This document shows positions 1 through 64,000 of a stretch of 64,000 nt of DNA, one piece after another; the first letter of the stretch is position 1, and each line of letters begins with the position of its first letter. A program made the translations under genes and the position numbers. The notes below the pieces were generated by a model. That model ran no database searches. It was given only the letters and a program-made list of their open reading frames with translations, and was not told where the DNA came from. This stretch comes from Arachidicoccus terrestris (GTDB lineage: Bacteria > Bacteroidota > Bacteroidia > Chitinophagales > Chitinophagaceae): NCBI RefSeq assembly GCF_020042345.1, contig NZ_CP083387.1, positions 682,001 through 746,000 on the forward strand, read 5' to 3'.

Positions 1-1053
1 AGGATACCGGCGATTATCAGCCTTCGTAATGGTGACCTGATTGCTTTTGCGGAAGGCCGCGTGACAGGTGCGGCTGATTTTGGGCATATACAGATCGTAA
101 TGAAAAAGAGTACCGATCAGGGTAAGACCTGGGGGCCGTTAAAAGTTGTGGCCGCCAATGGCCGGTTACAGGCCGGTAATCCTGCCCCCGTTTTAGACCT
201 GACAGCCCCGAAGTACCCCAAAGGACGGCTCTTTTTGTTCTACAATACGGGAGACGTCGATGAGGGGCCGATGCGCCAGGCAAAGGGCGTTCGTCATGTC
301 TTGTATACCACCTCCATTGACGGCGGTAAAAGCTGGAGTAAGGCCGTAGATATCACGGACCAGACCAGTAAAATCAACCGGCCGGATATCAACGCCTCCT
401 GGAACCATCCCGAGGATTGGCGCTCTTATGCCAATACGCCGGGCCATGGCCTGCAGCTTAGAAAAGGACCGTTTAAAGGACGCCTGTATATCGCGGCCAA
501 TCATTCTGAGGGGACGCCCAAAAAAGACTTTATGGATTATGTCGCCCATGGTTACTACAGTGATGATCATGGAAAGACCTTTCATATCAGTGAAAACAAC
601 CCCTTGCCGGGCTCCAATGAATCCAGTGCGGCAGAGATTTCGGGGGGCAGGGTCATGACCAATACGCGCAATCAAAAAGGGGACATTCACGCCCGGATTG
701 TTGCCATCAGTCAGGACGGCGGCAGGCACTGGGATACGGCTTATTTTGATCAAAGCCTGCCAGACCCTGTCTGTGAAGGGTCAATTCTTACTGTAAAGTA
801 TGGCAAAGACCATAATGTCATGGCATTCTGTAATGATGCGAGCCGGGCAGGAAGAGACAGCCTGACACTTAGAATCAGTACGGATGACGCCAAAAACTGG
901 CAGGCGTCCATTTTGATTGCCGCTAAGAACACGGCCTATTCAGATATTGTAGGGATCGGTAAGCATAAAGTCGGGGTATTGTATGAAGGCGAGGGCTATA
1001 AGAAGATTATTTTTACGACGGTGAACTGGAAACGCCTTTTAAAAGATAAATAG
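1..1053 (+). CDS. Exo-alpha-sialidase, C-terminal part (5' end outside window)
   Basis: The reading frame is open from base 1, so the start lies upstream. The visible part begins with the RIP motif (R at codon 1) that holds the first catalytic arginine of sialidases. It then carries several Asp-box repeats of the SxDxGxxW type (STDQGKTW, SIDGGKSW, SDDHGKTF, SQDGGRHW). This is the six-bladed propeller fold of GH33 enzymes, which release terminal sialic acid from glycoconjugates. About 350 residues are visible, close to a full catalytic domain, so mainly the signal peptide and any N-terminal domain are missing. The next gene, 71 bases downstream on the same strand, is an esterase-hexosaminidase fusion, which fits joint breakdown of sialylated glycans. 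Confidence 0.9.
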   Translation, partial: RIPAIISLRNGDLIAFAEGRVTGAADFGHIQIVMKKSTDQGKTWGPLKVVAANGRLQAGNPAPVLDLTAPKYPKGRLFLFYNTGDVDEGPMRQAKGVRHVLYTTSIDGGKSWSKAVDITDQTSKINRPDINASWNHPEDWRSYANTPGHGLQLRKGPFKGRLYIAANHSEGTPKKDFMDYVAHGYYSDDHGKTFHISENNPLPGSNESSAAEISGGRVMTNTRNQKGDIHARIVAISQDGGRHWDTAYFDQSLPDPVCEGSILTVKYGKDHNVMAFCNDASRAGRDSLTLRISTDDAKNWQASILIAAKNTAYSDIVGIGKHKVGVLYEGEGYKKIIFTTVNWKRLLKDK

Positions 1054-1124
1054 TGGGCGGTGATATCTGCCTTGTATTTCCTCCGGACATTTTCTTCATT
1101 TAAAATCCCAGGACTCTTTAAGCC

Positions 1125-3785
1125 ATGAAATCATTTCTTTTTACCATTACTGCTCTTTTAGTGTGTCAGCTGCCTTCCTTCGGTCAAACCCGGCATCCGC
1201 TAAAAGCACCCGCACAGCTCGATGACAGCTTGTTTTCCACCTATTACCGGCAAAGGGTATCGTTATTCAGGTCACTACCGACCCATCGTAACAGTATTAT
1301 CTTTTTAGGAAACAGTATCACGGATGGCGGTGAGTGGGCTGAACTTTTTAATAACGATGCCAGAATAATCAATCGCGGAATCAGTGGCGATATCACCGCG
1401 GGTGTTTTAAACAGATTAGACGAGGTTACCAGGCGCCGGCCGGCAAAGGTCTTTTTACTCATCGGCACCAACGACCTGGCCAGAGGCATTTCCACGGACA
1501 GTATTTTGAAAAATATATACTTAATTGCCGGGATCATCCATCAGCAGTCTCCTTACACAAAACTATATATCCAGAGCCTGACACCGGTAAACGATTATTA
1601 TGGCAAATTTCCCTCCCATACAGGTAATAGCGACAAGATCAAAACGATTAACCGGTCACTGGCGGACCATGCGGGGCATAAGGATTATCCCTATACTTAC
1701 TTAAACATCCATGACTTATTCACGGATCAGGCAGGACTTTTTGATACGGGGTTGACCAATGACGGTCTCCACTTAAAAGGAGAGGCTTACCAGCGTTGGA
1801 AGCATTTTCTGTATCCTTATTTGCAGGATGTACAACCCAGGCCCGCTTTGGTTCCTTTGCCCAGGGAACTGACCTGGACCGGACAGTCCTTTGATCTTTA
1901 CCTCCCGACAACGATCGAGATACGTCAAGACAGCTTACGGGATCTGGCCGTAGATTTACAAAAAATCATCCGCGACGCCGGTTATCAGGTGTCGATCAAC
2001 GATCCGTCCAAAACTGAACAGTCCATTAAATTAAAGATAGAGAAAATAAGCACTGCAGTTAACCCAGCGGAGGCCTATCAGTTAGAAGTCAATCAGCATC
2101 ATATCAATATTAAAGCGGGTACCAAGGAAGGCCTGTACAGGGGACTTCAGACACTCAGGCAACTACTGCGTGACGGGTCGGTTATTGATGGCTGTAAGAT
2201 TAGTGACGAGCCGGCTTATAGCTGGCGCGGCTATATGGTAGATGTCGGCAGAAACTACCAGTCCATGGACCTGTTAAAGCGGCAGATCGACCATATGGCG
2301 GCGCTGAAGTTGAATGTCTTCCATTTTCACGCCACGGAAAACGAAGCCTGGCGCTTCCAGGTCAGATCCTTTCCCGCTTTGACAGACCCCAGATTTATGG
2401 AGCGGGACAAGGGCCAGTATTATTCCACGGCAGAAATTAAAGAACTGATTAAATATTGTAAGGACCGGTATATCCTTTTTTTGCCGGAGATCGATATGCC
2501 AGGTCATAGCGCCGCTTTTACAAGAGCCATGGGCTATGACATGCAAAGTGATTCAGGGCTGGCGACGGTCAAAAAAATACTGACAGAAATTGCGGCGACC
2601 TATGATTTTCCCTATATCCATATCGGAGCCGATGAAGTCAAAATCACCCGGCAGGACTTTATCCCGGCAGTGACGAAACTATTGCAGGATAAAGGCATTA
2701 AAGTGATCGGCTGGGCACCGGGCGGCAAATATTATCCGGGAGTCATCCGGCAGTTATGGGGCAGTGATAAGGGGCTGACAGAAGATCATATCCAGCGCAT
2801 TGATTCGAAAAACTTATATATCAACCATATGGACGCCGAAGAGTCCGTTGCCTCCATATACAACCATGCCATCTGCGGTGTGCAAAAAGGCGACACTTAT
2901 CATCTCGGGGGCACCTTATGCCTCTGGAATGACCGCAGGTTAAGTACGGATCTTAATAACCTGATTCAAAATCCTGCCTATCCCGCCCTGGTCAGCTTTG
3001 CCGAAAGAGCGTGGTGCGGTGGCGGCAACACGTCTAACGAGGTTTTTATTCCGGATTCAGCGGCCGAACAGCGCCTTGCATTTGAGGCGTTTGAAAACCG
3101 GCTGCTGGATATCAAAAAGTCCTTCTTTTATAAGGAACCTTTTCCCTATGTGCGGCAAGCGAATATCCGGTGGCAGTTGATCGGCCCTTACCCTAATAAT
3201 GGCGATCTGGAAAAATCTTTTGCACCGGAAGATAAGGGATTTGATTTTTCCGGTGCAGCCGATACCTTAAACGCGACCGGTGCAACGATTATTTTACGGC
3301 ATTTTTGGCACCCTGCCGCTAAAGGGATACTCAAAAACCCGAAAGAAAACACCACCTACTACGCTTTTGCCAGGTATTGGAGTGAGGCAGATACCACGGC
3401 CGGGATGTGGATCGGATTTTATGATTTCTCCCGGTCTACCGCGACCAGTACCCCGAAAGCCGGCAGTTGGAACAATCTCTCCAGCAAGATCTGGCTGAAC
3501 GGCACTGTCATTGCCCCACCTGACTTTGTAAGAGCAGGGCAAAGAGGCAACACCGAGACGCCCTATGTCGATGAAAACTATTCTTTCCGCATACCAGCGA
3601 CCGTTCACCTAAAAAAAGGCTGGAACCAGATTTTAATCAAAGTTCTTATCGGCAAATTTAATTCCGGCATCTGGTACGCGCCGTACAAATGGATGTTTAC
3701 AGCGGTTTTTGTAAAGAAACAGGGACCGGTAAACTGGCAGCAAGACGGCCGTTTTTACGGAAATAGACGGGATCAGGAAAAATGA
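1125..3785 (+). CDS. Secreted SGNH esterase fused to GH20 beta-N-acetylhexosaminidase
   Basis: An 886-residue protein with an N-terminal signal peptide (about residues 1-20, ending SFGQ). Residues 25-235 form an SGNH/GDSL esterase domain: GNSITD with Ser64, GTND, and the block V motif DGLH with Asp213 and His216. A GH20b-type domain follows (about 240-365), then the GH20 TIM barrel with HIGADE, where Asp503-Glu504 is the catalytic pair. The canonical motif is usually HIGGDE, so one Gly is Ala here. The last 200 residues look like a beta-sandwich, unassigned. Beside a sialidase, the esterase domain could remove O-acetyl groups from sialic acid or sugar while GH20 removes terminal HexNAc. That substrate is inferred. 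Confidence 0.88.
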   Translation: MKSFLFTITALLVCQLPSFGQTRHPLKAPAQLDDSLFSTYYRQRVSLFRSLPTHRNSIIFLGNSITDGGEWAELFNNDARIINRGISGDITAGVLNRLDEVTRRRPAKVFLLIGTNDLARGISTDSILKNIYLIAGIIHQQSPYTKLYIQSLTPVNDYYGKFPSHTGNSDKIKTINRSLADHAGHKDYPYTYLNIHDLFTDQAGLFDTGLTNDGLHLKGEAYQRWKHFLYPYLQDVQPRPALVPLPRELTWTGQSFDLYLPTTIEIRQDSLRDLAVDLQKIIRDAGYQVSINDPSKTEQSIKLKIEKISTAVNPAEAYQLEVNQHHINIKAGTKEGLYRGLQTLRQLLRDGSVIDGCKISDEPAYSWRGYMVDVGRNYQSMDLLKRQIDHMAALKLNVFHFHATENEAWRFQVRSFPALTDPRFMERDKGQYYSTAEIKELIKYCKDRYILFLPEIDMPGHSAAFTRAMGYDMQSDSGLATVKKILTEIAATYDFPYIHIGADEVKITRQDFIPAVTKLLQDKGIKVIGWAPGGKYYPGVIRQLWGSDKGLTEDHIQRIDSKNLYINHMDAEESVASIYNHAICGVQKGDTYHLGGTLCLWNDRRLSTDLNNLIQNPAYPALVSFAERAWCGGGNTSNEVFIPDSAAEQRLAFEAFENRLLDIKKSFFYKEPFPYVRQANIRWQLIGPYPNNGDLEKSFAPEDKGFDFSGAADTLNATGATIILRHFWHPAAKGILKNPKENTTYYAFARYWSEADTTAGMWIGFYDFSRSTATSTPKAGSWNNLSSKIWLNGTVIAPPDFVRAGQRGNTETPYVDENYSFRIPATVHLKKGWNQILIKVLIGKFNSGIWYAPYKWMFTAVFVKKQGPVNWQQDGRFYGNRRDQEK

Positions 3786-4080
3786 GTAACTACCCTACCT
3801 TTAAAAGCAGACAATATTACTCTTTTTTCCCGGCCGTTGGTAAGAGATGCAAATATCGTTATATAGTAACAGCCAATACAGATTTTGAAGCGCGCCGTTA
3901 TTTCCCGCAGTATGGCAGGTTAGTTCATAATTAACCTACTTTTGAAGGCCGGTTTTATTGCTTAAAACGGGAGGCTGTTTTGTTTTTCGGTGTCAGAAAA
4001 ATTTTTTATTCCTTAAAACGTTGATAATAAATTCAATAATAAGTCTCAAGATTTATTAGTCTACAAAATTAGTAGATTTA
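3786..4080. other. Intergenic, no gene seen
   Basis: AT-rich spacer after the hexosaminidase gene. No reading frame with recognisable homology and no convincing terminator; it leads into the promoter at 4081. Confidence 0.5.
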
Positions 4081-4112
4081 TTTGGCCGGTAAATAATAGT
4101 CTCCTATTTTTG
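4081..4112 (+). promoter_or_regulatory. Bacteroidota-type promoter with long leader
   Basis: TTTG at 4081-4084 and TATTTTTG at 4105-4112, 20 bases apart, match the TTTG / TAnnTTTG consensus of the Bacteroidota primary sigma factor. Transcription would start near 4118, leaving a leader of about 170 nt before the ATG at 4288. The leader holds a possible weak hairpin (around 4155-4190, ACCG with CGGT) but matches no riboswitch known to me. Confidence 0.7.
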
Positions 4113-4287
4113 TATCCGCATCAAGAAGTTAAGTAGTTATTGAGTAGGTTATTACTGACGCCAACCGAGCGATAAAGGCTACGGTGGTCAAACGATGAGG
4201 GTCTTACAAACCAAAAAAGTTGAAAGTATCCACGGATTAATGAACATTCTTTGATGCAATATTTTTTAACTATAAAAACATATTGCA

Positions 4288-4548
4288 ATGGATTACGAAG
4301 TATTACTACAAGAGCAGGCGCTGTTATTTCAGCATGAATTTTCGAGGCTGGCGGATGACGAACTGGTACACCGGTTTAATAAACAAGTCAGGTGTCTGGG
4401 GGGCAACACGATCCGTAAAATCTACCTCGAGGCATTAAGAGAAGAGTTACGCAGAAGAAATTTTGACAGTAGTATTGTATTGAATAAGTGCGGTCTGAGA
4501 CTGCACCATAAAGTCAAGCTGCAAAATCAAAGGCTGGTATACGCCTAA
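4288..4548 (+). CDS. Small conserved-looking cytosolic protein, unknown function
   Basis: An 86-residue protein with no signal peptide or membrane segment. It is rich in charged residues and leucine, and a basic helix-like stretch (EELRRRNF) suggests a small helical protein, possibly binding nucleic acid or a protein partner. I do not recognise the family. It stands alone as a transcription unit: a consensus promoter lies 170 bases upstream and a strong terminator 60 bases downstream. Both flanking signals argue that it is a real, separately expressed gene. Confidence 0.65.
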   Translation: MDYEVLLQEQALLFQHEFSRLADDELVHRFNKQVRCLGGNTIRKIYLEALREELRRRNFDSSIVLNKCGLRLHHKVKLQNQRLVYA

Positions 4549-4607
4549 AGGATCTTGGCATAAAGGCCTACGCAACCTTTATTCCAGAAGTTTTCATCCA
4601 TTTGTAC

Positions 4608-4642
4608 GGGAATCATCTTGCATAAGGATGGTTCCCTTTTTT
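4608..4642 (+). terminator. Rho-independent terminator
   Basis: A 10-bp stem (GGGAATCATC with GATGGTTCCC, one G-U pair), a 9-nt loop and six Ts. It ends the small gene at 4288. Confidence 0.85.
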
Positions 4643-4653
4643 CCTGCCCCCCA

Positions 4654-4959
4654 TTAATCCATCAGCATGCCGGTCACAATCACTCTTTTTTCACCTGAGT
4701 GATCCGTGGTCAGGGTGATATGAACGTGCTGAATAAGGAATGTAAAGTTGAGCGTATTTTCCTTATACTGATCGCCCACATGCAAAGAAGGGTAATGATC
4801 AGCAATCATATGCTGCAAAAAAGGTGTCGCAAAACTAAGCCTTGGATGCGGCAGATCATCGCTGTCTTGTTCAATCAATACATCCTGTGCCTGTATATCT
4901 CCACCATGAGTTGTCACATGTAACTGTACTTTTGCCTGCATAGATACACCATTTTTCAA
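4654..4959 (-). CDS. Hypothetical small protein
   Basis: A 101-residue frame (95 residues if the second Met, at 4941, is the start). It has no signal peptide, membrane segment or motif I recognise. Composition is protein-like, with alternating hydrophobic residues (VQLHVTTHG, FTFLIQHVHITL) that would suit a beta-rich fold. It is convergent with the small gene at 4288, the terminator lying between them. The frame on the opposite strand is shorter and less protein-like. No neighbour suggests a function. Confidence 0.5.
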   Translation of the reverse strand: MKNGVSMQAKVQLHVTTHGGDIQAQDVLIEQDSDDLPHPRLSFATPFLQHMIADHYPSLHVGDQYKENTLNFTFLIQHVHITLTTDHSGEKRVIVTGMLMD

Positions 4960-5127
4960 AAACGATTATAACGAACAAATCCCTGCTGATCAAATATACG
5001 CAAAGATCTGCTAACAGGGCTTCCAGGGAGGCAATCATTGCGCTACACTGCTGATGGCTAGTATTTTACTGAATAATTGCTTATATTTATGAAGATTATT
5101 CTAAAACAATTTTTTTATATTGCCCTC

Positions 5128-5709
5128 ATGTATCGTAAAACAACCATTTTATCCCTACTTATTGCCCTGTTATTCTCCCTTGGATGCGGACAGGCTGAAA
5201 GGGAGCAGAAACTGGCCGCCAGGGAAAAGCAGGTCATGGAGCAGCAGCAGGAACTGATCCTTAAAGCCAATGAACTTGCACTAAAAGAAGCCAGGTTACA
5301 AAAATTAGCCAAAAGCCTGGACAGTTCCAGCATCCTGCAAGATTCCCTTGAAGCCAGATTTCCTCATCTTGCGGGCAACTGGGAAGTGCAGATGATCTGC
5401 ACGCAGGCAACCTGTACCGGTTCGGCAGTGGGAGACAGCAAAACAGAACGCTGGGCCATTTCTCTGGCAGGCGGTTCAGTGATCGCGCAGGCCTACACTA
5501 AAAATGTCTTAAGCCGTGTATATGTCGGCAATTATCAGGATGGCCTGTTGCAGCTGGCGGCACAGTCCGCAGATTCCGCAACAGAGGGCGGTGCTCAAAT
5601 CAACGTATTTCTTCAGCAATCGGCCGATTCTTTATCCATGACCGGTAAAAGAAGTATTACACGACCAGGCTGTCAGATCGTCTATAACCTAACCATGAAA
5701 AAACAGTAA
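5128..5709 (+). CDS. Putative lipoprotein with coiled coil
   Basis: The start is set at the ATG at 5128, because it gives a proper lipoprotein signal peptide (MYRKTTILSLLIALLFSLGC) with the lipobox cysteine at residue 20; earlier in-frame starts would extend it improbably. Residues 22-60 are a charged coiled coil (repeats of E, K, Q and A). The C-terminal 110 residues begin LAGNWEVQMICTQATCTGS, a compact beta-rich domain with paired cysteines. I do not know the family. The protein should be anchored in a membrane facing the periplasm. The antiporter gene starts 44 bases downstream, so the two may be cotranscribed. Confidence 0.7.
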   Translation: MYRKTTILSLLIALLFSLGCGQAEREQKLAAREKQVMEQQQELILKANELALKEARLQKLAKSLDSSSILQDSLEARFPHLAGNWEVQMICTQATCTGSAVGDSKTERWAISLAGGSVIAQAYTKNVLSRVYVGNYQDGLLQLAAQSADSATEGGAQINVFLQQSADSLSMTGKRSITRPGCQIVYNLTMKKQ

Positions 5710-5753
5710 TCCGCCGGAAGTATTACTGTGCTACTTACCTTAATTGATCAATT

Positions 5754-7964
5754 ATGACCCTAATAACCGCCTTAGACTTTTCATTACCATTAACCAATCC
5801 GGTGATCATCTTTTCACTGGTGCTCTTTATCATTTTATTTGCGCCAATACTTCTGAACCGGATAAAAATTCCACATATCATCGGGCTGATCATTGCCGGT
5901 GTCATCGTCGGCCCTTATGGGTTCAATCTATTATTAAGAGACAGCAGCATCGTACTGTTCGGAACAGTGGGCTTACTCTATATTATGTTTCTGGCAGGCC
6001 TTGAAATCGACCTGGTAGAATTTAATAAGAATAAGTTTCGCAGTATGCTATTCGGCATGTATACCTTCTGTCTGCCTATGATACTTGGAATAGTGGGCGG
6101 CTATTACATATTAGGCTATTCAATGACCACCTCGATTTTATTCGCGTCCATGATGGCCTCTCATACGCTACTGGCCTATCCCATCGCCAGCAGATATGGC
6201 ATCAATACCGATCCGTCGGTCACCATTACGATTGGCGGCACCATGATTACTGATATTCTGGCCTTGTTGGTACTGGCCGTTATCGTCGGCATGTCACAGG
6301 GAGAAATCGGCAGCAGTTTCTGGCTCAACCTGTCTATTTCCATGGTCCTCTTTGGATTAACGGTCATATTCATATTTCCACTGATTGCCAGATGGTTCTT
6401 TAAACACTACGAAGACAGTATCGGGCAATATATTTTTGTATTGGCCATGGTCTTTCTGGGCGGCTTCCTCGCGGAAGTGGCAGGCATTGAAGCCATCGTC
6501 GGCGCTTTCCTTACCGGGCTGGCGCTCAATAAATTTATTCCGCATAACTCGGCCCTGATGAACCGGATCGGTTTTGTAGGTAACGCCATCTTTATCCCTT
6601 TTTTCCTGGTAGGGGTGGGCATGCTCGTCAATGTGAAGGTGCTTTTCAGTAGCCTCGGCGGTCTTAAAGTTGGCCTGGTCATGATCGCCGTGGTCTTATT
6701 GGGGAAAATAGGTGCCGCCTGGCTGGCACAAAAATCATTTGGGTTCAACCGCGATCAGCGCCGGATTATCGGCGGGCTTAGTATGGCCCAGGCAGCTGCG
6801 ACCCTGGCTGTAATTTTAGTTGGATATAACGTCATTCTGGGAGAAGCCCCCGACGGAACTCCTATTCGCTTACTTAATGAGGATGTTTTAAACGGCAGTA
6901 TCCTGACCATTTTAGTCACTTGTACGGTGAGCTCCCTCATGGTTGAAAGAGCATCCAAAAATATCGCTGAAGCAGAGCTTTCAGCGACGACAGAAGAAAT
7001 TCCTGAAGATAAAGACAAGGTCCTGATTTGCTTTGATGAACCGGACACTGTCAGTGACCTCGTTGACCTGGCGCTTATGATGAATACACGTAAAGAAGCA
7101 CCGGAGCGTTTTGCTTTGCACGTCGTAGAAGAGCAAAATGATGATGAGTCCAAAAGGAAGGAATCAGAGAAAATGATGAAAACAGCCCTGGAACAGGCAG
7201 CCGGATCAGATACGGTTATTACGCCTATTATCCGTTATGACCAAAGCGTTTCCAAAGGCATTCTTTACACCATTAAAGAACATCTGATCACGGATATAAT
7301 TATTGGCGTAACCCAGTCAGGTAGTAAAAAGAGCCAGATTGGCCTGACCACCGATCAGATTCTCTCCCATACGGAGCAAACGGTATTTGTTCACCATTCC
7401 GTACAGCCTTTTAATACGCTGGCAAGAATTGTTGTTGTCGTGAATAAACATGCTGAATGGGAAGAAGGCTTCAGCCACTGGGTGACTAAAGTCCTGACGA
7501 TTTCCAGGGAAAGCGGATTACCCCTGGTGGTGTACTGCAATTCCACCATTCAAAATGCGGTTGAAGTAATTAATCAGGCCACCGCTAAACCGCTGACGCT
7601 GACATTTGAAAACTGGGATGACTGGGATGATTTTTTGATTTTAAGCCGGGAGTTACAACCCAACGACCTGTTTATTGTCGCCATTTCAAGACCCGGCTAT
7701 AGCTCCTATCACAGTAAGCTGTCCAAGACCGCCTACTATCTGAATAAGTATTTTGCCAAGTTCAGTTATATATTACTCTATCCGCAGCAAAAAGCCACTT
7801 ATTCTAAGCTAACCGATTTGCATCAGGAAGAAGGAACCATACTGGACGTTTTCTCCGAAGGACGTAAAGTGGCAGAGAAAACAGGTAACCTGATCGGCAA
7901 TTTATTCAGGAAGGACGGATCAAAAGACCCCGGCAATCACAGAGATACGGAAAGCAATAACTAG
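5754..7964 (+). CDS. CPA2-family cation:proton antiporter with C-terminal Usp-like region
   Basis: A 736-residue protein. Residues 1-400 hold about 12-13 hydrophobic segments with the antiporter signature (ILLNRIKIPHIIGLIIAGVI near the start, FLAGLEIDL, and AEVAGIEAIVGAFLTGLAL). This is the Na+/H+ or K+/H+ exchanger (KefB-like) fold. Residues 425-720 are soluble and resemble tandem universal-stress-protein domains (DKVLICFDEPDTVSDLVDLAL, then ARIVVVVNKHAEWEEGF), a common C-terminal addition in Bacteroidota. It exchanges monovalent cations for protons at the inner membrane; the tail is probably regulatory. It converges with selD, only three bases separating the stop codons. Confidence 0.88.
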   Translation: MTLITALDFSLPLTNPVIIFSLVLFIILFAPILLNRIKIPHIIGLIIAGVIVGPYGFNLLLRDSSIVLFGTVGLLYIMFLAGLEIDLVEFNKNKFRSMLFGMYTFCLPMILGIVGGYYILGYSMTTSILFASMMASHTLLAYPIASRYGINTDPSVTITIGGTMITDILALLVLAVIVGMSQGEIGSSFWLNLSISMVLFGLTVIFIFPLIARWFFKHYEDSIGQYIFVLAMVFLGGFLAEVAGIEAIVGAFLTGLALNKFIPHNSALMNRIGFVGNAIFIPFFLVGVGMLVNVKVLFSSLGGLKVGLVMIAVVLLGKIGAAWLAQKSFGFNRDQRRIIGGLSMAQAAATLAVILVGYNVILGEAPDGTPIRLLNEDVLNGSILTILVTCTVSSLMVERASKNIAEAELSATTEEIPEDKDKVLICFDEPDTVSDLVDLALMMNTRKEAPERFALHVVEEQNDDESKRKESEKMMKTALEQAAGSDTVITPIIRYDQSVSKGILYTIKEHLITDIIIGVTQSGSKKSQIGLTTDQILSHTEQTVFVHHSVQPFNTLARIVVVVNKHAEWEEGFSHWVTKVLTISRESGLPLVVYCNSTIQNAVEVINQATAKPLTLTFENWDDWDDFLILSRELQPNDLFIVAISRPGYSSYHSKLSKTAYYLNKYFAKFSYILLYPQQKATYSKLTDLHQEEGTILDVFSEGRKVAEKTGNLIGNLFRKDGSKDPGNHRDTESNN

Positions 7965-7967
7965 CTG

Positions 7968-9050
7968 TTATTTCACACGTATGTAGGCGCCCTCGTCTTC
8001 CGCGCTGCGCGCGTCCAGCCATCCGATAGCGTGCACGCCGAGACCCTGCGCGGCCAGTACTCTTTCAAACGCTGATGCCGCGGCTTCTTTAACGGCGACC
8101 AGTAACCCACCGCTGGTCTGAGGATCTGCCAGAATCTGTTTTTGTTTTTCAGTAACCGGTCCGATCCACCTTCCGTAGCTCTCCCAGTTCCGGCCTGTTC
8201 CGCCGGGAACCGCCCCCTGATCCAGATAGGATTCGATCCCTGGCAGCAAAGGCACTTTATCAAATTCAATCACGCCGTTTACATGACTGCCCTGGCACAT
8301 TTCCTTTAAATGACCAAGTAATCCGAACCCCGTCACATCGGTCATCGCTGTTACTTCATCCAGCGTGCCAAATACGGCGCCTGCCTTGTTCAGTGTTGTC
8401 ATGTTCTGCAGCGCAGCCAATGCATGTCCTGTTTTGATCAATCCTTTTTTCTGCGCCGTCGCTAAAATACCCACACCCAGCGGCTTGGTCAAATAGAGCC
8501 GGCATCCCGGCTGAGCCGTAGCATTTTTTTTCAGGTGCCGGTTTTGGATCAGTCCGTTGACCGCTAATCCAAATATCGGCTCAGGTGTATCAATACTGTG
8601 TCCACCGGCCAGGCTTATCCCAGCCTCGGCGCAAATGGCCCTTGCGCCATCCAGTACCCTTCCCGCCAGTTCAATCGGCAGCAGCTTAACCGGCCAGCCC
8701 AGAATGGCCAGTGCCACAACAGGTTTACCGCCCATGGCATACACATCGCTAATGGCATTCGCGGCAGCCACCCGGCCAAAATCAAAAGGATCATCTACAA
8801 TCGGCATAAAAAAATCGGTCGTTGAGATGAGAGACTGCTGATCATCGATTTGCCAAACCGCCGCGTCATCCCGCATCTGATTGCCGACTATGAGACGTGC
8901 ATCCTTAAAGGCATGATCTCCCTCTGGCAAAATAGCGTCCAGTATCGCCGGACTGATCTTACAGCCACAGCCGGCTCCATGAGAATAAGCGGTTAATTTA
9001 ACCGGTGCCGTAGCAGCGGTTGTATCGGGGGAAGATGTTATGTTCATCAT
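7968..9050 (-). CDS. selD: Selenide, water dikinase
   Basis: Makes selenophosphate from selenide and ATP. The N-terminus carries the hallmark HGAGCGCKI, with the catalytic Cys28 (cysteine, not selenocysteine) and Lys31. The ATP-binding AIRS-like core follows (DFFMPIVDDPFDFGR, ANAISDVYAMGG, GGHSIDTPEPIFG) with the typical C-terminal TSGGLL. At 360 residues it is full length. It lies 26 bases downstream of mnmH on the same strand, so the selenophosphate made here most plausibly feeds tRNA 2-selenouridine synthesis. No selenocysteine insertion genes (selA, selB, selC) are in the window. Confidence 0.95.
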   Translation of the reverse strand: MMNITSSPDTTAATAPVKLTAYSHGAGCGCKISPAILDAILPEGDHAFKDARLIVGNQMRDDAAVWQIDDQQSLISTTDFFMPIVDDPFDFGRVAAANAISDVYAMGGKPVVALAILGWPVKLLPIELAGRVLDGARAICAEAGISLAGGHSIDTPEPIFGLAVNGLIQNRHLKKNATAQPGCRLYLTKPLGVGILATAQKKGLIKTGHALAALQNMTTLNKAGAVFGTLDEVTAMTDVTGFGLLGHLKEMCQGSHVNGVIEFDKVPLLPGIESYLDQGAVPGGTGRNWESYGRWIGPVTEKQKQILADPQTSGGLLVAVKEAAASAFERVLAAQGLGVHAIGWLDARSAEDEGAYIRVK

Positions 9051-9076
9051 TATTCTATTCTAAGTTATCGTCTGTT

Positions 9077-10135
9077 TTAATCGGATGCATGCCGCATAGT
9101 AGCCGCAGATCGCTGCGCTGCCACTTGTATTAATAAATCGGCGGCGCCGGATACATCTGCCGGATCTGTCACGGACAGTGCCGTGACCCAGCTTTTAGCG
9201 GCCCCTGGTTTACGTGACTTGACATACGCTTTATCATAATACATCAGGACACGTCTTATAAAAGCACGCATGTTTCCGCTTTGAATATCTTCGGTTGCCG
9301 CCCTGGTCTGATCCGGCCCCAGTCTCTTTTTAATTTTAAGGGTCGCCTCCGTGAGAAAGGCTTTATCTAATATACCATATTGACTGTTCAATATTTCCAC
9401 CCTGGCCTCCAGCGGCACTTCCAGCTCTACAGCCGGCGCCGCACACAGTTGTGTCCAGAGTCCGCCGGGAACGGCACATCTGCCAATGGTGATACTTTCA
9501 TCTTCGATCCAGACAGTCTTTGAACAATCCAGGTCCTTGAGCTGCCAGGCCAGATTATTTTCAAATTGCTCCTGGGTGGGCTGTATCAGGCGGCCCATGC
9601 TGCCATAGGCGGAGCCCTGATGACAGGCCAGCGCTTCCAGATCCAGTACCTGCTGCCGGCTAGCCAGTGCCTGCAAAATACCCGTTTTATTGGACCCTGT
9701 CTTCCCTGACAGGACCACCAGATTCAGCGGCTGGCTAAATAACGTATGTGCCCACCTGCGAAAGGCTTTATAGCCCCCCTTAATGACATATACCTCAAAT
9801 CCATACAGGCTGAGTGCCCAGGCCATGGCTTCGCTCCGCATGCCGCCCCGCCAGCAATGTAAAATGACTTTTTGATCCGGTGCCAGCTCGAGCGCCTTTT
9901 TAATATACCCTGACCATTTGGGTCCTGTAATATCAAACCCCTTAAGGATGGCGGCCTGCCGGCCTTGATGATTATAGGTGGTGCCAATGGCAGCTCTCTC
10001 GTCATCGGTGAACAGCGGCAGCGACAGTGCGCCCGGAATATGCCCTTTGGCATATTCTGCAGGGCTCCGGATATCCAGCAGCGGTGCGTTTATTTCGCTG
10101 CCGCTCACTTTATCGAATGTTACTGTATGAATCAT
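9077..10135 (-). CDS. mnmH: tRNA 2-selenouridine synthase
   Basis: Replaces sulfur with selenium in 2-thiouridine at the wobble base of certain tRNAs (also called SelU or YbbB). The N-terminal rhodanese domain has the catalytic loop CWRGGMRS with Cys94. A P-loop follows, GKTGSNKT at residues 144-151, in the second domain that gives the geranyl-transfer and selenation activities in this family. At 352 residues it is near the usual 360. The gene is first in a two-gene unit with selD, and a candidate -7 element lies about 35 bases upstream of the start. Confidence 0.95.
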   Translation of the reverse strand: MIHTVTFDKVSGSEINAPLLDIRSPAEYAKGHIPGALSLPLFTDDERAAIGTTYNHQGRQAAILKGFDITGPKWSGYIKKALELAPDQKVILHCWRGGMRSEAMAWALSLYGFEVYVIKGGYKAFRRWAHTLFSQPLNLVVLSGKTGSNKTGILQALASRQQVLDLEALACHQGSAYGSMGRLIQPTQEQFENNLAWQLKDLDCSKTVWIEDESITIGRCAVPGGLWTQLCAAPAVELEVPLEARVEILNSQYGILDKAFLTEATLKIKKRLGPDQTRAATEDIQSGNMRAFIRRVLMYYDKAYVKSRKPGAAKSWVTALSVTDPADVSGAADLLIQVAAQRSAATMRHASD

Positions 10136-10169
10136 TTCCTTAGATCAAGGCGCAAGACCCTGAGTGGGC

Positions 10170-10177
10170 CAAAGATA
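10170..10177 (-). promoter_or_regulatory. Candidate -7 element of the mnmH-selD unit
   Basis: On the minus strand this reads TATCTTTG, a match to TAnnTTTG, 35 bases upstream of mnmH. No clear TTTG partner is seen at the right distance. Confidence 0.4.
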
Positions 10178-10233
10178 CCAACTATCGGGAGACTGCTGGC
10201 CGGGATTGAAAATTTCCTGAAAGGGGATTATGC

Positions 10234-10749
10234 TTACTGATGCACAAACAGCTCTTTATATTTTTTAAGCAGCTTAAAACTACAGACAATATGTACGGCG
10301 AGTAAAACATCAAATATCAAAAAGAAGATCATCAGATTTTTTAGCGCACCATACACCAGCTCAGCAGAAACAGGCATGGAGGTCGTGCCTTGCGCGTCCT
10401 CCATGGTATTGATCCAGACCTGCAGGGTTGTCATTATCTCCTTATGCATAAAGAACAGATAATAGGCATTATACAGGATCTGCAACACAAAGAAAATGGA
10501 TACAAAAGCATTGACGCGGATCCAGTCTCTGTTACCCGCCTTGGCAGGCATTCCCGGTACAATGTTACGCCGGAAAAACTGGACTGATTTTACCATATAG
10601 ATCACTACACAGGCAAATACGAAGACGCCGAGCAGCATCACCGGGTTACTGAAAGAAATGAACACAAAGGGAATCATAATAAAGGCCAGAATAAAAACAA
10701 TGGGCATTAAAATGGCGCTTATGATGCGAAATAACTTTTCTGTATTCAT
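10234..10749 (-). CDS. Small integral membrane protein, unknown (four TM segments)
   Basis: A 171-residue protein with four hydrophobic segments (about residues 8-30, 38-55, 80-98 and 135-158) and short polar loops. The pattern resembles DUF2975-like membrane proteins, but I cannot assign it firmly. It has no cysteine pairs or enzyme motifs. It lies 98 bases upstream of mnmH on the same strand, with a promoter-like element in the gap, so it is probably a separate unit. It begins 52 bases downstream of the end of mqnA. Confidence 0.65.
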   Translation of the reverse strand: MNTEKLFRIISAILMPIVFILAFIMIPFVFISFSNPVMLLGVFVFACVVIYMVKSVQFFRRNIVPGMPAKAGNRDWIRVNAFVSIFFVLQILYNAYYLFFMHKEIMTTLQVWINTMEDAQGTTSMPVSAELVYGALKNLMIFFLIFDVLLAVHIVCSFKLLKKYKELFVHQ

Positions 10750-10801
10750 ATTTAGTTTTTGTGCTGTAAAGCATGATCTCGTGACCTGTAAAGGTACCTA
10801 T

Positions 10802-11560
10802 TTAGGCTGGTAACGCCTGCATGAGCTTTAAAAACAAGTCCAATGCTTTTATTTTGTCGGGATTGACCTCGTAGCTGATTTTTTCTCTGAAATAGGTCTC
10901 CAGGTCAAAATAATCATAAGGGATCTCTGCTGATACCGCAGCTAAATTATCAAGTCCCTCCTTATTGGCCAAATTAAAAGCCTTAATAAAAGATTCAGGA
11001 AGGGTTTTATTGGCAATCCAGGCAGCCATCATAAAAGGAAGTCCCGTAAAGTCGGTCCAGACCTCTGCCAGATCATAAATATACTTCTGTGGCTGTGCGC
11101 CATATTTCTGTTCAAATACCCGGTCTCCGATGATCACACCCGCGGTGGTTCCCTTGATCTGCTGAATATAACCGGGCTTTGCCGCCTGATAGACCACGTT
11201 TTTTTTCCAGAAATGATGGAAAATCACTTTACAGAGATTAATGGAACTGAAACTCTGATAATCCAGCAATACCGTTTCTATTTCATCAACCGGTACATCA
11301 CTGAACAGACAAACCGTCTCTACAGAACCCACGGAACCGATACAATAATCCGATACGATCTTCCACTCTTTCATCTGTGGTATATAAGCAACCGGAATCA
11401 ATCCAAGGTCTACTTCATTATCTACCAGCATCTTACCTATTTTTGCCGGAAAATCCTCCACTAATTCCATCTGCTCCAGCAACTCCGGGGACCGTTTTAC
11501 ACCATATATTAAAGGTCTGGTATTTAAATAACTAACGGCTGCGACTTTTATCTTCTTCAA
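10802..11560 (-). CDS. mqnA: Chorismate dehydratase (futalosine menaquinone pathway)
   Basis: Converts chorismate to 3-[(1-carboxyvinyl)oxy]benzoate, the first step of the futalosine route to menaquinone. The N-terminal KIKVAAVSYLNTRPLIYG and the later DLGLIPVAY are typical of the MqnA periplasmic-binding-like fold, and the length (about 252) fits. I start it at the TTG at 11560 rather than the ATG at 11590. The TTG product begins exactly like the family (M-KKIKVAAVSYLNT), and a consensus promoter (11579-11607) would place the transcription start downstream of that ATG. The adjacent purB gene is divergent and starts 68 bases away. Confidence 0.88.
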   Translation of the reverse strand: MKKIKVAAVSYLNTRPLIYGVKRSPELLEQMELVEDFPAKIGKMLVDNEVDLGLIPVAYIPQMKEWKIVSDYCIGSVGSVETVCLFSDVPVDEIETVLLDYQSFSSINLCKVIFHHFWKKNVVYQAAKPGYIQQIKGTTAGVIIGDRVFEQKYGAQPQKYIYDLAEVWTDFTGLPFMMAAWIANKTLPESFIKAFNLANKEGLDNLAAVSAEIPYDYFDLETYFREKISYEVNPDKIKALDLFLKLMQALPA

Positions 11561-11578
11561 ATGCTGTAAATTTGCCCG

Positions 11579-11607
11579 CAAAGATAACATTTATCAAAAT
11601 ATTCAAA
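11579..11607 (-). promoter_or_regulatory. mqnA promoter
   Basis: Minus strand: TTTG (11607-11604), 17 bases, then TATCTTTG (11586-11579). The predicted RNA start near 11572 leaves a leader of only about 12 nt before the TTG start of mqnA, and it excludes the upstream ATG. Confidence 0.6.
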
Positions 11608-11628
11608 CGTTAGCAAAAACCAAATAGA

Positions 11629-12975
11629 ATGGATCTTCACCACCTTACAGCCATCTCCCCTGTTGATGGCCGTTACCATCCACAGGTGACACAACTGGAG
11701 GGCTTTTTCTCTGAATATGCCCTGATCAGGTACCGTGTGTATGTAGAAATACAGTACTTTATTTTCCTGGCCGATAAGAAAATCTTCAAATTGCCGGCCA
11801 AGGATAAAAATAAACTGCTGGAGGCGGCCGATCAGTTCAGCCTGGAAGATGCGGTGCGTATCAAAGAGATTGAGAAAATCACTAATCATGACGTAAAGGC
11901 GGTTGAATACTTTTTAAAAGAGATCCTGGACACGCTCGGACTGAGCCATTTAAAAGAATGGATCCATTTTGGACTGACTTCCCAGGATATCAATAATACC
12001 GCAATCCCTTTAGGCTGGAAAGACGCGGTAGAAACCCAGTACTTGCCTGCCCTGCTGAATCTGCAAATGCACCTGCAGCAGATGGCTTCCGACTGGAAAA
12101 CCATTCCCATGCTGGCCAGAACACATGGACAGCCGGCTTCTCCTACAACGCTGGGAAAAGAGTGGATGGTTTTTGTCGAGCGACTGATCCATCAGATCGA
12201 TCTTTTGACGGCTGTTCCCTTTGCAGCTAAATTTGGGGGCGCCACCGGTAATTTCAATGCGCATCAGGTTGCCTTCCCTAAAAAAGACTGGGTGAAACTG
12301 GGCAATGAATTTGTAGAAGAAAGACTGGGGCTGCAGCGGATGCAGTTTACCACGCAGATTGAACACTATGATCTGCTGGCAGCACAATTTGACGGCATTA
12401 AAAGAATCAACAATATCCTGATCGATCTGTGTCGCGACATATGGACCTATGTATCCATGGATTATTTTAAGCAGAAAACAAAAAAAGGGGAAGTCGGGTC
12501 ATCGGCCATGCCTCACAAGGTCAACCCGATTGACTTTGAAAATGCAGAGGGTAACCTCGGTATTGCCAATGCACTGTTAGAGCATTTATCCGCCAAATTG
12601 CCCATTAGCCGTTTACAGCGTGATTTAACGGACTCAACGGTGCTGCGCAACCTGGGTGTTCCTGTCGCACATACGCTCATCGCGCTGCGCTCCATCGAGA
12701 AGGGGCTCGGTAAATTACTGCTCAATGAAGCTAAACTCAGAGCGGACCTGGATAATAACTGGGCGGTGGTCGCAGAAGCAATCCAGACCATCCTGCGCCG
12801 GGAAAATTACCCGAATCCTTACGAAGCGCTGAAAGATCTTACCCGCGGCAAAGCATCTATTACGAAAAAGGATATCCAAAAGTTTATCACTTCACTTAAA
12901 GTCGCTAAAGAGATCAAAGACGAGCTGCGCAGGATTACGCCGGAGAACTATACCGGTATCACAGCTACCTTCTAA
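11629..12975 (+). CDS. purB: Adenylosuccinate lyase
   Basis: Splits adenylosuccinate to AMP and SAICAR to AICAR in purine synthesis; the cytosolic enzyme is a homotetramer. It carries the superfamily signature SSAMPHKVNPIDFENAEG (about residues 288-305) with the flexible catalytic serine loop, THGQPASPTTLGKE in the middle region, and the N-terminal PVDGRY. At 448 residues it matches the E. coli-type enzyme (about 456). It is divergent from mqnA and followed by a 13-bp terminator hairpin. Confidence 0.95.
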   Translation: MDLHHLTAISPVDGRYHPQVTQLEGFFSEYALIRYRVYVEIQYFIFLADKKIFKLPAKDKNKLLEAADQFSLEDAVRIKEIEKITNHDVKAVEYFLKEILDTLGLSHLKEWIHFGLTSQDINNTAIPLGWKDAVETQYLPALLNLQMHLQQMASDWKTIPMLARTHGQPASPTTLGKEWMVFVERLIHQIDLLTAVPFAAKFGGATGNFNAHQVAFPKKDWVKLGNEFVEERLGLQRMQFTTQIEHYDLLAAQFDGIKRINNILIDLCRDIWTYVSMDYFKQKTKKGEVGSSAMPHKVNPIDFENAEGNLGIANALLEHLSAKLPISRLQRDLTDSTVLRNLGVPVAHTLIALRSIEKGLGKLLLNEAKLRADLDNNWAVVAEAIQTILRRENYPNPYEALKDLTRGKASITKKDIQKFITSLKVAKEIKDELRRITPENYTGITATF

Positions 12976-12996
12976 GTCTTACTTAGCTGCGCTATC

Positions 12997-13039
12997 AAAG
13001 GGCATCCTGATCGGTTCAACACGAAACAGGATGCCCTTT
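12997..13039. terminator. Bidirectional terminator hairpin between purB and a convergent gene
   Basis: A perfect 13-bp stem (AAAGGGCATCCTG and its complement) with a 17-nt loop. It has A-rich and T-rich sides that could serve both strands, and it sits between convergent genes. Confidence 0.7.
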
Positions 13040-13074
13040 AAGATTGTAACGGCCAGTGATTAAATATCGGGGGC

Positions 13075-14205
13075 TTACTTTGATAAAAACTGGCGGCTGA
13101 CTTCCTCAAGACAAGCCAGGTCACCGTCTTTCACGCTTCCGAAAAAAGAGATACCTCCGGCGCCATTTTCCAGCGCATAACGGATACCCTCTTTCAGGTC
13201 ACCGCTGTTTTTAAAGTCAGGCAGATAGAGTCCCGCATACAACGGCATTTTCCCGTGCAGAAAATGTACACCCTCGGCAACCGCGTCACCGATCCAGCGC
13301 GTATTTTCTTTATAGAAACCGTGGTAAATCATGGGACAGACACCATCCATATTCCAGTAGGTCCAGTCCTGGCGCACATTTCTTCTGGCTACTTCAGGTG
13401 TCGGGAATACGGCAGCAGTGATCTTCTTACCGGCTCCATGCGCGATCTCTGCCAGATGGTTCACAATATTAGTAATCTGATTATAGCGAAACTGCCGCCA
13501 TGAAAGGCTGGCGTCCGGATAGGTTATATCTTTCAATGTCTCGCCGCTCCATTGTTGAAAGCGCTGCTGGCAATGGTCACAGTAACAGAAATCATAGTCC
13601 GGCAGTTCTTTGGTCTGTATCAGGTCATAATTGGACCACAGATTCACGGGCAGGATCACATCACAATAACGGACATAATCCAGGTGGATGCCATCCACAT
13701 AATCGAATGCCAGTATCTGGCTTACCTGTTGCTGCAAATAGCTCAGAGTGGTTTCTTTAGACGGGCACAGCCATCTGTAATAATCTACATAGGGCGGATG
13801 ATCTGCACAGCTTTTACCCGATCTGGACACCGCATACCAGTCAGGGTGTTCCTTCAGCAGTTCCTTTTCACCCCGGTTCATGGTCCACATCCAGCGATGG
13901 GTTTCCAGGCCTTGCTTTTTCGCGGCCCTAAAATGCGCCTCACTGTCATTTTCAAAAAAAACACCTGTAATACCCGCCTTCGCGTAGGCTGAATAAGTCG
14001 TCTGCATTTCTTCTGACGTTTTTTTAGGATCAGGATTGATCCAAACCCAGTTCCGGAGTACTTTTTTTGCGGCGCCTTTCGTAAGATCCTCTTGCTTTTC
14101 TTGACCGGACGGATGCGTATATGCCGCCATGGCTAAGGGCGCTGTTGCGACACCGGCCGAAGCCAAAAGTGTTTTCTTGAGAAAATCGCGTCTATTGTCC
14201 TTCAT
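13075..14205 (-). CDS. Tat-exported glycoside-hydrolase-like protein (GHL10 type)
   Basis: A 376-residue protein whose N-terminus (MKDNRRDFLKKTLLASAG) is a twin-arginine signal typical of export in folded form. The body resembles the uncharacterised GHL10/DUF187-like family of TIM-barrel hydrolases: WVWINPDPKKTSEEM, GITGVFFEND, HRWMWTMNRG, DYVDGIHLDYVRY (acidic residues on barrel strands) and a CYCDHC cluster. The substrate is unknown; I infer a carbohydrate. The gene 77 bases upstream on the same strand encodes a protein with a CBM9-like domain, so the pair probably acts on the same extracytoplasmic glycan. Confidence 0.75.
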   Translation of the reverse strand: MKDNRRDFLKKTLLASAGVATAPLAMAAYTHPSGQEKQEDLTKGAAKKVLRNWVWINPDPKKTSEEMQTTYSAYAKAGITGVFFENDSEAHFRAAKKQGLETHRWMWTMNRGEKELLKEHPDWYAVSRSGKSCADHPPYVDYYRWLCPSKETTLSYLQQQVSQILAFDYVDGIHLDYVRYCDVILPVNLWSNYDLIQTKELPDYDFCYCDHCQQRFQQWSGETLKDITYPDASLSWRQFRYNQITNIVNHLAEIAHGAGKKITAAVFPTPEVARRNVRQDWTYWNMDGVCPMIYHGFYKENTRWIGDAVAEGVHFLHGKMPLYAGLYLPDFKNSGDLKEGIRYALENGAGGISFFGSVKDGDLACLEEVSRQFLSK

Positions 14206-14268
14206 TAGATTTCTCTTTAATGATTAAGTATTCTTATTTGACTCATTGATTAATTCCCTGTCGTAGCC

Positions 14269-14276
14269 CAAAGGTA
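14269..14276 (-). promoter_or_regulatory. Candidate -7 element of the GHL10-like gene
   Basis: Minus strand TACCTTTG matches TAnnTTTG, 64 bases upstream of the start at 14205. No clear upstream TTTG. Confidence 0.35.
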
Positions 14277-14282
14277 AACAGA

Positions 14283-15500
14283 TCAGTTCTGCCTTTCTCC
14301 CCTGATCAGTCCATTTTGATCCAGGGCAAGCAGCTCATCTCCATTTTCCGCTACCAGCGCGACCCGAAACCAGTTCTTACCGGCGTTCATATGCAATGTA
14401 TATCTTTCGGTCTGACCGTTTTCGTTTAACACTGCCTTATTGTCCGTCACGCCGAGCTCCCTTAAAGTTAAGGCATATTTTTGATGTCGGGCAAACTGAA
14501 ATTTCTGCAGGTAATAGAGCTTCCACAGAACAGCTTTTTGTTTTTCGATAAAAGGTAAAACGGGTAGTGCTGTGCTGTCGTTTGTAAAAAACAAATAGCC
14601 CCATCTGTCAGGAGCATGCATATCCACGATACCCTGCGGAGACCAGACCCAATTATGTTCAGCAACCCTCCTGCCATGGATCGTTTTTCTTTCATAACGC
14701 TTATTAATTGTCGTCAGATCCCACTGTACCCGGGAGAAATTCATGCGCCAGTAGGTACCGCGTGCAGGTGTCCGCTGACCAAAGCTCAGCACACTGCTAA
14801 ATGGGATAGCCATTTCTACGGTCCAGCTGCTGTCTTTATCTTCCGGATTATTTACGGTCCCATGGAGCTGCACGGCTGACTGAAGACCTTTCAGGTCCCA
14901 ATGGATCACCGCTCTGCCGCCATTCCTGTAGGGGCGTGTCATCATGAGATCCAGTACAGTGCCTAGTTGATTAATTTCCAGTTCATAATAGCTGGATACA
15001 TCGGGGCCGGTCGTAAAAAAAGCTTCAAAGTCATTATTATGGTAAATGATCGTATCCCGCTTCCGGAGCGTGGCCCAGAGATCCTGATCTTTCAGTTCCG
15101 CTGCGATGTAGAGGAACTGGGCGTCCCAGCACATTTTTACGCGGGTAGCCAATATGTCCGCGGCTTGATCTATCCGGATGCCTTTTAATTTTGAAATGCC
15201 CGCAATGTCTGAAAAGAGATCGGACCACTTCGCAGCTTGCCATGCCGGATCCTCCAGGCGGCCATCAATCTTTATAGCATGTTGCGCCCTCGGTGCGGCA
15301 TATATTTTCGGTTGGGCAAATAGTCCTGCCGGCAGGTTTTCAGGAACAGAATCAACATGGGGATCACCAGCGGCTGTTTTAACGCCCGCCCGGACTGCAG
15401 ACTGGATGCCTATTAAGAAAATGCCGGTTATCAACCAGTAACAAAAAACGGCAGAGACTTTATGGAATGGCCTGCCATCTGGATCGTTTTTCTTAGTCAT
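14283..15500 (-). CDS. Secreted protein with CBM9-like (DUF1083) domain
   Basis: A 405-residue protein with an N-terminal hydrophobic segment after a basic start (about residues 15-37), a signal peptide or anchor. From residue 68 it has the CBM9-like pattern seen in Bacteroidota: AQHAIKIDGRLEDPAWQAAKWSDLF, then CWDAQFLYIAAELKDQDLWA, NNDFEAFFTTGPD and YWRMNFSRVQWDL. Such proteins bind carbohydrate or assist degradation; no catalytic residues are evident. Its stop is 77 bases upstream of the GHL10-like gene, in the same direction, so cotranscription or shared function is likely. Confidence 0.8.
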   Translation of the reverse strand: MTKKNDPDGRPFHKVSAVFCYWLITGIFLIGIQSAVRAGVKTAAGDPHVDSVPENLPAGLFAQPKIYAAPRAQHAIKIDGRLEDPAWQAAKWSDLFSDIAGISKLKGIRIDQAADILATRVKMCWDAQFLYIAAELKDQDLWATLRKRDTIIYHNNDFEAFFTTGPDVSSYYELEINQLGTVLDLMMTRPYRNGGRAVIHWDLKGLQSAVQLHGTVNNPEDKDSSWTVEMAIPFSSVLSFGQRTPARGTYWRMNFSRVQWDLTTINKRYERKTIHGRRVAEHNWVWSPQGIVDMHAPDRWGYLFFTNDSTALPVLPFIEKQKAVLWKLYYLQKFQFARHQKYALTLRELGVTDNKAVLNENGQTERYTLHMNAGKNWFRVALVAENGDELLALDQNGLIRGERQN

Positions 15501-15688
15501 AGTTTAGTTAACACAGTGAATGCTACCTCAGCGACAGCGATGCAAAATAAACTTAAGTAATAATTATAAGCTATAACAGATCGTTAATGCGCGCATCCAT
15601 AAGAACCGTGCTGATGTTGAATATAGTAACGTCCGGTTGCATCCTTTATTGAAAGCATCCTTTTACATTAGCAATCAGCACGCCTGTT

Positions 15689-16420
15689 TTACGCGTTCCA
15701 GATCTTCCAGTTTTCTTCCGCCTGGATTTCCAGCATGGGATAACCATTCTGGATCCTGGCCCCCTGGCGCTTTCCCAGTTCCAAAAACCGCGTAAGTGGC
15801 GGATTGTACACCAGGTCATAGAGGTAATGCGCAGAGCTCAGTTGCTCATAGGCCAGGTCCGGCGCCTGATCTTGTTTTGGATAAGTCCCTACCGGACTAC
15901 AGTTGATTATAACCGTATACGTCTTCAGTATCTCCGGGTCTTTGATATCCTGATAAGAGAGCTGGCCGGGCGCCGGGTTTCTGGAAACAAACTTATAGCC
16001 GATACCCAGGTTTTGTAAAACAAAACAGATGGCCGCAGCCGCACCGCCGGTACCCAGTATCAAGGCCTTTTTATCCTGTGGATTCAGATGCGGCAGAAAT
16101 GAACGCTCAAAGCCGGCTACATCTGTGTTATATCCCTTAAGCCTGCCACCCACGATCTGAACACAGTTACAGGCCTCAATAGCCTGAACGGCCTCAGACT
16201 GTTCATCCAGATAAGGAATAATGGCTTTTTTATAAGGAATCGTAATACAGAATCCTTTTAGCGCAGGATCCTGTATCAATTTTTCAACTTCTTCAATCTT
16301 GCTGAGCTCATGATTTTCAAATACGCAATCTGCCAGCCCTTCCTCTTTAAATTTTTCCTCAAAATATTTTTTGGAAAATGAGTGGCCAAGTGGCAGTCCG
16401 ATGATCCCGTATTTTTTCAT
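15689..16420 (-). CDS. aroE: Shikimate dehydrogenase
   Basis: NADPH-dependent reduction of 3-dehydroshikimate to shikimate in aromatic amino acid synthesis. The N-terminus shows the substrate site (IGLPLGHSFSKKYF) and the catalytic-lysine region FCITIPYKKAIIPYLD. It continues with NTDVAGFERSF and the nucleotide-binding LGTGGAAAAICFVL. At 243 residues it is slightly short, as is usual in Bacteroidota. The gene lies 24 bases downstream of the phosphosulfolactate synthase homologue on the same strand, so they are probably cotranscribed. Confidence 0.93.
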   Translation of the reverse strand: MKKYGIIGLPLGHSFSKKYFEEKFKEEGLADCVFENHELSKIEEVEKLIQDPALKGFCITIPYKKAIIPYLDEQSEAVQAIEACNCVQIVGGRLKGYNTDVAGFERSFLPHLNPQDKKALILGTGGAAAAICFVLQNLGIGYKFVSRNPAPGQLSYQDIKDPEILKTYTVIINCSPVGTYPKQDQAPDLAYEQLSSAHYLYDLVYNPPLTRFLELGKRQGARIQNGYPMLEIQAEENWKIWNA

Positions 16421-16444
16421 GCGTGCTTAAATAAATCTGGGCGA

Positions 16445-17224
16445 TTAGTAGGTACTTTGATGATCTTTATTCAGGTATAGGTGGAACGTATCACTACGCA
16501 GACCGATACGCATGGTTTCCAAAGGAATGATTTCTGCCGGTGCAATGTTACCCAGGTTGACATTACAGCCGCAGAGTTCCAGAAAATAGAGTTGCTGATT
16601 TTTCTGAGGCGCTTCCCAAATAATTTTTTCTTTTGGAATTTTTGTAAGGATCTCATTGACGAGTCCCTGTCTTACTTCTCCGCTGTCACGATATAATCCG
16701 ACGTTACCCGCCTCTCTGGCTTCTGCGATCACATAAGAGGCCCCGGCCGCAAGTTCATCCTGCATCAGCTGAATCCACCTGTATGGCGCCATGATGTTGG
16801 TCGCATCCTTGCTGCCAACTTCACTCAGAACGGTCGCATGCTTGGTCAGCATTTCTATGTAACCACATTTCTCTGCATGGGGAATGGAAATGGAGCCATC
16901 ACTGACTTCCATATAGTCGATACCGTAATCTTTACAGATCCCGATATATTCATCAATTTGATTGCGAATCAAAAACGCTTCAAACAGGGTGCCGCCAAAA
17001 TAAACGGCAATATTATTGGAACGGTAGATATCAATTTTCTCTTTGAGATTAGGCGTTACCATGGAGGTCCCGAATCCCAGTTTGACGATATCTATGTAGG
17101 GTTTACCGATGCTGACAAAATTTTTTGCTTCTTCCAGACTCAGGCCTTTATCCATAACCATTGTGAGTCCAAATTCTCTTGGGGAGGTTGTTCGCTCAGG
17201 GATCTGAGATAATTTAAAATTCAT
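16445..17224 (-). CDS. Phosphosulfolactate synthase homologue (ComA family)
   Basis: A 259-residue TIM-barrel protein. It resembles ComA, which adds sulfite to phosphoenolpyruvate to make phosphosulfolactate, the first step of archaeal coenzyme M synthesis. Family-like stretches are FGLTMVMDKGLSLEEAKNFV, DIVKLGFGTS, VYFGGTLFEAF, DYMEVSDGSI and IIWEAPQKNQQLYFLELCG. Bacteroidota do not make coenzyme M, so the product may feed sulfolactate or another sulfonate; this is inference. The gene is first in a pair with aroE, and a candidate -7 element lies 24 bases upstream. Confidence 0.82.
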   Translation of the reverse strand: MNFKLSQIPERTTSPREFGLTMVMDKGLSLEEAKNFVSIGKPYIDIVKLGFGTSMVTPNLKEKIDIYRSNNIAVYFGGTLFEAFLIRNQIDEYIGICKDYGIDYMEVSDGSISIPHAEKCGYIEMLTKHATVLSEVGSKDATNIMAPYRWIQLMQDELAAGASYVIAEAREAGNVGLYRDSGEVRQGLVNEILTKIPKEKIIWEAPQKNQQLYFLELCGCNVNLGNIAPAEIIPLETMRIGLRSDTFHLYLNKDHQSTY

Positions 17225-17247
17225 CTAAGAAAGTTTTTACTTGTGCG

Positions 17248-17255
17248 CAAAAATA
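17248..17255 (-). promoter_or_regulatory. Candidate -7 element of the ComA-like gene
   Basis: Minus strand TATTTTTG, a TAnnTTTG match 24 bases before the start. A TTTG at 17283-17280 is 24 bases upstream, slightly beyond the usual spacing. Confidence 0.45.
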
Positions 17256-17305
17256 AGCTTATTGATTGAAATGAGCTTTCAAAATCAATAAATTCATAAT
17301 TGGGC

Positions 17306-18724
17306 TTATTTTTTCGGTTTCTTATACTGAGCCAGCAAACTCACCACCCGATGGTTTTGTAATATGGCCGGATTGAGTTCAACCACTTTTTTAAATTGCT
17401 TGGGAGAGGCGACCAGCGCTGATTCCAGATTGATGAGCGCATCCGCTACTCTTCCCTGTTCATACTGTGCAAATGCTGTAAAATACAAGAAAATAGCTTT
17501 ACCGCCGGTCAGCTCATAAGCCATAGCTGCCTGCTCTTCCGCGTCTTCATAAGCACCTGCCAGATACATGCATTTAATCAGGTTAGACCAGCCTGTGACA
17601 CTTTTTCTGCGATGCTTTACGACTGTGCCGAAAGAATAAATGGCTTCTGTGTACTCTTCCATATTCATCAGACACTCGCCCTTGGCAAGCTCATACTCAT
17701 AGGCATCCTGATTGAATGCCATGGCGGTATCCAGTGATTTTAAAGCCTGTGACCATTTCATCTCATCCATATAAGTGAGCGCTATCTTATAATACAGCTT
17801 ACTTTCCGTCGGGCTCATATTAATAGCCTTTCGGAAATAGAACCGGGCGTTTTCCCCGTTCAGTAGTCTATGGTAGCAATACCCGATCGCCTCATAAACA
17901 ATGCTGTCCGGCTTGGAGAGCTCCAGTGTTTTTTTCAGGACTTCGATCGCCTCTTTATATCTGCGCATATGAATGAGTGCGTCACCCATATTCCGATAGG
18001 CGTAATCAAACTTTTCATTGATCGCTATCGCATATTCATAGGCGTCCAGCGCTTTTTCATATCGTTTAATGCATTGATAAGCCGCTCCCAGGTTAAACCA
18101 TGCCAGATCATTATAGGGATAGGCATCGATGATCCGCTTGTAAATCTGGATGCCTTCATAGTGCCTGTTTGTAAAATCTGTCCAGAAACAGATTTTATAC
18201 AGCGCTTCTTCATTGTTAGGATCTATTTCTAATATGGAGACCAGACAATTAAAGACATCATTGTATAATTCATAGTCATCGAATACATCTGCCAACTCGA
18301 ATAACAAATCTGCCAGTTCTTCTCCTTCAAATAATTCCATTGCCGCCTGCAGGATCTCCTTGGCCTCCATTTTCTTTTTCATGGCCAGGAGTGCCTCTGT
18401 CTTGAGTATATAAATATTCACATCGCGGCTGTCATAGATCATCGCCTGATCTAAAACCTCCATCGCCTGGTCAAGCTGCTTATAGACGATCAGATAATCC
18501 GCTTTTTTTACCAGAAGCGGTGTAGAATAAGGATAATACTCAAGGGCAATATCGACAGCCTCCATTGCCTTTTTCACTTTATCCTGTTCATCATAATATT
18601 CTATAATCATCAAGAAAACGTCTTCTTCCAGAAAAACATTGGCGGCTCCCGTGCGAAGCTGTTCATACATCGCCAACCACTCTTTCAATGACCGCTGTTC
18701 TTCTCTGTAATTATCTTCCCGCAT
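17306..18724 (-). CDS. Tetratricopeptide repeat protein
   Basis: A 472-residue soluble protein made almost wholly of TPR units (examples: AWFNLGAAYQCIKRYEKALDAYEYAIAI, AYRNMGDALIHMRRYKEAIEVLKKTLEL). There are roughly 10-12 repeats, a solenoid that binds protein partners. No signal peptide and no enzyme domain are visible. Such long TPR proteins are common in Bacteroidota and often of unknown partner. It precedes the ComA-aroE pair on the same strand, 81 bases apart. Confidence 0.85.
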   Translation of the reverse strand: MREDNYREEQRSLKEWLAMYEQLRTGAANVFLEEDVFLMIIEYYDEQDKVKKAMEAVDIALEYYPYSTPLLVKKADYLIVYKQLDQAMEVLDQAMIYDSRDVNIYILKTEALLAMKKKMEAKEILQAAMELFEGEELADLLFELADVFDDYELYNDVFNCLVSILEIDPNNEEALYKICFWTDFTNRHYEGIQIYKRIIDAYPYNDLAWFNLGAAYQCIKRYEKALDAYEYAIAINEKFDYAYRNMGDALIHMRRYKEAIEVLKKTLELSKPDSIVYEAIGYCYHRLLNGENARFYFRKAINMSPTESKLYYKIALTYMDEMKWSQALKSLDTAMAFNQDAYEYELAKGECLMNMEEYTEAIYSFGTVVKHRRKSVTGWSNLIKCMYLAGAYEDAEEQAAMAYELTGGKAIFLYFTAFAQYEQGRVADALINLESALVASPKQFKKVVELNPAILQNHRVVSLLAQYKKPKK

Positions 18725-19230
18725 AGACCCTCTTTTTTAAAATATTGTATCTAATGTGGTTCACCTCTAAATCTTTTTGTGCCTGGATGGAAAATTGAGG
18801 CTTTGCCGTGGCAGGCAGCTTTCAACTTCCCTTTCTCGACCTCACTGTTCTTTAGACGACTGACCCGCTCTAATGTTACCTTGGCCATTCGTCATGCTGA
18901 CCCCTGCAATATTAATCATTATCCGATCAGATAAACCCCCAAACAGAATTTTACCAAAATATTCAAGATCTTTCCGGTAAGCCGTCTTCCATCCTCTCTA
19001 GCCACTTCTTAAAAAACATTGATTCTCATCCAGATACGAACACTTATATCCTGGCTTGCTCCAAACTAACGCCTTCATCCGATTACTCTAATGTAGGCCA
19101 GTAATATGAAACGACCAACAATTTACACCCGGGTATGTGCATATCTGGATAAATATCAGCTCAAATATATAACCTCCTGAAATAATGCACATTTGTTAAT
19201 AATTACTTAACCTGAAATTAAAAAATAATT
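18725..19230. other. Intergenic, nothing recognised
   Basis: About 500 bases between the divergent TPR gene and the small secreted protein gene. I see no coding frame with homology, no repeat and no strong hairpin. Confidence 0.4.
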
Positions 19231-19261
19231 TTTGCAATCTTTAACAAAGGTTGTACCTTTG
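19231..19261 (+). promoter_or_regulatory. Consensus promoter of the small secreted protein gene
   Basis: TTTG at 19231-19234, 19 bases, TACCTTTG at 19254-19261. The predicted RNA start falls at or next to the ATG at 19267, so the message would be leaderless or nearly so. Confidence 0.7.
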
Positions 19262-19266
19262 CAGTG

Positions 19267-19698
19267 ATGTTAAGAAAGATATTAAATATAAAGATTATTT
19301 TTACCGTGGTGTTCAGCACGATGGTGGCGATGTCTTTTGCATCTTTCAGCAGCACGAATGCCTATAGGGACGACGATAAGGACAAGGATAAAAAGAAAGA
19401 TAAAACCGAAAAATTCAGCCTGAAAGATATTCAGAGCCCGACATCTTTTTTCTCCTTATCCTCTATTTCTTCCGGCAATAGCAACGGAGACGTAACCAGC
19501 TTATCCAGTCTGGGGAAGTTCCGGTTCATTAATCCGGGTTCATTCACGGAACCACGCGTTAACTCAGGCAGTAACAGTAGCGTGGAAATCAATTCAAGCA
19601 TCAAAGTGCATAATGGTAATCAGGTGGTTATATATCCATATAGCTATAAACTGAAATCATCACCCTTCTCTATATTCAAGACACCCACTGATCGTTGA
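19267..19698 (+). CDS. Small secreted protein, unknown function
   Basis: About 143 residues. A signal peptide spans residues 1-26 (hydrophobic IIFTVVFSTMVAMSFA), followed by a highly charged DDDKDKDKKKDKTEK stretch and a serine/asparagine-rich tail with aromatic-rich PYSYKLKSSPFS at the end. I do not recognise a family. The low-complexity acidic/basic run could bind cations or form a linker. ATG 19267 is chosen over the GTG three bases earlier. A consensus promoter lies directly upstream; the rpmH promoter follows 39 bases after the stop. Confidence 0.6.
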   Translation: MLRKILNIKIIFTVVFSTMVAMSFASFSSTNAYRDDDKDKDKKKDKTEKFSLKDIQSPTSFFSLSSISSGNSNGDVTSLSSLGKFRFINPGSFTEPRVNSGSNSSVEINSSIKVHNGNQVVIYPYSYKLKSSPFSIFKTPTDR

Positions 19699-19736
19699 GA
19701 GGTAATAAGCAAATTTTGAGAAATTAGTCTAATATT

Positions 19737-19767
19737 TTTTCTAATTGGGTAAAATGATGTACTTTTG
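19737..19767 (+). promoter_or_regulatory. rpmH promoter
   Basis: TACTTTTG at 19760-19767 fits TAnnTTTG, with TTTT at 19737-19740 in the -33 position (19-base spacing). The leader of about 80 nt contains an imperfect hairpin (AACAAAAGCAG with CTGTTTTGTT). Confidence 0.55.
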
Positions 19768-19853
19768 CCCACCTTTCACAACAAAAGCAGTTAATGGTCG
19801 CTGTTTTGTTTTAGAGTTAATTATATAGTCAAAATTATTAAAAAAAAGAACTG

Positions 19854-20009
19854 ATGAAACGTACATTTCAACCACATAACCGCCGCCGTAAATCTGTACA
19901 CGGATTCCGTGAGCGCATGTCTTCTGCTAATGGCCGCAAGGTATTGGCTTCCCGTCGCGCAAAAGGCCGTAAAAAATTAACGGTTTCTGATGAAAGGAAA
20001 TTAAAATAA
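19854..20009 (+). CDS. rpmH: Ribosomal protein bL34
   Basis: A 51-residue very basic protein: [20 protein letters not shown], then [20 protein letters not shown]. This is the classic L34 sequence. It is a component of the large ribosomal subunit. It is followed by a strong terminator and then rnpA, the conserved order near many bacterial origins. Confidence 0.97.
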
Positions 20010-20045
20010 GATCTAAGAGTTCAGACTCTTTACAATATTGACAAA

Positions 20046-20078
20046 AGCGCTGTAAAATATTATTTTATAGCGCTTTTT
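20046..20078 (+). terminator. Terminator after rpmH
   Basis: A long hairpin: AGCGCTGTAAAATA pairs with TATTTTATAGCGCT (one G-U pair), with a very short loop, followed by five Ts. Confidence 0.85.
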
Positions 20079-20117
20079 CATTTAATACTCCTCTCCTGTT
20101 TACACCACCTTCTGTCG

Positions 20118-20125
20118 TATATTTG
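20118..20125 (+). promoter_or_regulatory. Candidate -7 element of rnpA
   Basis: TATATTTG matches TAnnTTTG, 51 bases before the rnpA ATG. It would let rnpA be transcribed despite the terminator after rpmH. Confidence 0.5.
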
Positions 20126-20175
20126 TCCGATGGATGCGTGATTGGATCATAGAAAATTATTCACTTTTTTTAATC

Positions 20176-20619
20176 ATGAAGCAAACGCTGGGCAAACCCG
20201 AAAAACTTAAAAGCCGCAAGCAAATTGATCAGCTATTTAGAGCCAGAAAATTTGTGACAGTGTCTCCTATCCGTTTGTTTTATGAAGTTCACGCTGAAGA
20301 TGCACCGGCAAGGCCAAATGAAGGTTTGAAGAACAAGCAGCTTGCCCCAGTGCCTATTCAGGCGGGTTTTAGCTGCAGCAAAAAATTCTTTAAACAGGCT
20401 GCCCGGCGCAACCGCGTAAAAAGACTACTCAGAGAGGCCTATCGGAAGCGTAAAGAACCTCTATGGCAGCTCTGCCAGGCCAACGGCTGCAGGCTATCAC
20501 TATTCTGGTTATATGGGCATAAAGAGCTCCCTACCCAGCAGGAAATCGAACAGAAAGTCGATAAACTACTGACAGCACTTGTGGAAAAGCTTCAACAGAG
20601 GCAGCTGAATAAAGGTTAA
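20176..20619 (+). CDS. rnpA: Ribonuclease P protein component
   Basis: About 147 residues. The protein subunit of RNase P binds the catalytic RNA and helps mature tRNA 5' ends. The family core is present: LKSRKQIDQLFR at the start, then AGFSCSKKFFKQAARRNRVKRLLREAYR, the RNR motif that contacts RNA. I start it at ATG 20176 (MKQTLGKPEKLKSRK); the longer frame from 20134 adds an unlikely hydrophobic extension. It contains an insertion of about 15 residues between beta strands (AEDAPARPNEGLKNKQLAP), as in other Bacteroidota. Confidence 0.92.
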   Translation: MKQTLGKPEKLKSRKQIDQLFRARKFVTVSPIRLFYEVHAEDAPARPNEGLKNKQLAPVPIQAGFSCSKKFFKQAARRNRVKRLLREAYRKRKEPLWQLCQANGCRLSLFWLYGHKELPTQQEIEQKVDKLLTALVEKLQQRQLNKG

Positions 20620-20809
20620 GCAGTTTCTCCTACTATACCGGCTACCATAGGAAAAACCGATGCTGACATTTCTTTTACATTTTCTTTACCACAGGTATAT
20701 TACCTTTGATTATCATTTGTCCATCAGGAGATTGGCTTCCGGGTTTCGGGGATTTTAGGCAATGTAATCTGAAGAGATCGATCAGGTCATCTCAGGACAT
20801 AAATCATTT

Positions 20810-21043
20810 ATTATTAAAGCAGTACTTAAAATATTAGGCTACCCGTTTATCTTACTCATTAAGGTATACCAGCTTGTCATCTCTCCTGCCCTGCCGGCAA
20901 CTTGCCGGTTTACGCCCACCTGCTCCCAGTATGGTATTGAGGCTTTTAAAAAACACGGCTTATTTAAAGGAGGTTGGTTGACAATCAAACGGATAGCCAG
21001 GTGCCATCCGCATGGAGGCAGTGGTTATGATCCGGTTCCTTAA
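20810..21043 (+). CDS. yidD: Membrane protein insertion efficiency factor YidD (start unclear)
   Basis: The protein core is unmistakable: [20 protein letters not shown], then [39 protein letters not shown] and stop at 21043. YidD is a small membrane-associated protein that helps YidC-dependent insertion, and its place after rnpA is standard. No ATG, GTG or TTG lies in frame between the stop at 20765 and the core. I place the start provisionally at the ATT at 20810, giving 77 residues, the usual family length. A TACCTTTG box at 20701-20708 could be its promoter. Confidence 0.75.
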
Positions 21044-21087
21044 TCAGGAGGCTGTACTGGTTTAATGTCACTCTTTAAACAAAAAAA

Positions 21088-22233
21088 ATGCGTATCGGAA
21101 TTGTTTGTTACCCGACTTTTGGCGGCAGTGGCGTTCTGGCAACAGAATTAGGTAAAGCATTGGCCAATGAAGGGCATGCAGTACACTTTATTACTTACAG
21201 GCAGCCTGTCAGACTCAATGAATTTAATGCCAATATATTCTACCATGAAGTCCGGGTGCCGGAATATCCTTTATTCGAATATCCTCCCTATGAATTAGCG
21301 CTCTCCAGTACACTGGTAGATGTCATTATAAAATATGACCTGGATCTCCTGCATGTTCATTACGCGATTCCACACGCTTCTGCAGCCTTTATGGCCAAAC
21401 AGATCGTAAAAGAAAAAACGGGCCGCGATGTGCCTTTTATTACCACCTTACATGGAACAGATATTACTTTAGTCGGTAAGGATAAAACATATGAACCTGT
21501 CGTTACTTTTTCCATTAATGAAAGTGACGCAATTACTGCGGTATCTAATAACCTGAGGGAAGAGACCTACAAATATTTTGATATCAAAAAGGATATCCAG
21601 GTCATCTATAATTTTGTGGACATTAAGCGCTTTGATAAAAAGCCTATCGACGCGTTTAAAAAAGCTGTTGCACCTAAAGGTGAAAAGATCATGGTGCATG
21701 CTTCCAACTTCCGGAAAGTAAAAAGAGTTTGCGATGTTGTCCGGATCTTCGCAGCAACACAAAAAGAAGTCCCCTGTAAATTATTAATGGTCGGTGACGG
21801 ACCGGAAAGGCCTGTCTGCGAAGAGACCATTAATAAACTGGGATTGGAAAATGAAGTGCGCTTCATGGGCAAACAGGAACAGATGGAAGAGATCCTGGCG
21901 ATTTCTGATTTATTTATTCTTCCTTCAGAGTATGAGAGCTTTGGACTCGCTGCATTAGAAGCGATGGCTGCTCACGTGCCTGTACTCAGCAGTAATGCAG
22001 GCGGATTACCTGAAGTAAACCTGGAAGGCAAAACTGGCTTTCTATTTAATGTGGGCGATGTTGATCATGCTGCAGATAAAGCTATTGAATTATTTAAAGA
22101 TGATGCGTTACTGGATCGATTTAAAGAGAATGCTTATCAACATGCGCTGACTTTCAACATCAATAATATCATTCCGATCTACGAAAAACTCTATAATAAA
22201 TTTTGCAGGTGTAATTGTCCGGAAGACGAATAA
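21088..22233 (+). CDS. bshA: N-acetyl-alpha-D-glucosaminyl L-malate synthase
   Basis: GT4 glycosyltransferase that joins UDP-GlcNAc to L-malate, the first step of bacillithiol synthesis. Family marks are MRIGIVCYPTFGGSGVLATELG at the N-terminus, LHVHYAIPHASAAFMAKQ, TTLHGTDITLVG and the C-terminal donor site LFILPSEYESFGLAALEAMA. At 381 residues it is full length. No bshB or bshC is in the window. With the ergothioneine genes at 52-56 kb this suggests two low-molecular-weight thiols in the same cell. Confidence 0.93.
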   Translation: MRIGIVCYPTFGGSGVLATELGKALANEGHAVHFITYRQPVRLNEFNANIFYHEVRVPEYPLFEYPPYELALSSTLVDVIIKYDLDLLHVHYAIPHASAAFMAKQIVKEKTGRDVPFITTLHGTDITLVGKDKTYEPVVTFSINESDAITAVSNNLREETYKYFDIKKDIQVIYNFVDIKRFDKKPIDAFKKAVAPKGEKIMVHASNFRKVKRVCDVVRIFAATQKEVPCKLLMVGDGPERPVCEETINKLGLENEVRFMGKQEQMEEILAISDLFILPSEYESFGLAALEAMAAHVPVLSSNAGGLPEVNLEGKTGFLFNVGDVDHAADKAIELFKDDALLDRFKENAYQHALTFNINNIIPIYEKLYNKFCRCNCPEDE

Positions 22234-22273
22234 GCAACACCAGAAAATATTTTTTATTTTTTTCTATAAAAAG

Positions 22274-22304
22274 TTTGGTGTTATCTATTTTTCTTTTATT
22301 TTTG
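22274..22304 (+). promoter_or_regulatory. tRNA-Lys promoter
   Basis: TTTG at 22274-22277, 19 bases, TATTTTTG at 22297-22304: a perfect consensus about 60 bases upstream of the tRNA. Confidence 0.75.
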
Positions 22305-22364
22305 CACTCCAATTAACACAACAAGGTGATTGAAACACAGAAACTTAGATGGTTAATTTGGTAA

Positions 22365-22437
22365 GATTCCGTAGCTCAGTTGGTAGAGCAATACACTTTT
22401 AATGTATGGGCCCTGGGTTCGAGTCCCAGCGGGATCA
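22365..22437 (+). tRNA. tRNA-Lys (anticodon TTT)
   Basis: The cloverleaf folds fully: acceptor GATTCCG/CGGGATC (one G-U pair), D arm GCTC-AGTTGGTA-GAGC, anticodon stem ATACA/TGTAT with loop CTTTTAA, T arm CTGGG-TTCGAGT-CCCAG, discriminator A, no encoded CCA. It serves as the integration point of the island that follows. Confidence 0.96.
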
Positions 22438-22462
22438 CAGAAGGCGCTAATAATAGCGCCTT
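22435..22462 (+). repeat. Att-like direct repeat, copy 1
   Basis: 28 nt running from the tRNA acceptor end (TCACAG) through the terminator stem. It recurs at 24906-24933 with one mismatch (C22447 versus A24918). It sits ahead of a truncated integrase, as expected for a site-specific integration boundary. Confidence 0.65.
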
Positions 22463-22463
22463 C
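22440..22463 (+). terminator. tRNA-Lys terminator
   Basis: A perfect 10-bp stem GAAGGCGCTA/TAGCGCCTTC with loop ATAA, followed by a short T-rich run. Most of it is included in the duplicated att-like sequence. Confidence 0.75.
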
Positions 22464-22551
22464 TTCATTTAAAACGATTGATACCACTGGGTTTCAGAAA
22501 AAAAGCATTCTATTTCGATTCATCCTGAAACATCCAATTCGGAGACCATAC

Positions 22552-22588
22552 GAGGGGACTATATTATACCCTCAAAATAGGTCCCCTC
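22552..22588 (+). repeat. Inverted repeat upstream of integrase remnant 1
   Basis: Perfect 8-bp arms GAGGGGAC and GTCCCCTC around a 21-nt loop, 59 bases before the integrase start. It is a possible recombinase arm site or 5' hairpin. The loop text (TATTATACCCTCAAAATAGG) recurs imperfectly at 22773-22793, exactly where the integrase frame breaks. Confidence 0.5.
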
Positions 22589-22646
22589 TCAAAAAATGTC
22601 ATTGAGAAATTTAAGGACTATTGTATACTCTTTAAATGAAAAAACA

Positions 22647-22778
22647 ATGATTATCAAGCAAAATCTGAATGTTCAGTTCTTTTTAAGCACAAAAAGGGCT
22701 GATGAAAACGACGCCTGCCCTATTTACGTCCGAATAACGATCAACGGATTAAGGGACAGGCCTCCACTGGCTGTATAG
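22647..22778 (+). pseudogene. Tyrosine integrase, N-terminal stump
   Basis: MIIKQNLNVQFFLSTKRADE followed by CPIYVRITINGLR is the arm-type DNA-binding domain that begins Bacteroidota tyrosine recombinases (usually about 400 residues). Here it stops after about 43 residues; the catalytic domain is missing. It lies 209 bases after the tRNA-Lys, in the position and direction expected for the integrase of an element inserted there. Confidence 0.7.
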
Positions 22779-23044
22779 TACACCCTCAAAACTGGGACAA
22801 CAAAACGAAAAAATGTCGTGCCAATACATCGGAAGCAGTCCTGAACAATAACAAACTTTCCAAGATAACCCACAGAAGCCGAAAAGGCAGATTTTAGCTT
22901 GGAAATGCAACAGGAAAAAATCCTTCAGCAGGATATTTTCAAACAGATATTCCCAGGGCAATACCAAACAGCCCAAAAAGACCAGCCAATAAAAATCGAT
23001 CAAACACTTCCCATCAAAGTAGAAAAATTATTTACCGATATCTG

Positions 23045-23245
23045 TCAATACTTTATTGAAGATAAAAAAATTGAAAAATGCAGGGATAAAATAGTTTTCC
23101 CTAAATCTGTTGACCATTTTTCAATATTGGTTCCTAAATCGTTATAACATATGGTTTTGTCGTTGTATTGAATTGCAATCTTATGAGGATGCTTTTCTAT
23201 CGACTCGAACAATTTACTTAAGATTATCATGATTATTTTTTTCAA
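23045..23245 (-). pseudogene. Adenylation (AMP-binding) domain, N-terminal fragment
   Basis: A 66-residue frame. LFESIEKHPHKIAIQYNDKT and ICYNDLG match the start of adenylation domains of peptide synthetases and acyl-CoA ligases (L-F-E..P...IA......TY.EL). After about 50 residues the similarity ends, so the rest of a 500-residue or larger enzyme is lost. It starts 7 bases after the stop of the PfpI-like gene, on the same strand, so the two were probably one operon. Confidence 0.55.
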
Positions 23246-23252
23246 ACCACTG

Positions 23253-23921
23253 CTATATATTCTTTAAGAATCGGTTAATTTGCTCACTTCTTTTGTCACT
23301 AATATTCCGTTTATCTAGGTCCATTTCGAGAACTAATTTTTTATCGTCTTCCAATTGTAGTTTACTATAAAGAGGTTCAGGACTGTATTCTATACTCAAT
23401 TGGATTTTTTTTGCAACCCTGTCTCCCTGAATTCTTTTTACGAAATAGAGCGCTAAATCTAATCCGGCTGTAACGCCCCCACAAGTAAATAAATTATGAT
23501 CTTCAACAACTCTTCGATCTACGGAAATAGCGCCCAGTTGTTCAATTGAGGATAAGCAATATTTGTTTGTAGTTGCCTTTTTGCCTTCTAACAAGCCACA
23601 GAAACCTAGTATAATAGAGCCTGTGCATACACCAAGTATATATTCGGCATTACTGCAAATGGTCTTGATTAGATTCAAATTGGTCCGATGTTCACAAAAT
23701 TCGATTTGTCCAACACCACCAGGGATTATAAATGCGTCATATTTAATACTCGGATTTAGTATTGTTTTCGGCTCGAGAGATATACTGTTACCAATATCAT
23801 ATTTTCCTTTTGAACACGCACATAATTCTACTTCCCATGTGTCCACCCGGCCAAAAATGTCTAAGGGGCCAAATAGATCAAGAGCAGTTATTCCATTATA
23901 TAGCAAAAATCCAAGTTTCAT
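23253..23921 (-). CDS. DJ-1/PfpI family protein, isonitrile hydratase-like
   Basis: A 222-residue cytosolic protein of the class I amidotransferase-like fold. It has KLGFLLYNGITALDLFGPLD at the start, FIIPGG, and the nucleophile elbow GVCTGSIILGFCGLLEGKKATT with the catalytic cysteine. The GVCTGS elbow, T(T/N)KYCLSSIEQLGA and D.RVVEDHNLFTCGGVTAGLDLALY resemble isonitrile hydratase, which hydrates isonitriles to N-formamides. Here it is followed by an adenylation-domain stump, so it may once have belonged to a biosynthetic cluster. It lacks the C-terminal AraC domain of related regulators. The frame is intact, although its surroundings are decayed. Confidence 0.75.
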   Translation of the reverse strand: MKLGFLLYNGITALDLFGPLDIFGRVDTWEVELCACSKGKYDIGNSISLEPKTILNPSIKYDAFIIPGGVGQIEFCEHRTNLNLIKTICSNAEYILGVCTGSIILGFCGLLEGKKATTNKYCLSSIEQLGAISVDRRVVEDHNLFTCGGVTAGLDLALYFVKRIQGDRVAKKIQLSIEYSPEPLYSKLQLEDDKKLVLEMDLDKRNISDKRSEQINRFLKNI

Positions 23922-23990
23922 TTGTCTAAAATTGGTTAAAATTAGATACGCAATTATGACCCTATTTCTCGAGTGCTACTTAGTCTAAAA

Positions 23991-24005
23991 TAACGTATAA
24001 ATATT
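23991..24005. promoter_or_regulatory. AACGTATA motif upstream of the PfpI-like gene
   Basis: TAACGTATAAATATT, about 70 bases upstream of the start at 23921, resembles the pair at 24661-24695 ahead of the next gene. Possibly a shared regulator site. Confidence 0.3.
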
Positions 24006-24035
24006 ATAAATAAACTAGTTCAGCATACATCAGTT

Positions 24036-24301
24036 TGTAAGCTTCCCAAAAAAAACCTTTAGAGATTAGATTTCTTCCTTCTCCAGGGGAAATTGATTGG
24101 GGCGAGTGTAGCGGAAGCATAGCCGGAGCGGAACGAGCCCCCAATCAATTTTGGCCGCTTTCTTCCCGGTACCTCACCGGTGGAAGACCTCCTAATGAGT
24201 CGTGTGGCCGATCGTGGTTATAATCTTTTACAAACTCATCTGTGACATCTCTTACCTCATCCAATGATTCAAAGATATAAGCATCTAGCACATTTTCTCT
24301 G
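24036..24301 (-). mobile_element. Truncated end of the IS3-family element
   Basis: These 266 bases are nearly identical to 28022-28292, including the terminal TGTAAGCTTCCC and the 3' part of the transposase. Similarity stops abruptly at 24301, where an unrelated reading frame begins. It is a remnant of a second copy of the IS at 28022-29287. Confidence 0.9.
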
Positions 24302-24304
24302 CAT

Positions 24305-24622
24305 CTATAGTGGCAGGCGACCACTTCGATTGGTGTACAGAAAAAAATGAGCCTTGTTTAAATCGATATTGCCATCATGAATAGCTTTTAGCCAGTTATA
24401 AAAGGTCTTCCACTGACCAGTTGATCGACCCGTCAGGGGATTGCCTACTGTAGAGATTTTATCCTCTTCAAAGAAAGTCGATCCGTCTGCTTTACGATTG
24501 GCAACATCGTCGACCACCTCTACGCTAATAGCATCGCTTGAGCCAGCTTTTAATAAACGGAGCAGTGCTCGGGGAAATTGAACAGCATATTCCAATATTT
24601 GAGCCGGTGCATTGGAAATCAT
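24305..24622 (-). pseudogene. N-terminal fragment resembling defence-associated nuclease proteins
   Basis: A 105-residue frame: PAQILEYAVQFPRALLRLLK, then SVEVVDDV, FFEEDKIS and WKTFYNWLKAI. The order of a short helical start, an EVxDDV acidic strand, an E.DK core and a WKTxxxW helix resembles the N-terminal domain of DUF4297-like and ABC-3C-associated effectors in phage defence. I recognise this only by pattern. The stop codon lies at the junction with the IS remnant, so the gene has been cut and the C-terminal part lost. Two AACGTATA repeats lie 40-75 bases upstream. Confidence 0.5.
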
Positions 24623-24660
24623 TAGCAGTTAAAAGAATTTAGTGACATTAATAGTTTAAA

Positions 24661-24695
24661 GTTACGTATAATATTTAATAGTAACGTATATTATT
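24661..24695. repeat. Paired operator-like direct repeats
   Basis: GTTACGTATAATATT (24661-24675) and GTAACGTATATTATT (24681-24695), 20 bases apart, about two helical turns, just upstream of the gene fragment starting at 24622. A similar motif lies at 23991. Confidence 0.45.
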
Positions 24696-24905
24696 AGATA
24701 TTTAAACGTGAGGGCTCATAAAGCAGGCCCTTTTTTAGTTCGCCGTAGGTTTTTAGGCGCCTTAATTCAATGCGCTATTAGTTTCCTTGATCAAATCTTC
24801 TTTGTTATATACTTAAGTAATTGATTATCAATTTTAAAAAAATGAACAAACTTGCTAGTTTCTCTAAATCTTCCCGAAATTGATTCGAGGCATGTATCAT
24901 TGAGC

Positions 24906-24933
24906 TCACAGAAGGCGATAATAATAGCGCCTT
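24906..24933 (+). repeat. Att-like direct repeat, copy 2
   Basis: Second copy of the tRNA-tail and terminator sequence (27 of 28 bases identical to 22435-22462), again forming a hairpin and here followed by seven Ts. It marks the end of the first inserted segment and the start of a second. No tRNA body precedes it. Confidence 0.65.
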
Positions 24934-25017
24934 TTTTTGTTTTTTAGCGTAAAAACGGTGCATTTTGTAAATAAATAGGTCATTTTTCATCAATTCTAAT
25001 CAATCTGACTGGTGCTC

Positions 25018-25061
25018 AAACTGGTGCCCTATCAGATACCTTAAATTCAGGGCACCAGTTT
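25018..25061 (+). repeat. Inverted repeat upstream of integrase remnant 2
   Basis: Perfect 13-bp arms (AAACTGGTGCCCT and its complement) with an 18-nt loop, 84 bases after the att-like repeat and 86 before the integrase frame. This is the same layout as at the first integrase. Confidence 0.6.
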
Positions 25062-25147
25062 CTTTTAGAAAGTGGTTAGAGATACGATTTAAAAGAACAA
25101 TTAAATGTTCATTTTTAAATTTAAACCGATGAAAAAGTAATCAAAAA

Positions 25148-25516
25148 TTGACGCTCCTGTTATGGCAGCGAAAATCCAAAGCCAATGCAAATGGCTACGC
25201 CCCTATTTACTGCTGGATAAGTATTGAAGGCCAAGAAGAACTCGCCACTGGAAGAAAAGCACATCTGGAGGAGTGGGATAATCAAACAAAAAAGGCAAAA
25301 AATTTTCCGGATAGCAAAAGAACCAATCTCCGGCTCAATCAAATAATATCCGACCTGGAACGGCATTACACCTTATTACAGTTAGAACATGAGCAGGTAA
25401 CACCACTTATGCTTAAGAACGTCTTTAATGGCCTTCCTGCGATGCATAGAAAAGGTTCTCCAAAGCATACTGTCCAGGCCCCCCACCCTATTGCAGGTAG
25501 CGGATATGAATATTGA
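25148..25516 (+). pseudogene. Tyrosine integrase, N-terminal stump 2
   Basis: A 122-residue frame opened by a TTG. QRKSKANANGYAPIYCWISI is the arm-binding domain of Bacteroidota integrases, followed by the start of the SAM-like core-binding domain (LRLNQIISDLERHYTLLQLE). The tail after about residue 105 is out of family, and the catalytic domain with R-H-R-Y residues is absent. An ATG at 25128 is out of frame with it, which suggests a lesion in the A run. It is not the same sequence as stump 1, so it comes from a different but related element. Confidence 0.7.
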
Positions 25517-25528
25517 ATCGCTTAGTAA

Positions 25529-26079
25529 GATGGTTGCCAAAAAGCTCAGATCAAGCCAATAGTGAACAATGCAATAATCAATTATTGGCGGTGTGGTAAT
25601 CTAGTGACAAATTTTGGTCATATTCACGGAGTTTTCGATGCTTTTAAGTATTTTGGTTCTGGCGTTGCAGGTAGTTTTGTCGGTGGTGCAACGATGAATT
25701 TTGCTTCGGCAGGGGGGATTACAGGGGATTGAATGCAATGATTGCCGGAGGTGGGTTACAGAATATGGCGGAAAGTGTAGTTCTGGGAGTTGTGGGAGGT
25801 GCGGTAAGTGGATAAATTAGCAGTGTATTGGCTAACATTTATAATATTCCTGGTGGTTTAATTAATGATGCTATATTTGGAGAAATTGGTGGGTTGGCTA
25901 GCGATGCAACTGTTGGAGGAATTCATGCTTCTTTACATGGAAATAATATTCTCAACGATGCAGTTCAAGGATTAATGCGAGGTAAGCTCGTTGATCGTTT
26001 TGGAAGCGAATATGGCAAAAGGCTGTCTATTCCTGAAGTTGGTTTAGGTCAAAGAACAATTCCGCCGTATTTGCGTTAA
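25529..26079 (+). pseudogene. C-terminal part of an Rhs-like polymorphic toxin, frame broken
   Basis: Three consecutive pieces read as one glycine-rich protein: NNAIINYWRCGNLVTNFGHI and FVGGATMNFASAGGI up to about 25730; then, after a frameshift, GLNAMIAGGGLQNMAES and VVLGVVGGAVSG; then, after a stop near 25815, SSVLANIYNIPGGLINDAI, HGNNILNDAVQGLMRGKLVD and the end at 26079. Such hydrophobic glycine-rich stretches precede the toxin tip in Rhs and related contact-delivered toxins. The N-terminal YD-repeat barrel is missing. Small genes of immunity type follow, which fits a displaced toxin cassette. The assignment is by pattern and position. Confidence 0.5.
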
Positions 26080-26203
26080 GATTATTATGCTTACGAAGCC
26101 CCTTAAACTACTAGGAGTGTTGCAATCAATTGCATCTCCAGTTTTTTTAGAAGGACAAACAAGTTTTGGTGTGCAATATCAAGTATTCAGAGTTTAGTTA
26201 ACT

Positions 26204-26518
26204 ATGGCTTTTTACGTGAAATACAAAGATAAAATAGATATGACAAAAGATGAATTATTAAAATTGTTGAATGAAGGATGGATTCCTCCTAATGCATATT
26301 CGTTGGGTTACGAAATCAAAAACTTGGCTACAAATATTCATACCCTTTCTAATGGTAAGTATTATGTGTTTAGTCTTGATGAGCGAGGAAATAAAACAAT
26401 TATAAAGACCGACATCGATACTATCGAAGAAGCATATGATGTTGTTTATAACAAATTTAAGGTAACAATGGAACGACGAAAGGAATTATATGGACCCCAA
26501 AAAAATAGGGACTTGTAG
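26204..26518 (+). CDS. Small hypothetical protein, possible immunity gene
   Basis: A 104-residue soluble protein with an intact frame. It starts MAFYVKYKDKIDMTKDELLK and contains many Lys, Asp, Glu and Tyr residues; no signal peptide. I do not recognise the family. It lies 124 bases downstream of a broken toxin tail on the same strand, the usual place for the cognate immunity protein, so that role is a reasonable guess. AT content is higher than in the housekeeping genes, consistent with transfer. Confidence 0.5.
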   Translation: MAFYVKYKDKIDMTKDELLKLLNEGWIPPNAYSLGYEIKNLATNIHTLSNGKYYVFSLDERGNKTIIKTDIDTIEEAYDVVYNKFKVTMERRKELYGPQKNRDL

Positions 26519-26774
26519 ACCTTCCCTAAATTGACCTTTGATAGCTTTATGTAACTTTCCTTTGGCATTTTTTTAGACTTTAGTAACTAAGAGAAAAACA
26601 AGGCGAGATGACATAGACCCCTCATACCTCACTATAGACAATCGAATAATGGGAATCAGACGGGTATTCAGCAGCACAAAAATATTGGACAACTAAATAA
26701 AACTATTAACATCGTAAAAACTACCAGACTTAAAAACAGCAAACCCTCAAAGATCAACCACTTAGTTCGTAACG

Positions 26775-26903
26775 GTGCAAATTATTGACGTAGGGGCTAG
26801 TTTTGGAAAGGGAGTAATAATAGGAGATGAAATTATAAAACCAATAGAATTAAAAATAACAATAGGCTCCGGTGAAACTGCAACATCGATCCTTCTCATC
26901 TAG
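26775..26903 (+). pseudogene. Possible second toxin C-terminal tail
   Basis: A 42-codon frame reading VQIIDVGASFGKGVIIGDE and ending in SGETATSILLI. The glycine pattern and the final TATSILLI resemble the ends of ADP-ribosyltransferase-like toxin tips, but this is weak. It ends 18 bases before the next small gene, repeating the toxin-tail plus small-gene arrangement seen at 25529-26518. Confidence 0.3.
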
Positions 26904-26921
26904 CCTAAAAAAATAAAAAAA

Positions 26922-27185
26922 ATGAAATTAATCGCAGTAAATCGAGTATTAGAAGTATATAGAAGAAGCGATGATGAACTTGTTTCGGAAATTCCGCTTA
27001 ATCTTTCCCTCGCTCAATTAAAAGAAATTGTAACACTGGAACCAGCGGACGATTATGAATTATACTGGCCTTATAAATTAACTTTCGAGCAAGTTGAGAA
27101 ATTAATTACTTTAGCAGAAATATCTTTAAATTTGGATTTTAAGTTATGCTCTTATGTTCTTGAATGCCATGGTATCTATGAGTAA
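26922..27185 (+). CDS. Small protein resembling DUF7683 immunity-like family
   Basis: An 87-residue acidic protein: RVLEVYRRSDDELVSEIPL, then LAQLKEIVTLEPADDYELYW and YKLTFEQVEKLITL. The alternation of a VYRR strand, an acidic helix and a (Y/W)PYxLTxEQ motif recalls small proteins annotated DUF7683, often found next to Rhs toxins. Recognition is moderate. It follows a possible toxin tail by 18 bases, so an immunity role is likely but inferred. Confidence 0.5.
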   Translation: MKLIAVNRVLEVYRRSDDELVSEIPLNLSLAQLKEIVTLEPADDYELYWPYKLTFEQVEKLITLAEISLNLDFKLCSYVLECHGIYE

Positions 27186-27341
27186 TAAACGACCTCGCGG
27201 CCAATTTTTAAGTAGGCTCTATTTGGCTCAATTACCAGTATTTAGTTCTACAATGTTATTTATATAATTAATATTATTTTAATATATATATGCTGAATTA
27301 TATTTGAATCTGGACAAGAGTTTACTTCGACTATAATAAAA

Positions 27342-27917
27342 GTGAGTAATTATTCGTTTAGAAAAAAACATCAAACACTAAAAGACATTCTTGCAACAAA
27401 TTATCCAATGTGGCCCCTTCGTTATTTGTCTTCGGCGATTGTATCGACCAACTATCACTATTTGCTCTACCTCTCTTTGCGCAAATGCTTTTATAGGTAT
27501 TCCCATCCAAAGGACATAGAAAAAGGAATCCTTTTTGATCAGACAATTAAGTTGAGTGGTTACTACGTTTCACAATATTACCCAAACAAATTAAGGTTGA
27601 TAAAATACAAGGATTTCGAAACAGACAAGGTTTTAATATTTCTAACAAACAACTTTAAATTAGATGCTGTAGAAATCGCAAAACTTTATCGAGCACGTTG
27701 GTTCATCGAAATTTTCTTCAGGTGGGTTAAGCAACATCTAAAAATAAAATTCTTTTGGGAACAATCTGAAAATGCCGTAAAAACGCAGGTATGGATAGCG
27801 GCGTCTGTTTATGTATTAGTTGCAATTGCAAAGAAGCAATTTAGGCCTCTACGGAATATTACAGGTTTTAAGCATCTCAAACCCTGTAAACCAACTGTTT
27901 CAGGATCTCAATCATAA
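27342..27917 (+). pseudogene. IS4-family transposase, truncated and rearranged
   Basis: A 191-residue frame. The start (FRKKHQTLKDILATNYPMWP) and the C-terminal half (KLDAVEIAKLYRARWFIEIF, FRWVKQHLKIKFFWE) are IS4-type DDE transposase, the latter the Y-(2)-R-(3)-E-(6)-K region with the catalytic Glu. The middle and the first Asp region are mostly deleted, and the last 15 residues shift out of frame (the family-like end NQLTLFDL follows in another frame). No terminal repeats were identified. A dead element. Confidence 0.7.
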
Positions 27918-28053
27918 TATTTCAAAGATCTAAATGATAATCAATTGACTCTGTTCGACTTATACCGCAACTCTAGAACTGGACAATAATGATTAAAATT
28001 CAATTTTCATACGAAATATGGTGTAAGCTTCCCAAAAATAGAACCTTTAGAGA

Positions 28054-28932
28054 TTAGATTTCTTCCCTCTCCTGGGGAAATTGATTGGGGGCGAGTGTAG
28101 CGGAGGCGTAGCCGGAGCGGAACGAGCCCCCAATCAATTTTTGGCCGCTTTCTTCCCGGTACCTCACCGGTGGAAGACCTCCTAATGAGTCGTGTGGCCG
28201 ATCGTGGTTATAGTCTTTTACAAACTCATCTGTGATATCTCTTACATCATCCAACGATTCAAAGATATAAGCATCCAGTACATTTTCTCTGTAAGTCCTA
28301 TTAAATCGCTCTATATAGCCATTCTGCATGGGTTTGCCAGGTTGGATGTACTGAAAAGTTATATCGTTTACTGCGCTCCAATGAGTCATTAACCCTGCTA
28401 TTAATTCCGGGCCATTATCCATACGAATATTCTGTGGTTTACCGTAGCGGTTGATTAGGTGGTTTAACACCCACACTACACGGCTACTTTTTAAGCTGTA
28501 ATCAACTTCTATGTACAATACTTCACGGTTATAGTCATCAATAACATTAAAACTTCTAAATTTAAGTCCATTGCTCAGAACGTCATTGGTGAAATCTATA
28601 CTCCAGCTCTGTGTAAAGGTCTCCGGAACAACTAATGGCTGCTTCTCTCTATTGGGCAGGCGGCGCTTACATTTGCGACGAAGAGACAGGCCAGCTTCCC
28701 GGTAAATGCGAAAGAGTCGTTTATGATTTACTATGACACCCTGGTTGCGGATGCGGCCATAAGCCTTCCAGAAACCCTCACGAGGATGATCTTCAGCATG
28801 CTTACGAAGTAAATCCACGTAAGTGCTGTCATCTTTGATTGATTTATAGTGCAATACGCTTCGACTTAAACCGAGAACCCGACAAGCCTTGCTCACTGAT
28901 TTTGGCAGTTCCTTACGTATTTCTTCTACCAA
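28054..28932 (-). CDS. IS3-family transposase orfB (DDE catalytic domain)
   Basis: A 292-residue catalytic half with helix-turn-helix-like HTH_21 region (KACRVLGLSRSVLHYKS, RIRNQGVIVNHKRLFRIYRE) and the rve integrase core: WSIDFTNDVL (first Asp), RMDNGPELI (second Asp), then GYIERFNRTYRE (Glu). It is normally made as an OrfAB fusion by -1 frameshifting at A-AAA-AAG (28965-28959) near the end of orfA. The -1 frame runs straight into this sequence (KKVVKPCHKRALVEEIRK). All catalytic residues are present. Confidence 0.93.
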   Translation of the reverse strand: MVEEIRKELPKSVSKACRVLGLSRSVLHYKSIKDDSTYVDLLRKHAEDHPREGFWKAYGRIRNQGVIVNHKRLFRIYREAGLSLRRKCKRRLPNREKQPLVVPETFTQSWSIDFTNDVLSNGLKFRSFNVIDDYNREVLYIEVDYSLKSSRVVWVLNHLINRYGKPQNIRMDNGPELIAGLMTHWSAVNDITFQYIQPGKPMQNGYIERFNRTYRENVLDAYIFESLDDVRDITDEFVKDYNHDRPHDSLGGLPPVRYREESGQKLIGGSFRSGYASATLAPNQFPQEREEI

Positions 28933-28952
28933 AGCCCTTTTGTGGCAAGGCT

Positions 28953-29219
28953 TTACAACTTTTTTTCGATTATGTATTTAGCGACATCAAGCTCCATTGC
29001 CAGATTGGCATACATACGTTTTAAGCGGGTATTTTCCTCCTCCAACTCCTTCACCCGTTTCATCTCACTAGCTTCCATGCCACCGTACTTTTTACGCCAA
29101 TTATAGAGTGTGGCTTTGCTTACGCCACGTTCTCGACTTATTTCCTCGGCACTTTTGCCGCCATCAAGCTCCTTTAAAATACTAGCGATCTGAGTCGCGC
29201 TAAATTGATTCTTCTTCAT
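28953..29219 (-). CDS. IS3-family transposase orfA (HTH protein)
   Basis: An 88-residue protein with a HTH_Tnp_1 domain (FSATQIASILKELDGGKSAE, EISRERGVSKATLYNWRKKYGG) and a leucine-zipper-like end (ELEEENTRLKRMYANLAME). It binds the element ends. The end of the gene carries the slippery heptamer A AAA AAG in the correct phase, followed by the stop codon TAA 6 bases later, as expected for programmed frameshifting into orfB. Confidence 0.92.
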   Translation of the reverse strand: MKKNQFSATQIASILKELDGGKSAEEISRERGVSKATLYNWRKKYGGMEASEMKRVKELEEENTRLKRMYANLAMELDVAKYIIEKKL

Positions 29220-29287
29220 ATTTGAACGGTTTAAAATTAAACAATTTTGTCTAATTCTAACTCGTTCTATTTAAAGGGGAGCTTACA

Positions 29288-30283
29288 ATGGCATTCAAAT
29301 TAAAAATGAAGAAGCAAAAATTGCCAATCCAAACATTCAGAAATAAGCTTAAACTAGCTCTGCCCTTTAGGCATGTTTTCAGAAGGGTAGATATCGCTTT
29401 TCTTATTCTTTTGTGTTTGACTAACACATCTTTATTGGCTCAAAAAGGAAATAGTCGGGTCAGGGACTCCCTTATGCTTGAAAAAGCGTATCTAAACAAT
29501 GATACGCCATTATTAAGAAAAATGTTGAATAAATGGTCGAAAAAAAGCATATCTAATAAAAAAATCACATGCAATAAAGCAAATGAAACGGCAGTAAAAA
29601 TATACCATCGTTTTATTGATAATTTTATGAACGGAATGCTTACGGGTATCCTTTATAACAGAGGCAACCAGTATTGCCGATTCATAAAATCACCTTACTT
29701 ATTTATCCAACCCAAATTTAAATATATATATGTTAGAAAAATATCTGATAGCCTTCGTTATGACGTTATAAAAATAGCTAAATTGGCTGTTACGCCGTAT
29801 CCAGAGTTATACCGGAACTTTGACCCACATTATATCCTTTCAGAGATAGACAAAATTGCTGATACAATCAAAAACCTTCCAGTCCAAATAAATAATGAAT
29901 TTTATAACCAGTTCAAAAATAAATACTATATTTTACCTATTTCTGCTTCGGAAGATTATCGAAAATGCTTGGTTAATTTTTGGGGATACATGGATATAAG
30001 AAGAGGGGTTACCGCAATTAGATACAATGATCCCGCACCTGAAGAAAAAAAACGAAGATTGGATTTTTTGAATAAAGCGCTATGTACAGATAAGCCGGAG
30101 GCAAAACTTATTTATTTTGATGAGGAATTGAAAATAAACAAAATTTATATTATTGACAATATGCAATATGCTGTCGTGACATATAGCATAATGGGGGGAT
30201 GTAATTACGTGGCCTTATATAATTTAGATAAGTTAGGTGATAAAGCATATACCCCTGTTTCTTACTGTATGAGTATAGAATAA
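29288..30283 (+). CDS. Secreted or membrane-anchored hypothetical protein beside the IS
   Basis: A 331-residue frame whose first ATG is formed by the target duplication of the IS; an alternative is ATG 29306 (MKKQKLPIQTFRNKLKLA). A hydrophobic segment at about residues 36-51 ends LLAQ, like a signal peptide with a long basic N-region. The mature part is lysine- and tyrosine-rich, with CNKANETA, GGCNYVALYNLDKLGD and paired cysteines. No family recognised. The insertion has probably separated the gene from its native promoter, so expression may depend on the IS. Confidence 0.6.
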   Translation: MAFKLKMKKQKLPIQTFRNKLKLALPFRHVFRRVDIAFLILLCLTNTSLLAQKGNSRVRDSLMLEKAYLNNDTPLLRKMLNKWSKKSISNKKITCNKANETAVKIYHRFIDNFMNGMLTGILYNRGNQYCRFIKSPYLFIQPKFKYIYVRKISDSLRYDVIKIAKLAVTPYPELYRNFDPHYILSEIDKIADTIKNLPVQINNEFYNQFKNKYYILPISASEDYRKCLVNFWGYMDIRRGVTAIRYNDPAPEEKKRRLDFLNKALCTDKPEAKLIYFDEELKINKIYIIDNMQYAVVTYSIMGGCNYVALYNLDKLGDKAYTPVSYCMSIE

Positions 30284-30425
30284 TTATTTTTACCAATTTA
30301 ATAACCCTTGTCAATTTAATTGGGGCTGTCTGATATCAATACATCTTATAATAAAAAATACGAGCAAAATCACCTTCCGACAGGATCCCTAAAAGTGTGT
30401 AAATCGAAAATCAAGGGTTGAAAAT

Positions 30426-30985
30426 TTAAGTAGCTAAACTTTCAATCTGTCCCCAAAAATTCCCACCGGAGACATCCAGATTATAACTGGACATATAAGA
30501 AGGCTTGAACAAGACTTTCTGCCAGTTGGTTCCCTGTCTTAAAAAGCTCGGATTGACAAAATATTCATTCACGCCCCATCCAAAAATGTCATAGAGTGCG
30601 TTCAGATGCGTGGGCGTACTGAGGCAGGTTCATCATCGGCAAATATTTCTGCAGGTTTTGCCTTCCCAAACGCGCGTCAAAACGAATGCTTGGGGCACTC
30701 ATTCTCCCTTGCTTGTTCGTAATCAAAATAACGCCGTTTGTACCCTGAGAGCCATATATAGCCGTAGCAGGTGCCTCTTTTAAAATCTCAATCTTTTCGA
30801 TATCGGAGGGATTGATAAAGGAAAATGCATCACTTGTAAAACTCACCCGTCCCTAAATTCATAATCACTCCGTCGATAACAAAAATCGGTTCATTAGTCG
30901 AGTTGATAGATCCAAGGCCTCTGATCTGAATAGAGATACCACCTTCGGGAAGCCCGGTATTCATACTGAATAAAGAAAAATATTA
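30426..30985 (-). pseudogene. SusC/RagA-type TonB receptor, plug-domain fragment
   Basis: In the coding direction: GISIQIRGLGSINSTNEPIF and VIDGVIMNLGT (to about 30845); then, after a frameshift, INPSDIEKIEILKEAPATAI, YGSQGTNGVILITNKQG and PQYAH; then, after another shift, GTNWQKVLFKPSYMSS and NLDVSGGNF, and stop. These are the plug-domain hallmarks of SusC outer-membrane transporters (usually about 1,000 residues). Only about 180 residues remain, with two frame breaks and neither barrel nor signal peptide. Confidence 0.85.
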
Positions 30986-31010
30986 TCGAGATTGTAGGTA
31001 TGAATCTACC

Positions 31011-31457
31011 TCAATACATAAATGTCTTGTTCTTGCCAAATGTCATAGTGGTAAATGACCTTATCCGATTATCTTCTATTAACACATTATGAAAAATGGT
31101 ATCATTATAAAAAAGAACATAAATTTGCTTATCATCTACACTTTGGTCAATTATTGTCCGTCGTTCTGTTGGCAACTGTCTGTATGTTTTAATAGATATC
31201 TTATCAATATCAATCTTTCTCAATTCCCTTTTCAAAAAAGGTATATAAATTTCTTGGAACTTAAGGTAATTTGAATCATTCGTTTTATACATAAAACTTT
31301 CGATTATGCCTTTGGTATCTAAAGAATCATTTTTAACGTTTAATAAAAAACGATTTATAAGCATTAAGTTTTTTTGCTTCTGGCTTACACATTGAGTAAT
31401 AGTGAAAGAAGAAACAAGACAAACTATAAAAAGAATTAGACCAAATTTTAATTTCAT
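31011..31457 (-). CDS. Putative lipoprotein, unknown function
   Basis: The start is chosen at 31457 (MKLKFGLILFIVCLVSSFTI), which gives a signal peptide ending TQC, a plausible lipobox cysteine at residue 23; the longer frame from 31499 adds 14 unlikely residues. The mature protein (about 125 residues) is basic and rich in Lys, Ile and Asp, with no known motif. It lies inside the decayed region between SusC and IS630 remnants, but its own frame is intact. AT-rich compared with the housekeeping genes. Confidence 0.55.
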   Translation of the reverse strand: MKLKFGLILFIVCLVSSFTITQCVSQKQKNLMLINRFLLNVKNDSLDTKGIIESFMYKTNDSNYLKFQEIYIPFLKRELRKIDIDKISIKTYRQLPTERRTIIDQSVDDKQIYVLFYNDTIFHNVLIEDNRIRSFTTMTFGKNKTFMY

Positions 31458-31643
31458 ATATTTTCTAGCTATATTATACATTAAGTGAACGACTCTCACT
31501 TGTAAATGATGAATTGTTTAATAATCCTAAATCTTTACCTAATGCCCGCCTGGACTAATTCCACCTCTTTCAAGAATTCCTCTCTCTATTGTATAAAACT
31601 AAAGATATATTAATCGTTTAGTAAAATAGTATACCAAAAATGT

Positions 31644-31950
31644 CTATGCGGCGTATTTGACATCCTCTTGATGGAAATATTTTTTCACCTGCCTTTTATC
31701 ATTTTTTCAACTTTTCATAAAACTCTCTACATCGTCACGCATTTGTTCTTTATTGATCGGCCTCTTTTTGCCTATGACATTTGTTTTTACATCTTGATTC
31801 AAATATCCCTGTGCGTTAAGCTCAGGGCTATATGGAGGAATAAAGAATACTTCAATTCCATTTTAATTTTCACTTAACCACTCCTTAACCATTTTAGTTT
31901 TATGAGCTGAATGGCCGTCCGTTACAAAGAATGGATTGACTGCGACAAAT
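31644..31950 (-). pseudogene. IS630-family transposase, C-terminal remnant
   Basis: In the coding direction: VAVNPFFVTDGHSAHKTKMV and KEWLSEN, a stop, then IEVFFIPPYSPELNAQGYLN, QDVKTNVIGKKRPINKEQMR and VKKYFHQEDVKYAA. This is the last third of an IS630-type DDE transposase (the second Asp region and the PPYSPELN motif with the final acidic residue). Stops and frame changes make it inactive. No intact ends found. Confidence 0.8.
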
Positions 31951-31959
31951 TGATGTTGT

Positions 31960-32144
31960 CATCCCAAAATGCCCTATTATGCAACGAAGCGATTACCAGG
32001 TTGTCCTCAGAAAACGGATTTACCAAAAATGGTTCTGAGACAAATTCTGTCTGCATTTAGGTTTAAAGGTGTCCCGGCGGCTAATAGCTGGCTCATACCC
32101 ATGCTCCAAACGAAGCATACGATCAACAGTAAATATCTTTTCAT
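31960..32144 (-). pseudogene. Signal-peptide-bearing stump, possibly of a SusC-type protein
   Basis: MKRYLLLIVCFVWSMGMSQL is a clear signal peptide of Bacteroidota outer-membrane proteins; the frame stops about 45 residues later. A second frame (FVSEPFLVNPFSEDNLVIAS) overlaps and cannot be assigned. It may be the beginning of the receptor whose plug lies at 30426-30985, with other sequence inserted between, but that is uncertain. Confidence 0.35.
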
Positions 32145-32255
32145 TTCTATTCCCGGAATTTTAAAAGTTAATATTTTTTGGTAAAATTTATATAGTTGAT
32201 ATCCTTCAGGGCTCTATATTTTAATATATACAGTCTTGATGTTTTTATTATCCAA

Positions 32256-33869
32256 CTACTCTTTCATAAACCGCTTTCTATTGCCTTTGGCATCTACAAT
32301 AAAATAAATGCCTGACGGAAGACTGCGGATATCTATAATAGTCTTCGCTCCGCTTGATATCTGCTTAAGAACCGCTTTGCCCGCACTATTGAATATCTGA
32401 ATGTCACCAGAGGCATCAGTCACCGTTACAGATGCGCTGGCAGGGTTCGGATAAACCGTTATACCGCCGTTTTCATCAGCTCTTATAGAGACCACCGGGC
32501 TATACGCAATCTTTCCTTCTATATCTATTTGCTTTAACCGGTAATAAACAGTTGAAACATTATAACTGTGCGTATCGATATATCTGTACCTGGAAGTACT
32601 GCCCTTGGCTGCGACAAAATCAATCCCGGTAAAGTCCTTACCGTTTGTACTTACCTCAACCTGAAAACCCTTGCTATTTGTTTCTTCGCCTGTAGCCCAA
32701 TCCAGACGGTTGCCGTTTGACGTAAAAGTGGCGGTAAACGAAATAAAATGAACCGGCATCGCGGCAGACAAATCAAATTTGTATATGACACCTTTGCCGT
32801 TTGCTCCACCCTGACCAGTCATACCATAAAGGCTATTGTTTACAGATATTAAACTGCCATAACCAGGAGCGGCTCCATCGGTGCCGACAAAGTCATGCAT
32901 ACTTATAAATCCGGTGCCGTCCAGATTTACTTTAAAGATATTGCCATAGGTATTTAGCCCGCCATTAAATGTCGTGCCATACAGATAATTTCCATCTCTA
33001 AAGAGTGTACTCAGCGGAGTCGCGCCATCAATACCGTTAAAATCGTATATACTGGTAAAACTGTTATCTGCTATACTCAATTTGAAAATATTTCCATTGT
33101 TGTTAAGTCCGCTTCCCGATGTCATACCATACAGATACCCGTCCTGGATAATAAGCGAACCATAAGGATTTGCGCCGTCCGTACCACTAAAGTTATGCAT
33201 ATTAGTGAGGGAGCCATCGATCTTACTTATTTTAAAAATATTGCCGTAGAAGTTTCCGCCAAAATAGGTCATACCATAAAGATACGCCCCATCACCAACA
33301 AGCGATCCATAAGGGGTGCCGCCATCACTGCCGTTAAAGTCGTGCATATCGACAAATCCGGAACCGTCTTTATTTATTTTAAAAACCGTACCATCTCCGG
33401 CCGTCCCTCCAAAAGTGGTCATACCATACAGACTATCCCCGTCGATGACAAGTGAACCATATGGATTGGCACCACCTGCACCATCAAAATCATGCATATC
33501 GGTCAGGACACCTCCGGATTTATTTATTTTAAAAATATTGCCATTATCAAATGCCCCTCCACTAGGCGTCATACCATAGAGATAATCGCCATCCATAATG
33601 AGTGACCCATAAGGATATCTCCCGTCGGTGCCGTTAAAATAGTATATATCCGTGAGTGTTCCGTCGGCTAAACTTACTTTAAAAATAGTGCCCATTCCAT
33701 ATGTCCCACCCCGGTTGGTCACTCCATACAAATATGCGCCGTCACTGATCAGCGAGCTATAGGGTTTCTCACCGTCATTGCCGTTAAAGCTATGCACAAC
33801 AGCATACTGCGCACGGGCGCTGCACGCCCAAAATAATACCACAAAAAGAAGTCTTATGTTTTTTTTCAT
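32256..33869 (-). CDS. Secreted GloVer-repeat protein with type IX secretion tail
   Basis: A 537-residue protein. Signal peptide at residues 1-20 (LLFVVLFWACSARAQ). Residues 22-370 contain about eight repeats of roughly 47 residues of the form YGSLI.DG.YLYGMT..GG....GNIFKI, the GloVer tandem repeat, which should make a beta-propeller. Residues 380-465 are an immunoglobulin-like linker common before sorting tails (FTATFTSNGNRLDWATGEET). The last 75 residues are a type A sorting domain (ITVYPNPASASVTVTDASG ... FIVDAKGNRKRFMKE) for export through the type IX system to the cell surface. The function of the propeller is unknown; probably binding. Confidence 0.88.
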   Translation of the reverse strand: MKKNIRLLFVVLFWACSARAQYAVVHSFNGNDGEKPYSSLISDGAYLYGVTNRGGTYGMGTIFKVSLADGTLTDIYYFNGTDGRYPYGSLIMDGDYLYGMTPSGGAFDNGNIFKINKSGGVLTDMHDFDGAGGANPYGSLVIDGDSLYGMTTFGGTAGDGTVFKINKDGSGFVDMHDFNGSDGGTPYGSLVGDGAYLYGMTYFGGNFYGNIFKISKIDGSLTNMHNFSGTDGANPYGSLIIQDGYLYGMTSGSGLNNNGNIFKLSIADNSFTSIYDFNGIDGATPLSTLFRDGNYLYGTTFNGGLNTYGNIFKVNLDGTGFISMHDFVGTDGAAPGYGSLISVNNSLYGMTGQGGANGKGVIYKFDLSAAMPVHFISFTATFTSNGNRLDWATGEETNSKGFQVEVSTNGKDFTGIDFVAAKGSTSRYRYIDTHSYNVSTVYYRLKQIDIEGKIAYSPVVSIRADENGGITVYPNPASASVTVTDASGDIQIFNSAGKAVLKQISSGAKTIIDIRSLPSGIYFIVDAKGNRKRFMKE

Positions 33870-34242
33870 CCGTCAAATTTTATCCATGTCAATAAACTTA
33901 ATTATTATATCCTCGTTGCCCTTCAGCAAATAGCGACTACTCCATCTGGCCTTGCACAGGCAGGTCTAAATCGTTTTTAAACTAATACTACATACAGGAA
34001 CATAAATATCGCAGCTCCGATGATTGCCGGGATTAAGCCTCTTAAGGGCAGATGCCTTCTCATTTATTTTAAATTATTGTCGTATGGCGGCCCAGTCTTA
34101 AATAAAAAGCAACAAATAAGTCTTGCTAGGTACCCGAAAACCCCAAGCACCCACCTGGCGCAGGTGCATGCTAAGACTTCACAAGAATGCGGGCAATTCT
34201 ATTTGCGTTTCTCAGCCCGCATGACCACAGGACAAAGATCAG
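33870..34242. other. Intergenic, no gene recognised
   Basis: About 370 bases between a gene and a gene remnant, both on the minus strand. A small palindrome (CACCTG-GCG-CAGGTG near 34151) is the only visible structure. Confidence 0.35.
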
Positions 34243-34872
34243 TCAGGCAGATAAAATAAAAATCCCCCTGACGGGGGATAGGCTATGGGAAAAAAATGAT
34301 GCTGAATAATATCCGGGGCAAATACAATGTTTACCGGTATTCCCTCTGACAATATCCAGCCTGTTATTAACTTCCAGTTTCTGGTATATCTTCTTACCAT
34401 GCGCCTTTACGATTTCAATAGAAATATTGAACCGTTCAGCTATTATTTTATTAGAAAGCCCCTCCTCTACCCCATGCAGCACCTGCTGTTCCCGCTGCGG
34501 CAGGGGATCCCGCACTTTAGAAGAAGCGGCGGGGTTAAAATAACCCGTCACCTTCTTTGCAATATTCGGTGACATAAAAGCGCCCCCATTATAAATACTG
34601 TTTAAGGCCTCTTTAATTTTTACAAAAGCCGTTTGTTTAGACACGTAACCGGCAGCACCGGCGTATAGTGCCTGAAAGATCCTTGCCGTATCATTATATA
34701 CAGATAACATCATGACCTGGCATTTAGGCCTTCTTATTTTCATAAGCGTCACCCCTTTCATACAAGAGTCACCCGGTAATCCTATGTCTGACAAAATAAT
34801 ATCAAAATACAGCTCCTCTCCCCCGTCACTCATAAAAGACTCTGCGGATCCGGCGGACAACAATACCTGCAC
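34243..34872 (-). pseudogene. LuxR/NarL-family response regulator, degenerate
   Basis: A receiver core is visible (LYFDIILSDIGLPGDS with the phospho-acceptor Asp, VMMLSVYNDTARIFQALYAG, GAAGYVSK), followed by a LuxR-type HTH (LPQREQQVLHGVEEGLSNKI, IAERFNISIEIVKAHGKKIY, KLEVNNR). The N-terminal strand with the acidic pocket is missing, and after NNRLDIV the frame runs into unrelated residues and through the terminator hairpin, so it is shifted. It was probably once half of a two-component system; no histidine kinase is adjacent. Confidence 0.7.
34258..34280 (-). terminator. Terminator hairpin (repeat family copy 1)
   Basis: Minus strand: TCCCCC-GTCA-GGGGGA followed by TTTTTATTTTA. The same sequence with few changes ends the LacI gene at 59831-59850. 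Confidence 0.75.
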
Positions 34873-34941
34873 ATTTCGGCATAGAACTCACATTTCATTG
34901 GCTTTTTTAAAGGTATGAGGGCAATAAAATCAGCCCAACTC

Positions 34942-34968
34942 AATTGTCGTATCGGCGATACGACAATT
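34942..34968. promoter_or_regulatory. 27-bp perfect palindrome
   Basis: Arms AATTGTCGTATCG and CGATACGACAATT around a single G. It lies between the degenerate response regulator and the FtsX-like permease. There is no T run, so an operator rather than a terminator is more likely. Confidence 0.6.
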
Positions 34969-35003
34969 TGCTCATCGGGGAAGCATGCAGCATACCGCAT
35001 CAC

Positions 35004-35059
35004 TGTGCGAATACCCCTCCGAAACTGTGTTCGAATGTGAACAGTACCAGTGTTCGAAT
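35004..35059. repeat. Three iterons TGTKCGAAT
   Basis: TGTGCGAAT (35004), TGTTCGAAT (35028) and TGTTCGAAT (35051), spaced 24 and 23 bases. They lie about 320-375 bases upstream of the permease start, like activator-binding sites. The middle copy also forms a partial inverted repeat (TGTTC with GAACA). Confidence 0.5.
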
Positions 35060-35379
35060 ACGGACATATTAAATATCTTACACATTCATAATTTGGTAAA
35101 TACAAAGCATTTTCTACTTTGGTCTATTGTTTGGAAAATCTTAAAAAACTGAATTCGGTGGTGGGTTTTTATTGCAGCAGGCAGCCTTGTTCTAATTGTT
35201 GCTTTCGCAATAACCGGCGTCCATGTGCTCAGAGCAGCATCCTACCAAAAGCCTGAAATCTACAGAATAATGGCAATAATCGTAAAAATGGGTCACATTA
35301 TTAAAAATTGGGATTCAATATATTGCTATCCTACAACAAGACACTATTTTATATCCGATTCCCTACTCAAACAATAAAC

Positions 35380-37749
35380 ATGTCCCATTCATTAAAAATA
35401 ACCATCCGAAGTGCTTTTGGCGGTAAAGTTTACACAATTATCAATATGCTCGGCTTAGTTCTGGGCATAACATTTGGCTTGCTCATATTTTTATGGATCA
35501 GAAATGAACGACAAATCGACCATACTACGGTAGATAATGATCGTGTTTACATCATTTATGGAAATTACTATATTAATGGCCAAAGAACCGGACAATATGG
35601 TACACCGGGCATACTCGGAGCAGCATTAAAAAAAGAAATCCCGGAAATTTTATATGCAGCGAATGTCTCCTGGTTAAAAGATACCCCTGACAAAGTACTA
35701 TATGAAGCAGGGAACAAAAACCTTTTGTATGACACCTACTACGCTGACGCCGACTTTTTCAAAATGATGAATTATCCATTCATCATGGGTGATAAGGCCA
35801 ACGCATTGGCCTCCCCCCAAAGTATCTGTATTTCTGAAACAATGGCCAAAGGCATGTTTGGTAGTCTGAAGGCTGCCTTTGGCCAATCTGTCCATACCGA
35901 GACCGGTAAGGACCTGCGGATCACGGGGATATACAAAGATCTACCTAATACCGCCTCTGCCAAGTCCGATTGCGTGATAAACTGGTCAACTTTCCTGGAA
36001 GAAGCCCCCTATGCAAAAGATTGGGGAAACAGCGGGCCAAACACGATGATCATGTTAGCCAAGAATGCAGATCCTCAACAGGTAGCTAAAAAGCTAGAGC
36101 ATTTTCTTTATAAATACACAGGCCATACTGAGCAATATCATAGGGACTTGGGTATGCAGCTTTTCAAGGATAGCTATCTTCAGGACCAATTTGATAACGG
36201 CCATTTAGCAGGTGGACGGATTGACCTGGTACACTTATTCACAGTTATTGCAATTTTCATCATCGCTATAGCCTGCATTAACTTTATTAACCTGTCAACA
36301 GCACAGGCCGGACAAAGGGCAAAAGAAGTGGGCGTTCGTAAGGTTGCAGGCGCTTCGAGGAGCAGATTGATCATACAGTTTATGATGGAATCTGTGTTAT
36401 TGATACTCCTCTCCATTTTTGTTGCCTTAGTGATCATTCTTTGTCTTTTGCCTTTTTTTAATTCTTTTGTCGGCCAACAAATATCATTTCCTTTTTCCGA
36501 TCTTTATTTTTGGCTGATCATTGGCATTTCGGCAATTGCAATTGCCGCAGCAGCGGGACTATATCCCGCTATCTTCATTTCCTCTTTTAAGCCTGTACGA
36601 GTATTAAAAGGTAGCGTAAACATAGGAAAGAACGCGATGCTCAGAAAGAGTCTGGTCATATTTCAATTTATTATTGCAATAGTACTTATTGTTGCCACGG
36701 TAATTGTCACCCAACAACTGGGATATATGCAAAAGACTGCCCTAGGTTATAACAAAAAGAATCTCATAGATATCCCGATTCAGGGTAACATGTCGAAAAA
36801 ATACACTTACTTTACACAAGAGGCGGGAAACATTCCGGGTATCCGGTCACTATCAACCATACAAGAGGTTCCTACAAATATTGGCAGCTCAACTACAGGA
36901 GTCGCCTGGCCGGGAAAAGGAGCCAATGAGATTACTTCTTTTACCCAGTCTTTTGTCGGATATAACTTCATCGAAACAATGGGGCTCCATCTTATTGCAG
37001 GGCGCGATTTCGCTCCAGACAGAGCAGCAGATACCGCCGGGTACATTATCAACGAATCCGCCCAGCGTGCCATGGGACTGAAGAGCCCAATTGGCCAGCC
37101 CATTACATTTTGGGGCAAAAAAGGAGAAATAATAGGTATCATCAAAGACTTTCATTTCGCGTCTCTGCATGATGCTATTAAGCCACTTATTTTACATTGG
37201 TCCAATATGAATCGGGGCCATACTTTAATTCGCATCGAGCCTGGAATGACAAATAAAGTACTGGCAGGATTAAAGCAACTGTATAAAAAGGTAAATCCGG
37301 GCATGCAGTTTAACTACGCCTTTATTGAAGATGATTATAGCAAATTGTATCAGAATGAAAAAACGCTAAGTAAAATTTCAAGTATTTTTTCATTTTTAGC
37401 CATTTTTATATCCGGCCTAGGTCTTTTAGGTTTAATATTGCATACTGTCTCCAGACGCAAAAAGGAAATCGGCATCCGAAAAGTGCTTGGCGCCAAAATA
37501 TCAAGCATTCTGATGCTACTGTCAAAAGACTTCATATATCATGTAATGATTGCCTTTCTCATTGCCACACCGGTTTCCTGGTACATAATGAACCGATGGC
37601 TATCGCAATATGCATATAAAATAGATATTCGGTGGTGGGTATTTCTGGCGGCAGGCCTGATCGCCTTGTTGATTACACTGCTGACGGTTGGATTACAGGC
37701 CCTTAAAACGGCCCAGGCAAATCCAGTAGAAGCTATTAAATCTGAATAA
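35380..37749 (+). CDS. MacB/FtsX-like ABC transporter permease
   Basis: 789 residues from ATG 35380 (MSHSLKITIRSAFGGKVYTI). The earlier in-frame start at 35308 adds 24 poorly fitting residues. It has an N-terminal TM segment (IINMLGLVLGITFGLLIFLWI), a large periplasmic MacB_PCD domain (about 50-280), and two FtsX domains with three TM segments each: LVHLFTVIAIFIIAIACINF with RAKEVGVRKVAGASRSRLI, then the second half with RRKKEIGIRKVLGAKISSIL. This is the duplicated Bacteroidota form, usually paired with an ATPase encoded elsewhere. Likely role: efflux or envelope stress, substrate unknown. Confidence 0.88.
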   Translation: MSHSLKITIRSAFGGKVYTIINMLGLVLGITFGLLIFLWIRNERQIDHTTVDNDRVYIIYGNYYINGQRTGQYGTPGILGAALKKEIPEILYAANVSWLKDTPDKVLYEAGNKNLLYDTYYADADFFKMMNYPFIMGDKANALASPQSICISETMAKGMFGSLKAAFGQSVHTETGKDLRITGIYKDLPNTASAKSDCVINWSTFLEEAPYAKDWGNSGPNTMIMLAKNADPQQVAKKLEHFLYKYTGHTEQYHRDLGMQLFKDSYLQDQFDNGHLAGGRIDLVHLFTVIAIFIIAIACINFINLSTAQAGQRAKEVGVRKVAGASRSRLIIQFMMESVLLILLSIFVALVIILCLLPFFNSFVGQQISFPFSDLYFWLIIGISAIAIAAAAGLYPAIFISSFKPVRVLKGSVNIGKNAMLRKSLVIFQFIIAIVLIVATVIVTQQLGYMQKTALGYNKKNLIDIPIQGNMSKKYTYFTQEAGNIPGIRSLSTIQEVPTNIGSSTTGVAWPGKGANEITSFTQSFVGYNFIETMGLHLIAGRDFAPDRAADTAGYIINESAQRAMGLKSPIGQPITFWGKKGEIIGIIKDFHFASLHDAIKPLILHWSNMNRGHTLIRIEPGMTNKVLAGLKQLYKKVNPGMQFNYAFIEDDYSKLYQNEKTLSKISSIFSFLAIFISGLGLLGLILHTVSRRKKEIGIRKVLGAKISSILMLLSKDFIYHVMIAFLIATPVSWYIMNRWLSQYAYKIDIRWWVFLAAGLIALLITLLTVGLQALKTAQANPVEAIKSE

Positions 37750-38310
37750 AGGCCGGAAAGCCATTTTGTTTATCTTTGAGCCAATTTATCATAATCAGTT
37801 TCAAACTGAATATCATCTCAGTAGAGGTGATGATATTAATATCATCTGCATCGGCCAACATTTATTGAAGAGTTGGGCCCCCTTACATACTCAATGACAC
37901 GAAACCAAATGCCAATCCCCGTATTATCCTTCTCACCGATACACAACAAACTTCACCTGGATCATCGAACTATTTCGCGGCTTTTGATAAGTACATTGCC
38001 AACATAAGTGTGACGATGGTCCTGCAAGACTTAACTGTACGAAGCTGGCAAAATATCTGTAATTTAATAGGTTGTAACAAAAGCCCTCAAAATGACTGAT
38101 ACCTGTCTATTTTCAAAGGACGACCAATTAAATACCAAAATGTAGCCCTACAGGAAACACCAGAGTGGATAATTGAGAAATCTTCGTTTTATCCGCTATG
38201 TTCTTATGAAATGCATATCCGGTAAGCCCATACGATAGTAAATGCGATCTATTCGTAAAGTTCATAGATTTCATCAAATCGATCATTGGTACGACCAGTT
38301 ATCTCAAGCA
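37750..38310. other. Intergenic, no gene recognised
   Basis: About 560 bases between convergent genes. Short frames only, all interrupted. I could not match any to a family. Confidence 0.35.
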
Positions 38311-38345
38311 CAAAAGGGGCGACGATAAAATCGCCACACCTTTTG
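38311..38345 (-). terminator. Hairpin after the carboxymuconolactone-decarboxylase-like gene
   Basis: CAAAAGG/CCTTTTG outer stem (7 bp) and GGCGA/TCGCC inner stem (5 bp) with a 3-nt bulge, 22 bases after the stop. The T run is short. Confidence 0.5.
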
Positions 38346-38366
38346 TCTGACCACAGAGTGTTGCGC

Positions 38367-38900
38367 TTAGATTGATGGAGCCGCTGGGAAATCGATAGGT
38401 ACACCTGTCAAAGCGTAAACATAATTAGTGATTGTTTTGTCCCCCACGACGATTACGACATCAATGAGCGAGCCTTCATCATAACCGACAGCATAGAAAT
38501 TATCAATTAATTGTTGATCTGCATGGCCCTTATTTTCAGCAATACTTTTTGCAAGTTTGACCAATGCATCAAATTTAACATCAAAACTAATCGAGCCGCG
38601 ACGAATTTCTAATATCTGTTCATCAGTAAAGCCATGTGACTTAGCAATAGCTGTGTGTGCCGCAAGGCAATATTCACAACCATTGACCTGGCTCACAATT
38701 AGATTTACAACTTCTTTCTCTTTTGCCCTTAATGAAGTTTTAGCATTAGCCAACGCAAGATAAGTCCCAAGTGCGTTTTTGGAATGCGCATATACTGCAA
38801 ACAAATTGGGTACGCGACCAATTGATTTCGTCAGATTTTCAAATAAAACCTGGTTTTCTGGAGATACTTGTTCCTTCGTAGGAACGGATACTGTTTTCAT
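38367..38900 (-). CDS. Carboxymuconolactone decarboxylase / AhpD-like protein
   Basis: 177 residues from ATG 38900 (MKTVSVPTKEQVSPENQVLF); the longer start at 38936 adds 12 residues. The AhpD-like core holds the redox pair in VNGCEYCLAAHTAIAKSHGF (CxxC followed by H three residues later), typical of alkylhydroperoxidase-type CMD proteins that use peroxide-reactive cysteines. It is third in line on the minus strand after the hydrolase and the broken DUF417 gene, a TetR-controlled detoxification group. Confidence 0.88.
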   Translation of the reverse strand: MKTVSVPTKEQVSPENQVLFENLTKSIGRVPNLFAVYAHSKNALGTYLALANAKTSLRAKEKEVVNLIVSQVNGCEYCLAAHTAIAKSHGFTDEQILEIRRGSISFDVKFDALVKLAKSIAENKGHADQQLIDNFYAVGYDEGSLIDVVIVVGDKTITNYVYALTGVPIDFPAAPSI

Positions 38901-38961
38901 GATATAATATCTATTTTTTTGTACAAATGTTTTCAAATAAATTTTGTATTTCCATTACTAA

Positions 38962-39475
38962 TTACTTATTCAGCGCTACAGCTGCTTTATGACCAAATCG
39001 ACTCACCAGATATAAAGATGCACCCATATTTATAACGTCTTTAAAAAGAAAGAGCCCAAGAAAACTCATATAATTTACTCCGTTTACACTAGTTAATGCA
39101 CCCGGTGTCGTGATTACCATCGTACTGGTTATAAAGAACATTACAACAGCGATCGCTGCTCCGATCACACCCAGTCGCGGCTTAAATAATCCGATACATA
39201 GCAATACTGCAGCAATAAGCTCAGTTAGTCCAATAAGATCAGAACCGTGATACACCCCGAACAGCCTTAAAGTGCCAGCTTATAAGTGGGTTATTGTTTA
39301 CCAAGGGTGCTATACCCTCCGCACCGGGAATTGTCAACTTATAGGCGCCGGCCCATAATAGCATAACGACCATACCTATCCAGATTATCAGAAAAGGGAG
39401 ATTACGTTGCCTCACCCAGCCGGCAAACTTTATTGCCAATGGTTTTCCGGGGTTTTGATGTATATTTTTTTCCAT
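38962..39475 (-). pseudogene. DUF417 (YkgB/RclC-like) membrane protein, frameshifted
   Basis: Two overlapping frames together make one protein. First FAGWVRQRNLPFLIIWIGMV, LLWAGAYKLTIPGAEGIAPL and NNNPLISWHFK; then, in the next frame, LFGVYHGSDLIGLTELIAAV and LGVIGAAIAVVMFFITSTMV. RclC relatives (reactive chlorine resistance) are about 170-190 residues with four TM segments and the motif PLxSW followed by GxxxxSxLIG. One base too many near 39260-39275 separates the halves. It may be a recent mutation or a sequence error. It sits between the hydrolase and the AhpD-like gene in a TetR-controlled group. Confidence 0.75.
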
Positions 39476-39615
39476 CTCAGTAAGTATCTGCATTTTGTTA
39501 TATTTACTCGATTATTTAATAGATTAAAGGTTTTGAAAATATTGATATTCGGCGACCTTTGATCGCGGTTACTGATTCGCTTTTTTTAATTATAATACCT
39601 TCAACCAATAGCAAG

Positions 39616-40485
39616 CTATCGGGGGAGTTTTTCTAAGAACTTTATTATTTCAGTGCCAATTTCATGTACGTGCGTTTCCAAAGCGAAATGCCCTGTGTCA
39701 AAGAACTTAATAATTGCATTTGGCAGATCCCGTGCGAAAGCCCGAGCACCAGGTGGCAAAAAAAACGGATCTTTATCCCCCCAGACAGCCAGGAATTCGG
39801 GGCTCTTTTGCCTAAAATATTCTTGAAAAACAGGATACATAGCAACATTGCTCGCATAATCCTTAAAAAGGTCTAATTGTAGTTCTACATTACCTTCCCT
39901 GTCCAGAAAATATTGGTCCAGTGTGTACGATTCCGGAGCAACCAGATCCGGATTGTTCACACCTGTTAAATATTGCCATCGGGTTGTAGCAGCTGTACAC
40001 ATGCCACGGAGGTTATTGCGGTTTTCTTCATTTGGCTCATTCCAATATTTTTGGATGGGATTCCAGCCTTCGCTTAAGCCTTCCACATAGGCATTGCCAT
40101 TTTGCGAGATGATACCAGTTATCTTTTCAGGGTTCGCGACAGCGATACGATATCCGACGGGCGCACCGTAGTCGAATACCTGAATGGTAAAGCGTTTTAA
40201 ACCTAAATGATCAATTAGCCCCTGAATATATTTAGTCAGGTTATCAAAAGTGTATGTAAACACGGTGTTTTTTGGTGAATCGGAAAAGCCAAAACCAGGA
40301 AGATCAGGTGCAATTACATGATACTTCTCATTCAACAATGGAATCAGATTTCGATACATGTGTGAAGAGGTGGGGAACCCATGCAACAACAAGACAACCG
40401 GTCCGTCTGCCGGACCTGACTCCCGGTAGAAAATACTTAAATCCTCAATGTTTGCTTTTACGTAGCTTACTTTTTGCGTTTTCAT
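39616..40485 (-). CDS. Alpha/beta hydrolase, haloalkane dehalogenase or epoxide hydrolase-like
   Basis: 289 residues from ATG 40485 (MKTQKVSYVKANIEDLSIFY). It has the oxyanion motif LLLHGFPTSSHMYRNLIPLL, PDLPGFGFSD, an Asp nucleophile in IQVFDYGAPVGYRIA, a charge-relay Asp in AVWGDKDPFFLPPGA, and the final His in TGHFALETH. The aspartate nucleophile points to hydrolysis of carbon-halogen or epoxide bonds. It is the first gene of a minus-strand group with the DUF417 and AhpD-like genes. Two copies of a palindrome that also precedes the divergently placed TetR gene flank its promoter region, so it is probably repressed by that TetR. Confidence 0.88.
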   Translation of the reverse strand: MKTQKVSYVKANIEDLSIFYRESGPADGPVVLLLHGFPTSSHMYRNLIPLLNEKYHVIAPDLPGFGFSDSPKNTVFTYTFDNLTKYIQGLIDHLGLKRFTIQVFDYGAPVGYRIAVANPEKITGIISQNGNAYVEGLSEGWNPIQKYWNEPNEENRNNLRGMCTAATTRWQYLTGVNNPDLVAPESYTLDQYFLDREGNVELQLDLFKDYASNVAMYPVFQEYFRQKSPEFLAVWGDKDPFFLPPGARAFARDLPNAIIKFFDTGHFALETHVHEIGTEIIKFLEKLPR

Positions 40486-40518
40486 TTCTTTAAATTTTAT
40501 TAAGTAATAATGAACAAT

Positions 40519-40532
40519 ACAGACAAGTCTGT
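40519..40532. promoter_or_regulatory. TetR operator copy 1
   Basis: ACAGACAAGTCTGT, arms CAGAC/GTCTG around two bases, 34 bases upstream of the hydrolase start. Confidence 0.7.
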
Positions 40533-40599
40533 TTTTTATCAAACCCAAAAACTATTCCGATATATCAATAAATAAATTACCCTTAAAAGTATCACACAA

Positions 40600-40607
40600 C
40601 AAAGATA
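40600..40607 (-). promoter_or_regulatory. -7 element of the hydrolase group
   Basis: Minus strand TATCTTTG matches TAnnTTTG. It lies between operator copies 1 and 2; copy 2 covers the expected -33 region, so binding there should block RNA polymerase. Confidence 0.5.
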
Positions 40608-40620
40608 GGGGAAAATAATT

Positions 40621-40640
40621 AAAACAGACTTGTCTGTTTT
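40621..40640. promoter_or_regulatory. TetR operator copy 2
   Basis: AAAACAGACTTGTCTGTTTT, a 20-bp inverted repeat with 9-bp arms, the longest of the three copies. Confidence 0.75.
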
Positions 40641-40707
40641 AATTATTTTCCAAACTCAATATATTTATTTTATCACTATTCATAAAGCATTTATTTTTAA
40701 ATAGGGA

Positions 40708-41259
40708 TTAATTAAGCAGTCGCTCAACTGTTTTCCTGGCGCTTTTAACCGGCCATGTCGCGCCATGAACCTTATTCCCGATTAGAGCTCCTTCAAACAA
40801 TATGTAGATCTCGTCGGCCAATTCTTCTTTTCCCACGGGTGCTAGTAAAAGGGCAAAAAGCTTCCTTACCCCATTCTTTTGCGTTCTAATCTGTTTGACA
40901 ACGCGTTCCGTATCCTTCGGAATTTCAGAAATGATATTTAAAAAATTACATCCGTAATACTCCTTTTCCTGTACCAGGCTCATCAGATAATCAAATACAC
41001 CCAATACCTTGTCTTTTGGCTCTTTAAATTTATTTGCAGCGGTTAATAAAGCATTGTCCGTAGCAGCCCCTGCCGCTATCAAATATTCCATCAATATATC
41101 TTCCTTCGACCGGAAAGTCGCATACAACGAAGATTTGACAACCCCGGATTCTTCAATAATTTGATTAATTCCAGTGTTGCTGTATCCCTGTTTATAAAAC
41201 AAGCGTGCAGCTGTATCTACTATTGTCTGTCGAATTGAATTCTTTCTTTCGTTTCGCAT
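40708..41259 (-). CDS. TetR/AcrR-family regulator
   Basis: A 183-residue repressor. The N-terminal TetR HTH is clear: RQTIVDTAARLFYKQGYSNT, GINQIIEESGVVKSSLYATF, RSKEDILMEYL. The C-terminal ligand domain is alpha-helical (LLAPVGKEELADEIYILFEG). Copies of the palindrome AAACAGAC-WW-GTCTGTTT lie upstream of its own start (41285) and upstream of the downstream hydrolase group (40519 and 40621), so it should repress itself and the detoxification genes. The inducer is unknown; a halogenated or reactive organic compound would fit the enzymes. Confidence 0.9.
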   Translation of the reverse strand: MRNERKNSIRQTIVDTAARLFYKQGYSNTGINQIIEESGVVKSSLYATFRSKEDILMEYLIAAGAATDNALLTAANKFKEPKDKVLGVFDYLMSLVQEKEYYGCNFLNIISEIPKDTERVVKQIRTQKNGVRKLFALLLAPVGKEELADEIYILFEGALIGNKVHGATWPVKSARKTVERLLN

Positions 41260-41263
41260 TGCA

Positions 41264-41271
41264 CAAAGTTA
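41264..41271 (-). promoter_or_regulatory. -7 element of the tetR gene
   Basis: Minus strand TAACTTTG, only 5 bases upstream of the ATG, so the message would be leaderless or nearly so. Operator copy 3 covers the expected -33 region (CTTG at 41295-41292). Confidence 0.55.
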
Positions 41272-41284
41272 AAGAAAGAATATC

Positions 41285-41302
41285 AAACAGACAAGTCTGT
41301 TT
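41285..41302. promoter_or_regulatory. TetR operator copy 3
   Basis: AAACAGACAAGTCTGTTT, 26 bases upstream of the tetR start; suggests autorepression. Confidence 0.75.
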
Positions 41303-41659
41303 CGCATCAATAGCCAGTATGGGGGGAGACAATATTTAGAGATTATATATACAGGATCGCATATGTCATTGTAATTACAAAAGGGTAGGCACTAATCCTT
41401 CAGCCGTCTGCCTGCGAGCACATTGCCCGATATGTAGAGATAAAACCGCAAAGTTAATTCGCGTGATCGGACCGATTAGAGTCCTTCTCCGTAGACATGA
41501 ACGACTTTATTCACGCCACGACGGTAGCCAGCCCCCATTCTAATCACCCAATAGTACCTAGGACACGATTCCTTAAACGATGGTATAATAATTGAATTAT
41601 TATAACAATTAAAACATCCCCCTGTTGTTAGGTTCACCGCTTCTTTAAAACGGTCAAAA
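41303..41659. other. Intergenic, no gene recognised
   Basis: A 71-codon frame on the minus strand (41476-41691) overlaps the start of the next pseudogene and matches nothing I know; I do not call it. Confidence 0.35.
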
Positions 41660-42106
41660 ATGTCCAAAAATAAAAAACATCGGCTATCCAAAATATTTGA
41701 CTCCTTTGCGAACAGGGTTACACACGTTACAGGATCTCCGGGGTTATTTTTTTACAGCTATTTGTATAGTGCTCCTATGGGGAACCATCGGTCCGTTATT
41801 TGACTATCAGATACATCGCAGCTCGTAATCAACACAGGAACAACAATCGCAACCTTTTTAATGGTCTTCGTAATCCAGCAAGAATAAGGATACGCTCGCT
41901 TATCGATGTTGAAGATCTAACAGAAGAAGAATTATAAATTAAAAAAAATACCATATTACGCTTTCTGTTATCTCCAACAGGAAAAGGAGCTTCGGCGCCT
42001 TCATTCGATTGAAGAAGTAGAAACGATGTTCACAGAAGAAGAGATTGAAGAAAATGATCCTAAGAAAAATAAAGTAAATAGAATAAAGTCCAATCACAAG
42101 AGATAA
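41660..42106 (+). pseudogene. Low-affinity iron permease family protein, broken
   Basis: The family text can be read across frames: MSKNKKHRLSKIFDSFANRV, THVTGSPGLFF, TAICIVLLWGTIGPLFDYQI, then INTGTTIATFLMVFVIQQE followed by a stop, IDVEDLTEEEL, a stop, and EKELRRLHSIEEVETMF to the end near 42106. Intact proteins of about 120-150 residues have two TM segments and the INTGTTI.TFLMVF(V/I)IQ motif. At least three lesions (frameshifts and stops) show that the gene is dead. Confidence 0.75.
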
Positions 42107-42144
42107 GGTACTCGTCAATTCTTTATATAACAATAAATAACATT

Positions 42145-42348
42145 TTATGCAACAAAAAACATCCTCAAACCAAACTTCCGGCAAGCGGTCGGTACAACAG
42201 GAAAGCGCTTTGACTTCTCTCTTCATAAGTTCCTTAAAGGATATAAATTGGGCAGAAAAGCAATTGGTCAAAAGCCTTAAAAACAGATGAAAAACTCTCC
42301 GAAATAGCCGAAAATTATGTAAATGAAGCTGCTAAAGACGAAGCATAA
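42145..42348 (+). pseudogene. DUF892 (YciE/YciF-like ferritin-fold) protein with internal deletion
   Basis: The start ALTSLFISSLKDINWAEKQL is the typical first helix of DUF892 proteins (usually about 165-190 residues). It continues as VKSLKNR to a stop, while the normal C-terminus DEKLSEIAENYVNEAAKDEA appears one frame away immediately after. About 110 residues of the four-helix bundle are missing. Its TAA overlaps the ATG of the next gene (TAATG), so an earlier operon is likely. Confidence 0.7.
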
Positions 42349-43202
42349 TGAAAACTGTATTACTTTCTTTTAGGCAAGTGAATGTAAAAGGCATTTCCAC
42401 CTTCCTTGTCGAAGGCGGCGATAAAGACAATCAGCCTATATTATTCCTACATGGATATCCTGAAACGTCGATGGAGTTTGAAAATGTGATGATGTACCTG
42501 GCCTCAGAGTATTATGTTCTTGCGATAGATTTGCCAGGTATAGGATCCTCAGAACCACTAGATAATTATGACAAACTTTCTATTGCGGATTTCGTCAAGG
42601 ACTTATTGATTGTTTTAAAATTACAGAACACTGTTGTTGTCGGACACGATATCGGCGGAATGGTTGCCTATTCTCTCGTTACTCATTTTCCCGAAATCAT
42701 CTCTAAGGTGGTTATTATTGGAACGTCGGTGCCGGGCGTGGTTCCCTGGGAAGAAGTAAAACGTAACCCACATATCTGGCATTTTGCTTTTTATGCCGTG
42801 CCTGAACTACCGGAAGAATTGATTAAAGGTAAAGAAAACGTTTTGTTTGATTTTTTTTATACGTCCTTGAGCTACAATAAAGAGGCAATAAAAATGAAAA
42901 ATAAAGAAACATACATTCAATCTTACAAGTCTTCACATAGTTTAAAAACAGCTTTAGGCTGGTATAGAACTTTCCCGGAAGATGAAAAAGAAAATGGCCA
43001 TAAAACGTCCGTGGATACACCTGTTCTATACTTAAAGGGTGATAAAGATTTTGGAGATATAGACCATTATATCCGGGGATTCCTCAAAAGGGGTCTTAAA
43101 AAGATCTCTGGCGAATCAGTTCCCTACAGCGGCCATTTTTCACCAGAAGAAAACCCAGAATTTGTTGTACGTGTAATAAGCGAATTCATAAGCAAAAAAT
43201 GA
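42348..43202 (+). CDS. Alpha/beta hydrolase, epoxide hydrolase-like
   Basis: 284 residues with HGYPETSMEFENVMMYLASE (oxyanion HGxP), IDLPGIGSSEP, an Asp nucleophile in VVVGHDIGGMVAYSL, a charge-relay Asp in LYLKGDKDFGD and a final His in VPYSGHFSPEENP. The aspartate nucleophile is typical of epoxide hydrolases and haloalkane dehalogenases. It is a paralogue type of the hydrolase at 39616, not a close copy. It follows two stress-gene remnants (iron permease, DUF892), overlapping the last one by one base. Confidence 0.85.
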   Translation: MKTVLLSFRQVNVKGISTFLVEGGDKDNQPILFLHGYPETSMEFENVMMYLASEYYVLAIDLPGIGSSEPLDNYDKLSIADFVKDLLIVLKLQNTVVVGHDIGGMVAYSLVTHFPEIISKVVIIGTSVPGVVPWEEVKRNPHIWHFAFYAVPELPEELIKGKENVLFDFFYTSLSYNKEAIKMKNKETYIQSYKSSHSLKTALGWYRTFPEDEKENGHKTSVDTPVLYLKGDKDFGDIDHYIRGFLKRGLKKISGESVPYSGHFSPEENPEFVVRVISEFISKK

Positions 43203-43557
43203 GATTACGCTATTGATGAACCATGAGTCAAAAAGATTACTAGTTTTTTTTTTACTCCTTTTGTTCTTTTTGCATCTTTGTTCAAAGTTTGCGGCGCTTT
43301 TAAATTTATTGTCTGGCATTAGGTTAGGAAAACCCATATCCTGTTAAATCTGAATGAAAGACTAGTATACAATCGTGTTTACCGTTGATCAATGCATCAT
43401 TCATCAGTTAATTATCATCTGAAATGCACCATGAGGTGCACAACGAAAAAGGGGCAGCCTCTTTTTTTTGAGGCAGCCTCCTCATTATTATTGAGCCTAT
43501 GCTGGCCCGTTAATCCTGATAACGGGCGTTGTATATTTAGAATAGAGAGGTATCCTG
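43203..43557. other. Intergenic with small hairpin
   Basis: GCCTC-(T)n-GAGGC around 43465-43485 with a T run in the loop; otherwise no recognisable frame. Confidence 0.3.
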
Positions 43558-43704
43558 CTAAAGGGCTTCTGACAATTTTCTCTCTAAAGCGCCCCCTCGT
43601 AGATTTTTTGCATGCCATCCATCCCCTTCTACCAGCTCTTCCGCTTGCAAAGACGGAAATATAGCCTCCGTGCACCAATGACACTCGCCACCAATTTTGT
43701 CCAT
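43558..43704 (-). pseudogene. MsrA remnant (CHWC type)
   Basis: MDKIGGECHWCTEAIFPSLQ resembles the active-site start of MsrA proteins (GGxCxWCTEAIFQ), followed by unrelated residues. One residue is missing before the motif, and the remaining 150 residues of the enzyme are lost. An intact MsrA domain is encoded at 57.2 kb. Confidence 0.55.
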
Positions 43705-43873
43705 GATAATACCGGTAAACGTATACGCGTCCCTTCCCGGCAAAATGAAAAAAAAATCAGAAATACACCGACAATAAAAGAAAAAAGGATTATGTCCCAT
43801 GCAACTGAAACATAATCCATGTCTATCCTAAATAGGCGCAGAAAACCGCAGATCCTTAGATACAGCGAAATTT

Positions 43874-44791
43874 TCAGGAACCGATCTCGATAATCGTCTT
43901 GCCACCGCGTCTGTCCTTCGCATTGAAGAGGGCGACAGCGTCTTCCAGCGCCGCAACAGATCCGATATGTGTCCGAAGACGTCCCTGTCTGTATCTTTGC
44001 ACAATTTCGTCTAGCTGGACGAGGCTGGTCTCTACGACAAAGTCAATAACCGTCCCGTTAGCAGGCCTTGCATCTGTTGGACCCGCGACCGAAACTAGTG
44101 CCCCACCGGAGCGAATCAACCCGACAGACCGGTTGCTGATCTCTCCTCCAAAGACATCAAATACCAGATCTACTCCCTTTATATCCTCGAGTTGCTCATT
44201 TTCCAGATCTAAGTATTCATGCACGCCAAAGTCAACCGCCGCCTGCCGACCACTGGCACGGCCCGTACCGATAATATATGCTCCCGCTTCCCTGGCCAAC
44301 TGGACAGCCATAGAGCCAACGACACCAGCGGCTCCGTGGATCAGTACAGTCTGTCCGGACCGCAGGTGCCCGTGTGTGAATAGCCCTTGCCACGCAGTCA
44401 GACCTGACATCACAAGCCCTGCCCCCGTGTTAAAGTCAACATCAGCCGGCAAGGGAGCCAGATTACGCGTTTCCACAGCTACATATTCAGCAAGGCTGCC
44501 GTTGCGGTGCCAGTCTGTAAGACCAAAGACACGCTGTCCGATTGAGACGCCGGTGGCGCCATATCCCAATGCCGTTACAATACCGGCCACTTCATGACCG
44601 GGAATAGCAGGTGAGCGGTCACGCCCCTCACGATCGACCCATGTGGATGGCCAGGTTAATTCATCATTGGTAAACCCCGATGCGTAAACCTGAACAATAG
44701 CATCATTCAGTGAGGGCTCCGGATCAGGATATTCCTCCAATTTCATACCTGCAATGCCGGCATCTTGACCAGCCACAATAATTGCTTTCAT
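43874..44791 (-). CDS. Zinc-independent MDR-family NADP oxidoreductase
   Basis: 305 residues of the quinone-oxidoreductase type of medium-chain dehydrogenases: an N-terminal GroES-like domain (MKAIIVAGQDAG, PAIPGHEVAGIV), and a Rossmann domain with LIHGAAGVVGSMAVQLAREAG. The structural zinc cysteines are absent. It reduces quinones or activated alkenes with NADPH. It stands on the minus strand near DUF427 and Crp genes; no shared signal is obvious. Base composition is slightly more GC-rich than its neighbours, which could mean transfer. Confidence 0.85.
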   Translation of the reverse strand: MKAIIVAGQDAGIAGMKLEEYPDPEPSLNDAIVQVYASGFTNDELTWPSTWVDREGRDRSPAIPGHEVAGIVTALGYGATGVSIGQRVFGLTDWHRNGSLAEYVAVETRNLAPLPADVDFNTGAGLVMSGLTAWQGLFTHGHLRSGQTVLIHGAAGVVGSMAVQLAREAGAYIIGTGRASGRQAAVDFGVHEYLDLENEQLEDIKGVDLVFDVFGGEISNRSVGLIRSGGALVSVAGPTDARPANGTVIDFVVETSLVQLDEIVQRYRQGRLRTHIGSVAALEDAVALFNAKDRRGGKTIIEIGS

Positions 44792-44949
44792 ATTTTCCTT
44801 TTTTTGTTTAAAAATCGTTTTAGTTCAAAACCTTATTCTGCGGACGCCTTCCGCCAGAGCCTCAGCAGAGAATAATCACAGGTAATCATCACATAAAGCA
44901 TCAAAATAGACAAACGAAAGCGCCCTGAAACAAATTGAAGCCCTCATCT

Positions 44950-45231
44950 TCAATGAACAACTTCAACACCATGCCAAAATGCGATATATCCCTTAATAGC
45001 TTCCGCCAGCGGTTTCGGACTGGCGTAATACCATGCACCGTCTTCGGCCGTCCGGCCGTTCACCTTTACGTCATAATAGGAAGCCACCCCTTTCCACGGG
45101 CAAGTCGTATGGGTATTCGACTTACCTAAAAAACCCATATTTACAGATTCAGGGGGAAAATAATGATTTCCCTCAACAACAAGCGTGTCATTACTTTCCG
45201 CAATGACCTGACCATTAAAGACAGCTCTCAT
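44950..45231 (-). CDS. DUF427 protein
   Basis: A 93-residue cytosolic protein with the complete DUF427 pattern: FNGQVIAESNDTLVVEGNHY, FPPESV, then TTCPWKGVASYYDV and the end DGAWYYASPKPLAEAIKGYI. The family makes a small beta-fold of unknown function, often near redox or stress genes. The CPWKG motif is its hallmark. Confidence 0.88.
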   Translation of the reverse strand: MRAVFNGQVIAESNDTLVVEGNHYFPPESVNMGFLGKSNTHTTCPWKGVASYYDVKVNGRTAEDGAWYYASPKPLAEAIKGYIAFWHGVEVVH

Positions 45232-45335
45232 CCGTTTTAATTTATAAATTACTATTATTATTTATTTCGACACAACAGATCAGCCAGACATCCATGACAA
45301 ATTAAAATAAGTCAGCCAACGCTAACAACAGGAAA

Positions 45336-45956
45336 TCATTCAGCATTAACTTTACAAGGTTTGCTTAACCCAACCATATTACTCCTGATCCTTGTCAGTG
45401 TCTCCCTGGATATACCGAGGTAAGAAGCAATCATATAAACAGGAAGGCGCTTATGTAACTGGGGGAAGTTTCTTATAAATTCACGATATCGTTCTTCTGC
45501 CTGATAACTGAGCATCATATAAACCCTATCCCGGGTCAAGCCACAATCATCTGTAATAATCTTCGTATTCAATACCCTGAAACCCGGGATCTGCTCCAAT
45601 AACAAATCGAATGACGCTGCTGAAAATTGAACAACCGAGCTATCTTCCAGAGCATCAATAAATTCATCCGACGGTTCACCTGTAGAAAGACTTACGCGAT
45701 CGCATACCCAATGATTGGCCGGCGAAAGATTAAAAATATGCTCTATACCCTGATCATCTATTCGATATGACCGTAAGCACCCGCTACAGACAAAGGTATG
45801 GAATTTGCAAATTCCCCCCTGCCGTAATAAATATTCCCTTTTTTTAATCTGCTTGGAAACAGCAAGAGATCTAATTATCGCAATATCCTTATCAGAAAAC
45901 AGTCTATATGTCCGGAGCTGCTTTTCAAACAACTCAAATATGCTTTCAAACATCAA
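45336..45956 (-). CDS. Crp/Fnr-family transcriptional regulator
   Basis: 206 residues: an N-terminal cyclic-nucleotide-binding-like beta roll (KREYLLRQGGICKFHTFVCS, GCLRSYRID) and a C-terminal winged helix (LPVYMIASYLGISRETLTRI). It has no Fe-S cysteine quartet like Fnr, and the cNMP arginine motif is not conserved, so the signal is unknown. This is the common short Bacteroidota type that often controls a neighbouring oxidoreductase or DoxX gene. It lies 104 bases upstream of DUF427 on the same strand. Confidence 0.87.
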   Translation of the reverse strand: MMFESIFELFEKQLRTYRLFSDKDIAIIRSLAVSKQIKKREYLLRQGGICKFHTFVCSGCLRSYRIDDQGIEHIFNLSPANHWVCDRVSLSTGEPSDEFIDALEDSSVVQFSAASFDLLLEQIPGFRVLNTKIITDDCGLTRDRVYMMLSYQAEERYREFIRNFPQLHKRLPVYMIASYLGISRETLTRIRSNMVGLSKPCKVNAE

Positions 45957-46252
45957 CTGGAATAATAATTTAGCTTAAGTAAAATTTTCACATCCTTAAT
46001 GCTGTCACTTAAACAGTTTTCATACTCAAACTCCTTACAATTGCGAAATTAAGTGATGTAGCAGGCCTAGTCAATGGACAAAACGGACATTTTGTTGTAG
46101 TTCATACTCATTTAAACCGACAGGCGGCGTAATAGCCAAATACGAGGGCTTCCCTCGCCTGACCTAATGGAGGGCCGTCTCATTTTCATATTGTACAGTC
46201 CACCACATGAAACATAAACCATCCTCTTACCAGACAACACCGTAACGGCCGG

Positions 46253-47128
46253 CTAATCGCTGCTTTTTCTCCTGATAGATCGACGATACAACTCAGGCGA
46301 GACCGCCACGTGATGTTTAAAAAACCGGCTAAAATAAGAAACATCATTAAATCCAAGTTCATCAGCAATTTGCTTAACAGGCTTAACGCTGAGATATAAT
46401 TCATGTTTAGCCTGTGTAATAATCCGATCCGAGATCATATCTCCAACCGTTTTCTCTAATTGCTGTTTGGCGACTCTATTTAAGGTTTTAACGGTAATGT
46501 TTAATAATTTCGCGTAGTCTCCAGGGCGATGTTTATGGTGAAAGTGTTCCTCAATCGCATTAATCAATTCCCGACTGATAAAGTTATACTCAGAAAATTT
46601 TTCGGGTTGCACGGCGCCCCTTTTATCTTTAATTCTCGAAGCATAAATCATAAATATTTTCACCCAGGATATCGCAATATCATATTGGCCTAACCGCTCA
46701 GTACTTAACTCATACAACAAGCTGTCAATCGGAAGCATAAGCTGTTCCAACTCCGATTTTTCTAGCTTTATCAGCGGCACTTCCTCTATAGATTTAAAAA
46801 GCACCTGTTTGCTGGTCAATTCAACATCGTACTTGTGGTTCCAAAAAAAATCAGGATGAAACTGCAATAACACGCCTTCAAGCGGCCCTTTTGCATCAAT
46901 GGAAAACGGCTGATAAATCGGAAAACGCAATAAACAATTGTCGGAAAATGGAAAATCAGCCGTATCAAACCGGACTCTTCCCTGCCCTTTCTTAATTAGA
47001 ATCATTTTATAGCAGTTAAAGCTCTTTAGAGATTTAAAATACTGATCATCCTTTAATTCAATTAGCCTGAATGCCAACACGTTAGTTTGGGGATTCACTA
47101 ATTCTTTGGTTAACACTTTATTTATCAT
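46253..47128 (-). CDS. AraC-family transcriptional regulator
   Basis: 291 residues. The N-terminal half is a cupin-like sensor domain (LIKKGQGRVRFDTADFPFSD). The C-terminal 100 residues have two HTH units (HKHRPGDYAKLLNITVKTLN, then VKPVKQIADELGFNDVSYFS, RFFKHHVAVSPELYRR), the classical AraC signature. Effector and targets are unknown; no enzyme gene is directly attached. Confidence 0.88.
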   Translation of the reverse strand: MINKVLTKELVNPQTNVLAFRLIELKDDQYFKSLKSFNCYKMILIKKGQGRVRFDTADFPFSDNCLLRFPIYQPFSIDAKGPLEGVLLQFHPDFFWNHKYDVELTSKQVLFKSIEEVPLIKLEKSELEQLMLPIDSLLYELSTERLGQYDIAISWVKIFMIYASRIKDKRGAVQPEKFSEYNFISRELINAIEEHFHHKHRPGDYAKLLNITVKTLNRVAKQQLEKTVGDMISDRIITQAKHELYLSVKPVKQIADELGFNDVSYFSRFFKHHVAVSPELYRRSIRRKSSD

Positions 47129-48112
47129 AATAAGAATTTAACTTTTTACATGTCCTCCACTCCGTTACCTGCTAAAAGATAAACGAAAAGCCAGTCTTTG
47201 AAATACAGGCTATTTTATTACACAAATAAAACCGGCCTATCGTTGCCCAAAGTCTTTTATTCACCGCGATGAAAGATGAACCAATGTTTATCTAAAGACA
47301 CCGGATACGCCGGTCATGATTTTTTCAATGAAAAGTGAGCGACATGTATTTTTTCGGCATGCTTATAAAGACCCTCCATCAAGCTCTATAATCTTTAAAC
47401 AAACTAAATATAGGAAAATAGATTCCGGAATTTCCTTTGCATTCAATACCGACATTCCCGGAGACACCACTATTAAAAGCCGGGGAAAAAGTACACTGTA
47501 CGTCGCGTTATAATCACATCCCTACTGCCCCCCGGAAAAGCCAAGTCTATTTTCTGTCAGCATACCAGTCGGCGGGCGCCTATTCCAGATAAGATAATGA
47601 CAATCAGATAGGTGCACTTACTAGTCATATCCGGCTTTAATTTCACTTGTTCTTTATCTCCCCACCATCATTCTCTGTACGACATTCTCAGTCATCCCCC
47701 TTTGTACGCACGCCCCCTTCTATATCGACTGGTCATTATAGTAGTAAATTTACGAAATAGTCAATAAAAAGCTATCAAAACAAAAACACGGTTAGCTTCT
47801 ACTTCAGTCATGACTTTAAGGACAATGTCGCCAATTTCAGCCTAATACGCAACATTTTCAATCAAAAACAGGGCAATTCAAGCGCCCAACATACAACACA
47901 GGTTGAGAGAGCCCCATCATCCGAAAACCTATAACCGCAATGTCAAAAAGCAACACCCTCTATAGATAATTTTTTCAGGTCTGGGGCATACTCTGTCCAG
48001 TTGAAACAGAAATTTCACCTTTGCTCTCAACAAGATCCAATCTACATCATTATAGTTCTATAACGACAATGGGATTTTCGCCAAAAATAATTTTTTATTT
48101 AAGTAATTTAGT
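47129..48112. other. Long intergenic stretch without a called gene
   Basis: Almost 1 kb between divergent regulators. Open frames (for example 47316-47513) are short and composition-poor. Near 47800-47940 a frame reads FKDNVANFSLIRNIFN, which could be the end of an outer-membrane barrel, but the signal is too weak to call. Confidence 0.35.
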
Positions 48113-48141
48113 GGTCCAATTTTAAAATAATAACGGGTCCA
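48113..48141 (+). promoter_or_regulatory. Direct repeat GGTCCA-N17-GGTCCA before the MocR gene
   Basis: Copies at 48113-48118 and 48136-48141, 23 bases apart, just before the ATG at 48145. MocR regulators commonly bind direct repeats about two turns apart, so this is a likely autoregulatory site. Confidence 0.5.
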
Positions 48142-48144
48142 GTT

Positions 48145-49659
48145 ATGATCAAAAAATTGCTTGAAATCTCCTTTAAAAAAGGAGAAATGCACAGCCCCCT
48201 TTATCTGCAACTAGAATCAGAAATTATCCAGTTAATCTGCAACGGTCAATTGAAGCCGGGACAAATGCTTCCATCTTCCAGAGAACTTGCGCAATCGCTT
48301 CAACTTAACAGAAAAACTGTTGTAGCCACTTATGAAGAGCTGAACTTACAAGGCTGGGTTGAATCAAGGCCAAGAAGCGGCATTTACGTTTCCTCTAAGC
48401 TGCCCGATACTTCCGCAAATATCAAAAAAACAAAAAACAAAAATACAGCTCGTCCCCTCCATCCCGGTTTTCCTTTGAAATACCACAGTGCATCCTTACA
48501 AAATGACGCTATCGACCGTAGTAGGAAAAGCTTTGACGAATCCCCGGTAAAATATCAGATCGACGATGGTTTTCCAGACCCGAGACTTGCACCGATGGAA
48601 GCCTTAGCTCGTGAATACAGGCGGTTCGGAAAGGGGCGCTTCAGCAACAAATATCTAATGTACGGCCCTGAACACGGATCGCTACGCCTGCGTATGGAAC
48701 TGGTCAGCTTTCTGAACCGTACCAGAGGAATGCAAGTCAGCGAAAAAGAGATATTAATTACAAAAGGTACCCAGATGGCACTATACCTGTCTTCCCAGTT
48801 GTTAGTGCAACCTGGTGATACCGTTATGGTACCCGAACCCGGATACATAGATGCTAACAGAACCTTCGCGTTTGCAGGCGCAAATCTGATCTATATACCG
48901 GTTGACAAAGATGGCATGGATATAGACGTGATTGAGAAACATTGTAAAAAGAAAGTACCGAAGATCATCTATGTCATCCCCCATCATCACCGCCCAACAA
49001 CCGTCACGCTTAACGCTGAACGGCGTATGCGCCTACTTAATCTGGCGGATAAATACCATTTTGCACTCATAGAGGACGACTATGACTTCGACTATCACTA
49101 TGCAAGCACTCCTTTATTTCCTTTAGCAAGTATAGATACCGGCGGGCATATTATTTATGTCGGCTCATTTTGTAAAAGTATTGCCCCCGGTATCCGCATC
49201 GGGTTCATGGTTGCTCCCCAGACGGTGATCGATCGTGCGGCTGCCTTGCGGAGATTAATAGACCGCCAGGGTGAACAGCTGATAGAAGAAGCCCTGGCAG
49301 AGCTATTTCATACCGGAGACATCATTCGTCACATCAAAAAATCTTATAAGACCTACCTGGAACGCCTCGATACCACATGTGATCTCCTTCAAAAAAACCT
49401 CGGACAATTTCTGACATTTGACCGTCCACAAGGTGGTCTGGCTATCTGGGCAAGATATAAGGGTGAAATCAGCGCCCGGAAAGTGGCGCAGGAAGCCTTG
49501 CAAACCGGACTAAAAATCAGCGACGGCACCAACTACTTCTTTCATCACAAGACAAATCAGCCTGACAATTTTGTCAGGATCGGATACTGCTCATTAAACC
49601 CACAGGAAATGGAAAGTGCCATAGGATTGTGGAAACAAGCTCTTACAAGATCAACATAA
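48145..49659 (+). CDS. MocR/PdxR-type regulator (GntR HTH plus aminotransferase domain)
   Basis: 504 residues. A GntR winged helix at residues 15-85 (LYLQLESEIIQLICNGQLKP, MLPSSRELAQSLQLNRKTVV) is joined through a linker of about 40 residues to a fold-type I PLP domain. That domain has TKGTQMALYLSSQLLVQPGD, DDYDFDYHY and the PLP-lysine loop SFCKSIAPGIRIGFMVAP. Members of this family regulate pyridoxal, GABA, taurine or stress genes, using PLP as cofactor rather than as catalyst. The GGTCCA repeats upstream are a probable operator. Divergent from the AraC gene. Confidence 0.9.
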   Translation: MIKKLLEISFKKGEMHSPLYLQLESEIIQLICNGQLKPGQMLPSSRELAQSLQLNRKTVVATYEELNLQGWVESRPRSGIYVSSKLPDTSANIKKTKNKNTARPLHPGFPLKYHSASLQNDAIDRSRKSFDESPVKYQIDDGFPDPRLAPMEALAREYRRFGKGRFSNKYLMYGPEHGSLRLRMELVSFLNRTRGMQVSEKEILITKGTQMALYLSSQLLVQPGDTVMVPEPGYIDANRTFAFAGANLIYIPVDKDGMDIDVIEKHCKKKVPKIIYVIPHHHRPTTVTLNAERRMRLLNLADKYHFALIEDDYDFDYHYASTPLFPLASIDTGGHIIYVGSFCKSIAPGIRIGFMVAPQTVIDRAAALRRLIDRQGEQLIEEALAELFHTGDIIRHIKKSYKTYLERLDTTCDLLQKNLGQFLTFDRPQGGLAIWARYKGEISARKVAQEALQTGLKISDGTNYFFHHKTNQPDNFVRIGYCSLNPQEMESAIGLWKQALTRST

Positions 49660-49790
49660 GGCAGCAGCCATAGAATTGATCTGTACGAACACACTCTCTT
49701 ACGGGTGCGCCACCTCTTCGTGAAAACATATCATTCACCACAGCTTCCCCAGCGCCAAAGCTCAAGCATACAGAAATGAGCGCTTGATGA

Positions 49791-50159
49791 TCACTCTATC
49801 GCATTACGCTCACTTTGTGTAACAGCAACAACCAAATAAACAATGACCGCGTTACAATAATAATAAGCTGCATCCAGCCCGTCCAGCTTAAAAAGAAACG
49901 GCACAAGCATAAACAACGTAGCGACTAATAGATCTAATGCCAGATGTCCGCCAAAAGGAATAACTTTAAACCTACCGTAACGATATTTAGTAGCTAGGCT
50001 AACTATGATGACGAGCAATCCGGAAAACACAGAAACCCAGACGGCTGCCGGGTTACTGCTACCTAACTGTAAGGCAAATGGTCCGACAATCAATGCCACA
50101 GCCGCAAGATAATCAACAATGCCATGGTTCGTTGGAGAAAGAAATCTTAATTTCATCAT
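49791..50159 (-). CDS. Small integral membrane protein, SPW-repeat-like
   Basis: 122 residues with four hydrophobic segments. The start MMKLRFLSPTNHGIVDYLAA and GPFALQLGSSNPAAVWVSVF, then FGGHLALDLLVATLFMLVPF recall SPW-repeat membrane proteins. Function unknown. It is transcribed after the DoxX gene on the same strand, 151 bases apart. Confidence 0.6.
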   Translation of the reverse strand: MMKLRFLSPTNHGIVDYLAAVALIVGPFALQLGSSNPAAVWVSVFSGLLVIIVSLATKYRYGRFKVIPFGGHLALDLLVATLFMLVPFLFKLDGLDAAYYYCNAVIVYLVVAVTQSERNAIE

Positions 50160-50310
50160 TTTACTATTTAAAATTATGTGTTACCTACTTTAAAAGAAAA
50201 TCTGCCCCTTTACCTGATGCAATTCAATTTGCAAAATACCCCGCAGTACACAAAACCTGCTATGCTTTATTGTTCATGGTTAACTGCATTTTTTATACAA
50301 ATACGGTTCA

Positions 50311-50766
50311 TCAGGGCTTAAAAGTATTTGTATCAAGAGACTGAGCGGCCGCCGACCTTTCATTTTCACAGATCAGGCCCAGCAGAAGGCTGGAAAAACT
50401 AACAACAAAAACGGAATAATCAAATGGCGCACGATATCCGAAAAAAAACAGCATGCTTAACGCAAAACCAAGTGTCAGCAAAAAACTTCCATAAGCAGCG
50501 ATCCTTACCCAGACACCGGCAATGAGCATGACACCAAATGCCGCTTCACCAATGGTTACCAATCCCCCCATAACATTCCCGAGTCTCTCTGATGCATAAG
50601 GCGCCATACGCCTTGTATAGGCAATAAAGTTATGCCAGTTACCCCAACTGACATTACGACTACCTGGCGCTCCTAAAACACCCAGCCTGTCCAATACAGG
50701 AAATACAAAACCCAATCCCAGGGAAAAACGCAATAAAAGCCGGGCTAAAGAAAAAGCTTTGTTCAT
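50311..50766 (-). CDS. DoxX family membrane protein
   Basis: 151 residues from ATG 50766 (MNKAFSLARLLLRFSLGLGF); a longer frame from 50829 is less likely. Four TM segments with the DoxX pattern: LLLRFSLGLGFVFPVLDRLG, GLVTIGEAAFGVMLIAGVWV, AAYGSFLLTLGFALSMLFFF. DoxX proteins are inner-membrane subunits linked to thiol or respiratory oxidation; the precise substrate here is unknown. Near the other stress-type genes of this region. Confidence 0.8.
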   Translation of the reverse strand: MNKAFSLARLLLRFSLGLGFVFPVLDRLGVLGAPGSRNVSWGNWHNFIAYTRRMAPYASERLGNVMGGLVTIGEAAFGVMLIAGVWVRIAAYGSFLLTLGFALSMLFFFGYRAPFDYSVFVVSFSSLLLGLICENERSAAAQSLDTNTFKP

Positions 50767-50829
50767 ATACAATTTATTAAACACAGAACAGATATAAACT
50801 TTGGAGAGAAAAGCACAATGGGATGACAA

Positions 50830-51249
50830 ATAGCATAATACCTTCCTTTCTCAACGATGTGCCGGTTTCAGCCATACATCATAAAACAAATACCTTCAGG
50901 CTTCCAGGAAAAACCCGAAAACAACACCCCCTGCCATCTCCTCTCCATCCCACCAGACAGCAAAGAAAGCAACTAACATTCATTGTTAAAATGATAAATA
51001 TCACAAGAAGTGTCAAACTAAGAAATAAAATACCAGTATCAACCGGGCAAAAAAGTCTGCTGTACCTAAATTCACCTCCCAGCGCTTCGCATGATCATCG
51101 GTGTGACATTTATCATTGTATATCAAGCCAGCATTTCATTATTTTGTTGTTCGCATATCAAAAGACAGGATCTGTCCCCAATAAAGCTAAGGCCAGCCTG
51201 GGGGCAGTACCTGATAGTCAACAAATCATATTCAAGAAAATCACCGGTT
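50830..51249. other. Intergenic, no supported gene
   Basis: A 154-codon plus-strand frame (50823-51287) is open here but has low-complexity, basic composition without homology and overlaps the next real start. I do not call it. Confidence 0.35.
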
Positions 51250-51813
51250 ATGGCATTAAAGGAAACAGATCTCATTACAGTAGTTGAAGAACTGCGTCTC
51301 AAAGGATACACCGATACATTTACAATAGAAAACAACACCCTGATATCGGAAAAACTAAAAATGGCATTTAAAGAAAAAGACTTTATTATCGAAGGTGGCT
51401 ACCAGTTTGATATAGATGAGCAACCATTTGATACACAATATCTTTTCACAGTCCACATACCTGCACAAGGGCTAAAAGGCCTCCTCATAGACCTTCTCGG
51501 GATGTACTATTATATGGAAGAGCAGCCAATAACGGAGGTCTTAAGAAAGACCCCGCTTCTTACGTATCTGTTCGACGATAAGTCAACCCATCTGAAATAC
51601 GGGCTCCGAAAAATTACACCTTTTGACTACAACGTCGACAAAAGCAGATATGTTCTCAGAGTCGGCTTCCCCGACTTTCCGGCCTGTCCTGCAGGAACCG
51701 CATTTTCTATGCTAGGGTTCGACCAGCAAAAAAAGGAATATGTCTGGTTAACAACAAAAATTTTAAAAGACAAATCGTTAACGCGCGTGCAGTATGATCT
51801 CCTCTCAAAGTAA
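51250..51813 (+). CDS. Hypothetical protein with a small PRPP-synthetase-annotated N-terminal domain
   Basis: 187 residues from ATG 51250. The first 80 residues (VVEELRLKGYTDTFTIENNT, then EKDFIIEGGYQFDIDEQPFD) resemble a short Bacteroidota domain that databases often label phosphoribosylpyrophosphate synthetase, although no PRPP-binding motif is present. The second half (LRKTPLLTYLFDDKSTHLKY, FPDFPACPAGTAFSMLGFDQ) is unknown to me. The longer frame from 51091 is unlikely because its first 50 residues are unconserved-looking. Function unknown. Confidence 0.6.
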   Translation: MALKETDLITVVEELRLKGYTDTFTIENNTLISEKLKMAFKEKDFIIEGGYQFDIDEQPFDTQYLFTVHIPAQGLKGLLIDLLGMYYYMEEQPITEVLRKTPLLTYLFDDKSTHLKYGLRKITPFDYNVDKSRYVLRVGFPDFPACPAGTAFSMLGFDQQKKEYVWLTTKILKDKSLTRVQYDLLSK

Positions 51814-52183
51814 GATTAAAAGCCTTTTGCACAATGATCATATCCGACTAATTTAATCAAACAGCAAGCATCCGTGCCAGCAACGTTCTGCCATCTATAA
51901 GATCCTGGCCACAAAGCGCTTGCCAAACTCATAAAAGATTATAGCCACCAAGCTCCCTAAGACGGCGTCCGTATTTTTTGCCCATACATCCATTCAGTGC
52001 ATCTACGTCATTTACCGGAATACGCCGGTCGCCCAACACACAGCACATCAAGAGTGACGCGTGCTGACCGCCCTGAATGTGACATATGTCAATAATCAAA
52101 TAATGAAGGTATGTTACCTTGCAGTAGGAATCGTTACGAATGGGTAGCATCGTCCAATAAAATCACTTTCTTAATTACTCTAT
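51814..52183. promoter_or_regulatory. Upstream region of egtD with two small palindromes
   Basis: GACATATGTC (52081-52090) and AAGGTA-TGT-TACCTT (52106-52120) lie 65-105 bases before egtD, possible operator sites. A 73-codon minus-strand frame (51929-52150) shows the intriguing piece IPVNDVDALNGCMGKKYGRR but I could not assign it. Confidence 0.35.
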
Positions 52184-53164
52184 ATGATCGCGATAGCTGA
52201 CAGCCGCTCAGAAACCATGGCAAAAAATAAGGATTTCTATATCGATGTAATACAAGGCCTGAGCAAATCTCCCAAAAAGTTATCTTCAAAATACTTTTAT
52301 GACAAAACAGGGGACCGCATTTTTGAGCAAATCATGTCTTCTCCCGATTACTATCTTACTAAGTGTGAAATGGAAATCTTTAAAGAGAAATCCGACACGA
52401 TAGCAGAATATTTAATAAAAGAAAACGGCGAGTTTGACCTAATCGAGCTGGGGCCGGGCAACTGTGCAAAGTCAATCCACCTGTTGCGTTCGCTCGTGAA
52501 AAGAAATAGCTCTATTCACTATATCCCGATTGACATCTCTGAGAGTATAATCCGGGAATTACAGGTAGTACTCCCCGGCAGTGTACCCGGTTTAATTTTC
52601 GAAGGGCGCACGGGTGATTACTTCGATCAACTGGGCTCCTACCAGGGAAGGCCGGGAAGGAGAAAAGTAGTCCTATGCCTTGGCGGCAATATTGGCAATA
52701 TGTCTGTTTCGGAAAGCTGCCAATTTTGCCATACACTCAGAAGTCACCTGCATCCCGGCGATCAATGTATAATCGGTTTCGACCTTATTAAGCATCCCGA
52801 GGTCATCCGCCGGGCATATGATGACCGTGACGGTTTTACCAGGGAATTCAATCTTAACCTGCTTCAAAGAATCAACCGGGAGCTAGACGCTGACTTTGAT
52901 ATGGAACAATTTGATCACTACTGTAGCTATGACCCCTTGGAAGGGGCAGCGAAAAGTTATTTGATCTGCAAATGTGACATGACGGTGAAGATATCCGGCA
53001 TTCTCTTTCATTTTAAAGAAAACGAACCTATCTGGACCGAAATATCACAGAAATTCACGAAGGGACAAATTCAAAAGATGGCAGACAGTAACAGTTTTAT
53101 ACATTCCTGCCACTTTTCCGATACTAAATCATGGTTTATGGACGCGGTCTGGACAGCCATTTAA
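52184..53164 (+). CDS. egtD: L-histidine N(alpha)-methyltransferase
   Basis: Makes hercynine by three SAM-dependent methylations of histidine, the first committed step of ergothioneine synthesis. It has the family start KKLSSKYFYDKTGDRIFEQI, ..SSPDYYLTKCE, the SAM loop DLIELGPGNCAKS, PIDISESII, LCLGGNIGNMS and the C-terminal substrate region with YNE-like SFIHSCHFSD. At 326 residues it is full length. An internal ATG at 52217 is a possible alternative start. It is followed after only 10 bases by a flavoprotein gene and then egtB, a clear operon. Confidence 0.93.
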   Translation: MIAIADSRSETMAKNKDFYIDVIQGLSKSPKKLSSKYFYDKTGDRIFEQIMSSPDYYLTKCEMEIFKEKSDTIAEYLIKENGEFDLIELGPGNCAKSIHLLRSLVKRNSSIHYIPIDISESIIRELQVVLPGSVPGLIFEGRTGDYFDQLGSYQGRPGRRKVVLCLGGNIGNMSVSESCQFCHTLRSHLHPGDQCIIGFDLIKHPEVIRRAYDDRDGFTREFNLNLLQRINRELDADFDMEQFDHYCSYDPLEGAAKSYLICKCDMTVKISGILFHFKENEPIWTEISQKFTKGQIQKMADSNSFIHSCHFSDTKSWFMDAVWTAI

Positions 53165-53174
53165 CAAAGAACAA

Positions 53175-54593
53175 ATGGAAAACTTCGACGCGATAATCAT
53201 CGGATCCGGCCAGGCGGGCACCCCCCTGGCGAAGAAATTAGCCGGGGAAGGCCGGCAGGTCGCCTTAATTGAATCCGAAAATATTGGAGGTACTTGCATT
53301 AATAATGGATGTACGCCAACAAAAACGTTGGTAGGTACGGCAAAAGTGATCGCTCAGGCACAAAAAGCGGCAAAATATGGTGTCCGCCATACGAAAGCCT
53401 ACCCCGATTACCAACTGGTACATCAAAATATGACAGAGGTCGTTCATGCTTTCCGGCAGGGACAGGTTACCAGTATTAACAGCAGCCCGAATATCACAAC
53501 ATTTTATGGTAAAGGTCAGCTATCAGGCGACAATCAGGTAGACATTCGGTTAAAAGACCATGAAATTAAAACAATAACGGCGCCGTTAATCTTTATTAAC
53601 ACCGGTGCCAGACCCTATATTCCTCAAATAGACGGCTTAGATTCAACGAAATTTTACACATCCCGAACCCTGCTCTCGATAACGCAGCTTCCGGAACATT
53701 TAATAATTATTGGAGGAGGTTACATATCACTCGAATTTTCTCAGATTTTCAGACGCTTAGGCAGTCAGGTCACAATCATAGAAAAATCAGCGTACCTGCT
53801 GTCGAAAGAAGATGAAGATGTCAGTATAGCGGTTCAGCATTTTCTGGAAGAAGAAGGTATTACAATTATCACAAAGGCTGAGATCCAGCGTGTCCGCACC
53901 AATAGCAAAAACGAGACCGAGGTCACGATACTGAAAGAAAATGTGCCTGTCGGGCTTTGTGGCTCACACCTTTTAATTGCTACAGGGCGGACACCTAATA
54001 CCGAGGATCTACAACTGGAAAAAGCAGGCGTTGAAACAGATCAAAAAGGGTATATTGCTGTCAACAATCATCTTCGCACGACCAACAAGGCAATCTACGC
54101 ACTGGGCGACGTCAAGGGTGGCCCCGCATTTACACACGTATCATATTACGACTATATCCTGATCTCCAACCACCTTTCCGGTAATGCTATCGATCCGGTG
54201 CAAAGCGACCTGATCCCCTATTGCATATTCACAGATCCGGAGCTGGGAAGAATTGGCCTTTCCGAGAAACAGGCTGAGCGAAAAGGGGTAGACTACTCAG
54301 TTGCCAGGCTTAACGCGTCATCCATAGCAAGAGCTATTGAAACAGACGAAACAAAGGGTTTTATTAAGGTACTGATTGACAATAAGACAAAAAAAATTAT
54401 CGGCGTTACGGCCCTTTGTGCCGGCGGGGGAGAATTGATGTCCTTATTGCAGATAGCCATACAAGGCAGCCTCACCTATGAGCAACTCCGCGATACCATG
54501 TTCGCCCATCCCACATACGCCGAAGCCATCAACAATCTATTTAACGCCGCTCATATTCAAAATCGCCATGCACATGCTCCAGCTAAAAGATAA
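53175..54593 (+). CDS. FAD-dependent disulfide oxidoreductase (mercuric reductase / lipoamide dehydrogenase type)
   Basis: 472 residues of the class I pyridine nucleotide-disulfide family. FAD site DAIIIGSGQAGTPLAKKLAG, redox-active pair GGTCINNGCTPTKT (Cys41, Cys46), NAD(P)H site IIIGGGYISLEFSQIFRRLG, second FAD motif AIYALGDVKGGPAFTHVSYY, and the dimer-interface catalytic His-Pro (FAHPTYAEAI) near the end. No N-terminal heavy-metal domain and no C-terminal vicinal cysteines for mercury. Wedged between egtD and egtB and overlapping egtB by 26 bases, it may keep ergothioneine or a related thiol reduced; this is inference. Confidence 0.9.
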   Translation: MENFDAIIIGSGQAGTPLAKKLAGEGRQVALIESENIGGTCINNGCTPTKTLVGTAKVIAQAQKAAKYGVRHTKAYPDYQLVHQNMTEVVHAFRQGQVTSINSSPNITTFYGKGQLSGDNQVDIRLKDHEIKTITAPLIFINTGARPYIPQIDGLDSTKFYTSRTLLSITQLPEHLIIIGGGYISLEFSQIFRRLGSQVTIIEKSAYLLSKEDEDVSIAVQHFLEEEGITIITKAEIQRVRTNSKNETEVTILKENVPVGLCGSHLLIATGRTPNTEDLQLEKAGVETDQKGYIAVNNHLRTTNKAIYALGDVKGGPAFTHVSYYDYILISNHLSGNAIDPVQSDLIPYCIFTDPELGRIGLSEKQAERKGVDYSVARLNASSIARAIETDETKGFIKVLIDNKTKKIIGVTALCAGGGELMSLLQIAIQGSLTYEQLRDTMFAHPTYAEAINNLFNAAHIQNRHAHAPAKR

Positions 54594-55734
54594 ATATCAA
54601 TCCGTCCGGTCGAGAAGCGAGCAGATTTGCACCTCGTTAGAGACCGAAGACTATGTCGTCCAACCTGTAGTAGATGTCAGCCCTCCTAAATGGCATCTGG
54701 GCCATACCTCATGGTTTTTCGAAACGTTCATCTTAATTCCTTTCGTAAAAGATTACAAACCCTACAATACTTCATATCCGTTTGTTTTCAATAGCTATTA
54801 TGAAAGCTTCGGCAAAAAAATCATACGAACAGACAGGGGGAATTTAAGCCGCCCAACCGTAGAAGATATCTATAGCTACCGCCACCATGTTGACACGGCC
54901 ATGACTCAGTTATTAAGCGATACACCCTCCGCTGAAATACAGACGCTGACCATACTAGGCCTGAATCACGAGGAGCAGCACCAAGAGCTGCTGGCCACTG
55001 ACATTAAGTACATCTTAGGGCACAATCCACTGTTTCCCCCATATGAGGAACTTGTTAACCAACCCATAAATGACAATTCTGAAATGGGCGTCATCCATGT
55101 TGAGGAAGGTATGTACAATATTGGTTACAAAGGCAATAAGTTTTGCTTTGATAACGAATTAAATAACCACGATGTTTTCCTTGCTGCTTTTACAATAAGC
55201 AAAGCATTAGTTACGAATCAACAATACATCGAATTCATTGAAGATAACGGCTATCAAAGACACGAGCTCTGGCATGCTGAGGGCCTCGACTGGGTCAAGA
55301 ACAATCTAATCAGCGCCCCACTCTATTGGCACCAAATCAACAACAACTGGCATTATTATTCTTCAAGGGGTATCCGGAAAATAGAATTAAACGAACCGGT
55401 AACACATATAAGCTACTATGAGGCCGCTGCCTATGCTGCCTGGAAAGGGATGCGGCTGCCCACGGAATTTGAATGGGAGGCAGCCAGTCCCAGGTTTCAA
55501 TGGGGCCAAAGATGGGAATGGACTAACAGTGCCTATCTTCCCTATCCCGGATACGTAAGGGAAGCGGGCGCCATTGGCGAATACAATGGCAAGTTCATGG
55601 TCAACCAGATGGTACTGCGGGGTGCCTCCATCGTCACCCCACCAGGCCACAGCCGTTCCACCTACCGGAATTTCTTTCATCCACATTTGCAATGGCAATA
55701 CACGGGCATTCGTCTCGCCCAAAGTGGCGAATAA
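54568..55734 (+). CDS. egtB: Ergothioneine biosynthesis sulfoxide synthase
   Basis: Non-haem iron enzyme that joins hercynine to a thiol (gamma-glutamylcysteine or cysteine) with oxygen. From the ATG at 54568 it is 388 residues. The N-terminal DinB-like domain has iron ligands in LGHTSWFFE (His46) and LNHEEQHQE (His134, His138). The C-terminal FGE-sulfatase domain has YEAAAYAAWKGMRLPTEFEW and RGASIVTPPGHSRSTYRNF. egtA is not present, so the thiol donor may be cysteine. It overlaps the preceding reductase gene by 26 bases. Confidence 0.93.
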   Translation: MHMLQLKDKYQSVRSRSEQICTSLETEDYVVQPVVDVSPPKWHLGHTSWFFETFILIPFVKDYKPYNTSYPFVFNSYYESFGKKIIRTDRGNLSRPTVEDIYSYRHHVDTAMTQLLSDTPSAEIQTLTILGLNHEEQHQELLATDIKYILGHNPLFPPYEELVNQPINDNSEMGVIHVEEGMYNIGYKGNKFCFDNELNNHDVFLAAFTISKALVTNQQYIEFIEDNGYQRHELWHAEGLDWVKNNLISAPLYWHQINNNWHYYSSRGIRKIELNEPVTHISYYEAAAYAAWKGMRLPTEFEWEAASPRFQWGQRWEWTNSAYLPYPGYVREAGAIGEYNGKFMVNQMVLRGASIVTPPGHSRSTYRNFFHPHLQWQYTGIRLAQSGE

Positions 55735-55824
55735 GAACACCCGATGGCAGCGCATAATAGAACAGGACTTTGTCAATAGATTCCCCGGTCATAAAATATT
55801 CTTTAATATAAAAACAATAAAAAA

Positions 55825-56178
55825 ATGGAAAAGACAATACAGGAACTTGTAGACGCTATGAATGCGAAGATTGCAGAAGGTCAGCTCGTCGAAGCCGGCG
55901 ACATGTATTTCGCGGAAAACATTAAAACAGTTGAGTATGACGGTACAGTGACAGAAGGCAAACAAGCCGTCATGAAGAAACTAACAGATTTTATCGATTC
56001 GATTGATCAAGTAAAAAAAATACAGTTGCTTCGGGCGACCTCAAATAACAATGCTTCCTTTTCTGAATACATTCTAGACTTCGACATGCAAGACGGTTCT
56101 AGTATCTATCTGCACGAGATAATCCGTTCACTATGGGAAAATGGAAAAGTAATAGAGGAACATTATTTCAAAGGATAA
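55825..56178 (+). CDS. NTF2/SnoaL-like protein
   Basis: 117 residues with the NTF2-like cone fold pattern (MEKTIQELVDAMNAKIAEGQ, YFAENIKTVEYDGTVTEGKQ, SIYLHEIIRSLWENGKVIEE). Such proteins bind small hydrophobic ligands or act as simple isomerases. It follows egtB by 90 bases in the same direction and precedes the GreA-like and Msr genes, so it may belong to the same redox locus. Exact role unknown. Confidence 0.78.
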   Translation: MEKTIQELVDAMNAKIAEGQLVEAGDMYFAENIKTVEYDGTVTEGKQAVMKKLTDFIDSIDQVKKIQLLRATSNNNASFSEYILDFDMQDGSSIYLHEIIRSLWENGKVIEEHYFKG

Positions 56179-56248
56179 CAGCACTGGAAGGACGCGCACC
56201 GACAAAAGCCTTTCACTAAAAGCAGCCGACAGCAATAACAAAATAAAT

Positions 56249-56692
56249 ATGGATAAAATACATTTAAAAGCTAACTTAATTAAAGCACACGAACAGACAA
56301 TCCAAGGCTTAAAAGAAGATTATGCGAATCTTCAAACGGAAGGAAACCTGAATCTTGAAGATGTCCGTGACCTTGACGACAATTCTCACAGAGAGCAGGC
56401 AGAAGAATACCTTTACGCGCTTGAAAGACAGATTTCCCAGCGAGAAACTGAACTGAGGCAGCTCCGGAACCTGGATTTTGGCAAAAAAGACGCCGTAACA
56501 GAAGGTGCTGTGGCACTCGTAAACGGAAACTACTACATAATCGGCATTCCTGCCTGCCAGTTTGACCTGGACGGGAAACATTATATAGCCATGTCACCGG
56601 ATGCGCCCTTCTACGAACAACTGATGGGCAGAAGACAAAATGACTCATTCCTGTTTCAGGAAAAGCAATTTACAGTGGAAAACATTTTTTAA
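56249..56692 (+). CDS. GreA-like protein (coiled coil plus C-terminal domain)
   Basis: 147 residues. Residues 1-80 form an antiparallel coiled coil (HEQTIQGLKEDYANLQTEGN ... EYLYALERQISQRETELRQL). The C-terminal part (TEGAVALVNGNYYIIGIPAC, YIAMSPDAPFYEQLMGRRQN) resembles the FKBP-like domain of GreA/GreB elongation factors. The acidic tip residues of true GreA are not obvious, so it may bind RNA polymerase secondary channel without cleavage activity. Sits 16 bases before the msrBA fusion gene. Confidence 0.65.
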   Translation: MDKIHLKANLIKAHEQTIQGLKEDYANLQTEGNLNLEDVRDLDDNSHREQAEEYLYALERQISQRETELRQLRNLDFGKKDAVTEGAVALVNGNYYIIGIPACQFDLDGKHYIAMSPDAPFYEQLMGRRQNDSFLFQEKQFTVENIF

Positions 56693-56708
56693 TACTAAAA
56701 ACAACACA

Positions 56709-57686
56709 ATGTTAAAGTGGATCGATATCATAAAATTCGCCAATAACGGAAGCCCCGCTCCCGACAAAAGAGTTGAAAAAACACCCGATGAATGGAAAGC
56801 GATATTAACACCCGAACAATATAACATTACCAGACTCAAAGGAACCGAACGGGCGTTTAGCTCAGAGTTGTGTTCATATTTTGAGCCGGGGCGTTACGCC
56901 TGCGTATGCTGCAATACGGAGCTATTTGATGCCGAAACAAAATTTGAAAGCGGGACCGGATGGCCTTCTTTTACGCAGCCGATAAAAGAAAATGTCGTCG
57001 CCTATCACAAAGACACGGCTTTCGGCATGCAGCGGATCGAGGCGTTATGCAGTACATGTGACGCACATCTGGGCCACGTGTTTCAGGATGGGCCCAAACC
57101 TAGCGGGCTTCGTTATTGCATGAATGCCGTCTCCCTCAAAAAAATTGAGGTTAAAGAAAAAAAAGCCGATTTCGGAGGCGGTTGCTTTTGGTGTACAGAA
57201 GCTATATTTCAACGTATTAAAGGCGTTCTGAAAGTAGAAAGCGGCTATAGTGGGGGCACTACGGTTAACCCGACGTACAGAGAAGTCTGCAGTGGCACAA
57301 CCGGTCACGCAGAAATGATCGAAGTCACCTACGACCCTGACCAGATATCCTATGAAGACCTGCTGCGCATCCACCTGACCACCCACAACCCTACCACAGT
57401 TGACAAGCAAGGGGCTGACCGCGGGTCCCAATACCGAAGTATTATTTTCTACAGGTCAGAAGACGAAAAACAATTGGCCATCCATGTCATCGAAGAAATA
57501 CAGAAAGATATTCCTGATATGATTGTCACTCAGGTAGAAATGTTTGAGCATTTTTACAAAGCAGAAGCGTATCACCAGAATTATTACAATAATAATCAGG
57601 AAGGCGGATACTGTCAAGCGGTCATCGATCCTAAACTCGCAAAATTCAGGAAAGATTATGACAGGCGACTCATCAACAAAGATTAA
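56709..57686 (+). CDS. msrBA: Bifunctional methionine sulfoxide reductase MsrB-MsrA fusion
   Basis: 325 residues from ATG 56709. Residues 20-145 are MsrB: zinc cysteines in CVCC (65/68) and CSTC (114/117), FESGTGWPSF and the catalytic Cys137 in RYCMNAVSL. Residues 152-320 are MsrA: GGGCFWCTEAIFQ with catalytic Cys159, VESGYSGGTT, GHAEMIEVTYDP, EGGYC. MsrA repairs S- and MsrB R-methionine sulfoxide; the order B-A is the reverse of the Neisseria-type A-B fusion. Thioredoxin reductase, the usual electron source through thioredoxin, starts 11 bases downstream. Confidence 0.95.
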   Translation: MLKWIDIIKFANNGSPAPDKRVEKTPDEWKAILTPEQYNITRLKGTERAFSSELCSYFEPGRYACVCCNTELFDAETKFESGTGWPSFTQPIKENVVAYHKDTAFGMQRIEALCSTCDAHLGHVFQDGPKPSGLRYCMNAVSLKKIEVKEKKADFGGGCFWCTEAIFQRIKGVLKVESGYSGGTTVNPTYREVCSGTTGHAEMIEVTYDPDQISYEDLLRIHLTTHNPTTVDKQGADRGSQYRSIIFYRSEDEKQLAIHVIEEIQKDIPDMIVTQVEMFEHFYKAEAYHQNYYNNNQEGGYCQAVIDPKLAKFRKDYDRRLINKD

Positions 57687-57697
57687 AATCAAAGCAA

Positions 57698-58672
57698 ATG
57701 GATGAAAAACAAATAGAAAAAGTAAACTGTCTGATCATTGGCTCGGGCCCTGCTGGTTATACCGCGGCCATCTATGCAGCCAGAGCGGATCTAAAACCAA
57801 TATTGTATACAGGGCTATTTATCGGCGGACAACTCACCAAAACAGGTGAAGTAGAAAACTATCCAGGCTACCCTGATAGCACAATGGGCCCGGAAATGAT
57901 GGCAAATTTCCATAGACAGGCCGCAAAAATGGGCGCTGATCTGAGAATTGGCTATGCCAATGCAGTAGATTTCTCCAAAAGGCCCTTCCGTGTATCCATT
58001 GACGACAAAAAAGAGCTACTAGCCGATACTGTAATTATCGCTACAGGCGCAACGCCAAAGTGGCTTGGCCTGGAGGCAGAGCAGACATATGCTGGCAAAG
58101 GGGTATCTGCTTGTGCGACCTGTGACGGTTTTTTCTTTAAAGGCCAGGACGTGGCCATTGTCGGCGGTGGCGACACTGCCGCCGAAGAAGCTTTACATTT
58201 GGCCAAACTTTGTAAAAAAGTGTATATGCTGGTTAGAAAGACCGGATTCAGGGCATCCAAAACCATGGTGCACAAAATAGAAAACACCGAGAACATTGAA
58301 GTCATTTTTAACGTAGAAGTAAAAAATATAGTAGGCGATGGGCGAAAAGTAAATGGAGTCTGCCTACGCAATAACCAAACGAATACCGACTTAACATTAT
58401 CGGTAAGCGGCTTTTTCGTAGCCATCGGGCACCATCCCAATACAGAGCTGTTCAAATCCTGGCTAGACATGGATAAGGCAGGTTATATACAAACAAAGAA
58501 TTGTTCCACGGCAACAAATATTCCCGGTATCTTCTGTTGCGGTGATGCGCAAGATGCAAATTACCGGCAGGCAATTACAGCGGCAGGATCGGGATGTATG
58601 GCAGCTATTGACTGTGAAAGATTCCTATTGGCAATGGAGCACAGTCCGATAGCAATAGCTGATGTAAGCTAA
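57698..58672 (+). CDS. trxB: Thioredoxin-disulfide reductase
   Basis: NADPH-dependent flavoprotein that reduces thioredoxin. FAD site LIIGSGPAGYTAAIYAARAD, the redox centre ACATCDGFFF (Cys139, Cys142), NADPH site VAIVGGGDTAAEEALHLAKL, and GIFCCGDAQDANYRQAITAA. At 324 residues it is the low-molecular-weight bacterial type. It is transcribed with msrBA (11-base gap), giving the repair enzyme its reducing power. Thioredoxin itself is not in the window. Confidence 0.95.
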   Translation: MDEKQIEKVNCLIIGSGPAGYTAAIYAARADLKPILYTGLFIGGQLTKTGEVENYPGYPDSTMGPEMMANFHRQAAKMGADLRIGYANAVDFSKRPFRVSIDDKKELLADTVIIATGATPKWLGLEAEQTYAGKGVSACATCDGFFFKGQDVAIVGGGDTAAEEALHLAKLCKKVYMLVRKTGFRASKTMVHKIENTENIEVIFNVEVKNIVGDGRKVNGVCLRNNQTNTDLTLSVSGFFVAIGHHPNTELFKSWLDMDKAGYIQTKNCSTATNIPGIFCCGDAQDANYRQAITAAGSGCMAAIDCERFLLAMEHSPIAIADVS

Positions 58673-58847
58673 TGCTTATATCCATTATTACAAACCTAAG
58701 CATATCAATGGTATTGAAGCACATAAGATAAAGCAGAGTCCAGGATAGATAAACGACCGGCGGCAATAAAACGGATCACGCAATAAAGTAGGCTAAACAC
58801 TATGCAACGTTTTTTATTAAATTCTTCATCACGAAAAAACTACTAAA

Positions 58848-59144
58848 ATGGAAACAATAGAAATACACGAAGGAGAGAAGGGAATTTCCTTTTTTTCACT
58901 CAATATAGACGGAAAAGAAATCGGGAGAATGACGGTAAGTGTCAAGGCCGATACGCTCAAAGCAGGTTATACGAGTATCGGGCTGACACATCGAAAAGGA
59001 GGCTACGGTAAGAAGCTCGTCAATTCCGTTGTCGAATATGCAAGAGAAAACAACTTAAAAATAATACCGGAATGCGGCTTCGTCGCCATGATGTTTAATA
59101 AGCATCCAGACCTATATGACGATATCCGGGCCCCAATGGAATAA
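58848..59144 (+). CDS. Small GNAT-like N-acetyltransferase (YjdJ type)
   Basis: 98 residues with the short acetyl-CoA domain of the NatD/YjdJ family: MTVSVKADTLKAGYTSIGLT, HRKGGYGKKLVNSVVEYARE, then LKIIPECGFVAMMFNKHPDL. The R/K-x-x-G-x-G loop is HRKGGYG. Substrate unknown. It follows trxB by 175 bases in the same direction. The C-terminal (FNKHPDLYDDI) is characteristic of the group. Confidence 0.82.
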   Translation: METIEIHEGEKGISFFSLNIDGKEIGRMTVSVKADTLKAGYTSIGLTHRKGGYGKKLVNSVVEYARENNLKIIPECGFVAMMFNKHPDLYDDIRAPME

Positions 59145-59209
59145 CAACGGGGCTTGACGTAGAACAGGCATTATTCATTTTAATAGAATAAGAGCTGTTT
59201 AAAGTGGTA

Positions 59210-59274
59210 AAACAAGCATCGTCTATCCTTTATGAGACCGCGTCAGTGTCTAAAGTTGCAAACGATGCTTGTTT
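59210..59274. repeat. Long-loop inverted repeat
   Basis: Perfect 13-bp arms (AAACAAGCATCGT and ACGATGCTTGTTT) separated by 39 bases, after the acetyltransferase gene. It could be a terminator-like structure or the ends of a lost element; there is no T run. Confidence 0.45.
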
Positions 59275-59830
59275 ATTCACTTAGGTAACTATAGGGCTAT
59301 TTTGATGAACAGAATTCCTCGATATAATTTGTTTGTCGTTTTTTACCCAAAACCGATGTCCATTACAAGCTGTTTCCCATTTTTCAATAATTGGCCTTAC
59401 AAATTCTATTTAGAAAATTCGTACTTGAATGTCTTTTACTGCAATGCGTCAACATGTACTGGAGTTATGGGGCAGCTCTGAGTACACGCAGCTATTTTGG
59501 CGTATTTCAAATGCGGTGCCTTTCCGATCGGGTAAAAAATTGGGGGATTGATAGATATTTATTTACAGATATCCCCGTTGTCTTAAGATCTCATCTATCT
59601 CCTTCTGCGACAATTGTTGATTATCCAAGCCTCCTATTGGACCAAAAGTTCTTCTATTTCCTATGCACCAGCTTTCCCTCCCGCCCCACAAAAGGAGTCG
59701 ACTCGATATCTTTTACAATATCTAAAACACCAAACTTTACTCATGGCCACAAGCAATCCTTTAGGAAATATCGGGCCCAAGTCCACCCTAGTTACATCAG
59801 ATACGAAGAATCAGTTCCCTTACTAAAATA
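59275..59830. other. Intergenic, no gene recognised
   Basis: Open frames (for example 59391-59831) have no recognisable homology and an unusual composition. Nothing supported. Confidence 0.35.
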
Positions 59831-59850
59831 AAAATCCTCCTGACGGGGGA
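59831..59850 (-). terminator. LacI gene terminator (repeat family copy 2)
   Basis: Minus strand: TCCCCC-GTCA-GGAGGA followed by TTTTTATTTTAG, the near-identical partner of 34258-34280. Confidence 0.75.
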
Positions 59851-59884
59851 TATACTATGGCCAAACAAGTGTCCTTTTTGAGAC

Positions 59885-60919
59885 CTATATGCTTTTAAAC
59901 CGGCTTGCTGTAGACGCCCGAACAGCCAAAGTGGAAGGAATCACAATATTTTCATCTTTTAAAGTAAAGCTTTTTTGCTCTATGGACTTAATTAATATGG
60001 AGCTGGCCAGTTGGCCCATTTCAAAAGCCGGCTGCGTTATTGTAGTCAGGGAGGGATCCAAAATACTAACCGAAGCAAGGTTGGAAAAACTGACGACTTT
60101 TACATCCGCCGGTATATCCAGTCCGAGCTCACGACAGCTTAAATAAATATCTGTCGTAAATTTCTCTACAGAGGCCACAATACCGTCGGGCCGGTCAGGT
60201 TTGAGGAGCGCCGCCTTAATCTGTTTGTAATTAATTTCAGAAACCCTGTTAGAAAGCAAGAGATGCGAAAACCCGTCTTCAACGCCATGATCCCTGCAGG
60301 CCTGCAGGCAGCCCTGCTTACGCTTATTATTGATCTGTAAACTATTAGAAATAGAAAAGAAAGCAACACGCTTGCAGCCACATTCGATTAAATGTTCAGC
60401 CGCCTTATACCCACTCTCATAATCATTGGTGGTGATCTTGGCGGTCTCAATCTCCTCACAGATCCGGTCAAAAAATACGATAGGCATATCCCTGTTGAAC
60501 AAAGCGCGAATATGGTCAATCCCATCCGTTTCAGAGCTGATGGACAAAAGGACGCCATCTACCCTGCCACTTGCCAGGTCTTTACAGATCGCTTCTTCTC
60601 TTAAAATACTTTCATGAGTCAGATACAGCAGCACGTGATATCCTTTTTCAATGGCTACAGACTCTATCCCGTTTATGGCGAGGGAGAAAAAACTGTCCGC
60701 CACCTCTGGCAGAACAACCGCAATCGTTTTACTCTTCCGGTGCCTTAGGCTTCCGGCGTAGGGGTTAGGTATGTAATTCAGTTTTTCAGCAACAGCCATC
60801 ACCCGCTTTTTAGTCGCGGCACTTATTTCATGACTGTCCCTGAGGGCTTTGGAGACAGCCGCCGTCGAGAGGTTCAACTCTTTTGCCAATTCTTTGATCG
60901 TGATATTTCCCCTTGCCAT
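59885..60919 (-). CDS. LacI-family transcriptional regulator
   Basis: 344 residues. N-terminal HTH ITIKELAKELNLSTAAVSKA with the hinge region after LNYIPNPYAGSLRHRKS, then a periplasmic-binding-like sensor domain (IAVVLPEVADSFFSLAINGI, VVFFDRICEEIETAKITTND, AFEMGQLASSILIKSI). It is divergent from the inositol oxygenase gene, and a LacI-type palindrome TTAAACGTTTAA lies in the space between. I infer control of the inositol genes, with inositol or a product as effector. Confidence 0.92.
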   Translation of the reverse strand: MARGNITIKELAKELNLSTAAVSKALRDSHEISAATKKRVMAVAEKLNYIPNPYAGSLRHRKSKTIAVVLPEVADSFFSLAINGIESVAIEKGYHVLLYLTHESILREEAICKDLASGRVDGVLLSISSETDGIDHIRALFNRDMPIVFFDRICEEIETAKITTNDYESGYKAAEHLIECGCKRVAFFSISNSLQINNKRKQGCLQACRDHGVEDGFSHLLLSNRVSEINYKQIKAALLKPDRPDGIVASVEKFTTDIYLSCRELGLDIPADVKVVSFSNLASVSILDPSLTTITQPAFEMGQLASSILIKSIEQKSFTLKDENIVIPSTLAVRASTASRFKSI

Positions 60920-61208
60920 ATAAATTTTTCCCGTTATATAAATACCCCTAATCCTGTTAAGCGTCTATGTAAAAAATGATTTGCAAAGGCAATACCATAA
61001 AAATAGCGCCCATTGAATGATCACGCTGTCCTCATGTCTGCCCCTCCAGCCTTTCAAACAGAAAACCGATCCATCCCCTCCATCCAGTTCACTTTCTTGT
61101 AAAATAGGCCATCCGCGTGACAATCATTCCCTGCAATATAAGCAATTGATTGCAGATTATGACAGGCCGCGGTAGCAGACGGATGATGATTTCCGGCCGG
61201 GCGATTAA

Positions 61209-61220
61209 TTAAACGTTTAA
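61209..61220. promoter_or_regulatory. LacI-type operator
   Basis: TTAAACGTTTAA, a perfect palindrome with the central CG typical of LacI/GalR sites, about 100 bases upstream of the MIOX start and 290 from the LacI start. Confidence 0.6.
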
Positions 61221-61310
61221 GTGAATAAATCCGCGTCTTTGACAAAAGCGATACTATATCCTTCGTATATTAGCTATTCATTATCCACCTGCCATTTAAT
61301 ATCTACTACC

Positions 61311-62198
61311 ATGATGACAGATCATAACCATACTTCCAAAGAAAACAATCCCTTAAAAAGTATTGAGGAGTGGGAAGAAGACATTTTAGAGCGTTATCCG
61401 GATCCGGCTTCCATTACAAAAGAAAAACAGGAAGACGCCTTTCGTAATTATGAAGCGCCGGCCAGGGACACCGTGAAAGAATTTTACCGCCTGAACCATA
61501 AATACCAGACATACGACTTTGTCCAAAAGAAAAAAGCAGCATTCCTGAGCTTTGACAAAAAAGAAATGCCCATCTGGGATTCCTTTGACTTTTTAAACAG
61601 TTTGGTGGATGACTCAGATCCGGACATCGAACTGGACCAGATGCAGCATCTATTGCAAACCTCAGAGGCCATCCGTAATGACCATCATCCTGACTGGATG
61701 GTACTGGTCGGTCTCATCCACGATATGGGCAAGGTCCTCTGTCTTTTCGGTGAACCGCAATGGGCGGTGGTGGGTGATACATTCCCGGTCGGATGCGCCT
61801 ATTCAGACAAGATTGTCTACCCCGAGTTTTTTAAAGAGAACCCGGATTTTCATAATAAGCAGTATCAGACCAAATACGGGATCTATGAACCCAATTGCGG
61901 TTTAGACAACGTTCACCTGTCCTGGGGACATGATGAATATATCTATCACATGATGAAAGACTATCTTCCTGAACCGGGGCTGTATATGCTGCGCTACCAT
62001 TCCTTCTATGCACAGCACCGCGAACAGGCCTACGATCATTTGCTAAGTGACCATGACAAGGAAATGTTCAAATGGGTCCGCCTTTTCAATCCATATGACT
62101 TGTATTCTAAAAATCCCAATCAGAAAAGCTGGGAAGAGCTCAAACCTTACTATCAGGACCTGGTCCACAAATACCTTCCTGAGCGATTAAAGTTCTAG
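61311..62198 (+). CDS. Inositol oxygenase (MIOX)
   Basis: Oxidises myo-inositol to glucuronate with a mixed-valent diiron centre. From ATG 61311 it is 295 residues. The start ([20 protein letters not shown]) and the iron ligands are visible: His113 ([11 protein letters not shown]), His137-Asp138 ([10 protein letters not shown]), His207 (LSWGHDEY), His230 (RYHSFYAQH) and Asp263 (FNPYDLYSK). This matches mammalian MIOX in order and spacing. The enzyme is common in eukaryotes and limited in bacteria. A symporter gene follows and a LacI gene precedes, which suggests a small inositol-use unit. Confidence 0.9.
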
Positions 62199-62270
62199 AA
62201 AACCTCGGTCACTCCATTATCTTTGAAAATCAAGATCTTCGTCTACATATAAAACACCCTTCTGTTCTAT

Positions 62271-62302
62271 AAAGTTAGGTTTGGTTACACAAGCCTAACT
62301 TT
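62271..62302 (+). terminator. Hairpin after inositol oxygenase
   Basis: AAAGTTAGG/CCTAACTTT perfect 9-bp stem, 14-nt loop, weak T run (TTATT). A TAGGTTTG box overlaps it (62276-62283), so it could also mark the symporter promoter. Confidence 0.45.
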
Positions 62303-62399
62303 ATTAACAATGGCACAGCAATCAATAGTAAAGAGATTGGCAGTACAAAGCCATAACACGGGTTGACCCCCTCATTCCTTTTACCGATAAAAACAGAAA

Positions 62400-64000
62400 A
62401 TGAAGCAGCTGCAAACAGCCGATTATATTGTATTTTTTATCTATTTTGTTGCCGTTTCCCTGTATGGTTATTATATTTATCGCAAAAAAAAGGCCCAGAC
62501 TACAGACTCCAAAGATTTCTTTCTGGCCGAAGGCTCTCTTACCTGGTGGGCCATTGGTGCTTCACTGATTGCTTCCAATATATCCGCAGAACATTTTATC
62601 GGCATGTCCGGCTCCGGCTTTGCGTTGGGCCTGGCCATCTCCTCCTACGAATGGATGGCGGCAGCGACCCTGATTATTGTCGCCATATTTATCATACCGG
62701 TGTATCTGAAAAACAAGATCTACACCATGCCCCAGTTTCTGGCGAAGCGCTACAGTGACAGCGTCAGCAGCATTATGGCGATTTTCTGGTTATTGGTTTA
62801 TGTATTTGTCAATCTGACCTCCATTATCTATCTGGGCGCACTGGCCATCTCCTCTATCTCCACCATCAGCTTTGGCTGGAGCGTATTCGCCCTGGTCCTG
62901 TTTGCGCTGTTTGTCACACTGGGTGGCATGAAAGTCATTGGTTATACGGATGTGGTTCAGGTATTGGTTTTAATCATCGGCGGCCTGGTCACCACTTACC
63001 TGGCACTTACATTATTATCAGACCAGTTTGGTTTTGGCAAAGACATTCTCAAAGGGTTGTCTATACTGCGAAAAGAGGCCCCCGAGCATTTCCATATGAT
63101 CTTCAAGCCATCCAACCCCTATTATAAAGACCTGCCAGGTATCTCTGTGCTGGTGGGTGGCATGCTGGTTAATAACCTTGCCTATTGGGGCTGTAATCAA
63201 TATATTGTACAAAGGGCACTGGGCGCTGATCTGAAAACAGCCCGCAAAGGAATTTTATTTGCAGCCTTTTTGAAGCTGCTCGTGCCGGTGATTGCCGTTT
63301 TACCGGGTATCGTCATGTATGTACTGCATAGCAGGGGTATGTTTCATGCAGAGATGGCAGATGTAGCCGGCGTTGTCAAGCCGGACCACGCCTACCCCAC
63401 GCTGATGAACCTGTTACCTTCCGGGCTTAAGGGAGTTGCCTTCGCGGCCCTTACGGCTGCAGTGGTGGCCTCTCTTGCCGGGAAAGCCAATAGTATCTCT
63501 ACGATATTCTCACTGGACATCTATAAAAAGCATATCAATAAAAACGCTTCCGAAAAGAAAATGGTCGGTATAGGCAAATGGGTCGTCATCGTCAGTTTAA
63601 CGATCGCGGCCTTGATAGCCCCTGCTTTAAAGTCCCTGGACCAGGCCTATCAGTTTATCCAGGAATACGTCGGATTTATCTCTCCCGGCGTGCTGGCCAT
63701 CTTCCTATTGGGTTTCTACTGGAAGCGGACCACCACCGCTGCCGCCATGACAGGCGCCTTACTGACGATTCCACTCTCAACGGTCCTCAAATTTCTGCCC
63801 GAATGGACGGGCGGCCTGTTCCCGGATTATCCATTTTTAGACAGAATGGGCATCACCTTTGTCGTGATAACCGCGACCATGGTTGTCATGAGCCTCGTGA
63901 AGCCCAGTCAGGCCGTAAAAGACGAACAGTCTATCATCAAAGTCGATACCTCTATGTTTAAAATCAATGCCGGCTTTGCATTTGGATCCATTATCATCAT
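62400..64000 (+). CDS. Sodium:solute symporter (SSS family), 3' end outside window
   Basis: Frame open from ATG 62400 to the window end (533 codons). SSS/SGLT-type features: TM1 ADYIVFFIYFVAVSLYGYYI, DFFLAEGSLTWWAIGASLIA, SNISAEHFIGMSGSGFALGL, NLAYWGCNQYIVQRALGADL and GVAFAALTAAVVASLAGKAN with the conserved Na+ site serine/threonine region. Close to the SGLT-like sugar transporters of Bacteroidota. Following inositol oxygenase it would most simply import myo-inositol or glucuronate. About 12 TM segments are visible. Confidence 0.9.
   Translation, partial: MKQLQTADYIVFFIYFVAVSLYGYYIYRKKKAQTTDSKDFFLAEGSLTWWAIGASLIASNISAEHFIGMSGSGFALGLAISSYEWMAAATLIIVAIFIIPVYLKNKIYTMPQFLAKRYSDSVSSIMAIFWLLVYVFVNLTSIIYLGALAISSISTISFGWSVFALVLFALFVTLGGMKVIGYTDVVQVLVLIIGGLVTTYLALTLLSDQFGFGKDILKGLSILRKEAPEHFHMIFKPSNPYYKDLPGISVLVGGMLVNNLAYWGCNQYIVQRALGADLKTARKGILFAAFLKLLVPVIAVLPGIVMYVLHSRGMFHAEMADVAGVVKPDHAYPTLMNLLPSGLKGVAFAALTAAVVASLAGKANSISTIFSLDIYKKHINKNASEKKMVGIGKWVVIVSLTIAALIAPALKSLDQAYQFIQEYVGFISPGVLAIFLLGFYWKRTTTAAAMTGALLTIPLSTVLKFLPEWTGGLFPDYPFLDRMGITFVVITATMVVMSLVKPSQAVKDEQSIIKVDTSMFKINAGFAFGSIII

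Follow-up and report, generated by a model that had tools for sequence, protein, structure and literature searches.

By sequence, the closest solved relatives of the flavoprotein disulfide reductase described here (FP) are RclA of Escherichia coli and the HOSCN reductase of Staphylococcus aureus (MerA), which, according to the accessible part of PMC11107202, form one group with pneumococcal Har, reduce HOSCN through attack by the first active-site cysteine, and carry active-site lysines that are K13 and K16 in Har. Direct reduction of oxidised ergothioneine by a flavoenzyme is described for the mammalian selenocysteine thioredoxin reductase (TrxR), which a 2022 study called the first direct enzymatic recycling system; in the accessible portion of that study, TrxR without selenium gave little or no reduction, and glutathione reductase acted on ergothioneine disulfide only with glutathione (PMC8868364). 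On the biosynthetic side, EgtB, whose Chloracidobacterium type prefers cysteine as substrate, works with non-heme Fe(II) (PMC10903977, in part), and EgtE converts the sulfoxide to a sulfenic acid that disproportionates without a reductant, its authors' own suggestion being that natural thiols reduce it (PMC4493562, in part). An ergothioneine importer, EgtUV, has also been described (PMC9732360, in part). In the open-licence literature we found no bacterial reductase dedicated to ergothioneine, an absence that is itself weak evidence.

Within the window (the whole 64,000-nucleotide stretch of Arachidicoccus terrestris DNA analysed here), egtD, the FP gene and egtB form a tight block at 52184-55734, with msrBA and trxB downstream (Table 1). 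The preliminary description had reported joint packing of the three genes, and the ORF coordinates confirm both the 10-base gap between egtD and FP and the 26-base overlap of FP with egtB when the latter starts at ATG 54568; an alternative start is ATG 54574, and the whole egtB ORF spans 54478-55734. The downstream MsrB-MsrA fusion and TrxB that it named are likewise supported by family models NF004042 and TIGR01292. Its statement that no egtA, egtC or egtE is visible was borne out by the eight proteins scanned at this locus, none of which matched those models. Promoter and terminator scans gave results at chance level only.

Table 1. Features in and around the egtD-FP-egtB block, in window positions
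Feature	Position	Strand	Basis or remark
ORF upstream of egtD, function unknown	51091..51813	+	no family match; true start probably further in
egtD, histidine N-alpha-trimethyltransferase	52184..53164	+	Methyltransf_33 (PF10017) 307.8 bits; PDB matches; TIGR03438 262.9 bits, cut-off 290.9
FP, candidate reductase of oxidised ergothioneine	53175..54593	+	invariant C41, C46, H445, E450; fold; clade and egt linkage
egtB, sulfoxide synthase, cysteine-using (Chloracidobacterium) type	54568..55734	+	TIGR03440 519.6 bits, cut-off 360; Tyr pair aligned
SnoaL-like ORF between egtB and msrBA, role unknown	55825..56178	+	PF20409 27.7 bits
147-aa ORF between egtB and msrBA	56249..56692	+	no family match
MsrB-MsrA fusion, methionine sulfoxide reductase	about 56709..57686	+	NF004042 339 bits, cut-off 330; start from E. 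mollis comparison
second trxB, thioredoxin reductase	57698..58672	+	TIGR01292 374.8 bits, cut-off 343.45

EgtD scores below the TIGR03438 cut-off; it matches six PDB sequences at E<=0.001, each of them an EgtD or a histidine N-alpha-methyltransferase (best 1.9e-45). EgtB exceeds the TIGR03440 cut-off, and its identification as SenA of the selenoneine pathway (351.7 of 420 bits) or OvoA of the ovothiol pathway (106 of 400 bits) was rejected. It matches the Chloracidobacterium structures 8qf6, 6qki and 6o6l at E of about 1e-119; the Chloracidobacterium thermophilum enzyme is its nearest counterpart, and the window EgtB keeps the Tyr pair (FNSYYE) but is shorter, with about 23 residues absent between two aligned stretches. 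Because this EgtB resembles the cysteine-using type, the absence of egtA and egtC from the scanned proteins is expected, and a broken pathway was rejected as its explanation.

FP contains Pyr_redox_2 and Pyr_redox_dim domains, C41-x4-C46 and H445-P446-x3-E450 (the His-Glu dyad), and with its CxxxxC motif, HPxxxE dyad and both domains it falls in group I of the flavoprotein disulfide reductases. C41, C46, H445 and E450 are invariant in all 33 members of its clade (see below). The CxxxxC, the C-terminal His-Pro and the lack of a mercury-binding domain had been noted previously and all hold, with no such domain at the N-terminus. Mercuric reductase has a C-terminal vicinal Cys pair; FP was rejected as one, since Cys is absent from the last 20 residues of FP and of every clade member (33/33) and the TIGR02053 score is 375 of 454 bits. 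The AF2 model (pLDDT 86.5) has the fold of lipoamide dehydrogenase, RclA and MerA, and its top Foldseek match, a lipoamide dehydrogenase, would fit the chance presence here of a standard lipoamide dehydrogenase or mercuric reductase, as would the scores against the corresponding models (TIGR01350, 388.7 of 408.8 bits; TIGR02053, above). We consider this explanation largely refuted and highly improbable, given that the window genome encodes another, lipoamide-dehydrogenase-like protein (28% identical to FP), that five lipoamide-dehydrogenase-like rows of the tree fall outside the FP group with 100/99 support, and that linkage to egt genes recurs in 28 of the 33 clade members; FP was accordingly rejected as dihydrolipoyl dehydrogenase.

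Among the NCBIfam models shown, FP reached no cut-off, the top one being NF004992 (PRK06370-type FAD-containing oxidoreductase; 459 bits, cut-off 629). PRK06370-type plasmid members from Deinococcus, Rhizobium and Streptomyces share 42-45% identity with FP but, unlike FP, had no egt genes found nearby at any of the five plasmid loci examined. Few residues are specific to the FP clade (C350, L379 and T434), and none indicates a substrate. An acidic residue, E or D, occupies position 203 in 33/33 clade rows, a feature shared with RclA and lipoamide dehydrogenase that makes NADPH look less likely than NADH as the cofactor of FP.

A kinship with RclA and the HOSCN reductases is evident in the common FAD disulfide reductase fold, the CxxxxC motif, the His-Glu dyad and the acidic residue that follows the second NAD strand, and these enzymes lead the PDB sequence ranking (RclA 290 bits; S. 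aureus HOSCN reductase 281, its variant 278). FP might therefore be a reductase of reactive sulfur or chlorine species, grouped with the ergothioneine genes only because both belong to an oxidative-stress operon, and an RclC-like DUF417 gene in the corresponding stretch of Epilithonimonas mollis would suit such a role. We judge this unlikely: FP has Q13 and T16, and K occurs at either site in none of the 33 clade rows, while both lysines are present in 3/3 RclA-type rows; the HOSCN/RclA-type models stay below cut-off (NF040477, 383 of 740; NF041853, 382 of 650); and FP forms a separate clade whose recurring neighbours are egt genes. FP was thus rejected as a HOSCN reductase.

The evidence that bears most directly on the role of FP comes from its phylogeny and gene neighbourhoods. 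In a tree of 76 rows, the window FP belongs to a clade of 33 FPs (support 97/94), and a neighbourhood search set beforehand proved favourable: 28 of the 33 have egtB, egtD or egtV no more than 6 kb away and are counted here as linked. The preliminary description would have been contradicted had FP been found mostly away from egt genes, which is not so in the clade and is the case only outside it, where two of 35 GQAG-type rows and none of three RclA-type rows are linked. These two, L160 (with K16 but Q13) and L292, lie near egtB and suggest separate recruitment of FP. Four of the five unlinked clade members are in genomes with egtB elsewhere, in a check that covered all but G580. FP overlaps the next egt gene or lies within 50 bases of it in 22 of the 26 loci with a measurable gap. 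The proposal that FP is fixed between egtD and egtB held for the window, and for E. mollis with a transporter inserted, but elsewhere FP heads the operon. The orders found were D-FP-B, D-FP-U-V-B, FP-U-V-B-D and FP-B-D, the commonest being FP-EgtU-EgtV-EgtB-EgtD.

Co-occurrence adds less than hoped. In the phylum sample, EgtB was present in 10/10 genomes with a clade FP, but also in 16/24 genomes whose tree FP is non-clade (Fisher p 0.07), or 20/28 when four hits left out of the tree are added; taken alone this is weak, and probably reflects that aerobes share both genes. The argument for the role of FP is carried by linkage and tree, and on these the tie of FP to ergothioneine is strong. FP was absent from the fetched stretch at 30 of 42 egtB loci, so it is not required for ergothioneine synthesis in general. 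This also weighs against a metal reductase that re-reduces the iron of EgtB or acts on Cu(II) or Hg(II) held in ergothioneine complexes, a role suggested by the cupric reductase annotation of RclA, the non-heme Fe(II) centre of EgtB (PMC10903977, in part) and the presence of mercuric reductase among the relatives; with neither a C-terminal Cys pair nor a mercury-binding domain in FP, we regard it as quite improbable.

From these lines of evidence, we think it somewhat probable that FP reduces an oxidised form of ergothioneine: the disulfide, or the sulfenic acid that the final biosynthetic step releases. EgtD would trimethylate histidine, and EgtB would combine hercynine with cysteine to form the sulfoxide; the substrate of FP would be the sulfenic acid left by C-S lyase cleavage of that sulfoxide, or ergothioneine disulfide arising from oxidants or import. 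In FP, a FAD disulfide reductase of the dimer type, NAD(P)H (probably NADH) would reduce FAD, which would then reduce the C41-C46 disulfide; C41 would attack the sulfur of oxidised ergothioneine, C46 would resolve the mixed disulfide, and H445 and E450, contributed by the other subunit, would supply the proton as reduced ergothioneine is released. The predicted role resembles that of mammalian TrxR in being direct reduction by a flavoenzyme, but TrxR relies on a selenocysteine centre, which FP lacks, and is not dedicated to ergothioneine (PMC8868364, in part). A more specific proposal, which we advance tentatively, as possible rather than probable, is that FP is dedicated to reducing the sulfenic acid (and the disulfide) of ergothioneine, finishing O2-dependent synthesis and recycling the product alongside an importer; it would then be the first of its kind in bacteria.

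Some findings in the window genome weigh against FP acting on oxidised ergothioneine. The best EgtE (TIGR04343) score in the whole window genome was 78.6 bits, against a cut-off of 400 that none of 14 control genomes passed either, and the window genome yielded no clear C-S lyase. A 360-aa class-V PLP enzyme that adjoins egtD in other clusters was considered for this step; its homologue in the window genome is just 28% identical, and 10 of 12 genomes searched had no match at 1e-8. As the genome encodes BshC (309 bits), the sulfenic acid may be reduced non-enzymatically by bacillithiol. FP could instead act on low-molecular-weight disulfides of a mixed or general kind (ergothioneine-bacillithiol, cystine or bacillithiol disulfide) and so keep the cysteine and thiol pool reduced for EgtB, consistent with BshC, with the preference of this EgtB type for cysteine and with the dependence of glutathione reductase on glutathione noted above. 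Such a thiol-pool reductase would need no egt linkage, however, and FP lies far under the cut-offs for glutathione reductase (298 bits, cut-off 480) and mycothione reductase (293 bits, cut-off 501), both rejected, and for CoA disulfide reductase, making this, too, an unlikely explanation, slightly more so than the RclA-like one.

Reduction of oxidised ergothioneine by FP would also suit its association with transport, as an EgtUV-like importer stands beside FP in 26 of the 28 egt-linked clade rows, including E. mollis, which has the window cassette plus this importer; in the window genome it is absent (best 23 bits). Ergothioneine may be its substrate, as the binding domain of the E. mollis protein gave 181 bits with EgtUC, directly behind engineered sensors for choline and nicotine. 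Against this, the scores of choline-sensor proteins are as high as that of EgtUC. Compared with the described EgtUV (PMC9732360, in part), the binding-domain halves of the E. mollis protein are in swapped order; modelling E. mollis EgtV in AlphaFold with one input sequence gave an uninformative pLDDT of 35.5. FP stays together with egtB, egtD and the EgtUV-like importer in E. mollis and in two or more families of Bacteroidota, and so offers a concrete, testable gene, which could aid ergothioneine production in engineered hosts if over-oxidation of the sulfenic acid lowers yield there.

On balance, we read the locus as a cassette for ergothioneine biosynthesis and maintenance, in which MsrBA and TrxB may repair other oxidised sulfur. 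The ORF upstream of egtD has a homologue at the same place in E. mollis (58.7% over 155 aa), while no SnoaL-like ORF was seen in the E. mollis cassette. MsrB-MsrA is 79% identical to the E. mollis cassette copy, and the window TrxB is 75% identical to the E. mollis cassette TrxB and 60% to the other TrxB of its own genome (C1:4346940). Since both genomes hold a further trxB outside the cassette, the cassette seems to bring msrBA and trxB with it, and the window trxB was apparently acquired along with the cassette.

In the window, the flavoprotein disulfide reductase gene (FP) lies between egtD and egtB, separated from egtD by a 10-base gap and overlapping egtB by 26 bases. Downstream of egtB are, in order, a SnoaL-like ORF, a 147-residue ORF without a family, an MsrB-MsrA fusion and a thioredoxin reductase (TrxB). 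The preliminary description of this packing, followed by MsrB-MsrA and TrxB, agrees with our annotation wherever checked; the SnoaL-like and 147-residue ORFs are an addition to it. The protein upstream of egtD matches no Pfam or NCBIfam family and has a homologue (58.7%) at the same position in Epilithonimonas mollis, the comparison genome.

Positions of features in the window, in its genome and in fetched neighbourhoods (L-numbers; L005 is E. mollis)
Feature	Source	Positions	Strand
Protein upstream of egtD	window	51091-51813	
egtD	window	52184-53164	+
FP flavoprotein	window	53175-54593	+
egtB	window	54568 (ATG)-55734	+
Cassette TrxB	window	57698-58672	
Other TrxB	window genome	G000:C1:4346940-4347860	
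RclC-like DUF417 membrane protein	L005	226-663	
EgtV	L005	8372-9940	
DUF427 gene	L080	5992-6273	
Class-V PLP enzyme	L153	565-1635	
Class-V PLP enzyme	L156	1027-2103	
Class-V PLP enzyme	L198	4190-5272	
Class-V PLP enzyme	L204	8320-9408	

FP and EgtB were searched in 59 relatives and 395 phylum genomes, and FP also in 396 genomes of the order; the three samples partly overlap, and E. mollis was picked up in a further scan. The E-value limit for phylum FP matches was 1e-85; besides the window 39 passed it, of which 35 were fetched (G237, G410, G293, G371 and weaker matches were left out). All 23 order genomes found besides the window were covered (20 newly fetched, the other three already in the set). 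Genes in the fetched neighbourhoods were identified by BLAST with window and E. mollis proteins as reference, and an FP was called linked when within 6 kb of an egtB, egtD or egtV scoring >36% and >150 bits. In a 76-row tree the window FP falls in a clade of 33 rows (support 97/94), 28 of them linked, and a 56-row tree agrees (13/17 linked, support 96/84). The neighbourhood search proposed in the preliminary description thus places this flavoprotein beside egt genes in Bacteroidota; its converse, an FP found mostly apart from them, fails inside the clade but holds outside it (linked rows: GQAG-type 2/35, RclA-type 0/3). The five unlinked clade rows are from G325, G055, G012, G303 and G580, with egtB elsewhere in the genome in the first four (four of the five unlinked genomes examined for egtB). 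Outside the clade, the L160 FP adjoins EgtB-EgtD and the L292 FP is <1 kb from a divergent EgtB, which look like separate recruitments; L182 was not counted, the EgtD-like ORF near its FP being at 36%, under the threshold, and its genome having no EgtB at 1e-60.

The typical operon order is FP, EgtU (ATPase), EgtV (permease with binding domain), EgtB, EgtD, found in L080, L082, L153-L158, L161 and L162, as well as 15 of 20 loci fetched from the order sample (L276, L277, L279-L291). The ORF filter lacked one of the five genes in three of these (EgtB in L154, placed there by the phylum EgtB search; EgtU in L282 and L287). The order is FP-EgtB-EgtD in L079 and L160, EgtD-FP-EgtB in the window, and EgtD-FP-EgtU-EgtV-EgtB-MsrBA-TrxB in E. 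mollis. FP overlaps the next egt gene or lies within 50 bases of it in 22 of the 26 loci with a measurable gap. A small DUF427 gene occurs directly upstream of FP or near egtB in L080 (PF04248; the others by BLAST), L154, L157, L161, L162, L281, L282, L284, L285 and L290, and also in L089, L194 and L292; we know of no role for DUF427 in ergothioneine metabolism.

EgtV is in the cluster of 26 of the 28 linked clade rows, the exceptions being the window and L079. EgtV is missing from the whole window genome (best score 23 bits), and the importer was therefore probably lost in this lineage. The E. mollis EgtV binding domain matches the ergothioneine-binding EgtUC at 181 bits, and engineered choline and nicotine sensors outscore EgtUC; ergothioneine is a likely substrate of the importer. 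The OpuAC-type halves of this domain have changed places: EgtUC chain positions 137-276 correspond to residues 237-376, the part from residue 376 on matches related binding proteins over their first half in sensor-protein alignments, and Pfam OpuAC matches in two separate stretches. EgtVs of other egt operons are 59-66% identical to that of E. mollis, and the permutation may therefore be general in egt operons.

Co-occurrence is weaker evidence than linkage. With EgtB called at E 1e-60 or better, 112/395 phylum genomes have it, including 10/10 with a clade FP (hypergeometric 2.5e-6, kinship ignored), eight of these ten being from one family, f22. Among the relatives it is present in 5/5 with a clade FP versus 12/59 overall (1.6e-4, kinship ignored). 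EgtB is also found in 16/24 phylum genomes whose FP falls outside the clade (Fisher p 0.07), or 20/28 when four genomes left out of the tree are added, and both genes are probably favoured by aerobes. Besides the window, EgtB is matched over its full length in a single stretch in 44 genomes, and of the 42 such loci fetched (G280 and G157 were left out), 12 contain FP, 14 EgtV and 10 both; FP is therefore optional for synthesis and tends to accompany the importer.

The window EgtB passes the TIGR03440 cut-off (519.6 versus 360 bits), while the SenA and OvoA models score below their own. Its closest solved kin, at E about 1e-119, are Chloracidobacterium thermophilum EgtB entries, and the tyrosine pair in its FNSYYE motif lines up with the pair in these entries. 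A review describes Tyr93-Tyr94 of the Chloracidobacterium enzyme as its acid-base catalyst and says that this enzyme prefers cysteine (PMC10903977). By this likeness the window EgtB would use cysteine; such an EgtB can do without egtA and egtC, and the lack of both in the block, noted earlier and borne out here, is expected. A C-S lyase is still required, and the highest EgtE score anywhere in the genome is 78.6 bits, under the cut-off of 400. Several other clusters carry, beside egtD, a class-V PLP enzyme (about 360 residues) that is a candidate lyase for them; the window genome homologue is only 28%. This enzyme is near egtD or egtB in L153, L156, L198 and L204, all four of which were scanned and fall far under the EgtE cut-off, and in L195, L197, L206, L194 and L089. 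The phylum search shows two kinds of Bacteroidota EgtB: a short one of about 385 residues, matched over a single stretch as the window EgtB is, and one whose best match stops at around query residue 300-340, in most cases within an open frame 410-630 residues long.

FP residues C41, C46, H445, P446 and E450 are invariant in 33/33 clade rows. Its AlphaFold model, built from 9 sequences (pLDDT 86.5), matches the folds of lipoamide dehydrogenase, RclA and MerA, and its best PDB sequence matches are RclA (290 bits) and the S. aureus HOSCN reductase and a variant (281 and 278 bits). Among the best 25 of 49 NCBIfam families no cut-off is reached; the top score is PRK06370.1-4 (459 of 629 bits), and lipoamide dehydrogenase (389 of 409), RclA (383 of 740), HOSCN reductase (382 of 650) and MerA (375 of 454) all fall short. 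HOSCN reductases have two active-site lysines, their hallmark according to PMC11107202, whereas the window FP has Q13 and T16; lysine is at neither position in any of the 33 clade rows, and both are present in 3/3 RclA-type rows in the tree. Position 203 is E or D throughout the clade, as in RclA and lipoamide dehydrogenase, an acidic residue that would favour NADH over NADPH.

An S-OH group attached to a carbon that is itself bonded to nitrogen is common to HOSCN and ergothioneine sulfenic acid. In the mechanism proposed for Har, the first active-site cysteine attacks HOSCN and the second resolves (PMC11107202); FP, which lacks the two lysines, would act in the same way on a larger substrate. 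PMC4493562 describes EgtE as converting the sulfoxide to ergothioneine sulfenic acid; without a reductant, for instance DTT, this disproportionates and ends up as ergothioneine and the sulfinic acid, and natural thiols are suggested as a possible reductant in vivo. PMC8868364 reports that oxidants yield ergothioneine disulfide, which selenocysteine TrxR reduces directly, in what its authors call the first direct enzymatic recycling system, and on which glutathione reductase acts only with glutathione. We are confident of a strong association of FP with ergothioneine. Reduction of an oxidised ergothioneine is a candidate activity that we somewhat favour; action on the sulfenic acid, as the enzyme of the last biosynthetic step, is a more tentative candidate and rather doubtful. 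In the open-licence papers searched, we found no report of this flavoprotein in egt operons; such an absence is weak evidence.

In the five genomes of the same genus EgtB matches are not strong (E 2.3e-13 at best), and the top FP matches from pairwise searches, which are not rows of the tree, are 27-29% identical and resemble lipoamide dehydrogenase. The cassette TrxB is a second copy in the window genome; it shares 75% identity with the cassette TrxB of E. mollis and 60% with its own genome's other TrxB, which groups with TrxBs of its genus; the second E. mollis TrxB (55%) stands apart from TrxBs of the window's order. From this pairing and the second genomic copies, the egtD-to-trxB block appears to have moved as one unit between distant lineages. 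More than 4 kb upstream of egtD, the E. mollis stretch also encodes a DUF417 membrane protein resembling RclC.
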